A stretch of DNA of 64,000 nt from contig JAUKUA010000005.1 of NCBI GenBank assembly GCA_030549175.1, forward strand, positions 3,658,001 to 3,722,000, in the 5' to 3' direction. Under the pieces are notes generated by a model that did no database searches, was not told the DNA's origin, and saw nothing but the letters and a program-made list of their open reading frames with translations. This document shows positions 1 through 64,000 of the stretch, piece after piece (position 1 is the stretch's first letter; every line of letters begins with the position of its first letter). This DNA comes from Lasiosphaeris hirsuta. Taxonomy: Eukaryota > Ascomycota > Sordariomycetes > Sordariales > Lasiosphaeriaceae. The position numbers and the translations under genes were made by a program.

Positions 1-1830
1 CCTTTCCGTAAAGATGACTGGCAACGGGGCCGACACAGTGGTGAAGACGTCCTGCTTACCGTCGAGGAAGGTATCGGGACAGTGTCCGGGGGCGATTCGC
101 ACATCGAACCGCCAGAGCAGCTCGGCCACCAGCCGCCGGATCTCTATCAGCGCCAGCCGCTTGCCGACACACCCGTACGGGCCTGTCTGCGTCAGCTGAG
201 GTGCGGTGAAAAAGAAGGGAGGGTAAGGAAAAAAAAAAAAAAGACACATACCGGTATTGAACGGGATAAAGACGGATCGGTCCCGGATCAGCTCAGGCCG
301 CGTGGTCCAGCGCTCGGGGATGAACTCGTTGGGCTGCGCAAACGCGCGCTCGTCTGTTCACGGATTAGCAAAGATATATTCCCATGAATAAGCGGGAAAT
401 AATAGGCCACGCCAACGCACCCCGGAACACGGTGTACGACGGCACCTGGACAATGGTATCCCCCGGGATGAAATACCCGGCCTTGCCGCCGATGCGCAGG
501 CCCTCGGGCGGGGTGACGCGCTGGGTGCCCGAGGGCACGGGCGGGTGCAGGCGCATGGCCTCGTTGATGACGGCGTCGAGCAGGCCGATGGACGCAAGCC
601 GGTCGTGGGCGAGGTCGGGCAGCGCGTCGAGCTCGCGCTGCAGCGTGCGCACCAGGGCCGGGTCGTAGGCCAGATGGAAAAACACGTAGGTGAGGGTGGC
701 GGCCACGCTGTCGCTGCCCGCGATGACGATGAGCTGCGCGTCCCCGTGCAGGTTGTACCGATCCCGTTTTGTCTGCGGGCTCTGCCGGTACGCGTTGAGG
801 ATCCACGAGAAGATGTCGGGCCGCGCCGGCTCGTCGGCGCTCCGCTCCTCGACCTTGCGCTGGATCCAGTCCCAGAACTGCAGGTAGTTGTTGTTAAGCA
901 GCGGCGTCCGCTTGAGGAACGGCAGCAGCCAGGGCAGGTGGGTGAAGAGGGCGATGTTGAACATGTCGGCGCGGATGGTCTGGAAGATGTACGTCTCCTT
1001 GCCGTCGCCCAGCATGTTGGACGACTTGTTGAAGGCCAGGTCCTCGATGATGTCAAAGGCAAAGTAGGCGAACCAGTCGTTGACGTCGAGGGCCCGGCCC
1101 GCGCCCGCGTGCTGCCGCACCACGCGCAGGAACTGGTCGATGGCCTTGGTGATGCGCGGCTCGTAGCCCTGCAGCGCCTTGGTGCTGAAGCCCTGGTCCC
1201 ACACCTTGCGCCGCCGCGCGTGCTCGGCCTTGTCGCGCGCCATGAACAGCGGGATCCGCGGCTCCAGCAGCGTGTACCACGGCCCCTTGGTCACGGGCGA
1301 CTGGCTGCCGTAGATGGCCTTGACGGCCTCGGGGTCGGCAATCGACAGCTCGCGGGGGCCTGGGAAAACGAGTTAGACCCCATCCCCCCCCCTCCCCCCC
1401 TTTTCCCCCGACTGCGTGAGAAATTGAGGCACTCACCTAGCCGGACGACGTCGCCGTACCGGACATGCAGCTTCTGCACCTCCTCAAACATGTGCAGCCG
1501 CTTCATGGACAGGGCCGTGATGTAGAAGTTTGTGAGTCGGGCTAGCACGGGACCCGGGTACCCCCTGAGGCGATGGAGGAATGCGCGGTAGAAGAGCATG
1601 CTGCCGTACAGCCCGGCGCCGTGGCAGCCGCTCAGCCGGGCAATCTCCAAGATGGGGACGCGGAGGAGCTCGAGGTGGGACGCCAGCGCGCCAGCCGAGA
1701 GCAGAGACACATAGGTCAGGAAGATGGAGGGCGACGTTACGTCCCACTCGCCGATGCGGAAGACAAAGACGTGGGCGGCCACGCCGCTGGCGACGGCCAG
1801 CACGGCGGCGAGGTTTTCGAGCACCATCAT
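1..1830 (-). CDS. Cytochrome P450 monooxygenase (3' end off window)
   Basis: Heme-thiolate monooxygenase, probably ER-anchored by its hydrophobic N-terminus and probably oxidising a terpenoid made by the divergent neighbour. Four exons fit: 1830-1437, 1359-421, 353-252 and 182-1, with introns of 77, 67 and 69 nt (GTGAGT, GTGCGT and GTATGT donors). They encode 539 residues without a stop, so only a short C-terminus is missing. Visible motifs are the I-helix AGSDS (about 345-349), the K-helix ExxR in NEAMRLHPP (398-401), the PERW motif in FIPERW and the heme loop FNTGPYGCVG with Cys about 483. The start is the double ATG at 1830/1827 before a hydrophobic stretch. It resembles fungal secondary-metabolism P450s with an FSTKALQGYEPR-like segment; I cannot fix the CYP family. 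The substrate is inferred from context only. Confidence 0.93.
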
Positions 1831-2057
1831 TTTCTGTTGATGGGTAGGGGAGTCTACAAGGTGGAGGAGGCAATCGAAGTGACAAAGATGTTGGAAGAAG
1901 GGGGAGATGTCTGGGTTCTGGGCAGCAAGACTTGATATCAAAGCAAATACCAAGGACAGACAAGTCGTCACACACAGACTTGTAGGTGATGACCTTGGCA
2001 GACGACATCAAGATCCCCCCCAATCTAATGCCGACAGGAACCCGACAGGGGCTCGTA

Positions 2058-2180
2058 GAAAATCACAGGAACACAGGAACACAGGAAATCACAGGAACAC
2101 AGGGAATCACAGGAACACAGGAAATCACAGGAACTCCCATGTACCAGTACCAGTACCAGTACCAGTACCAGTACCAGTAC
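2058..2180. repeat. Minisatellites: CACAGGAA-type repeat and (ACCAGT)n
   Basis: Imperfect repeats of CACAGGAA(C/T)-type units occupy about 2058-2132. A near-perfect ACCAGT hexamer array follows at 2141-2180. Both lie upstream of the P450 start. Confidence 0.85.
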
Positions 2181-2717
2181 TCTCCCCCCCCCCCGCACCC
2201 GACACCGACTGGACTCGGACTCGATAGCCGATAGCGAGGCCACAGTCAGCCACCGTAGATCGCGGTTGATAATCAACTTGTCAGAGATATCATGCCATCG
2301 GGTCATCAGGTCATTGGTTTGGCAATCTCGAGCACAGAATGGGGGCAATGTGCAAGGCAATGTGCTCAACCCGACATGGACCCGACACACGGTGTAAGTG
2401 TGCATGGCCCGGAGGCGCCCAGCTGAGCGGCCAATCAGAGCAAAGGTGACAAGGATGCCGACGGCGGGATATATAAGACAGGGCCCCCCCCCCCCTGGCT
2501 AGCGGCGCCCGCATCCGGCTATCGACTTTGGGAGCAGGTCGTTCCCCGGAGTTTCGGTTCGGCCGAGGGTCTGCGACCTACTCCCCACGGTTCCAATCAG
2601 ACCTTGGCTGTTCGGCTTGGCCTCTGGCTGCTGGTGCATCGCAACGTGGCAGGGGTGGTGCCCCCCTGATTCGCTGAGGAACTAAGTATTCGAGTTCTGC
2701 TCTAGCCAATCTCTAGC

Positions 2718-2790
2718 TCTCTTTAGCTGCGAGCTCTTTTAGCTGCGAGCTCTTTTAGCTGCGAGCTCTTTAACTGCGAGCTCTTTAACG
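2718..2790. repeat. Tandem repeat of TTTAGCTGCGAGCTC units
   Basis: About four copies of a roughly 15-17 bp unit containing GCGAGCTCTTT lie in tandem in the shared promoter region. GAGCTC is palindromic, so each unit carries a small inverted motif. Confidence 0.85.
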
Positions 2791-3237
2791 TTTTAGCGCA
2801 TGGAATGGCTTTTGGGGCACGTAGACAGACGGACGGACGGACGGACGGACCCCTGGCGGCTAGGCAGACACTCCCCGTGTAAGTCGGGGAGCTTGGCGCC
2901 CATCACTGCTTTTCATTCCCCCCTGTCGCTAGCATATCCCAGCATGTCCCCAGCACGACCCAGCCCCCCTGGGGGGGGAGGGGGGGGGGGGGTGTGTGTC
3001 CCTCGCGGACCTGTTCTCGATCCTGCAGTTGTGACTGCACTCGAAGCGTCGAAAAGCACCGAAGAACTCAAAGTGCTCGATGCACTCGCTGCATTCACGC
3101 ACGCTGCCCTCACCGAGACCCCGTGACGCCTTTTGCGTCCCTGCAGCACAACGGGGTCTCGCCACCGAGAGTCTGAGACCCCCCACTCTTCTGGAAGTGC
3201 GCGAGAGCGAGACTCGAGCGCTTCCCGCGGTACAGCC

Positions 3238-3295
3238 TCAGTTCGTGCCCAGTTCGTGCCCAGTACGTGCCCAGTTCGTGCCCAGTTCATGCCAG
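3238..3295. repeat. Tandem repeat of CCAGTTCGTGC units
   Basis: About five copies of an 11-bp unit (CCAGTTCGTGC with single-base variants) lie about 420 bp upstream of the terpene synthase-reductase start codon. Confidence 0.85.
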
Positions 3296-3716
3296 TACGG
3301 ACTATTGTTTTGGTCACACAAGCGGGCGAGATGCATCCTCCGGAACGGATACCAATTGGTTTGTCACAGACTCCCATCGGTTGATGTATCATGTCTTCGG
3401 GGCCAGACCGACTCTGACCAAAAGTCAATCACACGCAGCCAATCACATAACACGCAATTCCATGCCTTCTACGGCTTGTGACAACAGCGCTACGACATTA
3501 TGCCATCGGGGGGGGGGGGGGTTCAGGAGAGGGTCTCGATCACCCCATCCACCACTGCCGTAGCAGCCACTCCCGCTCTATCATGGCCAACCCGACATGA
3601 TTCGGGTCCACGTCTGAGTGTCCATAAGAGCGCGGGTGCTGTGCCTCTTTGAGTCCTCACTCTCAGTTTCTCTCACCAACAACACACTTGTACCGTCAGC
3701 ACCATATCCCGTAATA

Positions 3717-6688
3717 ATGGCTGTCGGCACCACCCCCTTTCTCCTCTCCGTCATCCAGACCTGTTTCTCGTGGATCAAGGACGTCAAGAATGCCTCCAAC
3801 ACCAAGCTCAGCATCAATCTGCTCCGCCGGTCCTTGGGCACGGTCCCCAAGGACCCAAAGGACCCCGAGAAGGCGTCCGAGTCCTACAAGACCGGGCCCG
3901 TGGACTCGCCGGCGGAGCGGAAGAGCATCGCCATCAAGCTAAAGAAGCACGATATCAGTCTCACAGTAAGCATCCCCCATCCGCCCCCCAATCCGCCGCC
4001 CATCCGTCGCCCATCCGCCCCCTCTCCCCCCCTCCCCTCCCCCCCCCCGAGTCAGCACTAACCCAGGTCACAGCTCCAAGTCCCCGAGTTTGGCGACGCT
4101 CGCCGCCCGGCCGAGACGGAAGCCTCGGCGCGGGTGCTGCTGGCGCACTCCGAGTTTAAGGCGGCGCTGGTGCCAGGCGTGCTCCCGACCGACGCCTTCT
4201 ACGACCAGTGCGCGGCCGAGGTGCAGACGATCCGCACCTTCTTCCCGCACCTGGCGTCCGAGGCCATCCACACCGTCTTCGCGGCCTGGCTGACCTTTGT
4301 GTGCACCATGGACGACATCCTCGAGACGCTGCCGGCGGCCGTGGGCGAGCAGGTGCTGGCCGAGAGCATCCAGATGGTGCAGGGCCGGCCGCTGGACAGC
4401 GCCGTCCCGGGTGCTGCCAGCGACACGCGCATTCAGGGCCTGACGCGGGTCCTGTACGCGCACGCTACCGCGCTGCTTTCCCCGGCCGGCGCGCGCGCCT
4501 TCTTTGGTGCCGCGCAGGCCGTGCTGGAGGCGCACGTGGACGAGATACGGTTCCTGCAGGGCGGCCTCCCGCGCGACCTGGCCACGTACCTGGGCATCCG
4601 GCGGCGCACCATTGCGCTGGCGCCCTTCTTCGAGGTGCTCAAGAGCGAGTACCTGCCGGCCGGCTTTGCCGATGGCGACGCCACCGCCTGGGCCCAGCTC
4701 CAGACCGACGTGTCGTGCGCGGCCGGGCTGCAGAACGACCTGATTGGGCTGGAGCGCGACCTCGAGGGCGGCGAGCAGTTGAACGCCGTCGTCGTGCTGA
4801 TGCGGGGCAGCAACCCGCACGCCGGCAGCGCCGCCGCCGTCGACGAGGCGCTGCTGACGCGCTGCGTCGGCCTGGTCGCCGCCGAGCACAACAAGGCCGT
4901 AACGCGGTCGCTCGCCCACGCCGCGCGCATCCTGAGCACCGCCCGGGACGCGGCCCCCGCCGCCGCCGCCGCCGTCGCCGCCGTCGCCCGCCACATTATG
5001 CTCCTGTCCGAGACCCACCTCACGTGGTGCGCCGGCTGCAAGCGCTACGACATGGCCGCGGGCACCCCGCCGCCGCCGCCGCCGCCACTGGCAAACGCGG
5101 ACCCAGGAGTCACCGCCGTGATGGGCCCGCAGCTCGCCCCGCCCCGCGGCATCTACCACGGGCTGCCCACGTACCCCGCCAACGCGCCTGCGCTGCGCGG
5201 CCTGACGGCCCTCGTCACGGGCGCCACGGGCGTGTCGGGGTACCAGATGGTTAAGGTGTTGGCGGCCGCGCCCAAGCGCTGGGCCAAGGTGTACTGCCTG
5301 AGCGCGCGGCCGCCGCCCGATAACTTCTTTCGTGATCTCGGCGAGGGTGCGCGGCGCGTCGAGCATATCGCCATCGACTTCCTGGCCGACCCGGCGCTGA
5401 TTGCGCGCCAGCTCAAGGACAAGATCCCAAGCGTGTAAGTGGTGGCCCCTCGGGGAGTGTTGTCGGTTTTTTTTTCCGGGGGGCATTGCTAATCTCGAAG
5501 GGGGAAAAAAAAAGGGACCATATCTTTTACTTCTCCTACATGCAACCCGCGCCAAAAGGCAACGTGCTCGACCTGTGGGCCAACGCCGACGAGCTGGCCA
5601 CGGTCAACTGTGCGTTCCCTCCCCCCCCCCCCCTCCCCTGAACGCAGTCCCAGCTCACCAACACCACCACCAGCAACGCTCTTCACCAACTTCACCACGG
5701 CCCTCCAAAAAACCCAGCTCCGGCCGCGTCGCTTCATGCTGCAGACGGGGTCCAAGCACTACGCCTTCTACCTGGGGCCGGCGGCGCTGCCGGCCTTCGA
5801 GTCGGACGCGCGCGTGGCGCTGGCGCGCAACTTCTACTACGAGCAGGAGGACGCGCTGTTCCGGTACTGCGGCGCCGTCGGCGCGCGCTGGACCGTCGCC
5901 CGCCCGTCGTACATTGTCGGCGCCGTGCGCGACGGCGCGCTCAACCACCTCGTCGGACTCGCCGTGTACGCGGCCGTGCAGGCGCGTCTGGGCCGCCCGC
6001 TCGCGTTCCCCGGCGATTACCGCGCCTGGGACCGCGAGCAGGTCCAGAGTACCGGGGGGTTGAATGCGTATTTTGAGGAGTGGCTCGCGCTGGCCGAGGG
6101 GGTCGAGGATCAGGCGTTCAATATCCATGATGGCCTGTCGTTCACCTGGGGGCGGCTGTGGCCGCTGCTCGCGGGGTGGTACAGCGCCGCGTGGGCCCCG
6201 CCCGAGGCCGATGTGGCCAAGTACCGTGCTGTCACGCTGCCGTATCCCGAGACGCCGAGGGGGTGAGTTTCCTTTTTTTTTTTTCTTCTTCTCTTCTTCC
6301 GTTTGATTGTTTGTGGCCATTGGGAGATGGTGGCTGACCTGGTCTGCTGTGTGCTAGTCACGGCCCCCAGATGACGCTCAACTCGACCTTTAGCCTGCTC
6401 GAGTGGTCGCTCCGGCCCGAGGTCGAGCAGACCTGGGGCGACCTGGCGCGCGAGCACGGTCTGGTGCTGGACCCCTTCCACGACCGCTACCGCGCGCGCA
6501 TCTTCTCCTTTGCCGACTCGGCCGTCATTGGTGACGCCCCCATGACTACCAGCGTGCGCAAGGCCCGCCAGTTTGGCTTCTTTGGGACTGTAGACTCGTA
6601 TCATTCCATTTTCGATACTCTGCATGAGCTGGCGCAGCTGAAGCTCGTCGTCGCCCCGGTCGTGAATCAGTTTGATTTCGCGTCTTGA
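3717..6688 (+). CDS. Class I terpene synthase fused to PRISE-family short-chain reductase
   Basis: Five exons fit: 3717-3965, 4074-5434, 5515-5609, 5674-6262 and 6358-6688. They total 2,625 nt (874 aa), and all junctions keep frame. Residues 1 to about 410 look like a class I terpene cyclase: metal motif DDILE (163-167), an Arg cluster in GIRRRT, an NSE-like NDLIGLERD (304-312) and a C-terminal RY pair (407-408). A proline-rich linker (415-421) follows. Residues about 450-874 are an extended SDR: nucleotide-binding TGATGVSG (glycines 466, 469, 472), then LQTGSKHY with the probable catalytic Lys596, and NFYYEQED (621-628) with the probable catalytic Tyr. Those two motifs mark the progesterone 5-beta-reductase/iridoid synthase-like (PRISE) family, which reduces enones or enals. 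Exon 2 runs unbroken through both domains. Inferred role: one polypeptide that cyclises a prenyl diphosphate and supplies a reductase for a later oxidised product. Product unknown. Confidence 0.9.
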
Positions 6689-7241
6689 TATCACAACTTA
6701 CAGGTCACAAGTGGCGGGGGGGGGGGGGGCAAGATTGTATTGATTTTCGGGATCTGGCGTTGGTTTGGCTTGTTTCGTCTGTTGGGCGGTTAGGTATTGC
6801 ATGTAATTAGGTAGGCCCGGCCGTGTGAATGAATTTCTGTCTGATCCAGATGTGATGAGACTTAGTCTCGCCCCTTTCGGCCTTTTTTTTGGGTGACGGC
6901 ACTTTACACATCACATCACCCCCCCCTTCACCCCCCCCCCCCCGCCGCCGAGAAATAGGGCAAGCGCGGAGATCGCTGCCAAGTGCCGGCCAGATTCGAC
7001 AGACAACCCCCCCCCCCATCTGGTTAGCCTCATCAACAAAGGGCGTTATCGGTGGCGCGCAGGGACAGGGCCAGTTGTCAAAGGCCGTGGCATCACACCG
7101 CCCAAAAGATAAGGTGAGACACCCAAGGTAAACAAATCCCGCCATGCTCATTTCCCGTCTGCTCGAGTGCTGTAACCTATCGTGGCCGTTGTTTTTTTTT
7201 TTTTTTTTTTTTTTTTGTGAAATTATTTGAGGGAATTTGAA
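6689..7241. other. Intergenic region with homopolymer runs
   Basis: Between the terpene synthase-reductase stop and the HET gene start I see only G, C and T homopolymer runs, including a long poly-T tract around 7192-7216 just upstream of the HET start. No gene is supported. Confidence 0.6.
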
Positions 7242-9272
7242 ATGGACCCCAACTGCCCGTCCATCTCGCTGCCGTGGCGGTGGGGCAACCGGGGCCCAAA
7301 CTCCAACCCGGCGTGTCTCGCGTGCGGGTGGAGCGGCGACGACGGCCGGCTGACCGAGGACTTCCCCGGGTGGGCCATCCCGGCGGGGTCGGGCAACGCG
7401 CGCATCGCGCGGTCGGCCAAGCGCGGCTGCCTGCGGTGCCAGATCATCGTCGAGTGCTGGAAAAAGGTCGGGCCCGACGCCCGCTTCCACTACCACCACC
7501 ACCACCACCACCACCACCACCACTACCAAGCTCCCTGCTGGGAGCTGTTCCACGTGCCCGCGCCCGCGCCCGGCCCCGCCTCCCGCCTCGCCGGCGTCAC
7601 CTCCTACGACGCCCTCCCCAGCGGCGACACATCCTCCCGCGCCGCCCTGGCCTGGGCCGCCGCCCAGCTGCGCCGCTGCGACCAGAAGCACCGGTGCCGG
7701 CCGCCGCCGTCGTCGTTCCGCCCGTCGCGCGTGGTGGACGTCGGGGCGTTCTCCGGGACCGGGGCCGGGTCGCACGACGTGGTCGTGGTGCCGGGCAGCC
7801 GCATGGAGAGCGGCGAGTACGTGGCGCTGAGCCACTGCTGGGGGGCGCGGCGGCACGCGCCGGCTTGCGCGACCACGCGGGCGTCGCTGGGCGAGCGGCA
7901 GGCGCGGGTGCCGTGGAGCGCGCTTCCGCCGACGTTCCGGGACGCCGTCGCGCTGACGCGCTGGCTCGGCAGGCGGTACTTGTGGGTCGACGCGCTCTGC
8001 GTCGTCCAGGACGACGTGCACGACTGGCTGCGGGAGGCCCGGCGCATGCACGGCGTGTACGAGGGCGCGTGGCTGACCGTGGCGGCGGCCTCGGCGCCCG
8101 ACGCCCGCGCCGGTCTGTTCGCCGCCGACCCCCCGCCCGCCCACGTCGTCACCCTGCTCCACGGGTCCCTGCCCTTCGCGCTCTACGCCCGCCCGCTCCG
8201 CAGCCACATCTTCGGCGGGGCTCGCGGCGAGACCGCCGCGCGCGAGCTGCCGCTGCTGACGCGCGCCTGGGCCCTTCAGGAGCGCCGACTCGCCCCCCGC
8301 GTGCTGTACTTCACCCAGCGCGAGCTGGCGTGGGAGTGCCGCGAGGCCTGCGCCTGCGAGTGCAACCGGTTCCAGCAGCCGCCGCCGCCGCCGCCGCCGC
8401 CGCGGCGCCGCAGCAGCCCCGGGGCCGACAGGCATGCGTCTACCATCCCCGTCCCCGTCCCCGAGGACGACCCCACCAGCCGCTGGCACGCTGTCGTCAG
8501 CGAGTACACGGCCCTGAAGCTGGCGCGGCCCGGCGACGTGCTGCCGGCGCTGGCCGGGCTCGCGCGCGAGGTGGCCCGCACCCGCCCCGGCGAGACGTAC
8601 CTGGCCGGGCTGTGGTCGGGCAGCCTGCGGGCGGATCTGATGTGGTTCTCGCGGCGGGCGCTGGCGGCGGGTCGCCGGCCCCGGCCCCGGCCCCGGCTCT
8701 GGTGCGCCCCAACGTGGTCCTGGGCGTCGCTGCCGTCGTCGTCGCCCGGGCCGCCCTCCGAGGCTGCCTTCTTTGACTACTTTGGGGTCGAAGGGACGCC
8801 CCTGTTCCATGTTGACGACGCGTCGTGCCAGCTCGTCTCGGACGATGTGTTCGGCCCCGTCGAGGGCGGCCGGCTGGTGCTGCGCGCGCGGCTTCTCAGG
8901 CGTGCCGTCGCTAGGCCCCATCCCAGGGTCCGGCGCGCCACCAACTCGCCGTGGTACCCTGAGTGGGTTATGGAATTTGGGGCGGTGGAGATGGAGTTTG
9001 TGCCGGATGTGACTTTGGTCGGCATGGGCCGCCATGTGGATGGTGTTCCGACAGTCTCTAACCTCGTCCTCCTCGCTGGCGTCTTGGCGACGAGGAAGGA
9101 CGGGCTACACCAGACGGCCCCCAAGTACCATCTCTCCTGTCTTGTCGTACGCGAGATGGAGCCCGACACATATGAGCGTGTCGGGCTGGCGAGGATGCAG
9201 GGGCATGACCCGGCGGTCATGAAGGAGTTTTACCGGCAGTTTGGGGAAGATACAAAAGTCGTCATGGTTTGA
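7242..9272 (+). CDS. HET-domain protein
   Basis: Single-exon ORF of 676 aa starting at the first ATG (7242). The HET domain (heterokaryon incompatibility, PF06985 type) starts near residue 190. It shows YVALSHCWG, a TFRDAVALTRWLG segment, YLWVDALCVVQDD and the MHGVYEGAWLTVAAASA block. A Cys-rich N-terminus (PACLACGW, KRGCLRCQI) is common in this group. HET proteins act in non-self recognition and cell death in fungi. Two low-complexity insertions stand out: a run of about 12 His (codons around 7494-7524) and a polyproline run (around 8382-8402). Both are CAC or CCG repeats and may be length-variable. The strongly GC-rich composition matches the neighbouring terpenoid genes and there are no RIP-like stops. 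The partner or trigger is unknown. Confidence 0.9.
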   Translation: MDPNCPSISLPWRWGNRGPNSNPACLACGWSGDDGRLTEDFPGWAIPAGSGNARIARSAKRGCLRCQIIVECWKKVGPDARFHYHHHHHHHHHHYQAPCWELFHVPAPAPGPASRLAGVTSYDALPSGDTSSRAALAWAAAQLRRCDQKHRCRPPPSSFRPSRVVDVGAFSGTGAGSHDVVVVPGSRMESGEYVALSHCWGARRHAPACATTRASLGERQARVPWSALPPTFRDAVALTRWLGRRYLWVDALCVVQDDVHDWLREARRMHGVYEGAWLTVAAASAPDARAGLFAADPPPAHVVTLLHGSLPFALYARPLRSHIFGGARGETAARELPLLTRAWALQERRLAPRVLYFTQRELAWECREACACECNRFQQPPPPPPPPRRRSSPGADRHASTIPVPVPEDDPTSRWHAVVSEYTALKLARPGDVLPALAGLAREVARTRPGETYLAGLWSGSLRADLMWFSRRALAAGRRPRPRPRLWCAPTWSWASLPSSSPGPPSEAAFFDYFGVEGTPLFHVDDASCQLVSDDVFGPVEGGRLVLRARLLRRAVARPHPRVRRATNSPWYPEWVMEFGAVEMEFVPDVTLVGMGRHVDGVPTVSNLVLLAGVLATRKDGLHQTAPKYHLSCLVVREMEPDTYERVGLARMQGHDPAVMKEFYRQFGEDTKVVMV

Positions 9273-9599
9273 ACATGATGTTATTATTTACTGTGGCCCA
9301 TTAGAAGGAATGTAATTAAAAGTCAAGAATACATACCAGGTCTGTCGATGTGGACAAAACAACTTGCCCGCCATGTGGCCGCCGTTTATCGTCGAGCAAT
9401 TCAATGCATCTGTGTCCCTGCTGTAACCTGTCGAGACGGATACACGCCCAATCAGGGTTTCCGCGTTTACGAGGTGTCGTTATCGCTTCGATTGTACGCA
9501 CGCCTTGTCATCGTTCCCCGCGTCAAATTTAGTTTGGCCTTCAATAACGGTTGAAATTTGCGTCTTTGGGAATCGTACCCTGAGCCCTTGCCCGGGGCG

Positions 9600-10760
9600 A
9601 AACCAGTGACTCACCGGCGAGGATTTTTGATCCTCAGACTTGCCGACCTTTGCGTGTAGGCCGGCCTCTCAACCACACCCATTTGTGCCATGTTTGATGG
9701 CACGGTTCAGCATCATGCCTTCATCTGTCTTATGCCAATTCAAGTAGACCATTTGCACCCCGTATCGCCAGGTACATGATCGGGTCCGGGTTGCTGCTGT
9801 TGACACGGAGACCCTACTAGGGATAGGACTCGCATAAAATTGCCGTGGCTGTGTGGTCTTCTAGCACACCAGTGCCGCCTCGAGTCAGGGCGTCGAAGGT
9901 CGGTTCGCTTAGGTTGAAAACATGGCTAGGACTCTGCAAAGCTAGGGGGAGTGGCGGCCCTCAAAGTGCTCGCTGTGGGTATAGGTAGATAGCCAAGGCG
10001 GCGAAGCTTTTTGCGAATTGGCGGTTTGGCCTGGGTCGCGGTGCCTTGGCTCCGAAGTGTTCTACCGCGTTCAACCTCGTCCCCTGCCGGGGAACCGCTG
10101 GCCGGCCGTTTCACCTTGACGAGGATTTTTTTTTTTTTGTGTGATATAGCTCTTCCAGTAAAGGCTGCCTCTCACTTGGGTCGCAGCCAGGGATGGGCTT
10201 GTCCAGCAGAAACCGCGCCCATTCCTCGTCCATAATCCGCACCATGAGTCGCTGTTGATTGGTAAATTATTGTTTTCAAACGCGCTCTCCCGAATGGTGC
10301 GGCAGACATCCCGAAAGGGCACCACTGTTGTCATAGTGCCGGGGTGACTCACGAATGGTTCCCCTCGCATCCCCGCCGTTCGCACAGTGTAGAGGTCATT
10401 CAACCTATCGACGAGGACCTTAGGGTCGAGGGTAGTCGATTGTGGGTTAGTGATGTCGTCTAGCCTTGTAGCTCTCGAAATTTTAGTGAGACTCAGGTCG
10501 GAAGCTTTTGTGAGAATACCGTCCCAAACCTCAATCTCGACGAAGCGGCAATTATGGCTCAGAGCCTATGCAATATTAGAAGTTGCTCTTGCGTTCTGTT
10601 ATTGGAAAACCTACGGTGGCGTATGACTGGGGGCCAAAGCCCTTGACGAGAGCTGGTTTCCCTCTAGGAATGTAGTGTGACTGCTGCGATTAAAGTAGTT
10701 GCTGATGGGTTTATCCGTCTTGCCACCACCGAAGGGTCAAAGCGTGCGAATAGCGCTCCA
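9600..10760 (-). pseudogene. Phosphoinositide-specific phospholipase C relic
   Basis: Read on the minus strand, this stretch preserves the order of a fungal PI-PLC in broken frames. There is an X-box start resembling SNYFxxSSHxTxLEGNQL (about 10712-10650), then VEIEVWDG. PFVSHPGTMTTVVPFRDV follows (about 10366-10300), and DEEWARFLLDKP (about 10235-10200). Next come a KPPI...L segment (about 10019-9984) and a Y-box part resembling HVFNLSEPTFDAL (about 9925-9885). Last is GVQMVYLNWHKTDEGMMLN (about 9765-9710). Stops and shifts separate the pieces, so no functional enzyme can be made. Intact members hydrolyse phosphatidylinositol 4,5-bisphosphate. An ORF at 10737-11090 may be part of the 5' end but is not clear. 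Confidence 0.75.
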
Positions 10761-11099
10761 GGCCACATCGTTGGTGGTCCTGGTCCCACACGTCCAAGAA
10801 CTCTGAAAAGGTATAGAGCTTGGACATGGGGTATAGTAATTCGGAAACTTGTCGAGCATCCAATTCTTGGGTGTGTCTCTCAGAGAAGCGTACAACCTAT
10901 CGTGGGAAAGCTTTTGATCTCCTGCGAACGGTTTACCGTAGACATATTTTATATGTTTCAGAAAATAGATCCCCTGGCTGTTGACTTTGGATTTCTCCCA
11001 GTTATAGCCTTTCGGACTTTTGTAAATGTACTGCGGAAGGAAAAAGGCGCCTTCGGATCCTCGTAGGAATCTGAAGCCGCCTGTGACCAAGATCGGGTC

Positions 11100-11816
11100 G
11101 GACGGCGCATCAAAGAATCGCCCTCACTGATGATCTTGGAGAGAATGAGGATGGAATCTATCCAAGCAGGACGGGGGAACCTAAACGCAGCCTAAACGCA
11201 GGTCAGTGCCGGACGATAAGCAGCTGGCTGTGGCAACACACCATGGGCTGACCATGGACCAGTCAGTCTTGGCTGCTGTTTCTGGAATTTCGTCCACTCG
11301 GTCATAGTTCTCGGGCTGTTTCCCCTTGTCCAGATATTCGTCTGAATCCTCTGCGCTTTTTGCATCGCTCGCCCTCCGGCAGAGTCCGAGGCCGAGAGGG
11401 TGGTAAGTTCCTTGGGGGCGTGGAAATTATTGTTCAAGGGATCTTGGAAAATGGGGCAGACCCAGAATTAGATGGAGGATGCACTTCCTGGTGCCAAACG
11501 ACACCATGCCGCGTTTGCATGTGCTCATGCCATGCTTTGAACATGGCAAACAAGCTTAGCGACTCAGAGCACTTATCGGAGATGCTGCTAGAGCCGGCCC
11601 TAGCGGCTTACGAAAAGACAATGCGTTCACCGAGGTCGACTATGGACCTTTGCCAGCATATCGTGCAGCCCCTCACTGGCAACTGGATACAGGTTTTTGA
11701 CAACGCTATGCGCTAGCGTGGTGAAAGCTCTGGATTCGGATATGTCGGCTGATATCCTTCCGATAAGATTCCGAGTTAAGGACTGACAGATAGCCATACT
11801 GAGGCGGCTTAACTTG
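11100..11816. other. No recognisable gene
   Basis: Short ORFs exist on both strands (for example 11360-11716 plus) but none shows a recognisable domain. The stretch sits between two pseudogenes and may be more decayed gene sequence. Confidence 0.4.
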
Positions 11817-12349
11817 TCAATAGCTATATCGATGCGTTAGAACGCTCGTCTCTACCGTTAAGACATGATGGTGGCGCCCCCTGTCGGGAAAATGTCGGGA
11901 TGGATGTCGGTCGTGCTTCGTAACTCCAGAACTGCGAAAAGAGGTCAGGTGGAAATCAGTCGGAAGGATGCGCTTGATCTCACGCCGCAGAAGATTTGTC
12001 TTTAAAATATCTAAGAGGCGGAGGGTGAGATCCTGCAAATCAGGATGTCGCCTCAGCCTGTAGTCGAGGCAGACAGTAGGCTAGCGAAGACGCCCAATTA
12101 TCCCGTCCATGCCGTAAATCGTTGCTGGCGCTCTTTGAAGCGGCGGAGATGGTCTCTTTCGGACGAGGAAGAGGAAGCCTCGATGAGGGGTCGCCCCTGC
12201 CGGAAAAGAGTCTCGCAACCTTCGGCCACGTCAACAAAGATGGGCTCCGCGTTATCTTGCTCGGGCACTTGGCAACTTGGAGCGGCCATGTTGGCCCTGT
12301 GACGCTGTGGTGCTCGATGGCGATCCAAGCGACGTGGACATTTGGTCAA
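11817..12349 (-). pseudogene. Decayed fungal hypothetical protein gene
   Basis: Minus-strand pieces read AEGCETLFRQGR, then FKERQQRFTAWTG, a stop, LGVFASLL, and in another frame HPDLQDLTLRLLDILKTNL. This order (CxxLF..., F..W..N.GVF, then a D...LRLLD.LK..L block) resembles the N-terminal helical region of a common family of large uncharacterised fungal proteins. At least one stop and one frame change break it. The family name is not known to me and function is unknown. The rest of the gene is not visible. Confidence 0.45.
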
Positions 12350-13715
12350 GGCTCAGTAAAAATCAAATGTGGGTTTGACGGGGGAAGGACTGAAGCCCAA
12401 CCGAGGCAGGAGGCTCGAGGCATGTCGGCGAACTGACCCGCCCGCCAATTGGCCTGATTGGGCTGCTCCCTCTTCCCTCCTCCGCACTTGCCCCTTTGTC
12501 CCATGCCCCCTCACGTGCTCTTCCCTCCAAACTCCTCAAGTCTTCAATTCCGATGGAACTGCACCCGAATACTCGGTATGGAGCGTGTACGAGTGGCAAA
12601 TTATCCGGGGGATTGGATTCGGTGTTTTGTGAGATGAATCTGGGCTCAGGAAATTTCCATTTTTGTATCTTGCCCACGTGACACTGCTCACACTGGCGCA
12701 GGCCCGGCTCAGTCTTTGCTCAGGATTTGCTTAGACTTGCTCACCTTTGCTCACCCTAACTACCGTTTTCGGCAGGCTGCGCCGCAGCATGCTGAATTAC
12801 TTTAACTATGGCCAAGTGGTTTTGCGTTGTGGATAAGTTTTCTGAGCCCTCCTACTTGTTGGCGTGGCAGGGTGTAACACTTACGATCTCAGTGATCCGC
12901 CCCTCTGCACGCTTAGTTCCAACCTAGTCACGCCCTTGGCAGCCTCTCAAGGTGCGGACCATCGAGGTCGTCACAACCTTGTTCGTGTGCCCCATCATTA
13001 TTACCATTCTCCAGCGCAGTACAATCGTCTCACCCGAGCTACTACTCTGGAACTGTGATATGGTTGGTCTAATCCCCATCCGTGCTGTCAAAAGCACAGC
13101 ATAAAAAATTACACGAGATAATTCGTTCGTTGGTCCAGCTTCCACTGCTATCTCTGTCCGGACTCGTTGAGAGATATAGGTACTACCTCGTCTACGGGAA
13201 TCATTCTCACTTCTTAGATCCCTCTAGTTGCTACAGGCCCAAGCGTGTCATTATCTAGGTAAGGCTAGGTAAGTTAAGGTAAGGGAGAACAAACGATCAC
13301 TAATCTTCAGCTCTTCTGTAACGTATATAATACATTTATCGCCTCCTAGTTCATGAGACGGCTCAGTTAAAGAGGACTGACTTCTATTTATACCCTTTCT
13401 CTTTAAGGTATATGCCCCATCTGAGCGATTTGGCTAGACGATAAGGGCTTCGTATCTGCAAACTTTAAGATACGCTTTGTGCACCATGCGAAATGACTTC
13501 CTTGAACCATGTCCCCACTTTTAATTACTACATTAGGCAGGCGGTCAACTCATCAATAAGACCCCAAGCCAACTCAGTTTGAGCCTCGGACACCGACACC
13601 TTTACAGACGTAGTCAATTGAAGACTTTGTGAATTTAGTATCTAGCTAATCCTACGCCTCCGATTGGCTTAAATTCCTCCTAGACCCACTTATTCGTCTG
13701 CCTTAGCGGTGCTAG
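12350..13715. other. Intergenic, no gene seen
   Basis: GC-moderate to AT-rich sequence without a recognisable coding segment. The part 13140-13700 has TAGGTAAG-like short repeats and looks like decayed repeat DNA. Confidence 0.4.
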
Positions 13716-14100
13716 CTAGCAACAGTAGCAGCGACACTGCTTTCCAGACGGCTGGACTGACGTGCTGGCAGTCTTCCTCGCGCCGCGAGCGGCCTGGCAC
13801 GTGCCAGTGGTTTTGGTGATGCCACCCATTATGGCTCGGCGTTGAGGCTCTCGTATGCCCTTATATAGGCTGTGGATGGTTTTTCGAGGCTTGCGGTCTG
13901 CCACGTAAAGCGGTGATCTCGAACTCTTGGTACTACAAATAACAATCCTCGTCATCAAGAGACCTCCCCATCCACTAGAATGGGTGAAAGCCCTCCTTGA
14001 CTAACGGAATCTTGGCTTTGTGGCGGTATAGTAACTCGTGACTACAGGGTAAACTATACTGCCTCGTGAAGGTGGTGTATACGCGGGGCTCGAGTGACAA
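13716..14100 (-). pseudogene. MULE transposase C-terminal relic 1
   Basis: On the minus strand, around 14075-13945, the sequence reads RQYSLPCSHELLYRHK, then VKEGFHPF, a TAG stop, and WMGRSLDDED. This fits the C-terminal SWIM-like zinc-binding tail of fungal Mutator-like transposases (…GLPCAH…, …HPHW(W/Y)L…). The TAG stands where the family has an aromatic residue, consistent with a TGG-to-TAG change. A second relic at 27953-28760 shares this text and the same stop position. Confidence 0.6.
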
Positions 14101-14579
14101 GTTGCCTCAGCAGATAATGGGCCAATGAGAGAGTCTTTGAATGTCGCAAGAAAAGTCGAAAAGTGAAAAGGAAAGAAAGAGAAAAGAAAACAGCCAATTA
14201 AAAGTTTCAGCACAATCAAGAGAAGTTTGGTAAAGAGAGCTCTCTTCAGCTTCCATTGACAGCACCGTGAGCGAAAATAATCCGGGGTTGTCAGCCCACA
14301 ATGGCGCCATGCACGCCAGCTCCGCCGCGCTATCGCTCCCCCCATCGCCTTATGTCACACCACAAGTGGCTAGAGATCAAATCATGGAGCTCACCGCGAT
14401 GGCGCATCAGAGGGTTTGGGAGCCTGGTTGCCTGGAAAGCTTTGCAAGTGTTTGATTTATTAACCGCCTGCACGCCCCTCGCATTTTGTCTTGAAGCATT
14501 CATTTTGCATGTATCGCATCAACGCCACGTCACAGCTTTTGAAAATCGTCTCCAACTGACCGCCCAATCACATCCAACC

Positions 14580-14911
14580 ATGCACCCCGCCGCTCGAGCT
14601 GCCATCCCCGCCGCCAGAGGCGCACCAAGCATTGTCATCCCAAGCCTGGTAGTCGCCGGAGCAGGTCCGTCCCCCGCTCGTGTACTGACTGACCCTCTTA
14701 TTTGAAGATCGGGATGCTGACGTTCGGCCGTGTCGCAGTCTACGGAGTCATCTCGTACGTCCGCTCGCAGCTCGTCAAGGAATCGGAGACGATGAATCGC
14801 ATGTTTGCGCAGCAAAATACGCCGAGCGTCATGGAGGCGAGGAATAAGAGGCTGCTGGTCGAGACCGAGGGCGATCCCAGGAGGTCGATATACAACGTCT
14901 TGAACTGGTAA
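14580..14911 (+). CDS. Small single-TM protein, probably mitochondrial
   Basis: Two exons, 14580-14664 and 14739-14911, joined across a 74-nt intron (donor GTCCGT, acceptor CGCAG), give 85 aa. The reading is an Arg/Ala-rich N-terminus (HPAARAAIPAARGA) and a hydrophobic segment ending AVYGVISYV. A charged tail follows with VKESETMNRMFAQQNTP and EGDPRRSIYNVLNW. The pattern of a basic N-terminus, one membrane helix and a soluble tail is typical of small mitochondrial inner-membrane or assembly proteins, but I do not recognise the family. The alternative acceptor at 14707 breaks frame with this donor, which is why the later one was chosen. No neighbour suggests a role. Confidence 0.7.
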
Positions 14912-15142
14912 TAGATGTAACTATGGGTGTGGGGGGGGGGGGAGGGGCAAGGAGTTATTTGTTTTGGTTGCCGGAATACCCGTTCTGTGGACTTGGTCTG
15001 GCGTTGTTGAATATTGAGAATATCATTTACAAGATTTCATCCATGGCGCGGTTGGGTCAAGTACAGGTGGCTCATCGTCATGATCATTCAGCAATAGTAT
15101 CTGCTCTGACTATTTTTGGGACCTCGTATCTTCTCTTTTCCC

Positions 15143-16500
15143 CTAGTACAGCTTCTGGCTGCGGCGATACTTGAGGCCCTTCTTGTACGTCGACCCGATC
15201 TCGCCCCACTTGATGTTGCTAAAAGTGACCTCGGGGTTGGGCTCGACCTTGACGACGGAGCTGGGGTTACCCTCGGTGGTGTTGCAGGGCCCGGCCTCGC
15301 CGGCGTCGAGCCAGGTCATGTTGCCGCCCTCGTCCCACCAGATGGAGGTGGCGAGCACCATACCGCGGGCGAGGGCGTCACCCATGCCGGGGGTGCCGCC
15401 GAGCCGGAGGTACGAGTCGGACTTGGTGGCGTTGCAGAAGGCGTCGTTGAGCGCGCTGACCTCGGGCAGGCCGGCCGACTTGACGACGTAGTTCTCAATC
15501 ACCTTTCCGTCCTGCACGTAGACGCGGTTGATCTCCTTGAGCCGGCCGTCGGCCCCCGCCGGGAACTGCGTGATGACGGTGAAGGGCCGCAGCGTGTTGA
15601 CCTTGAAGCCGTCGCCGCGGCCAAAGACGTTGTCGATCTTGACCCGCCGCGGGTTCCACGCGCACCCGTTCTTGTCGCACACGCCCGCCGACTCGCACTC
15701 GGCCCCCGTGCACTGGTACAGCCCCGGCTTGCTGCACGTGTGCGGCGCGATGTGGTTGGACCGCGAGTTGGCCTCCCAGATGTCCATCTCGTTGCAGCAC
15801 GAGCCCTTGCCCTCGATGTTGCCCTGATTTCATTCGGGTTAGCACTACGTCCAAGGTGAATTCAGGAGGAGAGGGCCTAGGGGTGAGCACTTACCACGCC
15901 GTTGATAAAGGGCGTGACGAAGCACTGCGCATCGCAGTACCCGGTGCCGTAGTAGGCGCCGCCGGTGTTGAGGGCGCTCTTGCCGCCCTCGGCCTCCATC
16001 TCGGACAGGTACAGGGCGCTGTTCATGCCGCAGGGCAGCTTGGAGGCCTCGACGTCAAACGCAAACTCGCGGCCCGTCAGCTGCAGCATCTCGTACTTGT
16101 GCTCGCTCGCATCCAGCAAGTACACGCGCGGCGAGACCACCTTGCCGTCCAAAATATGCTGCAGCCGCAGTGCCGACCCGGCCGTGGTCACACCGTACCG
16201 GCTGTAGTCGGCCACGCCCTCCATGACGCAGTTCTGCTGGCACGTGGCGGCGTCGGGGCACGCGGTCGCGTTGGGCTTGTTGCCCCAGTCGCCGCACCCG
16301 CGCGCCGCGTCGCCCGCCTGGTGCACCGGGTGCGCCAGCGCGTCCAGCACAATGTAGTTGGTCGCGTCCACGCACCCGCCGCTGACTGTGCACCGCTGCG
16401 TCGTAATCTTGGGGTGCACCTCGAGCGTGCCCGTGCCGGGCCGCTGCGCGCCCGCGAGCCCCGCGAGCAGCGGGCCGAGGAGGAGGAGGGAGCGGGCCAT
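15143..16500 (-). CDS. GH7 endoglucanase (cellulase), secreted
   Basis: Exons 16500-15895 and 15823-15143, split by a 71-nt intron (GTAAGT...ATCAG), encode 428 aa. A signal peptide ARSLLLLGPLLAGLAGA precedes the mature start near QRPGTG. Family 7 hallmarks are GGCVDATNYIVLD, ACPDAATCQQNC, GREFAFDVE, CGMNSALYLSEM, GYCDAQCF and the catalytic block CCNEMDIWEANS. In that block E214 is the expected nucleophile, D216 the assisting residue and E219 the acid/base. Many cysteines match the family's disulfides. The C-terminus ends soon after the catalytic domain with no linker or cellulose-binding module. Length and missing module suggest an endoglucanase (beta-1,4-glucanase acting inside cellulose chains) rather than a cellobiohydrolase; that choice is inference. 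Confidence 0.93.
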
Positions 16501-18805
16501 GGTGTTTGTAAGTAGAATATGCTGTGAGGGTGGGTGGGTTGTTGGCGGTGACGTGATCCGGCGTGGTTGTGGTGGGCGGGCGATTGTCGCGTATAAGTAC
16601 TCCCCCTCCCTCCCTCCGAGAGGCCATTCACATCCGCTCCTCGGCCACTTTGCGTTCCCTACGTCTGTAGGTAGCTCTGAGTGCCCACCCGTGTCGGCAG
16701 GGTCCCGGAGGGGCAAGGAGCGAGCGCATTTCCCGCATGCGATTGGCGGGAGCTGGGCCGCCGCCGGCTGGCTCCACGATTGTTGGTGTGCGGGGCCAGG
16801 CGATGGGGCCCGACTCTCCGCCGTAGAGAGCCCCTCAGCGGTTTGGCCTGATTGAGCGCATCTTTGGCGGATGTATAGCCGACTCTGACAGAAACATCGT
16901 CGGCCAAGACGGCCAAGGATCACTGCGGATATTAACCGCCCGAGATTTCCCCTGCCGGAACGGGCTAGGCCACCTCACCATCCGTGCTTTGAATGGGACG
17001 GAAGCAAGGGCAAAGTTGGGGAATTGCCGGCATCCTTGAAGGACTCTCAGTGATGAGAAATATCATGGGAGTGGATTCGTGTTGACTGGAAAGGGGGGCA
17101 GCCAAAATTCGAACCGAAATCTGCAAAGACGGCCATCAATATGTCATGCAGGACCATCTCCCCTCTCGCGCAACAGGTAGTGGCAGGGAACTTTTAATGA
17201 CGAGTGAGTTCTATGAATAAGCCCTGTCACATGACGGCTTCCAAGTCGTGTCTTGACTGCCCAGGTCATGCCTCACATTCTGAAATTGCTGTTGGCTGTC
17301 CCCGGATACACCCAGCGCTGTTTTCTGGAAAATTACCTGGGTGCTCAAGACACTATAGACGCCACCAAGTTTTGTCTAGAGTGCCTCCATGGAAACTCAG
17401 CGCCCGATCTGTCTCTCGTCAATTTGCATCTGTCTATTCGATTTGGTGCCGTGGTTGGACTGGGGCGGCCCAGCATGCATATATACTAACGGGTCATGCA
17501 GGTACTGCTGTCGAGAGGATCACGCTGGGTCCATCATATATCGCCCGCTATTTCCCGGACTGCCTAGACCGAGCATTTCTCTACCCACCTAGAACACATT
17601 TTTTCAAGTAGGATTGCCGGCAAAGTTAAGCTGGCAAAGTTAAGCCGGCCCGCAGCCCTCAACTTATTTACTAGGTGCCTACTCTCCTATTTTTCTACAA
17701 GTCAGGTAAGCATAATGCAAAAGTAGCGAAACCGCATTAAGGAGCAGTAAGGTTAGTTTTGTCAAATTGAATTTAGTCTAGTGATTAACGAGACCCTATG
17801 CCTAATGCCAATCCTAAATACTACCCGGGCCGCCGCGACCCTAGACAGAAAACAAAAGCTAACCCACATATGCATAGGTTGGCGATGCCGCTGTCGATCG
17901 ACGCAAGCTCGGCATTGGCCGCGTCTCCCGACTCCCACCAATTCTCTCGGCATCAATCTCGTCTTCCTTCCTCGACCAAACACGGTCTAGAATCCAGCGT
18001 ATGGGTATGCAACGTCCAAGCATGTGCCGGCCCGATGTCCGGGTCTGCATGTGCGACTCTCCAACGTTCTGCCGCAATCCCATATACCTCTGCGTCGTTG
18101 CCTTGTCATCTAAATCACGCGCCCTCTCTAGGCCCGACTCCCACACGACCCGTCCGTCGGCGGCGGTGCAGTAGAGCCGCGCGTGCGCGACCAGATTGCG
18201 GGAGAGCATCTCCTCTGTATCCTCCTTGGAAGTGTCAGTCACCCTTCTTTCCAAATTTGAAAGTGCTATTCACAGTGGTCAGTGTTCGTGGAATATTAAC
18301 CACATATCTCCCCCTCCGGAACTATGGCAAATCGGGCAGCAGTCAGCAGGGCGATAACCAAGGCTCCGGGGCTGGCTGTGGGGCTCACCGAAATCCTCGC
18401 GCCATTTTGTGGAAACGTCTCGAGAAAGGACCGTAGGTCGCCGGGTTTCGTCGCCGCGTCAAAGATGATGGTCCCCATGATGCGGACTAGAGGTAGCGGT
18501 AGGGAAGATGTTGGAGGAGAGAAGGTTCGCGACAGCCTGCGAAACCCCTGCGAAACCCCTGCGAAAGCCTGCCTCATTAGAGAGACTAACCTGGGTTAGG
18601 TTGCTGCCGTGTAACCACACGTGTGCGGGGCATGATCCAAATCAGCTTGGAGGCTGCATGATGAGGACGCCCAAGCCTTAGTTAGAGCCAATGGCTAGGT
18701 AAAATACTAACCTGGGCACCCCCCCCCCCCCCCCCCCCCCCTTCCCATCGCTCTACCAGACCAAACTTCACACATGACCAAAATCATAACGGTAGTCCCG
18801 ACGCC
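16501..18805. other. Intergenic region with possible decayed coding pieces
   Basis: The first 200 bp is the GH7 promoter side. At 17612-17660 the unit GGCAAAGTTAAGC occurs twice. Minus-strand ORFs at 17859-18254 and 18296-18577 (GTIIFDAATKPGDLRSFLE) look protein-like but match no family I know and have no good gene model. A C-homopolymer of about 20 nt lies at 18719-18740. Confidence 0.4.
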
Positions 18806-20620
18806 ATGGAGCTGATTACGGCTGAGGACACGTTGGTATGGCGGGACGCGCTCGCTCACTCTTTCCACCCCGTCCCGGACGCTCCTGAAGACAGCTGGAT
18901 AATACGCTGCACCGACAACGGCTTCGAAGTCAGAGCGCTCACCGACGAGGACGACTGGGACACGCTTCAATTGCAGGTGAATGGATGGCGCACGACGCCG
19001 GGGACCCACGTCTTGTAAGCGCCCGCAAAAGGTACTTGATGGAACGCACGTCTCTCACCACGCCAAACAGGCTCATCAGCTCTCACGAGAGCTTACTTGG
19101 TTTGCCAATGCCCGAGGCGCGCTTCGGCCCAATCCTCCGAGAGCTCCCTGTCCACGGCCACCTGATCCAAGTCCTCGGACGGCAGACGTCGTCGTACTCT
19201 TCCGTGGCCAAGTTCGGCGGCAACCTTTTGTGGACGGGGCTCTGCGCATCGGCGACCCAAGATGGCCCGTCAAGCCTTGCCTATTCGTCAATATACCACG
19301 CCAACCAAAGCTCCATCTGCGCCATCTTCTTTGGGTGTAACTGGCTGGACCGCCTCTTCGCGACCGAGCGCCTCGGCCAGTGGAGTGCAGCCAGACGGCA
19401 TCCGCTGCTGGTGCCGTGTCTGTTCCTCGAGTTGCAGCGCGAGCGGCTCGATAGGGTCATCGAACAGCTCATCGACCGCGCGGAGGCCGCCAACGACCAG
19501 CTGTTGGCCCTCCGCGAGGCCCATCGGAACGCCGTGCCTCCTGAGCTGTCCAATCGGCTCAACGACCTCCGTCGAAGCTCTCTCGTTCTGCAGTCGGAGC
19601 TAGAGTGCATCACGCGCGAGGTGGAAAAGATAACCACCTTCATTGCCGGCGAGTCTGGCCCCGGTGGCGCGCTCAACGACGCTGCGGGGGAAGATTTTGT
19701 GCGGTATACAAAAAGATTCGAAACCCGGCTGAGAGAGATGTGTGCATTCTATCAGGATAGAGCCACGTCATGCCAAATCAACGTCGAGACAGCCGTGCGC
19801 GGGAATGAGATGGTATGTCTTGTCTCTCCCGGCCGTTTCGGGTAATTTATACTAACCAGCAAGCTCCGGACAGCTCATGAAAGACATTGCAGACAGGCAC
19901 GAAAAGGCAGTCCGGGGACTATCATTCGTTGCCATGGTTTACCTCCCCATGTCTGCGCTGGCGGTGAGCTTCCCTCTTCCAGACGGAAAATACAGTTGCT
20001 GAGGTTTCTTGTCGCCAAAGACAATCTTCGCCATGCCTGTTTTCGACTTCAAGGCCGACTGGAAAGACTTTCGTGGGCACCCGGCCAACACTAGCGATGA
20101 GAAGCCCAAGGACGGCGGTAGCGCGACATCTTCTGATATCGACTTAATACGGAAAGCTCCCGAAGTCCATACAAATACGCCCGGAGCTAATACAAACACG
20201 ATCACGCCGTCCGAAGCTGATACGTCAACGGCGTGGTCGGAAACTCTACCCTTGGTCTCGAGCTTTAGTGCGAACTCGGATATACCGTTCCCCTCCGTGA
20301 CGCCGTCTCTGTCCAAATATATGTCCGAGTCGTCAAGCCTCTCGCAAGTATCTCACTTTTCCTTGCCCCCTGCGCCCTCACAGTCAAGCTCGGCAACCTC
20401 GCTGGCCCTGACAGCCAGCCCGGCCTTTTACGCGCCGGTAGTGTCGGTCTACCTCTGGCCTTACCTCGCCGTTACCGCCGCCTTGACATGGCTCACCCTT
20501 GAGGTATGGTGGATCTTTACATCCGATAATGTCGTCTGGGCGGAACGGTCGATGACTCTGATATTTATCTCTGCTATCACGAGACCGGTGAGGCGGTGGG
20601 TTTCGCGTCTTTTTGGGTAA
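18806..20620 (+). CDS. CorA-like membrane protein
   Basis: Four exons (18806-19014, 19071-19812, 19874-19963, 20021-20620) give 1,641 nt, 546 aa, with all junctions in frame; introns are 56, 61 and 57 nt. The C-terminal half follows the fungal orphan CorA-like plan: a long helical region (ERLDRVIEQLIDRAEAAND, later RFETRLREMCAFYQD) then DIADRHEKAVRGLSFVAM. The first membrane helix follows with VYLPMSALATIFAMPVFDF, then a Ser/Thr-rich loop of about 110 residues. A second helix lies around VSVYLWPYLAVTAALTWLTL. No GMN signature is visible after helix 1, so Mg2+ transport is uncertain. The first exon carries an acidic N-terminus. The last acceptor (20020) was chosen because it alone restores frame and gives the LPxSxxAxxFxMPxFD consensus. 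Confidence 0.8.
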
Positions 20621-22275
20621 TCAGCGGCAACAAAGGGATCGCTTCAAGCATCGCTCAAGGCACCAAGAACCACCGGAAGCCGCGTTATTGACGAGGACTC
20701 TTTGCTTCGCACAACAAGAGGTGGAAATAATTAATATTCTCGTTTTCATGCCCAGGCAAATGAGGTTCTAAATGGCATTCCCTTTAGCGCTAGTAGTACA
20801 CCGTGCACATTTGATGTGACGCTATATTTGTTCTATGAGACGAATCTGGACTTACGAAATTTCCTTTTTCCTACTCCGCACAGGTCCATGCGTACAGAGG
20901 TCCATAGCTCAATTTGTATAGAAAAAACCCAAATCAGCCATTTGCCCCGCGCCCCAAATTTTCCAATCAGCCCACCCCACCATAAACTATTCTCACGCCT
21001 CAAACCCCACCACCCAAACTCCCTAGCCACAACCTTTCCTCCTTCCTTACAACCTACGTTGTAACCGTTTACGCCACCGCAGCCCGGTCCGAATTGTTTC
21101 GGCTCCGATCTGTTTCGACCTGCTCGCATTGACTGCTTAGTGGCCATTTTTATCACGATAGCGTAGTTTATTACCGCCGGAGTCTTTCTTTCCTAAGTAG
21201 AGAGTTTTAGCAACTAAGCTATAGCTTCTTTAGCTTTAGCTTTAGCCATAGCTTCGGCTACTATGATGATAGTCTCTCTTCTTCCTCCAAGGGTTTTTAC
21301 TGGGACCTTCTTTTTTTTCTTCTTAACTTTGTTAGCATTAATTTTCTTAGCCTTCATTAGTTCCATTACTAATATCACGTTTCGGGCCTTTGATCCCACT
21401 TTCCTACCTACCTTAATATCCTCTCTTCCCAAAAAGAGGAGATAGTCTTCGCCGTTAACTTTAGGCCTTAGGATATAAGCTCTTATATTATCTAGCTTAC
21501 GTAGTCCTAGGTAGTTTAGATATTATGAAGGGTCTAGGTACTTATTGGTATGTTCCTCATGGATATACCTATTGTATACTACTTTAGTTGTATAGTTCCT
21601 ATCCTAGTAAATCTATGATAGGTTTTACATAAGAGGATCCTTCTCTTCAGGGGTACACGGAAACTACGCTCCCAGTATCTGGCATCTTTATGATAGGTTC
21701 TCGTCCGCGTAGACCTACGTCGTGGGCGTACTATTCTTGATCGGGTGGCCGAATCGACGCCGTCTCTCCATGGGAGCGTAGGGCGTAGATCGTGGTTTTG
21801 TGTTGTGTTGTGTTATTCTCTCGTCCGTAGCGAGCATTTAAGTTTTGAGAGTTACACTGCCTTGGTAGGTACTTAGGTTCCTTTTCCATGACCTGTTTCC
21901 GTGTTCAAGAGAGATTCAGCTCTCATGTTCAAGTCATGCTTGTTTGCCGCGCTCTATGCGGATTTGGGCACATCGCCAATTGGACATGCAACCTCGAGAA
22001 ATACCCCTCTGCTCAAGCTTTAGGACGCTGTAACACGGAAGTTGGGTGGCCGCTGCGTACTAAGATTGTTGGGAGGTTTCCCATCACGTGAAAGGCGCAT
22101 TCAATGTACCAAAACGTAGGAAGCAAGTAGGTGGTGTGGAGGCATGCAGCAACCTGAAGCGGGGTTGATTTCGACTCCCTTCCATCCCAACAACTCCTTA
22201 CCATTTTCACCGACCGTAATCTAATCCCACGCAACACCATCGAGGCCCCAAGAGAGCGGTGCCAAGGCTCTCGCT
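20621..22275. other. Intergenic, partly RIP-like AT-rich repeat relic
   Basis: No gene is supported. From about 21160 to 21720 the sequence becomes very rich in TA, TTAG and CTTAG words, and its minus-strand ORF (21214-21432) is a Lys-rich low-complexity string, as expected for an old RIP-mutated transposon. The element type cannot be identified. Confidence 0.5.
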
Positions 22276-25200
22276 GTGGAGGCAGTAGGCTTGGCAGCAA
22301 GCATCCTGACCTTCATCGACGTTAGATGCAAGGTTGCCAAATGCGCATACGAGATTCACCACTCAGGTTCGACTGACGAGAACACGCGAATCTTGGCCCT
22401 GACTCAAGACTTGGAGAAAGCGGCCATTAGTCTCAAGCACGACCCGCTACTCGTCCAAGACTATGAGCTATTGGATATTTGCGCAAAATGTCGAGAGGAA
22501 TCGAAGAAGCTGGTTGCCTTGCTCAATACACTGCAAGTGCAAAAAGATGCGGGCAGGTTTCGAAAACTGCAGGTCGTCGCAAAGGGACTTTGGAAACAAA
22601 AGAATATCAAAGATGCTGAACACTCCTTGGAGGAGTATCGCGCGGCGATTGGCATGCGTCTGTCTGCAATTCTCTGATGCGTTTTCAGGTCATCGCTCGG
22701 TCCTCAAGTACCTGACCTTATGTTGCTAACCCCACATCCTGCAGCAAGGAGCAGTCTTCCACAAGAAATCTTTTGAATTCCATCCTGAGGAATGCAAAAG
22801 AAATGGCAAACGCCAATGGGAGACAACTTGAAAAGGTCCAGAACAAGGTCGGCGAGTCTCTTGGCCGTCTCGAGAGCCTCGAGCAGTCGGGCGACGAATT
22901 AGCCCGGCAGCTGAAAGACCTCCAAGCTATCACGGAAGCGACGCGGCAGGGAAATTACATTCTTCGGAGGCTCCACTTTGCTCAGATCTGTCAGCGAGAA
23001 AGTGATGTCAAGGTTGCGGAGCAAGACACGTTCGGATGGATTGTTGGTGATCCGGAACCCCGTCGCTCAGATACCGCCCGATGCCGTGCATTCAACAGTC
23101 TGCGCTGCTTCTTGCAATCCGACGGCTCCATCTTCTTCTTCTGTGGAAGGCGGGATCGGGGAAATCAACCATGATGAAATTTCTCAGCAGACACTCCGCT
23201 GTCCGCTCAGGTCTTGAGGAATGGGCCGACGGTAAAAAACTCATCATGGTGACCATGTTCTTCTGGAACGCCGAAAGTCGACTTCAAAGAACGGCCGAGG
23301 GATTCTACAGGACGATTATCTTTCAGACGCTCAGCCAGTGCCCAGAGCTTGTTGCCGGTGTGTTTCCGACCGAGTCGCCCACGAAACCCACCGACCTCGC
23401 AATCATCGCCCCCTTTCCAGTCGGGGAGCTCGAGGAAGCCTTTGACCGACTTGTCAAGTTGGGTGGCACTCAGAACGACTTTCGGTTCTGCTACCTCATC
23501 GACGGTCTGGATGAATACGATGGTGATAACCAGAGTTACCGTGCTTTAGCCAAACAACTTGTGAGGTGGTCCAGTCTCGACGGAGTTAAGATCATCTGTT
23601 CCGCTCGGCCGTATACTGTCTTTCGGGACGCCTTTCGGGACGCTGGTACCACACTCGAGTTTGACGAGCTTACCCGGCAAGACATGTTCACCTTTGCGTC
23701 TCGGCAGTTTGCACTACACCTCACACATTCCGTGCCGCCGATATGTCGGGATGCCTGCTTAGCATCCGTGGACCGGATTGTCACCCGCGCAGACGGTGTG
23801 TTCTCATGGTCCAGTCTCGTGGTTCGCTCGCTTATCAACGGGGCTCTGGACGAAGACACGGTGGATAAACTGGAAGAGCGGCTTGAGGAGTGTCCTGACA
23901 AGATTGAAGACATGTTTGAAAAGATGCTTTCCAAGGTCGACCATTCTCCCTCGGTCCGTCGCTGGTCCAACACGATCATGTATCTTGCCGCGTACAACCC
24001 CATCCAGTCGGCCCTGAACGCGCTTACGCTTACTTGGCTCGATGATGCTTCCTGGTTCGAAGATGGGAACCTTGGCAGCTTTCCTTTCAACCAGCAGCCC
24101 CGGCCGTATACGGAATCCGAAGTTGTCGTGAAGCACGCCTACGCTCGGAAACTCCTCCACTCACTGACGCAAGGCCTGCTAGAGCTCAAAGAGGCGACTT
24201 GTAGTGATCAAATCCAATATTTTCGATACAGTATCGGGTTCTTCCATCGATCCGTCGTCGATTTTCTTCGAGGCCACTGTCGCGAACCCTTCGGATGCCA
24301 GTCCACACTCGCCGAGGTGTACGGTCGTTTGCGCGCCGCCGAGGTCAAGTTCCTGAGCTTGGCTCCCGAGGAGGATTCTCAGCAACTCAAACTAGCGCCC
24401 TCCGTCACCTACTTATACGAGTACACATTCTTTTGGCTTGGTGAACTTGCTCGAGGATGCCACTCCCTCTCCTCCTCTTGTCTTGGGGAATTTGAGCAAG
24501 CAATCACGTCGAATGTTCCTCGGATATCGTGGGGTAGCCCAGACAGTGTGGTTTCACCTTCAGGGGCTTTTTGGCTTCTCGTATTCAGGGGAACGATGCG
24601 CATTGGGCGTGAAAGATCGTACAGATGGGAGATCTGGGACAGAGGTGCTTGGCCTATGATTGGGTGCTCGTTTCTGCATTGGGCAAGCTATTGGTTCCAG
24701 GGACGTCACTTTCGAGACCAACTTCGCGCCTGCGACGTCTTGGAGGAGCTCAGCATTTTGCTCTCGTCATCGCTCGCATCAGATGTGGAGACAACAAAGT
24801 TTCTCCTAGACCAGGGACGACGCCCAACAGATCGCATTAGAATCCACTGCTCCGGCGACAAGCAACAACGGTATTCAGTGTGGGCGGTATTTCTCAGGGA
24901 CTTTGCGAATCTCGTTAACCAACATGAGCGAAAGGAGAGAGCCCGCCGGGAGTGGCCGATCTTCCTTGACAGCTCCTGGCTCAACAGACTGTCAGCTATC
25001 ATAGAGCTGTACCTTGATCTTGGAGCCGACCCCGACGCGTATTTTATTGTTAATATTTTAGAGGATACTATCGGAACTACCCTTACAGCCGTGAGGCGGA
25101 GAATTCTCCTGGTAACGTTGGTACAAATGCTGGAGGTGTTTAAACCGGAGAACTTGTCCAGCGTTCAGAAGCTTCTAGGCGGCACGCAAGTATTCCCGGG

Positions 25201-25318
25201 AGAGGCGTTGTTGCCCTCCCCTCAGCTTCTTGAGGAGGAAGACTGGCACATTCTGGGTGTTATTTTGCCGGGCTGGGATGAATCTCTGAGGGACCACTTC
25301 CAAGTTCGGGTATTTTGA
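22276..25318 (+). pseudogene. NACHT-type STAND protein gene, broken in its P-loop
   Basis: The N-terminal part (from 22276) reads AVGLAASILTFIDVRCKVAK, like the N-terminal domain of fungal STAND proteins; no ATG is found in frame. An in-frame TGA at 22675 can be avoided by an intron 22662-22744 with a weak GTCTGC donor. A coiled segment follows (LEKVQNKVGESLGRLESLEQ). The P-loop GKAGSGKST is split: reading into it ends in one frame near 23143 and continues in the +2 frame, one A short of GGAAAG. The NACHT core then runs intact to 25318, with Walker B YLIDGLDEYDG (about 23490-23522) and VKIICSARPY. No ankyrin or WD repeats are visible. Intact relatives act in non-self recognition and cell death. 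Either a true null allele or an assembly error; I lean to pseudogene. Confidence 0.7.
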
Positions 25319-25944
25319 TTGCCATCTTTCCCTTATCCAGGTATCAGAAATACCCTCTCCTACCATGTCTTCACGAAGCACACGTCGCGTCCTAGGACGG
25401 TCGTTATGTATATCGAATATGTTGCCTATCTGCGGACCCTCTCTCGGACACCTGCAGTCGAGCATTCTGTGTGGTAATTTGCGTTTTGTCACCTCGGTTG
25501 TAAGATCAACCTGATCCATCTCCCTTTACCTGATCCGCGAAAGAGTTGGAGCGGAGTTGTATATAGTTTTGTCCGATGTCGCATGGCTAGTGGGGACACG
25601 AGGAATGTTCAATGACACATCGTGAATTGACCGCCAAGCACAGCGCAAAAAAACCCAGTCATCGATTCTCATGGATTATCGAGCTGGCTGTCTGTCTTTC
25701 CAGTCTCGACATCATTGCCGTTGGTTGATACGACTACCATACGGCTAGCTCAGATCTTATGGTCTGTTCTATACAAAACGTACATATCATGTCTATGTGT
25801 ATTTACTCCGAGTGGTATGTGGTGTATTAGAGGTATTAGGTCTATGAGTGCTCTATGCTATTACCCGTGGTTCTGCCCATTTCCCATAGCCCTGTCTATT
25901 CCTTATGCCATGATAACCCTATCGTTAAATAGGTCCATCGTACC
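25319..25944. other. Intergenic; right part duplicated at 26740-26850
   Basis: No gene. From about 25800 the sequence (ATTAGAGGTATTAGGTCTATG and following) resembles 26740-26850 downstream of the neighbouring paralogue, marking the left arm of a roughly 1-kb tandem duplication. Confidence 0.5.
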
Positions 25945-26155
25945 GCTCACATATCTCCCTCCTCACGCTTAGCTCGCTCTGAATATGTTAGAAATAACTC
26001 AGAAGATAGAGAAGAAGACATACTGCCCAAAATGGTACGAAGACCATCCTTTTCACCCAGAACGTAAGTAGCCGCGCTAATAGCCATCACTGACAACGCC
26101 ACAAGGCCCGTAGACCGAATTGTAGTGAATGGTAGCACGTCTAGCCTAGGCTAGG
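25945..26155 (-). pseudogene. Truncated paralogue of the small membrane-anchored protein family (copy A)
   Basis: Only the C-terminal part remains. TGLVALSVMAISAATYVLG is the membrane helix, then GLRTILG. A GTATGT...TTCAG intron leads to a last exon KRAKREEGDM and stop. The intact neighbour (copy B) has the same helix position, the same final intron in the same phase and a similar charged tail. Upstream of 26155 the reading hits a stop and no first exon is found, although 26420-26500 resembles the 5' flank of copy B at 27485-27560. So this looks like a tandem duplicate that lost its front. Confidence 0.6.
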
Positions 26156-26201
26156 ATCAAGCATTTGTCGTTAATTTGGGTATTTGTGTTATGGGTGAGA
26201 T

Positions 26202-26242
26202 TGTTTTGGGGAGTGTTTTGGGGAGTGTTTTGGGGAGTGTGT
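26202..26242. repeat. Tandem repeat GTTTTGGGGAGT
   Basis: Three to four copies of a 12-bp unit lie between copies A and B of the small protein family. Confidence 0.85.
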
Positions 26243-26563
26243 TGTTTTGAGTGCTTTAGGTGCTTTGGGTAAGAGCCCAGTTTTGTTTTGGGAGAGAAAA
26301 GACACATTAAAGAATTTTTAGGATTTTATTATGTTTTTTGGTGTACGTAGACGGTCAATGCTTCTTGTGTGCTGGGGTGGGGCTCACAGTTGGCCATTCT
26401 GTCGTGATCGATGTTCGTGATGAATTTCGTAGAGTCGTGAATTTGTGGACAAAAGTGTGAACAAAGTTGATAAAAATGTCTAAAACTTAAAGAAATATTA
26501 ATGATGTTACGTACTTTTGGAGAATGGCGTGTATTATTATCGAGTGTTGAGTCCGTTCATGTC

Positions 26564-26640
26564 CTCATTTATCATCATTTATCATCGTTTATCATCGTTT
26601 ATCATCGTTTATCATCGTTTATCATCGTTTATCATCGTTA
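26564..26640. repeat. Tandem repeat TTTATCATCG
   Basis: About eight copies of a 10-bp unit (ATCATCGTTT) with one variant at each end. It lies 3' of copy B. Confidence 0.9.
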
Positions 26641-26853
26641 TCTCCCATTATCTCTTATCCTCGTTATCTCGTCTCCCAGACAATGCCAGCTCAGATAATT
26701 CACATAATGTCATTAATGCTGTCCACATATTGGGCCAGAGGGTATATTAGGTCGAGTCTATGCGTCCTTTTCTCTATCCTCTATTACCGTATCATGCATT
26801 CTCCCATTCCCTTGCCATGTCATCGTGGTCCCGTGATCCCGTGATCCTACCCC

Positions 26854-27371
26854 TCACTCCTCCTTGCGCTCAGTGGGCTCTGATTATGTTAGAAATGAAG
26901 AAAAGAGAAAAGAAGGAGACATACTGCCAAAGATGGTTCTTACGAGCTCTTTATCGCTCGCAAGATACACTGCAGTACCGAAACCTAGGACTGGTAGGGA
27001 CAACAAGCCCACAGACCGCATCATCACGCGTTTGGCGTGAGTTACTTGAGCTGCCTTCACTAGATCGGCAGCTAGTTTGGCCGTGGTCTCATTTTCCATG
27101 GCCTTGGACGTGAACTTGATAGTGTCACCTCGCTGGACAATACCAAAGCCTTTGTCTCCCACCTCTGGCGGGAGAGTACGCGGGGCGTCTGAATCTGTTA
27201 GAAATGAAACGAGAATAATATGACTTACACTTTAGGGTTTCACTTACACTTGAGGGTTTCAAAAAGCTTTGAAATCATTTTTTCCTGATGCTCTATGATG
27301 AGGTAAATGTCGTTGTGGTGCTGGGTTTGGAGACCACGGTTTTTGTTTGGGGGGAAGAAGAAATGCGCCAT
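26854..27371 (-). CDS. Small protein with C-terminal membrane segment (copy B)
   Basis: Three exons (27371-27248, 27194-26925, 26879-26854) give 420 nt, 139 aa. Introns are 53 and 45 nt, with GTAAGT and GTATGT donors and TTTCTAAC branch sites. The N-terminus reads AHFFFPPNKNRGLQ; a helical part IEHQEKMISKLFETLK precedes the first intron, which splits a Tyr codon. Residues around 105-125 (VGLLSLPVLGFGTAVYLA) form one membrane helix, followed by a short charged tail ending KPTERKEE. I recognise no family. Copy C at 50195-50783 has the same intron phase, the same split Tyr codon and a similar helix, so this is a genuine gene family. There is no signal peptide, so tail-anchoring in an internal membrane is a reasonable inference. 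Function unknown. Confidence 0.7.
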
Positions 27372-27952
27372 GGTGAAAAGATTATAGTTTGGTACGTCCT
27401 GGTCTGTGCGCGTTGACGGCAGTGTCAGGTAGTGTCGTCCAGTGTTGTCGTTAGTCGACGGCAGTCTCAGTCTCGCGATGTCAATCGTGGAGTCGTGAAT
27501 TTTGGGCAAAAATGTGAAAAAGAGGACAACCAATGTGCAAATCTCAAAGAAATACAAGGAATTCAGCACGAGCCATGTCAAATCCCGCACAGACCATGGG
27601 AATATTCACTCGACGTGAATTTAATTAACGTTTACGGTGGACAAAGTGTTTGTTGACAGTGTTAGTTACAGTGCTAGTTGTAGTGGAAAATAAGGCCTTT
27701 AGCTGTGACAGCATTCACTACTATAATCGGCTCTAATAAGGTAAGCTAATATAATGAGAGCGTAACGGTGCACTATGAAGATTGTCACTTTCCACAATGT
27801 ACTTCCATTTTCACCTCACTGCCTTCGAGTCACACAACTAGCAAGGCCTGTCACAGTCGCACTCAATTGCATACAGTCAATTCAATATTATTGCAGCGAT
27901 TTGAATCGCTCAAATACATGAAAAACGCAATAAAAGTTCCTAAACACTATAA
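27372..27952. other. Intergenic, upstream of copy B
   Basis: AT-rich sequence. The part 27485-27560 resembles 26420-26500 (GTGGAGTCGTGAATT and following AAAGAAAT...), which supports a tandem duplication. No gene is seen. Confidence 0.5.
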
Positions 27953-28760
27953 CTATGCACCGGCCCTGCCACGGGCCCTGCCACGGCTGGCACGAGGAGC
28001 GCTGGACGGCAACGCCACCACAATTGCGCCAAGGACTGTGGAGTCTGCCTCGTCATTGCCGTTATCCGCTTCTTCGTGGTGCAATTTGCCGTTATCATGA
28101 CCATGATCGTCATTGTCGTTCAAGTCAACGCCCTCCCATTGCGACTGGTGCCGCCGAATCGAAGGAGCTAGTCCATCTGCCTGCGCTGTTGTTGATCGCG
28201 CTGCAGGCCCGGGGCTGGTCTGCACTCCTTGTGATCCCTACGCTCCTTGCGATCCTTGTGCCCCTGAATTCAGGGGCGTGCTCAGCCGTGGAGCCCTTGG
28301 ATCCAGCGCCATGGCAGTAGAACCACGCGGTCTGTCACGTAGCTGCGTTACTTAGTCAAACTCTTGATACCGTAAGTACTCTTCCTCATCATCCAGGCTC
28401 CGTGCCAGCCACTAATATGGGTGGAAATCCTGTTTAACAAGGGGTAGTAACTCATCTGTATTCCTCCGCAGCAACTCGTGAGAGCAAGGCATGCCATACT
28501 GGGCTGTAAAGGTCCCGGTACAGGGTTGAAGTGGTGGAGGGTTCGGCTTGGCTTCTTCAACGCTTGGAAAGGTGTGAATCCCCTCAAGGCTCTCCTGCGG
28601 GCACGGTATCCATAGGTGCGTAGTTGGCTCTGCGTGAAGAGGATGGCAGGGAATTACTTCCGAAGATCTACAGCCACTTCGCGATTCGATATGCCAGGGC
28701 GATCGATATACTGCTCAATCAAGGCCTTCTGTTCCGCTGAAAAGGAAGCCCGCGCCTGGA
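27953..28760 (-). pseudogene. MULE transposase C-terminal relic 2
   Basis: On the minus strand, around 28520-28380, the reading is CTGTFTAQYGMPCSHELL, then VKQDFHPY, a TAG stop, and WLARSLDDEEEYLR. This is the same C-terminal zinc-binding tail as relic 1, with the stop at the same place. Upstream pieces (ALIEQYIDRPGISNREVAVD around 28733-28674) and the downstream tail (Pro/Arg/Gly-rich, 27953-28225) are probably from the same element. Further unplaced minus-strand reading lies at 28760-29200. The relic is not functional. Confidence 0.6.
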
Positions 28761-29431
28761 ACGCGCCTCGGAGCGCTGATCAGCCCAGTACCTAGCCTGA
28801 GATGGAGTTTTCCATGCTGTTACTTGTAACGACCTAGATGGGGATGCAATCCAGCGTATATTTTTTTGCGTGAGAAATCTGATCTGGTATAATTGGACCG
28901 CCATTCATAAATCCTATACGCAGTGGGCTTCTCACCCCAATTGCCATTAGCTACCGGCCTTTTGAGGGTCTCCATTATCTGACACTAATCTTAAAAGAAT
29001 TCAGCCGGCCGTGGCTCGTCTGGCGGCCCCGAACTTCGAATTCCACCCCGCCCTCAACCACAAGTTTTACATGTTTCGACGCCGATAGCGCCGATAAACT
29101 TCGGTCATCCCAGCGATAAGCCTGAAAAACTTGATTGTGGCGGTTTCTGAGCTGCATCTCGAGCATCTGAGCGGCTCGGGAAAACCACGAGCAGTGACTC
29201 AAGCAAAGCCTTGTACCTAGAAAAGCTTAAAGTCGACCACAAAGGTAGATATATAAATTAAATAATCCCCAGCGCTCATCCCGTCGGCTGAGTTGATTCT
29301 GCCCACCACTTTCTCACTTTTACTCTTCAAACCCATCAATAATCCCAAACAAGTCTAAAAACACACAGCTCTTGGCCAGCTTCCTCTCAACGGCCGATTA
29401 CCGAAAACATCACTACTCCTTGTCTACTATC

Positions 29432-30885
29432 ATGTCTTCCATCTCACCCTGCAAGAAGCAAAGATGGGATAGCTTACCGGGAGAAATCCGTCTCCTGACC
29501 CTCAAAGCCCTGATACAAGGCGGCTGTAAACTGGCTCACTTGGCCACAACTTCGCCCGAATCAAACTGACACCATCGCGCCTCGCTGATTTCAGTTCCAT
29601 GGTTCATCGCAACCGGGCTCTCGTCGGCTATATCTGGTTCTGCTTGGAGCTCGATGACTATAACTGCACCAAGTGCGCGCGCCTGGTCACGGGTCGCTTA
29701 TGGATGAAGATGAGTTGGCCGAGGCAGTTGGTATCAGCGATACCGATAAGTGTCCTATCACGGCATCTTTCCAAAACCTGTTCTCGATTCTCAGTACATG
29801 GGATCCCAAGAGCGATTTGGTACTCGATATGCCGCCCCGCCTCACTGGGCATTCCTCAAGGTCTTCCATGCGGTTATGGAGGAAGGGCCATTCAATAGTG
29901 ATGATTTAAAGTTTGAATGGTGGGATCAGCTTCCGTCGGTCTCGGCGGTAACCAGCTTGCTTCTCCGGCAACAAAACCGCCGGAGATGGAACCCTAACGC
30001 GCTCGCACACATGTTTGCCCGTCTTCCTAGGCTCCAGCAAGTTCACTATGAGCTCTGGAGGAATGGAACTGGGTGCAGAGGAAGACCGACAAAGGTGAGA
30101 GAGTATGGCTGCCAACCTGCCCAAGTCTTATCACTAATCATCCGCCTTTATTATCTACCTACCTACCTAGATTTCCATTATCTTTTCGAGTCCATCCGGC
30201 GTTCCAACATTCATCTCAAGAGGCTCGAGGTCTTTGAGAACTTTAATCAGTAATACCCGGCTATTCTGCAGCGATTCCAATTCGGGGAGGAATTGGAAGG
30301 ATGCGACAGTACTCGCAATCCACACGCAGCCGTCGGCCGGATGGTCGCGCTCGCCAGCCTCCGGCTCGAGCACCTTGCGGCATCCTTCCTCGTAGGTGCT
30401 AGGCACTTCTTCGCCATCGAACCCTCTTGGGAGTGGCCGAACCTAACCTCGCTCTTGCTTACCTCAAAGGTGCTGAGGCTCGGTGAGGATCCCGTCGAGA
30501 TTGGGGCGATGCTTCACGCAGCGGCAGCAGCGGCCATGAGAATGCCACGATTGGAAACAATGGAGATTTAGAACGGAAGTGGCTGGCGGCAGTCTTCCAG
30601 TATCAGACGTTGCGCAACGCACGGCAAGCCACCATTACTTGGAGAGCCACGTGGGAATGGACCATGGAGCCTTCATTAATCCGGGCTTGGGAAGCCGTGG
30701 TATATTATCGATATGATGATAGTTGGAGCCTCGGTGTAGTGCAAGAACGGCTGGATATCGCTGCTATCAAGTCTCACGGTGATGCGATTCCTAGCCTAAG
30801 GCTTTCAGGCCAGGTCATTCGACCTATCTCGTTACAGCAGATTCAGATGGAGCAGAAGGCTCGAGAGGGCGCAAAGACCGTGTAA
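29432..30885 (+). pseudogene. F-box / DUF6546-type gene, broken
   Basis: The start (29432) reads KKQRWDSLPGEIRLLTLKAL, an F-box-like beginning. Then, in changing frames, come FARIKLTPSRLADFSSMVHR, ELAEAVGISDTDKCPI, NLFSILSTWDPKSDLVLD and LKFEWWDQLPSVSAVTSLLL. After these follow LPRLQQVHYELWR, FESIRRSNIHLKRLEVFENF, SLRLEHLAASFLVGARHFF, WPNLTSLLLTSKVLRLG and MRMPRLETMEI. The order fits the large fungal F-box family with a DUF6546-like C-terminal half. It is broken by several frame changes and two typical RIP stops: TAA for CAA after NQ (about 30251) and TAG for TGG after MEI (about 30570). Intact relatives are presumed substrate adaptors of SCF ubiquitin ligases. Confidence 0.7.
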
Positions 30886-31080
30886 TTATAAAACGATATG
30901 TTTCACTCGTCAGAGGAAAATAAGTCTCTGAGTCTGTATAGCGGCCGCGAATAAGATCACCCTAGTTCAGGGAAGAATTAAGGAAAGCTTAGGATAAATC
31001 AGCTATAGCTGACTCCAGCTCACCCCAGCTCTACGAACGAAAAAGGGAAATGTCTTGTGCCCAGACTCGTCTCATATAAC
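30886..31080. other. Short gap between relics
   Basis: No gene; sequence between the F-box relic and a pogo fragment. Confidence 0.4.
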
Positions 31081-31570
31081 TAGGCTGTGCCAGTTCAGCT
31101 GGGGATACCGTATAAGTATAATAAGGGCTCTCTGGCGAAGCCAGATAGCGGGAGGAGAGAGAAGATAAGCAATGCAATCACACGATTGCAACCCCATCAA
31201 TTCCACCGAATCCGGTTTGCCGTGCATCTGATACGAAGAGCCAAATATATATATATATATATATGGCTTGGAGGGCCACTTATCCTATTAGAGGCACAGG
31301 ATCTACTGGATTAGAATCCTGTGGGTGAGCAGATAACCCAAGAAATACGACACAACGGTAGTGGTGTAGGGGGGGTCTCGTGCGAAGAATCGGTGCTGTA
31401 GCGTGTGCGGCAAGCTTGGCCACAATGCACGCACCTGTAAGGAGGCTGGAGAATCGTCTAATTCATCTATTTCTAGTTCGGTTATTGTTATTTCCTAGTG
31501 TAGTGGTAGTATAATTATACATAGTTGTGGTGGGGTAGGGAAAAGTGTTCGGCTCGCTTATAACGCACGT
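31081..31570 (+). mobile_element. pogo-type transposon 3' fragment
   Basis: Around 31285-31500 the plus strand encodes, with stops, the same C-terminal tail as the nearly intact element at 34733-36597: AQDLLD, then a CxxCGKxGHNARTC zinc knuckle and EAGESSNSSISSSVIV. It ends near 31570 with AAAAGTGTTCGGCTCGCTTATAACG and following bases, a degraded copy of that element's terminal repeat. A simple (AT)n run lies at 31244-31264. The front of the element is missing or unrecognisable. Confidence 0.7.
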
Positions 31571-32309
31571 TAGATAGATGTAAAAGACGGGATAAAAGAC
31601 TACGAACTCAACAGGAAAATCAAAATTCTAGTCATAATCGTGGCTGCGAAGATAACAATGGGTTTAATAACCAGACAGAAGAGGCTGAGAAGAGAGGTTG
31701 CCATCAGCCAGTTAAGAGCGAGGATGAAAAGTGGTCGCCATTTCTGGAACAAGCTTGTTGATTGGCCAAGACTAATAAGCGCCTACCAACTACTGGGCTG
31801 GCCGCCCCCAAGAGGGGTCAACTGACAAACGGGCCGCGTTTGGGATCTAGGCCTACAGAGCGCTTAAGGGAAAATACTAGCATTGGTTTCAATATCAAAG
31901 CCCCACGACTACAAAATGCCAATGCGTCTAGGGCCACCTAAAGCTGGATGCAGGCCGGCCAATGGAACCAGAAACAGCCCAAACAGACCGCGTGGTGGCA
32001 GAGAGGGCCGTTCCAAATTTACCGTGGTGGTTGAAACGAGGATGATTGGAGTTGGCAGCAACGCTGTCTGATACGGGCTTGACAGCAACTGTTCCTGTTC
32101 CCACACTTATAAGGACAGCGATTTTCCGATGCAGCAGTCTTTTTTCATCAAGCATTCTAAAAGTACTCTTAATTCTCGACAGCCAGAATTTCATTCCCAA
32201 ATTTCAGCATTTCCCAGGACCTACCTACACCTTTCCCAACAGCGAATAGCACGCGACTTACCTACAACCTAACTCACAGCCCCGCCCGGACCGTTTCCGC
32301 ACCCTCACA
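31571..32309. other. Intergenic, no gene seen
   Basis: Short ORFs only. The last 150 bp is the promoter side of the kinase-like gene. Confidence 0.4.
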
Positions 32310-33610
32310 ATGGACACCTCTCCTCCGTCCGGTCGGGCTACATCGGCGCAAAAGTGGTACACTCTCTGCGCCTCTAATTTGCCCCCTGCCATGCTCGCAG
32401 GTGATCCACGTCTCTTCCAGGAGATCCCCGATGACTGTAGCGTGGTCACCGAGCCCGCAAACTTCTCTCCCCTCAGCGAGAGCCTCTCGCTGAAAGACCC
32501 GTGCCCCAAAGAAGAGGCCGAACTTTTTGAATGTGCGGGCAAAGATATCGCAATGTCTGTTATTTCTCGGGTCGGGAGAGTTGATATCAAGACTTCAGCA
32601 TTCCACCAAGAATCCGTCGTTATGGAAAGTGGCGTCCCTCTTTGTGTGGCATTGATACGCCCTGAGGAGGTGCTTCCCGTGTCTCTTCGGATCATAAATC
32701 TGGTCTCACGGCTTCATGCCAAAGGCATCGTCCACGGGAATGTCACCCCATACGCTTTCCGGTGGAACAGCGAGCGTCAACTCCTCTTTTCCGACTTTGC
32801 CAATTCCAGGCTGGCAAATCAAGAGTATGCCAAACCACGCCACCGGTGTTGGGACGGAGACGAACAGTACTTATCTCCCCGCCGACGGTCCAGCATAGGT
32901 CTGGGAAGATGCTTTCTCCCGACCGAGTCAGACGACCTTTTCGCCATGTCCGTCACCATCTGGTGTATCTGGGCTAACTGGGCCAGACCCGGCGACGAGT
33001 TCAGCGGGAAGTTTCGGTGTCCCGATCTCAGCATCATAGAGGACGATGGCGTTCGCAGACACGTAATCGACGAGCTGAGGCGAGGCGGTATCAACATGGA
33101 ACCGCTTGCGCCATGCACACACTGGGGTCGAGGAAAGTATCATGGAGCAAGGGAGCTGCCTATGCCGGAAGGGACTCTTGCCTGCGGTTGTCTTGGCCAG
33201 TTCGCATTTTCCCAACCACCGAGTCCACAGCCGGGAGAACGCGAATGCCTCTCGTTGAACGTGAACTACAAGGAAGAAGGCGGCCATCACGCCGAACTCC
33301 CAGAAGATTTCCCGCCGACCCGATCCCCCGAACCCGTCGCCCTTCCGGTAAGAAGCTCCTCTTACCCGAGCCCCCCACACCCCCAAGCTAATTGAATTCT
33401 CCTCCGCCACGGGTTCCTAAGTTGCTCAACCAGCCCCCAGTTAAGAGGTGTACCTCGTCAAGGAAACAGCGGGTACCAGGACGAAAAAAGGAAGGTCGAA
33501 AGTCTGGAAAATCTAAAAAAGGTAGGAACCACGGCAACGACGGGAACACAAACCCGCTGGAGGGAAAGGGAAAACAGACGAGGAGTGAGACGAGATATAG
33601 GCCTTGGTAG
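32310..33610 (+). CDS. Protein kinase-like (probable pseudokinase) protein
   Basis: The first exon, 32310-33347, encodes 346 aa. A 74-nt intron (GTAAGA...CCTAAG) joins it in frame to 33422-33610, giving 408 aa. Without splicing the ORF ends at 33395 (361 aa). The kinase C-lobe is recognisable: SRLHAKGIVHGNVTPYAF replaces the usual HRDLKPxN loop, LLFSDFANSRLA sits at the DFG position, and ESDDLFAMSVTIWCIWA resembles the helix after the activation segment. The HRD Asp is Asn144 and DFG is DFA, and no Gly-rich loop is seen at the N-terminus. Catalysis is therefore doubtful. The second exon is Lys/Arg-rich (RKKEGRKSGKSKKGR), like a nuclear signal. It is surrounded by relics yet shows no RIP stops. 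Substrate and partners unknown. Confidence 0.65.
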
Positions 33611-33699
33611 GGAACAACCGGATTTTTTCTCTTTTCATTTACTATTTCTTGTTTCCTGTTCGGTATTCTCCTTGTAAATTTAGCTTCCATTTGAATACT

Positions 33700-34250
33700 A
33701 AGCTTAGAAAATGCCAAAATCTCTTTCCTTGACCGTATGTGACGGTCCCAACCCCAGATACCCCTTTTCTATAACAAACAACCTCGAGCAGGTACGGCAG
33801 CGTGTATATCTGCGCGTCGAGATGGTTGACGGCGGGCCTGTGGTCACTGAGTCCTCGCCCTTGGTCATTCCGCACACGACAAAAACCTGGCCGTTGGGGA
33901 GCACCACGGCGTTGTGGAAGGTGCGCGGGTGGTTCAAGTTGCCAGTGGGAGTGGAAGATGGAGTTGTGCTTCCATTAAACCCATACGTGATTGTCGGTGC
34001 GGTACTCCGGATACCCGTCTGTCTTCGTCCGGATGGCTGTAGACTTACAATCAAGGAGCGGCTCCCATTGGTCTGTGGACGGGTGGTATATATCGCACGG
34101 CATGTCAGGCACCTGGGACCTGTCGCGCTCCTGCACTCCCCAAGTACCACCGACGACAAAGATGCCTCCATCCGCCGAGGTCACCGAGCCCTAGTATCCC
34201 CTCGGATAGTTCATGTGCTTGAGGCTGTAACCCCCTCGGGATCGGCGAGG
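33700..34250 (-). pseudogene. Galactose oxidase / kelch copper oxidase-like relic
   Basis: On the minus strand the sequence runs MNYPR, a stop in the GYQ position, then GSVTSADGGIFVVGGTWG (about 34200-34140) and CDIYHPSTDQWEPLL. In other frames it continues with NHPRTFHNAVVLPNGQVFVV (about 33935-33875) and DHRPAVNHLDAQIYT. This is the kelch-repeat order of fungal galactose oxidase-like copper radical enzymes (RGYQ.S.T..DG..F.(I/V)GG.W, then a R.(F/Y)H...VLP.G.V...GG block). Frame changes and stops show it is dead. N- and C-terminal parts are missing. Confidence 0.6.
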
Positions 34251-34640
34251 AGAACTCGGGTGACGACAGCATCCTGACATCGGACCCTGCGTTCTACCGC
34301 GGCATGAAGAGTGATGGCCTCATGAACCTCAAAGACGCCGGCTTGGCGAATTGGGACAGCCTCTTCCAGCAGGAGGAGATGCATGGCGTGCTCAAGGTCG
34401 CTGGCAGCGATGAAGCTCAAGTCGAAGACCGGCTTAATCAGATCAAGGGTGTGCTTGGCTACGGCACAAGCGTCATTGCTATCTCGGGCTAATTCGATTT
34501 GTTATCCATCGGGAACCATCGGACGGGCGAAACCATGCTGCAAGTGGTAGCTACGTGGAGAAATTCACGGGAGGATCATTACTCTGTTATGGAGAGAAAG
34601 TCAGAGTTGCTTGCGGAGCTGGGTATCCGCCTCGGGAAGT
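34251..34640 (+). pseudogene. DyP-type peroxidase-like fragment
   Basis: The plus strand reads LTSDPAFYRGMKSDGLMNLK (about 34270-34330), then EEMHGVLKVAGSDEAQVEDR and a stop at 34490-34492. The (D)DP.(F)..GM..D...L.D motif followed by HGV(L).(V)A.(S)D resembles the N-terminal region of fungal dye-decolourising peroxidases. Only this part is seen, with no start codon context and no heme-ligand region, so it is a fragment. It abuts the galactose oxidase-like relic on the other strand. Confidence 0.45.
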
Positions 34641-34821
34641 GTGAGTAAAGTGCTCGGCTATCCCTTCCTGGACCCGTTATTAAGGGCGACAACTACTCGC
34701 TCTGAAAGCCTTCAGAAACCCAAGAGCAATTAACGTGTTTTATAAGCGAGCGCGCCATATAAGCGAGCGCGCCACTTTTCCTAACCCAACCACAACTATC
34801 CACAATTACACCACCATAACA

Positions 34822-35175
34822 CTAGGAAGTAACAATAACTGAACCAGAAATAGATGAATCAGACGATTCTCCAGCCTCCTGACACGTGCGTGCATTATGG
34901 CCAGGCTTGCCGCACAGGCCACAGCACCGAATCTTCGTGCGAGAGCTCCCCGCACCACCACCATTTTGTCTTGTTTCCTGGGCTAACTGCTCACCCACAG
35001 CCTTCTGATCTAGTAAATCCTGTGCCTCTTGTACAGTAAGAGACCCCCCAAGCCGTAGACGTGTTTTTTTAGCCCTCCGTCGCTTACTAGGCTCCTCATT
35101 GGCCTTTCGTAGTGCTGAGACCTTTGTACGTAACAGAGCTACCTCATGCATTACAGCCATCGTACCTTTGGCCAA
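34822..35175 (-). pseudogene. Zinc-knuckle C-terminal tail of the pogo transposase, cut off by one stop
   Basis: In frame with the transposase and separated from it only by the TAA at 35174-35176. It reads LAKGTMAVMHEVALLRTKVS (coiled), KRRRAKKTRLRLGGSLTVQE (basic) and CCGLCGKPGHNARTCQEAGE, a CCHC zinc knuckle, then a Ser-rich end. The first ATG after the stop is at 35160 (MAVMHE). Whether it is translated separately cannot be seen. Confidence 0.75.
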
Positions 35176-36498
35176 TTAGTCCACAGCAGTCAGCATAGGT
35201 GTTGGAGAGCTGCCTTGGTGGTTAGATATCCGGCCTTTAATAAGGTCTCTCTGTGAGGTAGCTTCTCGGGCGTTGTGTGGTGTCTGAGGTAGCCAAGGTG
35301 ATGCTGTATCTAGATCTAGTTGTGAGGTTGGTGGAGTTAGAGTTCGAAGCCGAATAGTCATCTTAGAAAGTACCCTATCTGGATCATACGGTATAAGGCC
35401 AGCTCCGGCAAATGCTCCTTGGATGTTTTTGTCCATAAAGGCTGTAAAAAAAGCCTTTTTAAATGCACAGAGAAAATCTACCTTAGTAATATGTGTGATG
35501 TACATCCGCATCAACTCCTCGATTTGATCGCCATAAGCCTTCTTCAATGGCCCAAAACAGCCAATATCTAGTGGCTGGACTAGATGTGAGGAATGTGGAG
35601 GCATACAGAGCGTGATAATGTTATACTTCTTACAATAATCCTCGAATTCTTCGGAGTGGTGGCTTTCGTGGCCGTCAAGGACTAAAAGCCGATGTGTCCC
35701 CTTCATACGAGATGTTGTATGAAGATCGAAGTGTTGGATAAAATTTAGGCCTTTCGCATTCGTAGTCCAGCCGTTGTCGGTTACTCCAATGTACCAGGTC
35801 TCTGGAAGGCCACATTGGTACCAGCCCTCCTGGTGGTATTTCCCTTTTAAAAGGATAAATGGTGGGATAGCCCAGCCTTGAGCATTTACCGCCTGGATAA
35901 CTGTAGCCCACTCACGATTGCCAGGTTGTACTTTTTTAGCCTTCCCATAGCCGTCAGAGGTGGTAACAACCATTCCAGTAGTAATCATACCCATCATAAA
36001 GCCAGTCTCATCGAAGTTGTATATATCGTCGTCAAGGATGCCGTATTTAGCCTTAGTATTATGCACAAGCGTAAACCACTTCCGAATAACCTCTGGATCT
36101 TCGCATTTAGCCCTCTGGTAGTCGTATCTACGCGAAAAACGCGTCCGGAGTTCTGGTTGGCGTTTGACGAAGTTGTGAGCCCAGAGCTTGCCGACAGGGG
36201 GCGCCTCGCGTTCGCGTAGCAGTCGGTTGGCCATATCTTCCACAAAACGAAGCCGAGGAAGAAATGCACGCGTACATAGCTCGGAAATATACTGAACAAC
36301 TGTATGCTCCTCAAGATCCGTAAGTTTGCGTGAGTTGGCTGGAATATCGCGTCGTGCAGGCCGGCCGGCGCGTCGGAATCGGAGGGTATCTTTGTCAACC
36401 TCGTAGATCCGAGCTATAGCTCGGACTTTAAGTTTTGGGTCTCTTTGAAGAGCTCCGAGGGCTAGGTTTATCCTAGCCTCGTACGAAGGCGTTGCCAT
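35176..36498 (-). CDS. pogo/Fot-type DDE transposase
   Basis: 440-aa ORF starting at the ATG at 36498. Residues about 5-125 hold the helix-turn-helix/CENP-B-type DNA-binding region (LALGALQRDPKLKVRAIARI, then FVEDMANRLL and LWAHNFVKRQPEL). The DDE_1 catalytic core follows: D163 in YNFDETGFMMG, D275 in LVLDGHESHH and D311 in HLVQPLDIGCFGPLKKAY, the DDD triad typical of pogo-like enzymes. It cuts and pastes the element using the flanking 48-bp repeats. A TAA stop at 35174-35176 ends this ORF directly before an in-frame zinc-knuckle tail. Relatives usually read on into such a tail, so the stop probably arose from CAA by C-to-T change. Activity of the truncated enzyme is uncertain. Confidence 0.88.
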   Translation of the reverse strand: MATPSYEARINLALGALQRDPKLKVRAIARIYEVDKDTLRFRRAGRPARRDIPANSRKLTDLEEHTVVQYISELCTRAFLPRLRFVEDMANRLLREREAPPVGKLWAHNFVKRQPELRTRFSRRYDYQRAKCEDPEVIRKWFTLVHNTKAKYGILDDDIYNFDETGFMMGMITTGMVVTTSDGYGKAKKVQPGNREWATVIQAVNAQGWAIPPFILLKGKYHQEGWYQCGLPETWYIGVTDNGWTTNAKGLNFIQHFDLHTTSRMKGTHRLLVLDGHESHHSEEFEDYCKKYNIITLCMPPHSSHLVQPLDIGCFGPLKKAYGDQIEELMRMYITHITKVDFLCAFKKAFFTAFMDKNIQGAFAGAGLIPYDPDRVLSKMTIRLRTLTPPTSQLDLDTASPWLPQTPHNAREATSQRDLIKGRISNHQGSSPTPMLTAVD

Positions 36499-36597
36499 CG
36501 TTTGTTGTGGTGGAACTTGGTGGTTTGTATAAAGGTGGGGTGTCGCGTTGAAAAGTGGCGCGCTCGCTTATATGGCGCGCTCGCTTATAAAACACGT

Positions 36598-38007
36598 TAA
36601 TTCAGTCTGTAATCAAAGACGTGCGTAATGGGCTCTCCCAAAGGAAGGCCGTAGCCAAGTACGGTAATAGGGTTATATAGTGACCTTGACTCAGATCACG
36701 CAGGTACTGGCAATTGTGCTGTATTTGAGGCGCCCCCCTCTAAGGCTAGGAAAGCCAAGGAATACTTAAAGGACTGGGATCGGATATGGGACAAGGCCAA
36801 AAAGCTCCGAGTCTATCTAGGCAGTCTTAATAATTTGGTGTAGGGCCGGGTTGGATTCTACGACACAATCCACCCAAGCACAGACAGCCCGGTATCTCCC
36901 TCGCAGCTCTGAACCGCTGCTTCCATGCCACTTGACGGGATGCCTGTCTACTGTGTCACGCCGACCTTACCACCGCCGTGGAAGGTATATTACAGGTGTG
37001 CAGGTGCACAGCAGCATGGTCAAGGCCCTGACCCCAGGGTTTTTGTGTGACTTCACCACCAGAGAGGCGTCACGTGGCCCTCATCACATGTGGGTTGGAA
37101 CCCAAACCTGACCTCGAGGCAAGAATGGTACGAGTAGAAATAACGAGCTCATACAGCTAGACTGCTCAATGGAGTGCTTCCTACCCCATTTCTGCCCAGT
37201 CCCCTGGCCTGGAAATCTGTTGGAAGAGTAAAATGGCCTCGAGTGAATGGTGGCCTCCAGTGAATGGCCTTCCAGAAGGTGTAGCCGCCTCTGATAGGTA
37301 GATAGCCTAGCGTGGTTCTGGTGCGGCCACCCACCCATAAAAGAGGGCCAGAGATTTCTCTGGGCAAGAACCACCACTGATTCCTGAATATCATCACCTT
37401 CATTGTGTTGCCCTCCAACAAAATCTCCAGGTCGACCGAAGGAGGCCCTCAAGCCAGCTGCCCTTCCTGCCTTCCCCGCTCAATTTTATCTTCAGCGGTC
37501 AATGTCCGTCCGTTTACCCCCCACCCCACACCACTTCAAATTTTTTCAATGCCATTTTTCACACAATCTTTATTTCATCAGGGCTTCTAAGGCGCTATCG
37601 GCCCCAATTCTGATACGAAAGATAGAGTGACTGCTGCTTCCTGCGACAATCTCACTCGCGCCTGAGCAGCCTCGATAGGTGCAATTCATCCCGACCTCTG
37701 TGATGGCCCATCTATCTACCCAGAGATAAATCCAATCGCTGGGCATGCCTGATTTTTTTTTTCTTTTCCTCTCAGTCACCATCCCACTCTACCTCCAAGA
37801 CCTGCGAATTTTATCCCCAAGCCCGACAAACGGATCTTCGCCAGGCCGGCCGCGCCACCAAACGTTGGAAAGATCCTCTAAGACCTCCCCAAGGTTAGCT
37901 CCATATTGCGCCAATCTCCTCTCATGTTTTTTTTTTTCTTCTTCTTTTTTTCTTTTGCCATTACCCTTCAGCGCTAACACTTCCCCCGCGTAGAATATCA
38001 CCCTCAA
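36598..38007. other. Intergenic, no gene seen
   Basis: Between the transposon and the coiled-coil ORFan. A short plus-strand reading near 36740-36840 (SKARKAKEYLKDWDRIWDKA) looks protein-like but is isolated. Long pyrimidine tracts at 37750-37775 and 37925-37955, just upstream of the ORFan start, may be promoter elements or 5' UTR intron ends. Confidence 0.4.
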
Positions 38008-40723
38008 ATGGCTCCCGAAAATTCCTCCTCCGGTGAGTCGGAGGCCTTTGAGTGGCCCCCGTCGGAAAGCACCGTCAGTGAGGTGATGAAGGATGCCGTA
38101 AATGGCGGAGTTTTCATTGGCCGCCGAAAGATCGTTGTACCTGCAGCGATATGCGCCTCCCTTCGGGGAAATAACAGAAACTTGTTCGTCAAGTATCTAA
38201 TGCAACTTGAGCATGCTTGCTCAAGAACGGAGAAAATACGCCCTACGCCGGGTTACCATGCCACTAGCCAATCCGACCCAGAGACGGGCCTTGTGGTGTC
38301 GAACAACCGTTGGCGTTGTCCCGAGTTAGAAGTTCGAGGCGCTTTCAAGAAAGACGAACAGGGAAACCACATCCCCTTTCTCTCCACGGTCATCGCTGGC
38401 AGCGAAGTGTCAGTTGACCTGGCCGACGCGGTTTTACTTGGAGAGACATATACAACCCTCGGTCTCTTGGTCTCCAAGTTCCATGAACATTTAAATCCGA
38501 ATGGGTCCAAGCAGCACAAGTGGTGGAAAGATGCGAATGTGGAAGCGGCTATATACCGGGCGCAAGGCGCACCAGTTGTCTTGTCTAGGTCGACAGTGGC
38601 CTTCAAGAACAATGTCGTTGTCGACGGGCAGCTTGACCAGCCTGTTTCATTCGACCGGGTGAACCTAGAGACATACCTTGGGTACCCAAAAGATGGCGGC
38701 GTCAATTACAACTACCTCCCACCCTTGGGGAAGGTGCAAAGTGCCATGAAGCAGTACCTAGCTACGGATAAGCCAACCGCCGAGGTATTGCCTCTCTTCA
38801 TACCTTGTAAATGGACCGAATCCGTCATTCCCAACGCCGTGGTCGTCAAGATGAGCTCTCCTACGGCGGCCACAAACGACTGGGAGCAGTCAGATAGACA
38901 ATTAGCGCAGCGCCTCGCTGAATCCGGCGTTGATAACAGAAATACCGCCGGCGAAGAGACCGAGGATGAATCCGAAGATGCAAAGGGAGCAAAGATTGCT
39001 TCTAAACAGGTGGCATACAAACGTGCCAGGGCTGAGATCCCCAACAATGCCACTCTGTTAGGGGATGTGCAACGAGAAATCGACATGATGATCACGACTG
39101 CCTACAAGTACCGCGCCTATTCGAGCCATATGAAGATTCGTCAGATGAAAAAGACCTTGGGCGATCTGACCAAAGAGTTAAATAGCACGGCCAAGTTTGA
39201 CGCCTCCCAACTGCCCCCCAAGGCGGCATTGCTCGCGACGATTTACTGCCACCCCGCTGGCAATATCAACGGGGGCATCGCGAGCCGTCTTAAAGAACTC
39301 GGGCGAAGCGACCTTATGCAAGCCCAAAGCCCTGTGCTATCGGCCGATGAGTGCGAAAGCATCCAGCGCATTGCAGACCTAGAGAGAGTCATCAAGACAA
39401 TGCAAGCTACCTACATGACGAAAGCAGACCACGCTGGCGACCAGAACAAATTTATCACTGCAATCAAGCGCAACTTCCCTACTCTAAAGGTGTTTGAAGA
39501 GCATCTTGAGCAGACCAGAAAGCTTGAGAGCAAAATTACCCAGCTTGAGGTTTTATGCAACCGAGTTGGCCGAGAAACCGATACTCGCATTGCCAACCAG
39601 GAAGTTGGAGTTGATGTGTCCATGCTCTCTAGCCGCATTCACGAGGTCGAAGCTAAAAGTGACAAGGATAGCAAACAGATCGAGTCACTTGGTGAGCGCC
39701 TTGACAGTCTGGCCACCGCTGGTATGAGATGTGTCGAAGAGGCCTCGGGTCGTATTGCCCAGCTGGAAGCCAACAATGCCACCGACAAAACCCAACAAAT
39801 CGAGGCCTTATCTCAGCGCTTAGGTGCTCAACTTGAGGCCCTTGTCGAGAAGACCGAGGGGTTTTCCGGTCGTATTAGCGAGTTGGAGACCAAGAGCCAG
39901 AACGTCGAGGCCTCAACTAGAGGCTTAGATGCTTTCGAGGCCCTCGTCAAGGAGACCGAGGGGTTTTTCGGCCGTATTAGCCAGTTGGAAACTAAAAGCC
40001 AGCAGGTCGAGACCCTAGCTGAGTGCTTAGTTGCTCTCAATGAGACCGTTGACAAGAACTGGAACAAGGTGCTTCCCAGCTATATCGACAATATCAAAGC
40101 CCACATGGCCAAGTATCGCCAGGTCGTCGATGCGCTCCGCGAGCGCCACGAAAAACTTGCCGTGAGCGTCGAAAAAAAAACAAGCCAACAATAGCACGCG
40201 TCTCGACGACATAAAGGACCACCTGATCTTGTCGAATAAAAAACACGACGATAAATGGTCAAGATCTTATAAGGTCTACCAAGACTTTAAACAACGCATC
40301 CAAGTCATTGAGGCTAGATTGGAGAGCCGTGTTGGAAACCTGGAGCTTAGGTTCACAAAAGCGTCCCAGTCGACGACCCCGTCACATACGACGACGACTC
40401 AGAGTGGTAACAGCGGCGACGAGACGCTTACCATGACCGATGCCCCGGCTAAGAAGAAGAACAAGTCACGAAAACGGGCCACGCCAGATGCTTCTAGTCC
40501 TGAAGGCCCGACTGTGGAGAGACCATCTAAGCGCCAGTCGCTTGATCTTCCACCGGCTCCAGGTGATGATATTGAGCATTCTGGGGGCATTCAGAACCCT
40601 GTAGGCGTCATTGAGCGGCAGAACTCAAGCGTGGGCTTTTTCGACGAGGGAAAATCCCCCGACCAAGTAAAGACATTCCTGCCGAGCGTAGAGGATTACG
40701 AAGATCTTCTGAGGGCGCCCTAA
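38008..40723 (+). CDS. Large coiled-coil ORFan
   Basis: Exon 38008-40161 (718 codons) joins in frame to 40217-40723 through a 55-nt intron (GTGAGC...AAAG), giving 886 aa. Without splicing the ORF stops at 40194. The N-terminal 300 residues are globular and unfamiliar (GGVFIGRRKIVVPAAICASL, TPGYHATSQSDPETGLVVSN). An acidic linker follows near residues 308-330. From about 450 onward it is predicted coiled coil with heptads. It includes a near-duplicate block, EALVEKTEGFSGRISELETK and EALVKETEGFFGRISQLETK, about 40 residues apart. The C-terminus is Lys/Pro-rich (KKKNKSRKR), like a nuclear signal. The ATG context (CAAATGG) is good and the long frame is free of RIP stops, so it is probably a real, fairly recent gene. 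No family recognised. Confidence 0.72.
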
Positions 40724-42755
40724 GTCTCGAAGCGAAAATCCCACTCAGGGGTTAAGGGGGTACCATGAGTTTGTCATCACAAGATATCTCGGGTCTTGTT
40801 TTGAAGGTTAACCTCTTGTTTTCATCGTGTACAATAACACATTCCCATCGGTCCTGGATTATTTCTCGCGCGTTACTTGCACTATGGACATTTGACCCCT
40901 GAGTTCACACGCCTAGGTTAGGTAACTACCTTGGCTTAGGTAAAGAATTTAAACCCGCCGTGACGACTCAAATGCACTTTGCCGGTTTGTCGCTGACGGC
41001 ACCGTTGTTATCATCGCCATAAGCCTGCTCTACCGTCCTCTTGATTTACTTCTCATACCCGTTAGCAAGAGGCTAGGACTTGGTAGACGGTTCCGGAGCT
41101 GACGGGACCAGTACTGGAAAATCAGAGGTTATATGTTAGGCAAGCCATATGTTATTGCGGGGAAGCGTGCTTTTGGAAGATGGACTTGAGCCGTTGCTTT
41201 ACCGATGAAGGGGGAAATAAGATAGAGGGAGAAGGAAGCAGCGAGGACGAAGAAGACTACGAAGGAGACTACGAAGAAGGCGACGAGGATCGGATCCGGG
41301 GACTATCGTCGCTATCGCGGGCGGTGCCCCCTTCGCCCACACCCTGCGCACCGTCCCCCGACAATAGGTTAGGGCCTAAACCACCCTACGTATTCTCGCC
41401 CGTGGCGAGTGAAGCACACGCCATACTTCCTGATGCGCCGAATCAGGCGTGCCCATGGAGCAGTTCAGTACGAAGACAACCTTGGGAATCCTTGGCTTCA
41501 CGACGACTAACCGGTGGCGGGTCGGCACGGTAAAACGAACGGTTCAGACTTGGCAGTGCGTAAGTACTTTTGAGCTTTGATGAATAATCTTAATTAGTTC
41601 CTGCGGTTTCTATACAGGCAAATAGAGCGCTGTTAATGTTGTCTATTTACACCTGGGCGTCGGCCGCGGAGCAGCCGTCTACGAGATATCGAAAGATATG
41701 GCCAAATCCGCTTTGAGGGAGTTAGGACAGCTCAAGCAGCACTCAACTCAGTCAATTGTTCATGAGCTGATCACTGCAAAGGTTTATGGAAGAGGGCCGG
41801 GATCCATCAAGCCGAAGTCCCGAATGTGACAGTGATAAATCAAGGGCCAGCCTTACCAAGCGAAGCAAAGCGGCGCGGTCAATGTGTAGACCTTTTTCAC
41901 CCCTGCGCCGTCATGTGCCAGCCAATTAGCTATGACCCGTCCTAGAGACTAATTGCGGCGTTGAACTACGCGATGTTACCCCGCACCTACACTGAAGCTG
42001 TTTAATATTGCCTCTTGATATTCGTGATCTTACGTAAAAATTATCATGTATGCGTGAGCGGTGCTGGAGCACAGGTTGGACCAGACCTCAGTGAGGAAGA
42101 AAGAATCACAATATACTGTACATATGCTTCCGTCGTCTATTTCCTAGCCAAGGACACTCACTCAGGATAAACAAATGCTAATAGACCTTGCCGGGGTCAC
42201 TAACGTCCTCCGGTACCAAGCTACTCGATTGCGGCCACGGTGCATTGTAAAAGTGTTACGAGGGTGGTTACTAAATCCAGTAGCCGCATTGATGCGATAG
42301 TTCAATACACGAACCAAGCGCTTCGATATTTGGTCAGTTGAGAGGATTCACTCGAGGACCACGTGGGCTAAGCTGCACGACTACCAGGGAACCAGGGGTC
42401 CTTTATGATGCGGTGATGCGGCTCGACCCTCGTTCATCCCGTTTTATTACAACCCTGTGCCTCCCCCTGAGCACGTCGAAATATCACGCGCGCACGTATG
42501 TGATACTCCCGGGGTCTCGGAGGTTAAGCACTCGCCGAAGCAGCAAAAGCAGCAAAAGCAGCAAAAGCAGCGCCAGTAGAGCGTCATTCAGTCTAGAGCA
42601 CACGAGGGTTGTTGCTGAGGTATCTATAAGAAGGGCTGGAAATCACCCCTCTGTCCCTAGTTTCGAGTCCACAAGTCCACCATCAACGAACCAATCAAGA
42701 CACTTTGAACTTTATAAGCTGTACTTCTCACGACGTTGTTTTCTGACCTCTAAAA
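40724..42755. other. Intergenic, no convincing gene
   Basis: The plus-strand ORF 41180-41533 is acidic low complexity (EDEEDYEGDYEEGDEDR) and has no supporting context. The tandem unit AGCAAAAGC/AGCAGCAAAAG lies near 42540-42570. The end is the promoter side of the secreted-protein gene. Confidence 0.4.
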
Positions 42756-43266
42756 ATGCAGCTCACCACGACTTTCACCGCCATGGCCGGCATCCTAGCC
42801 AGCCTTGTCTCCGCCACTCCTGTTCAGGCTGGGGCCGAGATCATGGCTCGCCAGTCGCCCACTGGGGCGTCTGTCACCGGCTTTAGTGCTGTCCGCAACG
42901 CAACTCACATCAAGTAATACAATTCCCCTAGATTCACCTCAACCCCCATCACACTCGCCATCTGACACAGTCTACAGCTATGCGGCAAACATCACTATCG
43001 CCCCCGGCGGCAGCCCTGTACCCTACACGCTCGCCACGACGGGCACCACCGTCCCAACCAACAGCGGCTTTTGGACGAGCTCGAACCCCAATGCCCAGTT
43101 CCGCTTCAACAGGGTCCCTCTTCCCGCCCCCGGTCAATACCGTCTCGTGTTGACCGTGGCTCAAGGCGGTACCTCGTTTAACTTTGCTTACCTTTCGCCC
43201 GTTTCGGATTGGGCTGGCACCGGTACGACCGTCTACACCGGTCCGAGCAGCTTCAGTCTTGCTTAG
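42756..43266 (+). CDS. Small secreted protein
   Basis: Exons 42756-42913 and 42978-43266, joined over a 64-nt intron (GTAATA...CTACAG), give 148 aa. The N-terminus (QLTTTFTAMAGILASLVSA followed by TPVQA) is a signal peptide with a likely cut near residues 21-25. The mature part is rich in Thr, Ser, Gly and Pro and has no cysteine. It reads like a beta-rich extracellular domain (GSPVPYTLATTGTTVPTNS, FRFNRVPLPAPGQYRLVLTV). The acceptor at 42977 was preferred over 42970 because only it keeps frame with this donor. I recognise no family. Secretion is well supported; a cell-wall or host-contact role would be guesswork. Confidence 0.7.
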
Positions 43267-43823
43267 ATTGAACGGGGGTGTGCTCATCAGTGTGCTCAGA
43301 TAGGGGGAAAGAAAAGAGGGGGAGGCGATGCGGAGGATCTAGTAGGGACAGGAGGCAATGAGATTAGGACACTGAAAAAGGGGAAGAAAGGAAAGGAACC
43401 AAGACAAAGATTTATAATTCTATAGTCTGTCTTTTCTGCCCGTTTAAATAGCCTAGGTGAGATCTAGTTTGGTGTGCGTCTAGCAAATTTGTCTTGGCAA
43501 ACGTGATCCCAAAGTGACAATAGAAGGAGACAGGTGTAAAACCTTGAAACTAAGCTATACGGGGGCACTCGATATCCAGTAACTCACTCACATTGATACC
43601 AGCAGTGGGGGGGGGGGGAGGTCCTAGAAGACAAAGACCTGGCATACCTCTGTCGTGGACTTTATTCTACTTCAAAAGAGACATGTTGCAAATCGGCTTG
43701 AGTATGTTCCTTTGCTTATCACTGGACCGTCTGTCGTGCGGAGGATCGAATTTTGTTTCTAGCTGACCAACCCCAGGCAAAGACCCAAGAATAAGCTCCC
43801 CGGATCGGCTACCTTATTCGAGC
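43267..43823. other. Intergenic
   Basis: Convergent 3' flanks of the secreted-protein and DUF1398 genes. A G run occurs at about 43605-43620. Nothing else is recognised. Confidence 0.5.
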
Positions 43824-44243
43824 TTAATCCTTCTTCGCGCCCGGGAACCACTCCACATGCGAATCACCCAGGGCGCCGTGGTACACAACCTTCTGGCCAG
43901 AAATGAAGCAGTCATAGTCCACCACGCCAGCCCTCACGGCTGCGTCGGAAAAGTCGTGATAGTTGCCAATCGTTCCCGCCTGCGCTCCTTTGATGGCCGC
44001 CTTCAGTCCGGCTGGATCCCACTTCATTCCCGCGGTGCCTGTGTGCTTCACCGTCAATGGGGAGACGTAACTCTCGCCCGTGTCGTCGAGGTAGGCGGTC
44101 ACGGTGGCGGCGGTGTAGTCTGCGCGATATCGGGTGACGCCCGCGTCGGTCAAGGCGGCGACAGTGGCCGGGAAGGGGAAACCCCCGGGGGAGTGCACTT
44201 TCTCCCAGACGGCGCGAATGGCAGCTGCGGTTTCGGGCTGCAT
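43824..44243 (-). CDS. DUF1398 family protein
   Basis: Single-exon ORF of 139 aa from the ATG at 44243. An upstream in-frame extension to 44381 is possible but the short start fits the family. It reads AAAIRAVWEKVHSPGGFPFP, then VAALTDAGVTRYRADYTAAT, VTAYLDDTGESY, LKAAIKGAQAGTIGNYHDFS and GVVDYDCFISGQKVVYHGA. This is the pattern of the DUF1398 family (PF07166), best known from bacteria such as Escherichia coli YbcV. Function is unknown. It is a compact soluble protein without a targeting signal. The bacterial distribution makes ancient transfer possible, but codon use here looks like its neighbours. Confidence 0.75.
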   Translation of the reverse strand: MQPETAAAIRAVWEKVHSPGGFPFPATVAALTDAGVTRYRADYTAATVTAYLDDTGESYVSPLTVKHTGTAGMKWDPAGLKAAIKGAQAGTIGNYHDFSDAAVRAGVVDYDCFISGQKVVYHGALGDSHVEWFPGAKKD

Positions 44244-44578
44244 TTTCTTTTTCTGTATAGGTGGAAGGAATGGATCTTGCCGGTGTCGATCGAAGGAAGT
44301 TGGCACTTGAGCGGTTTGATGTGAGGGGAGAACCGAGGAGCAGTGAGGCCCGCTGCAGGTTGAGGAGAAACATGGTTGCATAGACTAGACCCTTTTAGGC
44401 ATCCCCCGCCCAAGTCGGTTGCTGCCCAACAAGCCAAGCTCAACAAACGCCGGGTTCTGCACCTCCCTAGTCCCCGCTCGGTTGTATGTGGTTCCACCCT
44501 CTTATTAGACCTCTTCGACCCTACAACTTTAATGACAGCACAGAACCCGCAACCCGAATTCACCTCGAAGCAGCCACC

Positions 44579-44860
44579 ATGCGCCTACTACACTGTTCAA
44601 AGCCACCCGAATTCACACTGTTCGAAGCCAGACCCCGACCAGCCACTCCAAAAATCCGCCTTGAGGAATTTGCGACAGACATTCCGCCGTACGCAATTCT
44701 ATCCCATCGATGGAGAGAAGACGAGATTTTGTTCCGTGACAGCCACGGCCTAGAACAAAGACATGACGAAAAGTAGCGACGTCTGTGCCAACAAATGCGG
44801 ATTCCAGAGGATGCTCCGGGACTACTACGGCCTACAGGACACGAAAAGTACTGAGGTTTT
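44579..44860 (+). pseudogene. HET-domain N-terminal fragment
   Basis: The start at 44579 reads RLLHCSKPPEFTLFEA, then IPPYAILSHRWREDEILFRD. This is the classic beginning of HET proteins (…YAILSH.W…DE.(L/V)F.D). The frame ends at 44776. A further piece in another frame (CANKCGFQRMLRDYYGL) resembles the K..GY.KI...C..A segment. The rest of the domain, including the WVDT/CCID block, is absent because the OsmC gene's 3' end follows. It is a truncated relic. Confidence 0.65.
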
Positions 44861-44873
44861 GACAACACACGCC

Positions 44874-45398
44874 TCAAAAAAGCGCCTCATTCACCCACTC
44901 CGTCTTGAAAACCACCCCACTCCTCCTAAACAACTGCGTAATCGGACACCTGCGGTCAACCTCGGCGGCAAAGTGCTCAAAATCCTTCCCCTTGGCATCC
45001 GTCTGGACCTTGACGGTCAACGTAACCTCCTCAAAGTTCGGATTGCCCTGGGCGCCGCCGACCAGGACAGCCGTGGGCAGCAGCGCGTCCACCTTGACGT
45101 CCCAGCGGCCGACGGCGATGCCGTGGTCCTTTGCCACCACGAACCCCGTCACCTGGTTGCACGAGCTCAGGCTGGCGAGCGCGTACGAGACCGGCGAGGG
45201 CGACGCGTCGCCGCCCCCCAGCACCGTGTACGTGTCGGTCGCGATCGTGTAGGCCTTGCCGGGCACCGTGATGGTCTGCACCGTGCCGGAGCCGGTGCCG
45301 TGGATTTGCAGCGGGAGCGAATGGGCGGCCCGCGGCGTGGTGGAGAAGGCCCGCGCGAGGAGGCCGGGCAGGGTCCGGGCGAGGGGCGTGCGGAACAT
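44874..45398 (-). CDS. OsmC/Ohr family peroxide-detoxifying protein, probably mitochondrial
   Basis: Single-exon ORF of 174 aa. The N-terminus (FRTPLARTLPGLLARAFSTT) is Arg/Ser-rich without acids, like a mitochondrial presequence. The mature part follows the OsmC fold: a beta-rich start (LQIHGTGSGTVQTITVPGK), a glycine-rich turn GGGDASPSPVSYALASLSSC with Cys80, GRWDVKVDALLP, VTLTVKVQTD and RRCPITQLFRRSGV with Cys151. Cys80 and Cys151 fit the paired redox cysteines of Ohr/OsmC peroxidases, which reduce organic hydroperoxides. The expected role is oxidative-stress defence, probably in mitochondria (targeting is inference). Confidence 0.88.
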   Translation of the reverse strand: MFRTPLARTLPGLLARAFSTTPRAAHSLPLQIHGTGSGTVQTITVPGKAYTIATDTYTVLGGGDASPSPVSYALASLSSCNQVTGFVVAKDHGIAVGRWDVKVDALLPTAVLVGGAQGNPNFEEVTLTVKVQTDAKGKDFEHFAAEVDRRCPITQLFRRSGVVFKTEWVNEALF

Positions 45399-45885
45399 GG
45401 TGCGGGATGTTGGGTTTGGCCGGCGGGGATGTAAGGTTGATTGCGGTTGTGCGGCGGATGTAACTGTACGGTGGATAGAAGGTGGGAAAGGAGATGGAAT
45501 GGCTACATTGTGCTTTTATGCTAGTAGGGTAGGGGAGGGGGGGGGGATGTGGTGGTGGTGGTGGTGGTGGTCCCCATCTCGCATTTCAGCGCTAATAACT
45601 TGCTTCCTCCTCCAACAGCTCTCTTGCGCCATCTTTTTCAAAATGGCGACAACAACAACAACCATGCGGGGACCCCAATAACCCCCCAAAAAGCCAAGAT
45701 ATCTTTAGTCTAGCGTTTCTGGTCTTGGGGTCTAATTGGACATCTCTTGACTAAAAAGACTTGGCCATTGAATCATCTCAATCAAGCTTCAGGTACGGAA
45801 TCTACTACGGTATCAGCTACAGTCATCTTCATCTCATTCTTGACACCTAAACTCCAGCCGAATATGGTACAGTGAAGCCGTCAAC
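45399..45885. other. Intergenic
   Basis: OsmC promoter side on the left, 3' flank of the membrane-protein gene on the right. There is a (GGT)n run near 45551-45571. No gene is seen. Confidence 0.5.
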
Positions 45886-47322
45886 CTATGGCGACACAGC
45901 GGCGAACTTCCTCCACCACTGACTCTCGCAGCTCAGATATTGGCCCAGGTCGTTCAGACCGCTTGACGGCTCCTCCCCAAACCCAAGCCCAGCCCTCTTA
46001 TTGAACTGCGCGCTCGAGTACAAGGCAATAGCCGGGGCTGCCAAGAAGATGCCGGCGAACGCGCCGGCACCCACATCCAGAAAGTAACCCGCCCAATGGG
46101 CCTGCCCGGCGCGCTTCCTGCCGCCGTCGCGCATGGGCAAAAACGAGTAGCTCGCGACCATCCAGAAGAGGGCAAAGACGGGGTAGACACCGGCCATGAT
46201 GATGACGGGGAACCCGCCGCGGCTGGCACTCTTCAAATCTAGCAACCCCTCCACCAACAAAACAGCGCACAGCCCGCCCTGCAACAGCGCGCTGAAGCTC
46301 GTGGCAAGATTAAACACGCTCGCGCGCCACGCGCGGCCCAGCGCATCGCCGTACCGGACACGACAGTCAATGCACAGCGGCAGTGCCGTCACCGCCACCG
46401 TCAACCCCTTGACAATCTTGGTCGCCCCGATGTCGTGGCGCGCCGAGTTGGCCGCGACGAAGAGGATCTGTGTCACGGGCGCGAACAGCGCCGTGTACCC
46501 CCAGCTGAACCACCCCAGCGCCGTCACGCTGTGGTCGAGCGCCGTGGCGCCCGGCCCTGACGAAGCCAGCGTCGGGTGGTTCTTGGCCCAGACCCGCGCC
46601 GCCGCCGACACCGCCGGCTGCTCCAGCCCGCGCACCATGGCTGCGCGCGGCCACATGTTCGACCATAGGATGCCGGACCTTCCTGGCCCTGTGGGCAGGT
46701 GTGTGGGCGGTGCGCCCCACATGGGGCCGTTGGAGTAGCCGGTCGTGTGGTTGTTTTGGTAGGCCGGGTTGGGGTAACCGGTCGGGGTGTAGTTGTTGTG
46801 GTAGTTGTTGTTGTGGTAGTTGTTGTTGTTGTTGTTGTAGGTCGGGTCGGAGTAGCCGGTTAGGGCGTAGTTACTGTTGTAGGCCGGGGGGGCCATGAGA
46901 TGGTGGGAGGCTTCCGTGTCGTCGCCCAGTGGGGCAGCGCTAGCTTCCGGCGCGAGAGCGTCCTCGCTTCTGTGATCCGACCCCGGCCCCGGTCCCGGTC
47001 CCGGTCCCCATGTGTTTGTCGCGGTGCGGTAGAGCATGTACAGCCCGCCGAGTAGGACGCGGAAGATGGCTAACCAGGCGATCCAGCCTGTCATAAAGGC
47101 CACGAGCCATCCCGATGCGAGGCCGTTGATGACGGAGCCGATAAAAGCCGAGAGAATGGCGCTGAAGGCGCTGGCCGACGGCGAGAGGGTGCATCCCGAT
47201 CGCGGGAGAATTTCGGCCGCGAGCGATTCCATGGTGAAGTGTTGTTGTTGTTGTTGTGGTTGTTGTGGTGGTGGCGGTGGTGGTGGTGGTGGTGGTGGTG
47301 CCCGGAGGGGACACTGCATCAT
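45886..47322 (-). CDS. Fungal multi-pass membrane protein, unknown function
   Basis: Single ORF of 478 aa from 47322; an internal ATG at 47232 (ESLAAEILPRSGCTLSPSAS) is an equally good start that would drop a Pro/Gln repeat leader. A first hydrophobic block spans about residues 55-97 (FSAILSAFIGSVINGLASGW, then WIAWLAIFRVLLGGLYMLY). A cytosolic-looking loop of about 140 residues follows, with a GP repeat and an Asn/His/Tyr-rich region (encoded by GTT/GTG-type repeats near 46790-46840). At least five more hydrophobic stretches come next (HDIGATKIVKGLTVAVTALP, FPVIIMAGVYPVFALFWMVA, GAGAFAGIFLAAPAIALY). I recognise no family. Similar-looking hypothetical proteins are known in ascomycetes. Confidence 0.7.
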   Translation of the reverse strand: MMQCPLRAPPPPPPPPPPPQQPQQQQQHFTMESLAAEILPRSGCTLSPSASAFSAILSAFIGSVINGLASGWLVAFMTGWIAWLAIFRVLLGGLYMLYRTATNTWGPGPGPGPGSDHRSEDALAPEASAAPLGDDTEASHHLMAPPAYNSNYALTGYSDPTYNNNNNNYHNNNYHNNYTPTGYPNPAYQNNHTTGYSNGPMWGAPPTHLPTGPGRSGILWSNMWPRAAMVRGLEQPAVSAAARVWAKNHPTLASSGPGATALDHSVTALGWFSWGYTALFAPVTQILFVAANSARHDIGATKIVKGLTVAVTALPLCIDCRVRYGDALGRAWRASVFNLATSFSALLQGGLCAVLLVEGLLDLKSASRGGFPVIIMAGVYPVFALFWMVASYSFLPMRDGGRKRAGQAHWAGYFLDVGAGAFAGIFLAAPAIALYSSAQFNKRAGLGFGEEPSSGLNDLGQYLSCESQWWRKFAAVSP

Positions 47323-50089
47323 GTGGCGGCCCGGAGCGGCGATCTGACACTTTTTATGACGGCGGGGATTTCGCGATGAAACAGCAGCCAGCGCGCAGCA
47401 TTAAGCACAGCACGCCAGCACAGCCGCATCCTACCCAAGGCAGCCAACCAAGCACAGCAGCACCCTACCATCAGCCCCTGCTGCCGCTATTTTGGGTGCG
47501 GCTATTATCCGAGCGCCAAGCCGAGGTCATGTTAAGCAACCTACCATTATTACCACCAACTTCGCTCTATTGCAGCGACTCAAATGAGCCAAAACTATTG
47601 AGAAGGGCATAGGTAGGTAAATTCATATCATCTGCCAGCTGAAGCTCGACGATGTTATGGTTGGTAGTGCAGCTGGGTTACAGACTCTGGGGTGTTGTTT
47701 ACAGGCGAGAGATAGTACTGCCTGGGGCAGAAGTCCGAGGAAACTAGTAGGTCTCAAATAGAAGGACCCCTGTCTATAACGCTCACCTATGCCGATCTTT
47801 ATGGCCTCCTACGTCATTTCCTGTAGTTTTCGCTGGTAGTGCAAATCTGTTCATCACTGCAGCCACAGTAGATTCGGACTGTAAGTGGCCTCTAGAGGCT
47901 ATGAAATCCTTCCAAGAGAACGGCTTCCGAGACAGTGGTCTATCAGCAGAGGTCGGAGCACCGCCAAGATGTCCAGCCAAGGAGCGACTGATGAGCTTTG
48001 GCAACTGGGTCTGGAATGGAGGGAAGGCGACTAGGATTTGTGACGCACAGTAGAGGATTCTTGTTCCTGTGCCATCGACTGCCGAGGCCAACCAGCCCTA
48101 CCACAGCGAGCGCCGTATGGTAGATCGCTACAGCAACGAGCGGCCTGCCATGCACTCCTGTAGCCACGACATGAATATGGCAGCGCTCCTGGCTGCCGCC
48201 GACCTTCTCAAGGCCGCTATCCACTGGGAAATTTCGCTGGCGAGGTCTATCGGAAGAAGTCACAAATCCCAAGCTTGAGAAATCTCGCTGATAAGATCTC
48301 AATAATATTGAGCATTACCGCCGTAGCACTACGAGAGTGTGTACGGCCCACCATGATGCAATTATGGTAACCCGGGCGCCGAGATGCCTTTACTGGTTCG
48401 CGCTACTCTTCCATGTCGGGAAAGTGATGATATCCTGCCGAGTCGCCTAGGTTCTGTGTCGGGCCACGGGTCAGGGGAGGGGTGCTATGGTCCTGGGTAT
48501 TGCTGAGTTGTATAGTAGTGGGCTTAGCGACCTGCTGTCCACTAGGGTGAATTCTGCGACGCTCCGTGTAAGAGTGTGTATGCCCTCCGGGATGGCGATG
48601 CAGCAGACGGACTCATTACATCGGTGGCTATCTTGAGCAGTCTGCTGCAGGTGTCGGGGTTGCAGGTGTCGAAAGTAACGCTTATTCGATAGCAGATCCG
48701 ACAAGGGAAGAGGCGCCCGCGGCAGGGCACAGGGCGAATCTAAAGGAAGCTCCCGCTTAGCTGGGTCCGACGAAGTGAAGCGGTGCGTCATGTACCCATT
48801 CGCTGCACCCCTGCTGCCGAGAACAAGAAGGGCTGTTTGATGCGCTGAGATATCTTCGGAGGAACACTAAATGTACCAGATGCAGTTCAGACGGTGCTTG
48901 TTGCATTAGTATACACGGCCGCCGCACTTTCGCCCACCCCTTTTGCCAGCGCAGGCCAGCCTGGACTCGCCATTTTCAGCAGGCTTAGCTACTGTAGGCC
49001 GCTGACTTCCCCCCCCCCCCCCCAGTGCTTTTCAGCTTGCTCGCTGGCTGGAGGGCTGGCTTGCTAGTCATATGACAATGTGTTGGAGGTGGTGCCCCAC
49101 CTCGCCTAGCTAGTGCCTTTGGGCCACACCTAGATAGCCGTTGCAGGGCCAGGAATTCCTGGCCCACAACACCACGCTCTGTCCAACCAATCGCTCGATC
49201 TCCCGAACAGGATGCTTTTTCTTGCCCTCGCTCGTCAAGGCACCGGTTGGTATTCCACCCCACAGCTTCCTTTGAGGACGTAGGGATCGCTGGGTGACGA
49301 ATATCCCTTGCAGATGACGAGGAATTGGGTTTTACGCCCCAGCAAAAACCACAGATTACTGCTGTATGCAATGCCAGCCAAGTCCTCCTCCTCCCGGTTA
49401 GACTACTGCAATTGACTTTGGCTGCAATTGACTGCCTTCTAATTGACCAGGATTGATCATTGCCTTGCCAGCTGGGGGCGGCGTGAGGGTGGTGGGTTCA
49501 ACATCGAGAGACAGTGGGATTCAGAGTTCTCGAAAGCCTCGTTGGGAGAGGGCGCCTGGAACAGCACACCCCCCGCGCTGCCTCGTTGAACTCGTCCAGC
49601 ATGGGTCTGCTCGGTGAATGTCTCTGGTCTGCACATCTCTGGTAGGGTACCAGACCGCACACTGAAATGGGGGCCCGGCAACCTCACCGACCTGAACACC
49701 ATCAGGGACGGCGACACTGACGCGATTGGCAAGACCGACACGACATGGGCGGACGTCAAGTCGTACAGACCCCTATCGCCCTCATCTCGTGCACTGGCAA
49801 GGGTTTTGGGCAGCTGAGAACCACCCCCGGCTCAGTGCGTGCCAAGTGGATTCCAGGGCACATGGACATGGAGGGAAGATGGCCTATGACGGCAGATATC
49901 GTGGGGGCCTTCCATATGGTCCACAAGCGAAGGATGTAGGCAGGGAAGATCTACAAGATGTATTATGTGCTAGGAGTGCGAAAAAGGAATTGATGTCAGA
50001 AGAAGATCGTTACCGCCATTTTGCGTGATTCATGCAAATCAGCTCTATCTCCCTAGCGTAAACCATAGGGCTATGTACCCCCCCTCCCT
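47323..50089. other. Long intergenic stretch with no clear gene
   Basis: Short ORFs only. Weakly protein-like pieces on the plus strand near 49820-49900 (SVRAKWIPGHMDMEGR) recall the PGH motif of retroelement RNase H but stand alone. A C run lies at 49008-49022. Probably decayed repeat DNA; no feature is firm. Confidence 0.35.
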
Positions 50090-50241
50090 GCCTGATACGG
50101 CTCCCTGTGGCCTAACGTCTCACACCACACCACGTCTTGAGGCCTGGACTGGTACCTTGGGGGTCACTCCCCGCCTGATGCGGCTCCCTGTGGCCTAATG
50201 TCTCACACCGCGTCTTGAGGCCCGGGCTGGTACCTTGGGGA
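50090..50241. repeat. Direct duplication of a roughly 65-75 bp unit
   Basis: CCTGATACGGCTCCCTGTGG through GGTACCTTGGGGGTC is repeated as CCTGATGCGGCTCCCTGTGG through GGTACCTTGGGGATC, with a small indel (CACACCACACCACG versus CACACCGCG). The second copy overlaps the 3' end of copy C of the small membrane-anchored family. Confidence 0.85.
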
Positions 50242-50783
50242 TCAAGCGATTGGTTATATTGCTAATAGAGTTAATTACTATTACTCGGTTAGAAAAGCTT
50301 TTTAGGTTAACGTACCGACCAGTCAGTCGCCAGATGGCGAGGCCCGCAAGACCGCCGACCACAAGTGGGATCACCACGGCGACAGCAGCTGACTCCATTT
50401 CTGTTTTTCGAGCTGCCGCGCTCACCCGGCGTAGCTCTTCAGCTGATGCGGACACCGTGGTGAGGAGATTGGTAGTGGCTGCCGCGTCGAATGAGTCTTT
50501 GACTCTGGCTTTGACGGCCACGTCGTTAGCCCGAGCCACCAAATCAAATTGCTGATCAAAAGAGTCAGGTGCGGAGGGTGTATCTATGATTGAGTTAGAA
50601 ATTTTTTCCCATTGGAAAATGAGCAAAAGAAGCAGACAAACATTTCAACACGGCATCAATTTTCTCGGCAATCATTCTGCCCTGTTCTTCGGTGATTGTG
50701 AGGAGATGGTTCTGAGGAGGTTTGGATTGATGGTTCTGAGTTCGGATTTGATGAGGGGTGAAGAAGTTGTAGAAAGCTGCCAT
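50195..50783 (-). CDS. Small protein with C-terminal membrane segment (copy C)
   Basis: Exon 1 (50783-50642) and exon 2 (50583-50316) are joined across a 58-nt intron (GTTTGT donor, CATAG acceptor) that splits a Tyr codon, exactly as in copy B. A second intron (GTACGT at 50315, acceptor probably at 50262) leads to a short last exon ending at 50195. The protein is about 158 aa; a 38-nt alternative intron would end it at 50271 with 138 aa. It begins AAFYNFFTPHQIRTQNHQ and has a helical part IAEKIDAVLK before the intron. A longer Ala/Val-rich helical region follows (VKARVKDSFDAAATTNLLTT, VSASAEELRRVSAAARKTEM), then a strong membrane helix AAVAVVIPLVVGGLAGLAIW. Family and function unknown. Sequence identity to B is low but architecture is conserved. 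Confidence 0.62.
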
Positions 50784-51489
50784 GTTGAGTGGAAAAAAAA
50801 AAATTCTTTGGTGTAGGCTTCTACGTGTCAGTGCTCTGCCGGTCAATGCTCTGATGATCAGTGCTTAGACTGATTATGTCGTCGATATGGTGATGATGTC
50901 GTCGACGTGGTGATAATATCGTGGAGTTGTTGATGTGAAATTGTGGATGCTCGGCGTGCCTGGTCTTTTTGTAGGATAAAAGCAAGCCATGCACGGGCCA
51001 CATACATGGCGCACGCACCACGTCAAACGGCGCACACACAAAAGTCGACAACCTCGTTCCTGCCCACCCCAGCTAAACCTGCCATTTATAAAAAATGGAA
51101 AAAAAGAGCTCGTCAAGCTGCACCGTCAGGGTCGTTGACTTGCACCCGGTATACCCATCCACCTCACATTTTCCACACCACCTACCCAATTAGTCGTTCT
51201 TCCCACACCGATGGCGGGGACCCAGGGGGCCCGTCATGACCCCGCCCCCCCCGAGCCTTCAGACTCTGATTCCACGTACAAAAAAAGAAGAAAATATCCT
51301 GCATTTTCCGGACACATCCAGGTGACTCTATCTCTCACTCCGAAGTCTAGTTCTCTGCGATGCTTGTTCGCTTGTACTTCGTGCCCCCCCTTTCGAGCGC
51401 GTAACGCCGTACCATAGCGAATGTCACAGTCTACCGTAGTCCTCATACATAAAACCTGGTAACACGCGGGCCCAACCCTGAAAACCGCA
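50784..51489. other. Intergenic between copy C and the LINE stack
   Basis: The first part is the 5' flank of copy C (a CGTCGATATGG/CGTCGACGTGG-type repeat lies near 50880-50930). No gene is seen. Confidence 0.45.
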
Positions 51490-51776
51490 GATCGATTGAT
51501 TTGATTTGATTTATTTGAATTGAATTTGTTTAACGTCCCGGGTTTTCGCTCTTGGCGACTCGGACGTGCCGGGGCCGAGGGCCCCGACAACGGCTAACTA
51601 ACGCAAGGAGATCCTCCTGCCGAAAAACCTAGCCCAATACATGCCCCTGTTTGCCGTTTGAGGGCCTCACCAACCCTCACAACTCTCCCCCCAGCTAAGG
51701 TACATAAAAACTCCGTAGAGAAAAGCCACCTTTAGGAAACAACACCCTCTAGAGGGAAGGAAAGCACACTTGCGTA

Positions 51777-52448
51777 TCAAACTGTCTCGTGGCCGTGGGC
51801 CGCCGCCCACTCCGTTTCTTCCTCGTTGCTCGGGATATTTTCTTCCCCCTTTTCCAGTTCTTCCTTTGCCGCCATAAACGCCCCGAACGCGGTCAGCATC
51901 TTCTTAGAGCTCGAGGTAAGGAGCTTCGGTGCCCATACCCCCGCCGGCAGCGCCTTCGCCAGGGCGGCCGCGCTATGTATGCACTTCAGGAGGTGTCCCG
52001 GGGCCTTGGTGAGCCCGCACCTCCTACAGGTGCCTTGCCATATTTCCGGATCGTGCCCCATCTTCTCATGGTAGGCCTTAAAGTCCCCATACCCTGTCCT
52101 TTCGGCGAGGAGGGTCGCCAGCCACCGCCTCGGGAGCCTGAGTTCCCGTAGGCGTTTCTTCCGGACCTTGACCTTACGGTACTTCGGCTTGTTACCCTCC
52201 TACCAGGCTTGTAGCTCCCGGGTGGGGTCATACATCCCCGGTAGGCCCGGTGGGGTGTCCTTCGTTCCCCGTGGCGTCTTGGTAGAAACCCTTTCCCTGA
52301 CGCATTCCGCCCCGCGTGCCGCGTACCTACGGCATGGTCTTAGCTCCCCCCAGTCCCTATCGCACTTCTCACGTCGCCTGAAGCAGTTGTCGCACGAGGT
52401 GCCCGGAGCCCGGGTGCCATCTTGCTTCCTGACTACGGCCAGCGGCAC
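51777..52448 (-). pseudogene. C-terminal end of LINE-A ORF2: Zn2Cys6-like cluster and CCHC finger
   Basis: The minus strand reads PGTSCDNCFRRREKCDRDWG then ELRPCRRYAARGAECVRE (about 52418-52310). The spacing is C-x2-C-x6-C-x9-C-x2-Y-x6-C, where the fifth Cys is Tyr (TAC for TGC). After a stop (about 52199-52201) the reading continues LPRRWLATLLAERTGYGDFK and CRRCGLTKAPGHLLKC, then ends at 51777 (EEETEWAAAHGHETV). The same text recurs in LINE-C with different damage. Confidence 0.75.
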
Positions 52449-53494
52449 CGGTGGGGTCTAGCCTTCCTTTTTTGCCATGGTTTCGAGGAAGGTCGCCTAG
52501 GTCCTCCCGGCCCTCTGGCCCCTGCCCGGAGCGTGGGCTAGACGGCTGACTACGGGGTGGCTGATCCCTTGCTCCCTGAGATTGAGTACCCTGGTCATGT
52601 AATCGTGGGCCTTTTTCTTGAGGACCATGTAGATCGGGGCCTACCTTGCCTCCACGTAGAGGATCGCCTTAGGTGTGGTCTTATAGGCCGGTAAGACGGC
52701 TTTGAGGCCAAAGTTAAGCACACGTTGTAAGCCTCGGACCGGAGCTTCCCTGCCATTTTACCACGCTTCGGAGACGTATGTTATTCTGGGGAGCGTTACC
52801 GCCGTGAGCCCCCGTGCTACCAGGTGTGGGGGGAGGCCTCTGCCTAGGCCGCCGTATATTTGACGTGTTCCTTGAACTGGAGCCCGGAGTTGAGCTACAC
52901 ACCTAGCTACTTAAGGAGTAGGTTATAGGGGGCTTGTACCGTACCTACCTTGAGGGCGGGATGTTTTCGTGGGGTAGGCGTTCGTTCCTCGTCTGAGCCT
53001 GAGTCCGAGTCGGGGCTAGAGCTGGGGTTAGGATCCTCGCCTATCTTTGGTGCCGTCCTGTGTGGTTTGAAGAGGGCGTACTCGTATTTAGCTAGGTCGA
53101 GTAAGATGTTGTTTGCCCTTCTCTAGGTGTTAATTGCTATTAGTTACCTCGTGAGATTAGTCCTTACTACTACTTCGGAATTTCCTTTGGCTACTACGAG
53201 AAGGTTGTCTACGTAGAGGCTTTAGCCTTCCCCTTTAGCCAGTAGCTCTAGATATAAGTTAATGAGGATCGGTAATAGTAGTGAGCCCTATGGTAAGCCT
53301 ACCTTTGTCGGGTATATAACCCTATCTAGTCTAAGGGTTACTCTCTTATCTGACAAGAAGCTTCTAACAAACCTTATAAAAGTCGGTTATCTTCAGACTA
53401 CTAGTCTATTAACTAGGTACTTCCTTTGGACGTTGTTAAAGCCTCTATTGATATCGCCCGTTAGGATTTCTACCGTCTCTCTGTTTTTTATGGC

Positions 53495-54798
53495 TGTGAC
53501 ACAGGCCAGCCACCGAAGGTCTGGGGTGTGACAACCACAAGGTGAGATATCAAATGGAGAATCAGACTGCAGAGCTTTAACCTTCACGACTCTCGACTCT
53601 ACCGTTCAGCGAACCACCCCGACAATTGCTGTTGGTCTAGTTCAGAGCTTTCACACGACGAACTCAGGGAGTTGATCTTCGTAGGGCTAATAAGCACAAG
53701 GTCCGATTCAGAGCTTTAGAACGGAACGGTGAGGGAGTTAACTGTTGCAATGCAAAGTGGTGGAGAGCCAGGGAGAAGGAGGTTCAGGGAGATGGAATGA
53801 TCCGACAAAAGATAAGACACAATGTTTCGTAGTTACAAGTCAGGAGAAACAGAAGGGTTCACAAGGTTGTATTACCCCTTAGCTTCACTGAAGTTCAGTT
53901 GATAATCTTTCTAGGTTTGTCCAAAGAGAACTGGGGAGCTTCTTCCTCTCGAGGATCCGTCGTAGCGCACCCGTCCTTTTATGGAAGGCTATGTACAAGA
54001 TACAAAGATACCAAACTACCTGAAGGATCCTCCTAGCCGCCCGTCGGTCCCGAATCCCCCTTCTAGCCGCCCGTCTCTCGTGCCCTACAATTCCGTGGCT
54101 ATAAGCCAAGTAAAGCTGGCCTATCATACGTCGGTCCACGGCCGGTGTTAGTACTTATCCATACAACTCAAGTGGCATGGTGTCTATCGCTGTAGGTGTT
54201 CCTTCACGTCTTTGGTACTTTCGTTGGCCACAGTGCTGTTAGGTCGATCCCATGTCGGCTGTCACAGCAACGGTTCCCTTCGTGACTTACACGCGAGGGT
54301 CGCGGCCACCTGTCACCACTGAAGCTAGACTCCGGAGTACGTCGGGTTCCAGGTCTTCCAAAGGAATGCTAGCGATAGCGGGGAGGTCCGTGATTCGAAA
54401 GACTAACTGTAGGACCTTGGCTGACAATGTAGGCCCTGATCACGATGCTGAGGTTGAGTGGCTTGTCTATGACAAATCTGAAGTCTGATGACGTTGCCTA
54501 GCGCGGGCGAGATCCGTTGTACGGCTGCTCTGGCTTGTGAGTGGTTCTGGGCATCCCGTCGCAGCCCGTGGGTGCTTAGGAAGATCCGCTGACCCGTGCG
54601 CCGGCTGAATAGGCCATTAGCCACACGTTGCTGAGGTTGAACCACACTGTGGCTATCTCTCTGTGATGGTTCCCTTCTCCACGTTGATCCATGATGGATA
54701 TCTGTGGGTCAATGGGTGTGTATGGTTTGTGCCGGTGGTGTGGCTCGGTCAAGGAGGTCAGTGACCCTGTTGACCTAGGTGAGCCTACCAGTGTGACA
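53495..54798. mobile_element. LTR-like insertion inside LINE-A reverse transcriptase
   Basis: 1,304-bp insertion flanked by a 5-bp duplication ATGGC (53490-53494 and 54799-54803). It begins TGTGACACAGG and ends CCAGTGTGACA, so it has the TG...CA ends and short inverted termini of a long terminal repeat. Removing it and one ATGGC restores the reading VVHDL-x-DAIKNRETVEIL of the LINE reverse transcriptase. It contains no clear ORF. Its base composition is balanced and not TpA-rich, unlike the LINE around it, so it probably arrived after RIP had acted. It may be a solo LTR; a TRIM-like small element is the alternative. Confidence 0.75.
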
Positions 54799-57700
54799 AT
54801 GGCATCTTAGAGGTCGTGGACTACTTCGGTAAGGAGGTCCGTGGCCGAGTGTTTAGAGACATCTTCTACTTAGTTAGGGCTAAGGACTTTATACCATAGT
54901 ACCGCCTAGCTTAACTTTCTTACTATAAGCCGTTCTAGCCCTCTATCGTATACTGGGATGAGGATAATCGGCTGGAGTTGTTTCGTTGTACCTCGTGGCT
55001 TGTTGGGTTTAGGTAATAGTATTACTTTTGATTCCTTCTATACGTCCGGGTAGTATCCTAGGGCTACGGAGTAGGCGTATATGGCATAGACTAGCCTTGC
55101 TAACGCCGAGCGAGACTTCATATCGATGCCGTTTTCGACCTTCGTGTCCTACCAGGCAGCTTTGAGTATTACGGTCGTAGTTCCATCCGGTCCTGGTACC
55201 GTGGTTTTTACCTTACTACCTATGAAAGCTTCGTCTACCTCTTCTAGCTCCGGTTGTAGGTCTAGGTTAAGTTGTGACGTCTCCTAGGGTCTAGGTTTTA
55301 GTTCGGCGTCCTTTCTAGGATCGAAGGTTACTAGTTCTTTAAAGACTAGCCTTACCTTGTCTTCCGTTGTAACTACCTCCGGTCCCCCGCCCCTAGGTCG
55401 GAGTGGTAAGACCGTCTAGCTTTGTAGCTCTTTTTCCTATGTTATGACTTTCTACAAAGAGTCCTTTGATACTTTACTTATTACCTTCCCGTAGTATTCC
55501 ATCCTTACCTTCCTTAGAGTCTATCTATATACCTTGGTCCGAGCTCGGTACTATCTATAGTATAGAACCGTTTACTAGCCTCGTAGCTAGCGTTCTACTA
55601 CTTGGCTTTCTTCGGCCTGTCTTATACTTTCGTTTCGTGGCGTCTAATGGCTACGTCTGTGATCTTAGTAAAGACGTGGGCTACCTCCTCTAGTTCTAGG
55701 CCTTCTAGCTTTGTATAGAGTAGACATATCGATAGGGTAAGTTCCGTTAAGGTTCTGCCGAACGTCTACCGGTCTAGTGGTTTTACTACCTACTTCGGCT
55801 ACCTCTAGACCCCAGTGACCCCCTCCCGCCATATACGTATTGTAGAGTAGTCTGACTTAGTCTAGAGGTTTGAAATAATCTCTACTTTTAACCTATCGAT
55901 ATTACTAAATACTAGGTCTAGTACTCTCTCTAGGTTGTGGGTAGGCTTAGTGATAAGAGGTAGCGTTCCTTAGGCTTCGGCCTATCTTACGACGGCCCTG
56001 GCCTTAGGCCCTCGTCTTCTCTCTTTTTCTGTCCTAGCCTATAGGGGGTGATTAAGGTTGAAATTGCCTACTACTATAAGCCTTCGTCTCCTAAGGGTAG
56101 TTACCCTGTTTACCGCGTCTTTTCTAACCTTGTTATAGACCCCGTAGACTTCTAGGTAGCTATTAGTAACGTCGACTACTCCGTCTTCTATCCCTAGTAG
56201 TTACTTCTACTTCCCAGCTCTTATGTAAATTATTAAGCTAGCAAAGTCTCTTAGGTAGTAGATATTGTATCTGTAGGTGTGCCGGGTACTACTAAAGCCC
56301 TACCATGGTTCTTAGGCTAGAATATGGTCTGTCCTTTCTCCTATTACCGACGTTAAGAGGGAGTCGTGGTAAGCCATGACCCCCGTGATGTTAGCTTGTA
56401 GGATTTTAAGCGTTATTTTAGGTATTCAACGCTTTTTCCGTGAGCTTCCTCACTCTACTCAGCCTTAGGAGGCCTAGTAGTAAGGGGGAGGCGGGCTAGG
56501 TAGTACCGGGTAAGGAGTTCGAGTGTCTGGCCCCTAACCCTCCTCTAAGGAGGTTCGGAGGCTCGGTCTTAGTTAGGCTACCCGGGGGGGGGGGGGGAGG
56601 TTAGGCCTATGAGATCTATTACGCCTCTCTTTTCCGTTAGACGTTAGAGCTCTGCCTATACCTAGGGGTCCGTGTCCTAGGAGAAGGCTCGGCTATCTCC
56701 GTTACCTAGTAACGTGGCGGCCTATGCTACAAAGACACCTTCTTATACCTTGTAGACTTCTTCCCTTAGTCGTACCTCTTTGGGATATTACTTCTTAACC
56801 TTTTCTAGTTTCTCTTTCGTCCTCTGGAGCTAAGTCTTGTTAGCTTATGTCTCCGAGTTAGCGACGTCCTCTAGGGCCAAGCTTAGTATCGTTTCGTATT
56901 AGCCATTTCCTAGGCCGGTATCTTCTATGGTTTTGTCAAGCGGTACTTAGTCCTCGTAGCCGCCTAGTACTATGGTACAAGTAGGGGGGGTTGTTAGCCG
57001 GGCTCCCGCCTCTTTCCCGAGCATTTCGTTTACCGTATCCCGTACGTTCAGAACTACTACCTCGGCTAAGATCCTACCGTAGGTTATAAGGATCACGGCT
57101 TCGGCTTTCTTAATTCTCTTTCTAAACATGTCAGCCGCCTAGTCTACCATCGGGACGTCTTAGTAGTCGAAGTACTTATACGCTTCCGTTACCTTATTAA
57201 GGAGGTACTTAAGTAAGGTTATGTCTATCTGGTATTAGCAGATAAGTACTCTAACCTCCTCCGGGGTTTAGGCCTTACCTACCTAGGTAGGGATCGGCGT
57301 GGGGGGGGGGGAGTGGCGCCATAGATGTTAGTTTCTACCGACTCTAGGACTTCTCTAGGTAGTAAGTACTCTAGAGAGATACTTACGAGGCCTCGTGGGA
57401 AGGAGATCTTAAGGGGGGTAGTTTAGCTTCTCCCGTCCTAGGTAGTAAGGCTTATGTAATAGGTATTGGGGACGGTATCTCTCCCGGTGATATAGGTCCC
57501 CTAGACCTAAATGCCCCTAATAGGATTATTAAGGTTTAAGAAAGTAATCTTTCTTTCCTTCGCCACTTTGGCAAGGCCCTACTACTTAATAACCTCCTTA
57601 TCTACCCGGGCCTTAGTATCCTCTTATACTTTGCCGATTTCTATGTTCTTTAAGTCGACTGGCATAATAGACTTCGATAGTCTCAGTAACTCCGCCTTAG

Positions 57701-59168
57701 GTACTTCCTTCGTTCTAGCCACACGCCTAAACTGGTCCCGGGCCTTTATGCCGGCTACCTTGGTAGCCTTTCTCTATTCCGTCGTTAAGAACATGAGGCT
57801 ACCGTCCTTAATCACTAACCTAGCCGGGTATAGATACTACAGTTCCGGCTTATGTAGTCCTAAGTAGTTGGGATATTAAGGGAGCTAGATATGACTATCT
57901 GTATACTTGTTCTCTTATTACATTTCCCGTAGTATAGTTTGGACATGTAGTTCCGTTACCAGTAGAACTCGAAGTATCCTATATAGTTAAGGACTCTCCG
58001 TTTTGACTCTAGGTAGCGGGCTATTATCGAGTTAAAGATCTTAAAGAAGGGGGTCTTCGGCTTTGTGTCAAATAATATAATCTAACTGCCGTAGGTAGTC
58101 TTGACAGCCTTAACCGACATAACCCCCGTGGTAATAGTAGCCTCTTAGCGGATTATTAGCTCCGTTACGGTTGTCTCCGGCCTCTGTAGGGTCAGTACCT
58201 TCTCGGAGACTTTACCTATGATATAGGAGTCCTAATCCCCGCCCTTGGCTAGGGAGAGGCCGGCCTTAGAGACCTTCTTAATAACCTTGTCCTTATCTTT
58301 ACCCTTCTTTAGGGTGACAGTCTATCCGTTTTCCTTTACCGTGGGATGGACGGTCGTTGGTACCGTGCCTAAGGTAGTACCTAGGCCCTATAGGACCTCT
58401 CCCACGGAGGCTTTGTTCCATGGGTAGCCCTTTGAGGCCTTAAGTACCAGCCTCTATGGCTAGGGCTTAGGGCTTCTAAGGCCTCGGGAGGTCGTGGCCA
58501 CCTTACCTACGGCCTTAGGGGTTAGTGTGTAGGTAAAGTCTACTACCTTAGTCTGATTAGTAACGCTAGCTACTATGCTGGCCTAACTAACCTTCTTATA
58601 GCCCTTAGCCACGACTATCTCCCATTCGGCTTGTACCTTCTAGTTAGACATGGGAGTACTCGGGCCGAGAGCCCGGGCACGAGAGAGGGGCGGCGAGGGT
58701 GTGTCTTCACTTAATATGTCGTCATTGGCCGTAGTACGACGAGGGGTTAGCGATCGTGGCCTCCTTTCGGCGGCCCGTTGTTAGTATGCTGGCTCCAATA
58801 GAGCCGTGTTTTATGTCAGGCTTAGGAGGGCTTCCCAGCCTGGGATTTTGGGGGTCTGGCCCATCGCCAGACTATGTAGGATCTCCTAGAGACCCTGTGC
58901 GATCGGGTTCGCGTACCTTTCGTATACTTTTCCCACGGGAATTTGGCTGAGGCCCTGATCCAGGGCCTTGGTCATGGCTTCGAAGACCGTGCACATCGCG
59001 TTATGCTTGGCCTCGCGTTCGCGTTTGAGCTGTAGGAACAGACTCGTAAGGTTGGCGTTGGGGGGGCGTTACTCGGGCGCCATTTTGTAGGCTTGGTGTT
59101 TTGGGGTAGTAAGTCCCAGGTGTATGATTGGTCCGTTTCTTTCGAAAAAATAAAAAGAGGAGGAAGAG

Positions 59169-59400
59169 CTGATTTGATTTATTTGTTTAACGTTCCGGGT
59201 TTTCGCTCTTGGCAACTCGGACGTGGCGGGGCCCTTGGCCCCGCCAAGGCTACTTGGCTAAGCTATACCGTGCCGTTCATAGAATCCCCCACGGCTAGAC
59301 TTCCACGGAATCGCACACCAAACCGGGTTTCCTCCTCCTCCTCAGACACTAGCCTCCCACTCGAGGCCATTGCAACTAACATAGACAACTCCCGGGATCA
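59169..59400 (-). mobile_element. LINE-B 3' end
   Basis: Begins with GATTTGATTTATTTGTTTAA then CGTTCCGGGTTTTCGCTCTT, the same 3' terminal text as LINE-A, LINE-C and LINE-D. It directly abuts the 5' end of LINE-A. Coding sequence is not recognisable beyond about 59400. Confidence 0.7.
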
Positions 59401-60576
59401 AGAGTAGGTTTTTTAAGCTTACTTACATAACGTAGAGAGATACTAGCTTCGGAGTCTCCTACCTTAGCCATAGCCGTCTGGTCGTCCGTTTAGTTAGACG
59501 TTACTTCTAATAAGCTTACTTTTCACCCGGCGTTTTAATCTCCGGTTAATTACTCCGGGTAAAGAAAATCCTCCTTTCGACAACATAAGAAAATATAAGG
59601 TTAGCCAGAGACCTACTCTCTCAGCTTTCTTTAGGACTCTCACTCCTCTCCCCCGTTAAAAACCTTAATAGGAAAAAGTAAGTAGAGGAAATGACTTTTG
59701 TTAGTCTTAACTAGTAGTAAGTACTAGCCTAGGCTAACTCGGCGGTCATATTAACCTCGGTACATAACTAACCGTTTCTGCCTATGTAACTAGCCTTAGT
59801 AAAGGAAGGTCAGCTCTTTTTAAGGTACTTAGGCTAGCTTTATGAATAGAGGCCTAAGGTATTAACGTAGCTCGGTAAGGGACCTATATCCGAAGGTAAC
59901 GTATGTTAGCTTAGTAAAAAGCTAGACCTAAAGGTAGTAAGTAAGGTTAGTTTTATAAATAAGAGCTTGAGATTATTGTTTCTAACTCTCAGTAGCTAAG
60001 TTTATAGAAGGCCATAGAAAGGTTATTAGTACCCGAAGGTACGTAACGTGTTAGGAGAGTAGGCGGTCCCCTCCCTCCGAAAGCTTGACCCCGAGGGGCC
60101 TTACCGTTGCCGTGTCGAGATAGAGTCTTAGAAGGTCGAGGCGGCGGTCCGGCAGATAAGCGAAAAGAATCGCCGGCTCGTGGTCGTGGTTATAGTCGGG
60201 GCTCCGAGGGTTGCCGAAATAGCCTGTCGATGAGCGGCCCCGCACGCTCCTAGAAGGTAAGAAGGAGAAGAAAGCTAGGTATCTCAAGCCCCTAGAATCC
60301 CAACCTTGCGAGAGATGCCGGGCGTACAGCCATCAAGGACTACCTTCCCCAGTGCCGGATTCCACGGCGCCAGCGGCGAAGGGTACTGGCGCGGTGTACC
60401 ACGGTATCGCCGGCTATGGTATCAATGATGAGGATATCGGATAGGTAACTCTAAGATCCTCAACCCAAGAGAAGGAGAGTTTCAAGAACTAAACGTTCCC
60501 AAAGGTGGTGGCCAATACTGCAACATGATTGGTCAGAGCGTCTTTGAAAAATGATGTTCGGGAGAAGTCTGTCTAG
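59401..60576. other. RIP-like AT-rich stretch between LINE copies
   Basis: From about 59405 to 60040 the sequence is dense in TTAG, CTTAG and TAGTAAG words with stops in all frames, typical of heavily RIP-mutated repeat DNA. 60050-60570 is GC-richer and carries no recognisable gene (a minus ORF at 60051-60287 matches nothing I know). Confidence 0.5.
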
Positions 60577-62121
60577 ATCGATTGATTTGATTTGATTTGA
60601 TTGTTTAACGTCCAGGGTTTTCGCTCCGGGCGATTCGGACGTGCCGGGGCCAAGGCCCCGACAGTGGCTAACTAACGCAAGGAGATCCCCCTACCGAAAT
60701 CCTAGCCCAATACATGCCCCTATTTGCCGTTTGAGGGCCTCACCAACCCTCACAACTTTCCCGCCAGCTAAGGTACATAAAAACTACGTAGAGAAAAGTC
60801 CCCTTTACTTAGGAAAAACGTGTTTCAAACTGCCTCGTGGCCATGGGTCGTCGCCCATTCCGTTTCTTCGTCCTCACCTGAGGTATTTTCTTCCCCCTTT
60901 TCCAGCGCTTCCTTTGCCGCCATGAACGCCCCGAACGCGGCCAGCATTTTCTTCGACCTGGACGTTAGTATCCTAGGTGCCCACACGTCCGGTGGTAGTG
61001 TCTTTGCCAGCGCCTCTATACTATGCTTGTACTTCAGGAGGTGCCCCGGGGCCTTCGTGAGGCCGCACTTGTCACAGGTCGCCTCCCACGTCCCGGGCTC
61101 GTGGCCGAAGCGTTCGTGGTACGCCTTGAAGTCGCCGTGCCCTGTTCTCTCCGCTAATAGGGCCGTGAGCTACCTCTTTGGCAGCCGTAGTTTCTAGGGC
61201 CTCCGCTTCCGGACCTTGGTCTCGACATACTTCCGCTTACTGGCTTCCTACTAGGCCTAAAAGGCCTGGGTTGGGTTGTAGGTCCTTGGTGTTATCGGGG
61301 GCGGGTCATTGGCTCCGCGGGGTTGTACTTTCTGGCTCCCCTCGAGCACTCCAGCCCGCGCTTGAGGCACCGCACACACTACTGTCCCTCCACCGCGGGG
61401 GCGACGTACTTCGTCTTGGCCTTATAGCACCTATCGCATGAGGTGCCCGGGGCACGTGTGCCGTCTTTTCGCCTGACTACTGCCAGTGGCACCGGCGGGA
61501 CCTACCCTTCTTTCTTGACCATGGCTTCTAGGAAGGTTGCCTCGGTCCGGTCCGCCCTCTGTCCCCTGCCTTGGGCGGTGGCTAGTCGGCTGACTACCGG
61601 GTGGCTCACCCCATTTCGTTGGAGGTTCAGGATCCTGGCTGCGTAGTCGTGGGCCTTCTTCTCGAGGACCAGGTGCACCGGTGGCTGGCCCGCCTCCACG
61701 TGGAGTATCGGCCTCGGCGTCGTCTTCCACACTGGGAGCGTGGCCTTGATGCCCGCGTTAAGGGCCCTCTGCAGGTCCCCTACCGAAGGTTCGGTGCCCT
61801 TCCACCACGCCTCCGAGGTATAGGTCATCCTTGGGAGAGCCACTGCTGCTAGGCCCTGCACTGCGAGGTGCGGCGGGAGGCCCTTCCTCGTGCCGCCTAG
61901 CCTGCGGATCAGTGCCGCTGCCTTGGCGCCCTTGGCCGCCGCCCGCTTGGCGTGGTCTCGGAACGTGAGTCCTGGGTCGAACCATACGCCTAGCCACTTC
62001 AGCTGGGGGTTGTAGGGTGCCTGTGCCGTGCCTGGCTTCAGGGCCGGGTGCTTTCACTGTGCTAGGGCCGGGGCCGCCTTGGATTCCCCTTCCGTTCCTG
62101 AGGCCTCGGGCTCGGTTGGTA
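60577..62121 (-). mobile_element. LINE-C, 5'-truncated, moderately mutated
   Basis: 3' end at 60577 with GATTGATTTGATTTGATTTG tail and GTTTAACGTCCAGGGTTTTC. Minus-strand coding covers the end of the reverse transcriptase and the C-terminus: LKWLGVWFDPGLTFRDHAKR (about 62005-61945), LAAVALPRMTYTSEAWWKG, TTPRPILHVEAGQPPVHLVL, then the Zn2Cys6-like cluster (CDRCYKAKTKY...CVRCLKRGLEC, about 61442-61344). A C-terminal finger CDKCGLTKAPGHLLKY and the end THGHEAV (near 60828) follow. Damage includes TAG for TGG (before CVRC) and TAC for TGC. Less mutated than LINE-A. Confidence 0.82.
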
Positions 62122-62345
62122 GATCGATTGGTGTTTAACGTCCAGGGTTTTCGCCGTTGGCGACTGGGACGTCTGCAAACGGCAGAAAGGTTACATCTAG
62201 GAATACTGCCGCCCTGTCAAAAGCCCCACACGACCCAGACGGGAAGGGTAGGATCCCTACACCCTTCGCCACGGTTATCACAGCCCTCTACGCGGAGTGC
62301 CTCCACGTAGCGTGCTTCCCCACAGTAAGAGAGCTTCGCGAATAA
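62122..62345 (-). mobile_element. LINE-D 3' end fragment
   Basis: Begins AGATCGATTGGTGTTTAACG then TCCAGGGTTTTCGCCGTTGG, the shared LINE 3' terminal text, directly behind LINE-C. Only non-coding 3' sequence is recognisable. Confidence 0.65.
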
Positions 62346-62807
62346 GTTACTAAGAAGAAATTACTATACAGATTAATGATAACGAGGAAGAGGCCTTAGC
62401 TAGGGCCTTGGCAGAATGATTAGAAGGTAAACGACTTTTCCCCTGGGAGGGGGGTTGGTGCCAATCTACCCATCGGTCCGCCACATGGGGCTGGATGGAC
62501 CAGTACTTAAGAACTTCACCAGTTAGCTTAAAAAGACCTCTAGTTATGTTATTAGTATTACTGATAAACTATAAAACAATAATGGACTGTCTCCCATAAT
62601 AAGTGAATCTATACTACTTAATTCTCCTTTTCCTAGCTAACGGTGACGGCGTCGTCGACGTCGTCGACGTCAAACGAGTGGACGGGTGCCGCTACTCCCA
62701 CTGCGGCCATAACACTGCTGCATTGGGGATATCAATCAAACTCTTTGGGAGCTGGATCGATCAGTCCCAGGATTCAGATGCAGATGGTGGATTTGGCCTC
62801 CCCCCCT
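62346..62807. other. Intergenic
   Basis: AT-rich 3' flank between the LINE stack and the AAA ATPase gene. A GTCGTCGACGTCGTCGACGT repeat lies at about 62651-62671. No gene is seen. Confidence 0.5.
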
Positions 62808-64000
62808 TTAATACCGTGGCCGAAATTGCGCATTCCTATAAACCGCCTCCCTCTCCGCCAACGCATTGTTGAACGCCGTCGTATTACTCGCCACAGAAAC
62901 CAAGTCGGCCCGAATCAGGCCGCGCTTCTCGGCATGAGCAAGCCCCATAGCTGTTGAAACAAGGTTGCGAATCTGCCGGCCGTTGAAGGAGGAACGTTTG
63001 CCGTCTTCGGTCACCCATCGCGTGATGGGGCCCCACTCGTCAACAAGGCCTTGGTGCTGCAGCTGGGCGAGGAACTCGGTGAAGATGTTCTCACGCTGCT
63101 CCACCGAGAGATCGCCGTATTCGATTGCAATGTCTGAGCTGTTAGCAAAAGCCTCTGCGGTATGGGGCAGTAGAGTAGGTGGTACATACGGATGCGACTT
63201 TGCACGGCAATGTCAAACGACTTGAGCCGGTTAGTCGTCAGGAAGAGGATTCCCTCGTAGTACTCGAGCACCCTCAGAAGCACCGACACGATCGTGTTGC
63301 GCTGGATGTCCGACTTGGTCGTGTCTCTCGCCTCCAGGAACACGTCCGCTTCGTCGAAGAGCAGCACGGCCTCCCACAGCCCGGCAAGATCAAACACCTT
63401 CTGCAAGTTCGTCTCAACCTTTGAACCCTCTAGCCCAATGTCCGAAACCCCGACGCTGAACAGCGGCTTCCCCACCAGAGACGCAACGCTCTCGGCCGTC
63501 AGCGTCTTACCCACGCCCGGAACACCCCATAGGAGGATCACCAACCCCTTGCCCTTGCCGGTGGTGTAATCCAAAATGTTCTGCTTTCGGTGAGACTGCA
63601 CAGACTTCCAGATGAGTTCTTTATGGTCCGGATGGAGCTGCAGCTTAGTGTCGAAATTGGTGCGATCAGCCAGGTCAGCTACCTTCAGCGACTCGACCGC
63701 AAACTGCATCCACTTCTTGTCCTTGAGAGAGTATCCCAGGACGCGGGGCGGGCACAGGAGGTACTGCTCGTCCGTCATCTCCTGGTCAGGCGGTAGGTTA
63801 TCCCAGCTGTAGCGGTAGACGTCGTCGCGGTGGTGTTTGCAGTCATCGCAGGAGCACTCGAGGCTCTTGTCGTAGCGTTGCTGTTCGCCGAGGATGGGGG
63901 CTGTTGGGGGCTGGTATTCGAGGAAGGACTTGAAATCCACGACAACAACTCCGCGGGTATTGGCCTTGACGATGGGTGGCTTCTTGTTTCTCCTAATGGA
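62808..64000 (-). CDS. AAA-family ATPase (5' end off window)
   Basis: Two exons are visible: from beyond 64000 to 63190 and 63134-62808, split by a 55-nt intron (GTATGT donor, GCTCAG acceptor). The upstream reading stays open to the window edge (RRNKKPPIVKANTRGVVVVD), so the N-terminus is missing. A preceding domain with Cys motif CSCDDCKHH and LCPPRVLGYSLKDKKWMQF is typical of large fungal AAA proteins (DUF7025-like region). The AAA module shows Walker A WGVPGVGKTLTAE (about 63525-63490), Walker B VLLFDEADVFLEARD and sensor 1 GILFLTTNRLKSFD with the arginine-finger region SRIHIAIEYGDLS. The C-terminal lid has WVTEDGKRSSFNGRQIRNLV. Expected role: ATP-driven remodelling of an unknown client. 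Confidence 0.88.

Follow-up and report, generated by a model that had tools for sequence, protein, structure and literature searches.

Terpene cyclases joined to a second catalytic domain are an established feature of fungal genomes. A review of such chimeras names two main groups (PMC10175467), and PT-TS is the sole two-domain fusion met in the consulted portion of PMC10563020. The partner domain in these fungal chimeras makes or cyclises the prenyl chain. The HAD-like terpene cyclases (AstC, AacA, DrtB and AsDMS) instead combine a cyclase with a phosphatase-like domain for the step that follows, and trans-domain transfer is reported between their steps, which are consecutive (PMC13244436); they pair class II cyclisation with a phosphatase and have no redox domain. 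Closest in kind to the protein described here is EutB of Actinobacteria, which is encoded in a cluster with P450s and joins a cyclase to a domain named as a reductase, although that domain belongs to another reductase family, being a truncated HMBPP reductase that is missing most catalytic residues and for which a lid role is proposed (PMC11574762). In the described fungal chimeras that we found, cyclisation is coupled with the building of the chain, with a second cyclisation or with dephosphorylation; we found none in which a redox step follows.

The gene that we analysed in Lasiosphaeris hirsuta (Sordariales, Lasiosphaeriaceae) encodes a terpene cyclase domain and a PRISE-type reductase domain in one polypeptide. 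Like the fungal chimeras of PMC10175467, it has a terpene cyclase domain joined to a second catalytic domain, but here the partner is an apparent NADPH-dependent C=C reductase that would act only later in a pathway. This is a real, conserved domain architecture that is undescribed as far as the open-licence literature shows. It is already visible in deposited records, and the first-pass annotation, which knew of no described cyclase-PRISE fusion, agrees with our search: we found neither a description nor a characterisation in the open-licence literature, which is weak evidence of absence, and the consulted portion of PMC8403587 held nothing relevant to such a fusion.

The gene lies on the forward strand of the window, the 64,000-nucleotide stretch under analysis, which comes from a contig of 4,992,280 bases. 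Our splice model has five exons, join(3717..3965,4074..5434,5515..5609,5674..6262,6358..6688), with GT-AG introns throughout, and its product of 874 amino acids is identical to a deposited L. hirsuta protein; intron 1 allows four frame-open choices, and donor 3965 with acceptor 4074 reproduces that protein. Exon 1 (3717..3965) encodes the conserved start of the cyclase behind an N-terminal extension of about 45 residues, which is present only in P0001 and P0002 among 27 aligned homologues. Exon 2 (4074..5434) covers the cyclase domain, continues through the linker and reaches into the PRISE domain, of which it encodes the NADP-binding start. It had been read as one unbroken exon running from the cyclase metal site into an SDR, and this is correct: a single open frame of 458 codons extends from 4062 to 5438 and takes in the greater part of the cyclase domain, the linker and the beginning of the reductase, with neither a stop nor an intron between the domains. 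The remainder of the PRISE domain is encoded by exon 3 (5515..5609), exon 4 (5674..6262), which carries the catalytic Lys and Tyr, and exon 5 (6358..6688), which supplies the C-terminal part, with a weak second-stretch match to P5betaR, and the stop codon.

Both domains are recognised at the level of sequence family and of fold. Residues 155-330 match the terpene synthase family PF19086 (Terpene_syn_C_2) and residues 462-739 match PRISE (PF22917), each above the Pfam cut-off, and structure comparison places the N-terminal domain with the class I terpene synthase fold and the C-terminal domain with the P5betaR/iridoid synthase fold, both in agreement with solved structures. Among proteins of solved structure, the relatives of the second domain reduce C=C bonds. 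Plants employ reductases of this type in making iridoids and heart-active steroids, and the identity of the domain to plant progesterone 5-beta-reductase and iridoid synthase is 22-28% in structure alignments; unlike those plant enzymes, it is fungal and joined to a cyclase. PF19086, PRISE, Epimerase and NAD_binding_4 are the only Pfam models found in the product at E <= 1, a threshold at which the prenyltransferase domain of fungal PTTS chimeras and the HAD phosphatase domain are both absent. NCBIfam gave only weak matches far below cut-off (pentalenene synthase, isoafricanol synthase, encapsulin-cargo cyclase and SDR), which were not used. Between the domains lies a linker of about 50 residues with a poly-proline run (5049..5198), and residues 406-445 in this region have pLDDT under 50. 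An in-frame ATG within the linker (M433, 5121..5123) falls near the start site of stand-alone PRISE proteins and is possibly a relic of the ancestral PRISE start codon.

The first-pass annotation had left open whether the 874-residue product is conserved across fungi. A homologue search with the fusion protein, in which 7,993 candidates were scored, returned 30 proteins, and 24 of these (P0001-P0024, including the query) are near-full-length fusions of 797-881 residues that cover 97-100% of the query, apart from P0024 (87%). The 23 other than the query are 53-77% identical to it. All but one of the 24 belong to species that we take by name to be Sordariales (for Lasiosphaeris and Cladorrhinum the order is documented), the exception being Xylariaceae sp. 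FL1272 (P0014). Their automatic names in the database vary, several being called "Iridoid synthase" and others "isoprenoid synthase domain-containing protein" or "NAD(P)-binding-like protein". Another 18 proteins span the junction from the RY pair of the cyclase to the TGxTG motif of the reductase, and P0040 is one more. Fourteen of the 18 stop with Val, 71-74 residues past the start of the TGxTG motif. The unspliced frame of the window ends likewise, since its donor GT|GTAAGT reads as Val and then stop, so the 14 are probably unspliced exons of the same gene structure.

Our alignment contains 27 of the 30 proteins returned (P0026, P0029 and P0030 were left out), with P0025 and P0028 lacking the N-terminal part; PF19086 is matched in 27 of its rows and PF22917 in 26. 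The linker ranges from 43 to 86 residues and has no Met in 10 rows, in which the PRISE part could not start from a linker AUG. Several deposited models are defective, either without a normal exon-3 stretch (P0020, P0021, P0027 and P0028) or without a normal C-terminus (P0024, P0025, P0027 and P0028); mis-annotation is the likely cause, with gene decay as a further possibility. One of them, P0021, comes from Thermothelomyces thermophilus, a workable industrial fungus. A distant junction-crossing group (P0028, P0030, P0050, P0051 and P0052) has a linker of 43 residues and may represent an old or separate fusion lineage. Within the L. hirsuta genome, all four matches of a stand-alone PRISE and the sole match of a stand-alone cyclase fall in the fusion gene (E <= 0.01), and no second copy of either clade was found at that threshold in intron-blind searches that scored only the best candidates.

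The metal-binding residues of the cyclase domain combine one canonical and one departing motif. The aspartate-rich motif typical of class I cyclases, DDxxD/E, is present as DDILE (4311..4325; D163, D164 and E167) in all 25 rows that cover it, the other two of the 27 having a gap. The canonical triad (N/D)Dxx(S/T)xxxE (NSE/DTE), however, is not matched: the second motif is NDLIGLERD (4734..4760; N304, G308 and D312), a non-canonical NDxxGxxxD with Gly for Ser and Asp for Glu, and it occurs in every row. Because this motif has Gly in its second place and Asp in its third, we file the domain by Pfam family and fold and not as a canonical class I cyclase. Invariant in all 27 rows are R259, N304, D305, G308, D312 and the RY pair that closes the domain (R407-Y408, 5043..5048). 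When the domain is aligned through a profile of nine stand-alone cyclases, D312 falls opposite the Glu of the caryolan-1-ol, pentalenene and labdane-related synthases, and the G308 column is non-Gly in these three solved synthases (Ser in two).

Fifty-nine of 166 collected proteins passed the cyclase filter, and all 59, fused or not, have Gly and Asp in the second motif, but these are near relatives retrieved with the window's own protein, so that Gly/Asp is a clade trait and the 59 do not form an independent sample. As a control within the same genome we used 11 other synthase loci of L. hirsuta (L004-L006 and L008-L015), of which L006, L009 and L014 have no readable motif. The eight readable synthases have Ser with Glu in six cases and Ser with Asp in two, and Gly in none. 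The two with Asp where Glu is usual are L012 (NDIASFKKD) and, less surely, L013 (NDLHSNIRD). Since Asp for Glu is found in other synthases of the genome, Gly is the real peculiarity of the motif. With a second motif that departs in this way, the cyclase may react slowly, catalyse some other reaction or lack activity altogether. Across the 27-row alignment no loss of catalytic residues was seen in either domain, and judged by these residues both active sites are kept. The invariant NDxxGxxxD motif makes it possible to test if Gly and Asp can replace Ser and Glu in a working class I synthase.

The reductase domain begins with the dinucleotide-binding motif TGATGVSG (5217..5240), and its active site has the PRISE-type Lys and Tyr pair in place of the Ser-Tyr-Lys triad of SDRs. 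The Lys, K596, lies in LQTGSKHY (5739..5762) and the Tyr, Y623, in NFYYEQED (5829..5852); both are found in 27 of 27 rows, as are R495 and Q592. That these two motifs mark a PRISE enzyme had been suggested on first reading, and the PF22917 match and the invariant residues bear it out. Of the 49 stand-alone PRISEs that are at least 400 residues long, 48 have the Lys motif as well. By our own alignment and the numbering of V150, I156 and D163 in PMC6172241, K596 and Y623 correspond to the catalytic Lys147 and Tyr179 of Plantago PmMOR. Changing Lys147 is reported to abolish PmMOR activity, the Y179F variant was not assayable, and some reports give the Lys little importance in Catharanthus iridoid synthase (PMC6172241).

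In some Xylariales and Hypocreales the cyclase and the PRISE are separate proteins. Stand-alone cyclases among the matches listed come from Xylaria, Nemania, Clonostachys, Cladobotryum, Conoideocrella and a record named Lasiodiplodia mahajangana, and the nine that we used are 43-51% identical to the query. Stand-alone PRISEs that are 64-73% identical occur in the genera with stand-alone cyclases and in Thozetella, and more distant ones (37-61%) in Aspergillus, Exophiala, Sporothrix and others. Five of the nine cyclases (those of Nemania abortiva, N. bipapillata, Xylaria longipes, Conoideocrella luteorostrata and Cladobotryum mycophilum) have a conspecific PRISE whose record shows the same length of longest contig. 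The locus tags of cyclase and PRISE follow one another directly in N. bipapillata (g3431/g3432) and in Conoideocrella (000176/000177), and in Cladobotryum (00027/00029) they differ by two. The other four have no partner PRISE on an equal-length contig among the matches listed, where 90% clustering may hide one. The five unfused pairs belong to the same two clades as the fusion, with 43-50% identity to the query for the cyclases and 65-73% for the PRISEs, and the Nemania, Xylaria, Conoideocrella and Cladobotryum cyclases share NDxxGxxxD with the fusion, although in these fungi the pair is made as two proteins and not one. Proteins that are neighbours in some fungi and fused in others are usually taken as a sign of one shared pathway. 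The conserved fusion and the unfused, apparently neighbouring pairs say that the predicted cyclase and reductase serve one terpenoid.

We built trees from 37 cyclase rows and 77 PRISE rows, picked by length, to place the fused and separate forms. In the PRISE tree, 25 fused and nine separate rows split from the 43 others with support of 100/99. The nine are the five partnered PRISEs, three from Clonostachys, in which the stand-alone cyclase is in another species of the genus, and one from Thozetella, for which there is no stand-alone cyclase among the matches listed; because these nine were grouped as top matches, their clade is no independent test. In the cyclase tree, the fused state of 26 rows needs three changes. 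A single clade of fused rows is rejected when P0014 is included (AU p 0.000167) and is not rejected without it (AU p 0.357). One origin of the fusion apart from FL1272 is therefore possible, and an ancient fusion with later splitting is also compatible with the trees. P0014 itself groups with unfused Xylariaceae in both trees, and its linker includes the start sequence of separate PRISE proteins. The record reflects either a fusion that is recent and separate (nascent) or an annotation in which two genes were merged.

A cytochrome P450 gene adjoins the fusion. It lies divergently on the reverse strand (1..1827; PF00067, E 1.6e-34), with its first Met at 1827 and its frame still open at the first base of the window, beyond which the gene ends, contains the heme-ligand segment PYGCVG at about 180, and starts 1.9 kb from the start of the fusion gene. 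On the strength of this position we propose it as the pathway partner of the fusion.

PRISE enzymes require an activated C=C bond, and terpene cyclases release hydrocarbons or alcohols, so that the simplest order of events is cyclisation, oxidation by a P450 and then reduction. We consider it reasonably probable that the protein is a bifunctional terpenoid enzyme built around this order and arose by the joining of neighbouring genes; we infer the chemistry from fold, residues and position. The N-terminal alpha-helical domain, with Mg2+, would bind a prenyl diphosphate through DDILE and NDxxGxxxD, ionise the diphosphate and release a terpene in cyclised or rearranged form. A P450, probably the divergently encoded one nearby, would oxidise an allylic carbon to give an alpha,beta-unsaturated ketone or aldehyde, whose C=C bond the PRISE domain would then reduce with hydride from NADPH, using Tyr623 and Lys596. 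The fusion would have originated when two adjoining genes of one pathway were joined through loss of a stop codon and the intergenic stretch, setting the two enzymes at a 1:1 ratio on a flexible linker. With a P450 step between the two domains, the fusion cannot simply pass its product across. It unites the first and third steps, and its benefit is more likely to be equal dosage and co-localisation than direct transfer. The first-pass annotation had likewise proposed a coupling of skeleton formation to a reduction after P450 oxidation; the adjoining P450 and the partners that are separate elsewhere, five of nine on equal-length contigs, fit that proposal, and its chemical part keeps the conditional form given here. 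Its alternative was that the SDR domain itself may take part in a second cyclisation.

Several other readings must be weighed against a bifunctional enzyme. That gene prediction has read two adjoining genes as one is highly improbable: P0014 may be such a merged annotation and the window has an in-frame ATG near the ancestral PRISE start, but the unbroken 458-codon frame spans the junction, only 24 codons separate the RY pair from that ATG and leave little room for a terminator and a promoter, the 18 further proteins cross the same junction (14 of them ending at the same splice point), and 10 of 27 linkers are without a Met. The open frame and the junction-spanning proteins lead us to reject such an artefact for the window and for the Sordariales as a group, while keeping it open for P0014, and a cyclase-PRISE fusion in one reading frame is strongly supported as real. 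The PRISE domain might alternatively serve the cyclase only structurally, as a partner or a lid. Such a role is proposed for the truncated HMBPP-reductase part of EutB, without which production falls by more than 35% (PMC11574762). The reductase of the fusion, however, is full length and retains its Lys and Tyr in 27 of 27 rows, whereas EutB is without most catalytic residues, and separate PRISE homologues persist as independent genes; a lid role is accordingly quite improbable. A somewhat larger, still small chance attaches to the suggestion that the cyclase-like domain is a prenyltransferase acting on an acceptor, like DabA, which has the same fold, or is catalytically dead. Its NDxxGxxxD motif prompts this suggestion, but Asp at the third place is also seen in L012 and L013 (two of eight) and so is not specific to the clade, Asp is able to bind Mg2+, and the invariance of the motif argues for a kept function, as does the retention of DDxxE, R259 and the RY pair.

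In plants, geraniol synthase makes an acyclic terpene alcohol and iridoid synthase closes a ring reductively, and the iridoid route comprises a class I synthase, a P450 and a PRISE. The fusion and its neighbour resemble this set, and in an iridoid-like version of the pathway the cyclase would make an acyclic alcohol, a P450 and dehydrogenases would convert it to a dialdehyde, and the PRISE would close the ring reductively. A PRISE is able to catalyse the reductive cyclisation of 8-oxogeranial (PMC6172241), and our domain matches iridoid synthase as well in structure as it does P5betaR. Stand-alone fungal PRISEs are nevertheless widespread, also in genera without such a cyclase among the matches listed, so that a PRISE alone does not imply iridoids, and the complete cyclase fold and RY pair suit an ordinary cyclase. 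We regard this route as unlikely. A more specific form of it, a self-contained fungal counterpart in which the synthase with the altered metal site gives an acyclic alcohol and the PRISE closes the ring after P450 oxidation to yield cyclopentanoids independently of plants, is slightly less likely again; if true, it would mean an iridoid-like or larger cyclopentanoid terpenoid class that evolved independently of plants. For the bifunctional cyclase-reductase that we favour, the conserved fusion and the unfused pairs provide a handle for genome mining and a testable new route to fungal terpenoids.

The surroundings of the gene include further frames, of which 20 selected ones, in the window and upstream of it, were scanned with Pfam. 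Upstream of the window and within 10 kb are two FAD enzymes (coordinates within locus L002), a berberine-bridge-type FAD oxidase (FAD_binding_4/BBE, 1374-3024) and a DAO-type FAD oxidoreductase (8210-9181), which are possible further oxidising enzymes of the cluster, and upstream frames in locus L003 resemble, by eye, an aldehyde dehydrogenase and a zinc-type dehydrogenase. The gene that immediately follows the fusion downstream has a HET (heterokaryon incompatibility) domain (7242-9272, forward strand, ATG at 7242) and contains a stretch of His codons around 7490-7525. Farther along the window are a glycoside hydrolase family 7 exon (15880-16974, reverse strand), a frame for a NACHT/NPHP3-type NTPase, as is typical of NLR-like proteins in fungi (23051-25315, forward strand) and a DDE_1 transposase frame that is open for 463 codons and has a weak Tc5-type DNA-binding match (35179-36567, reverse strand).
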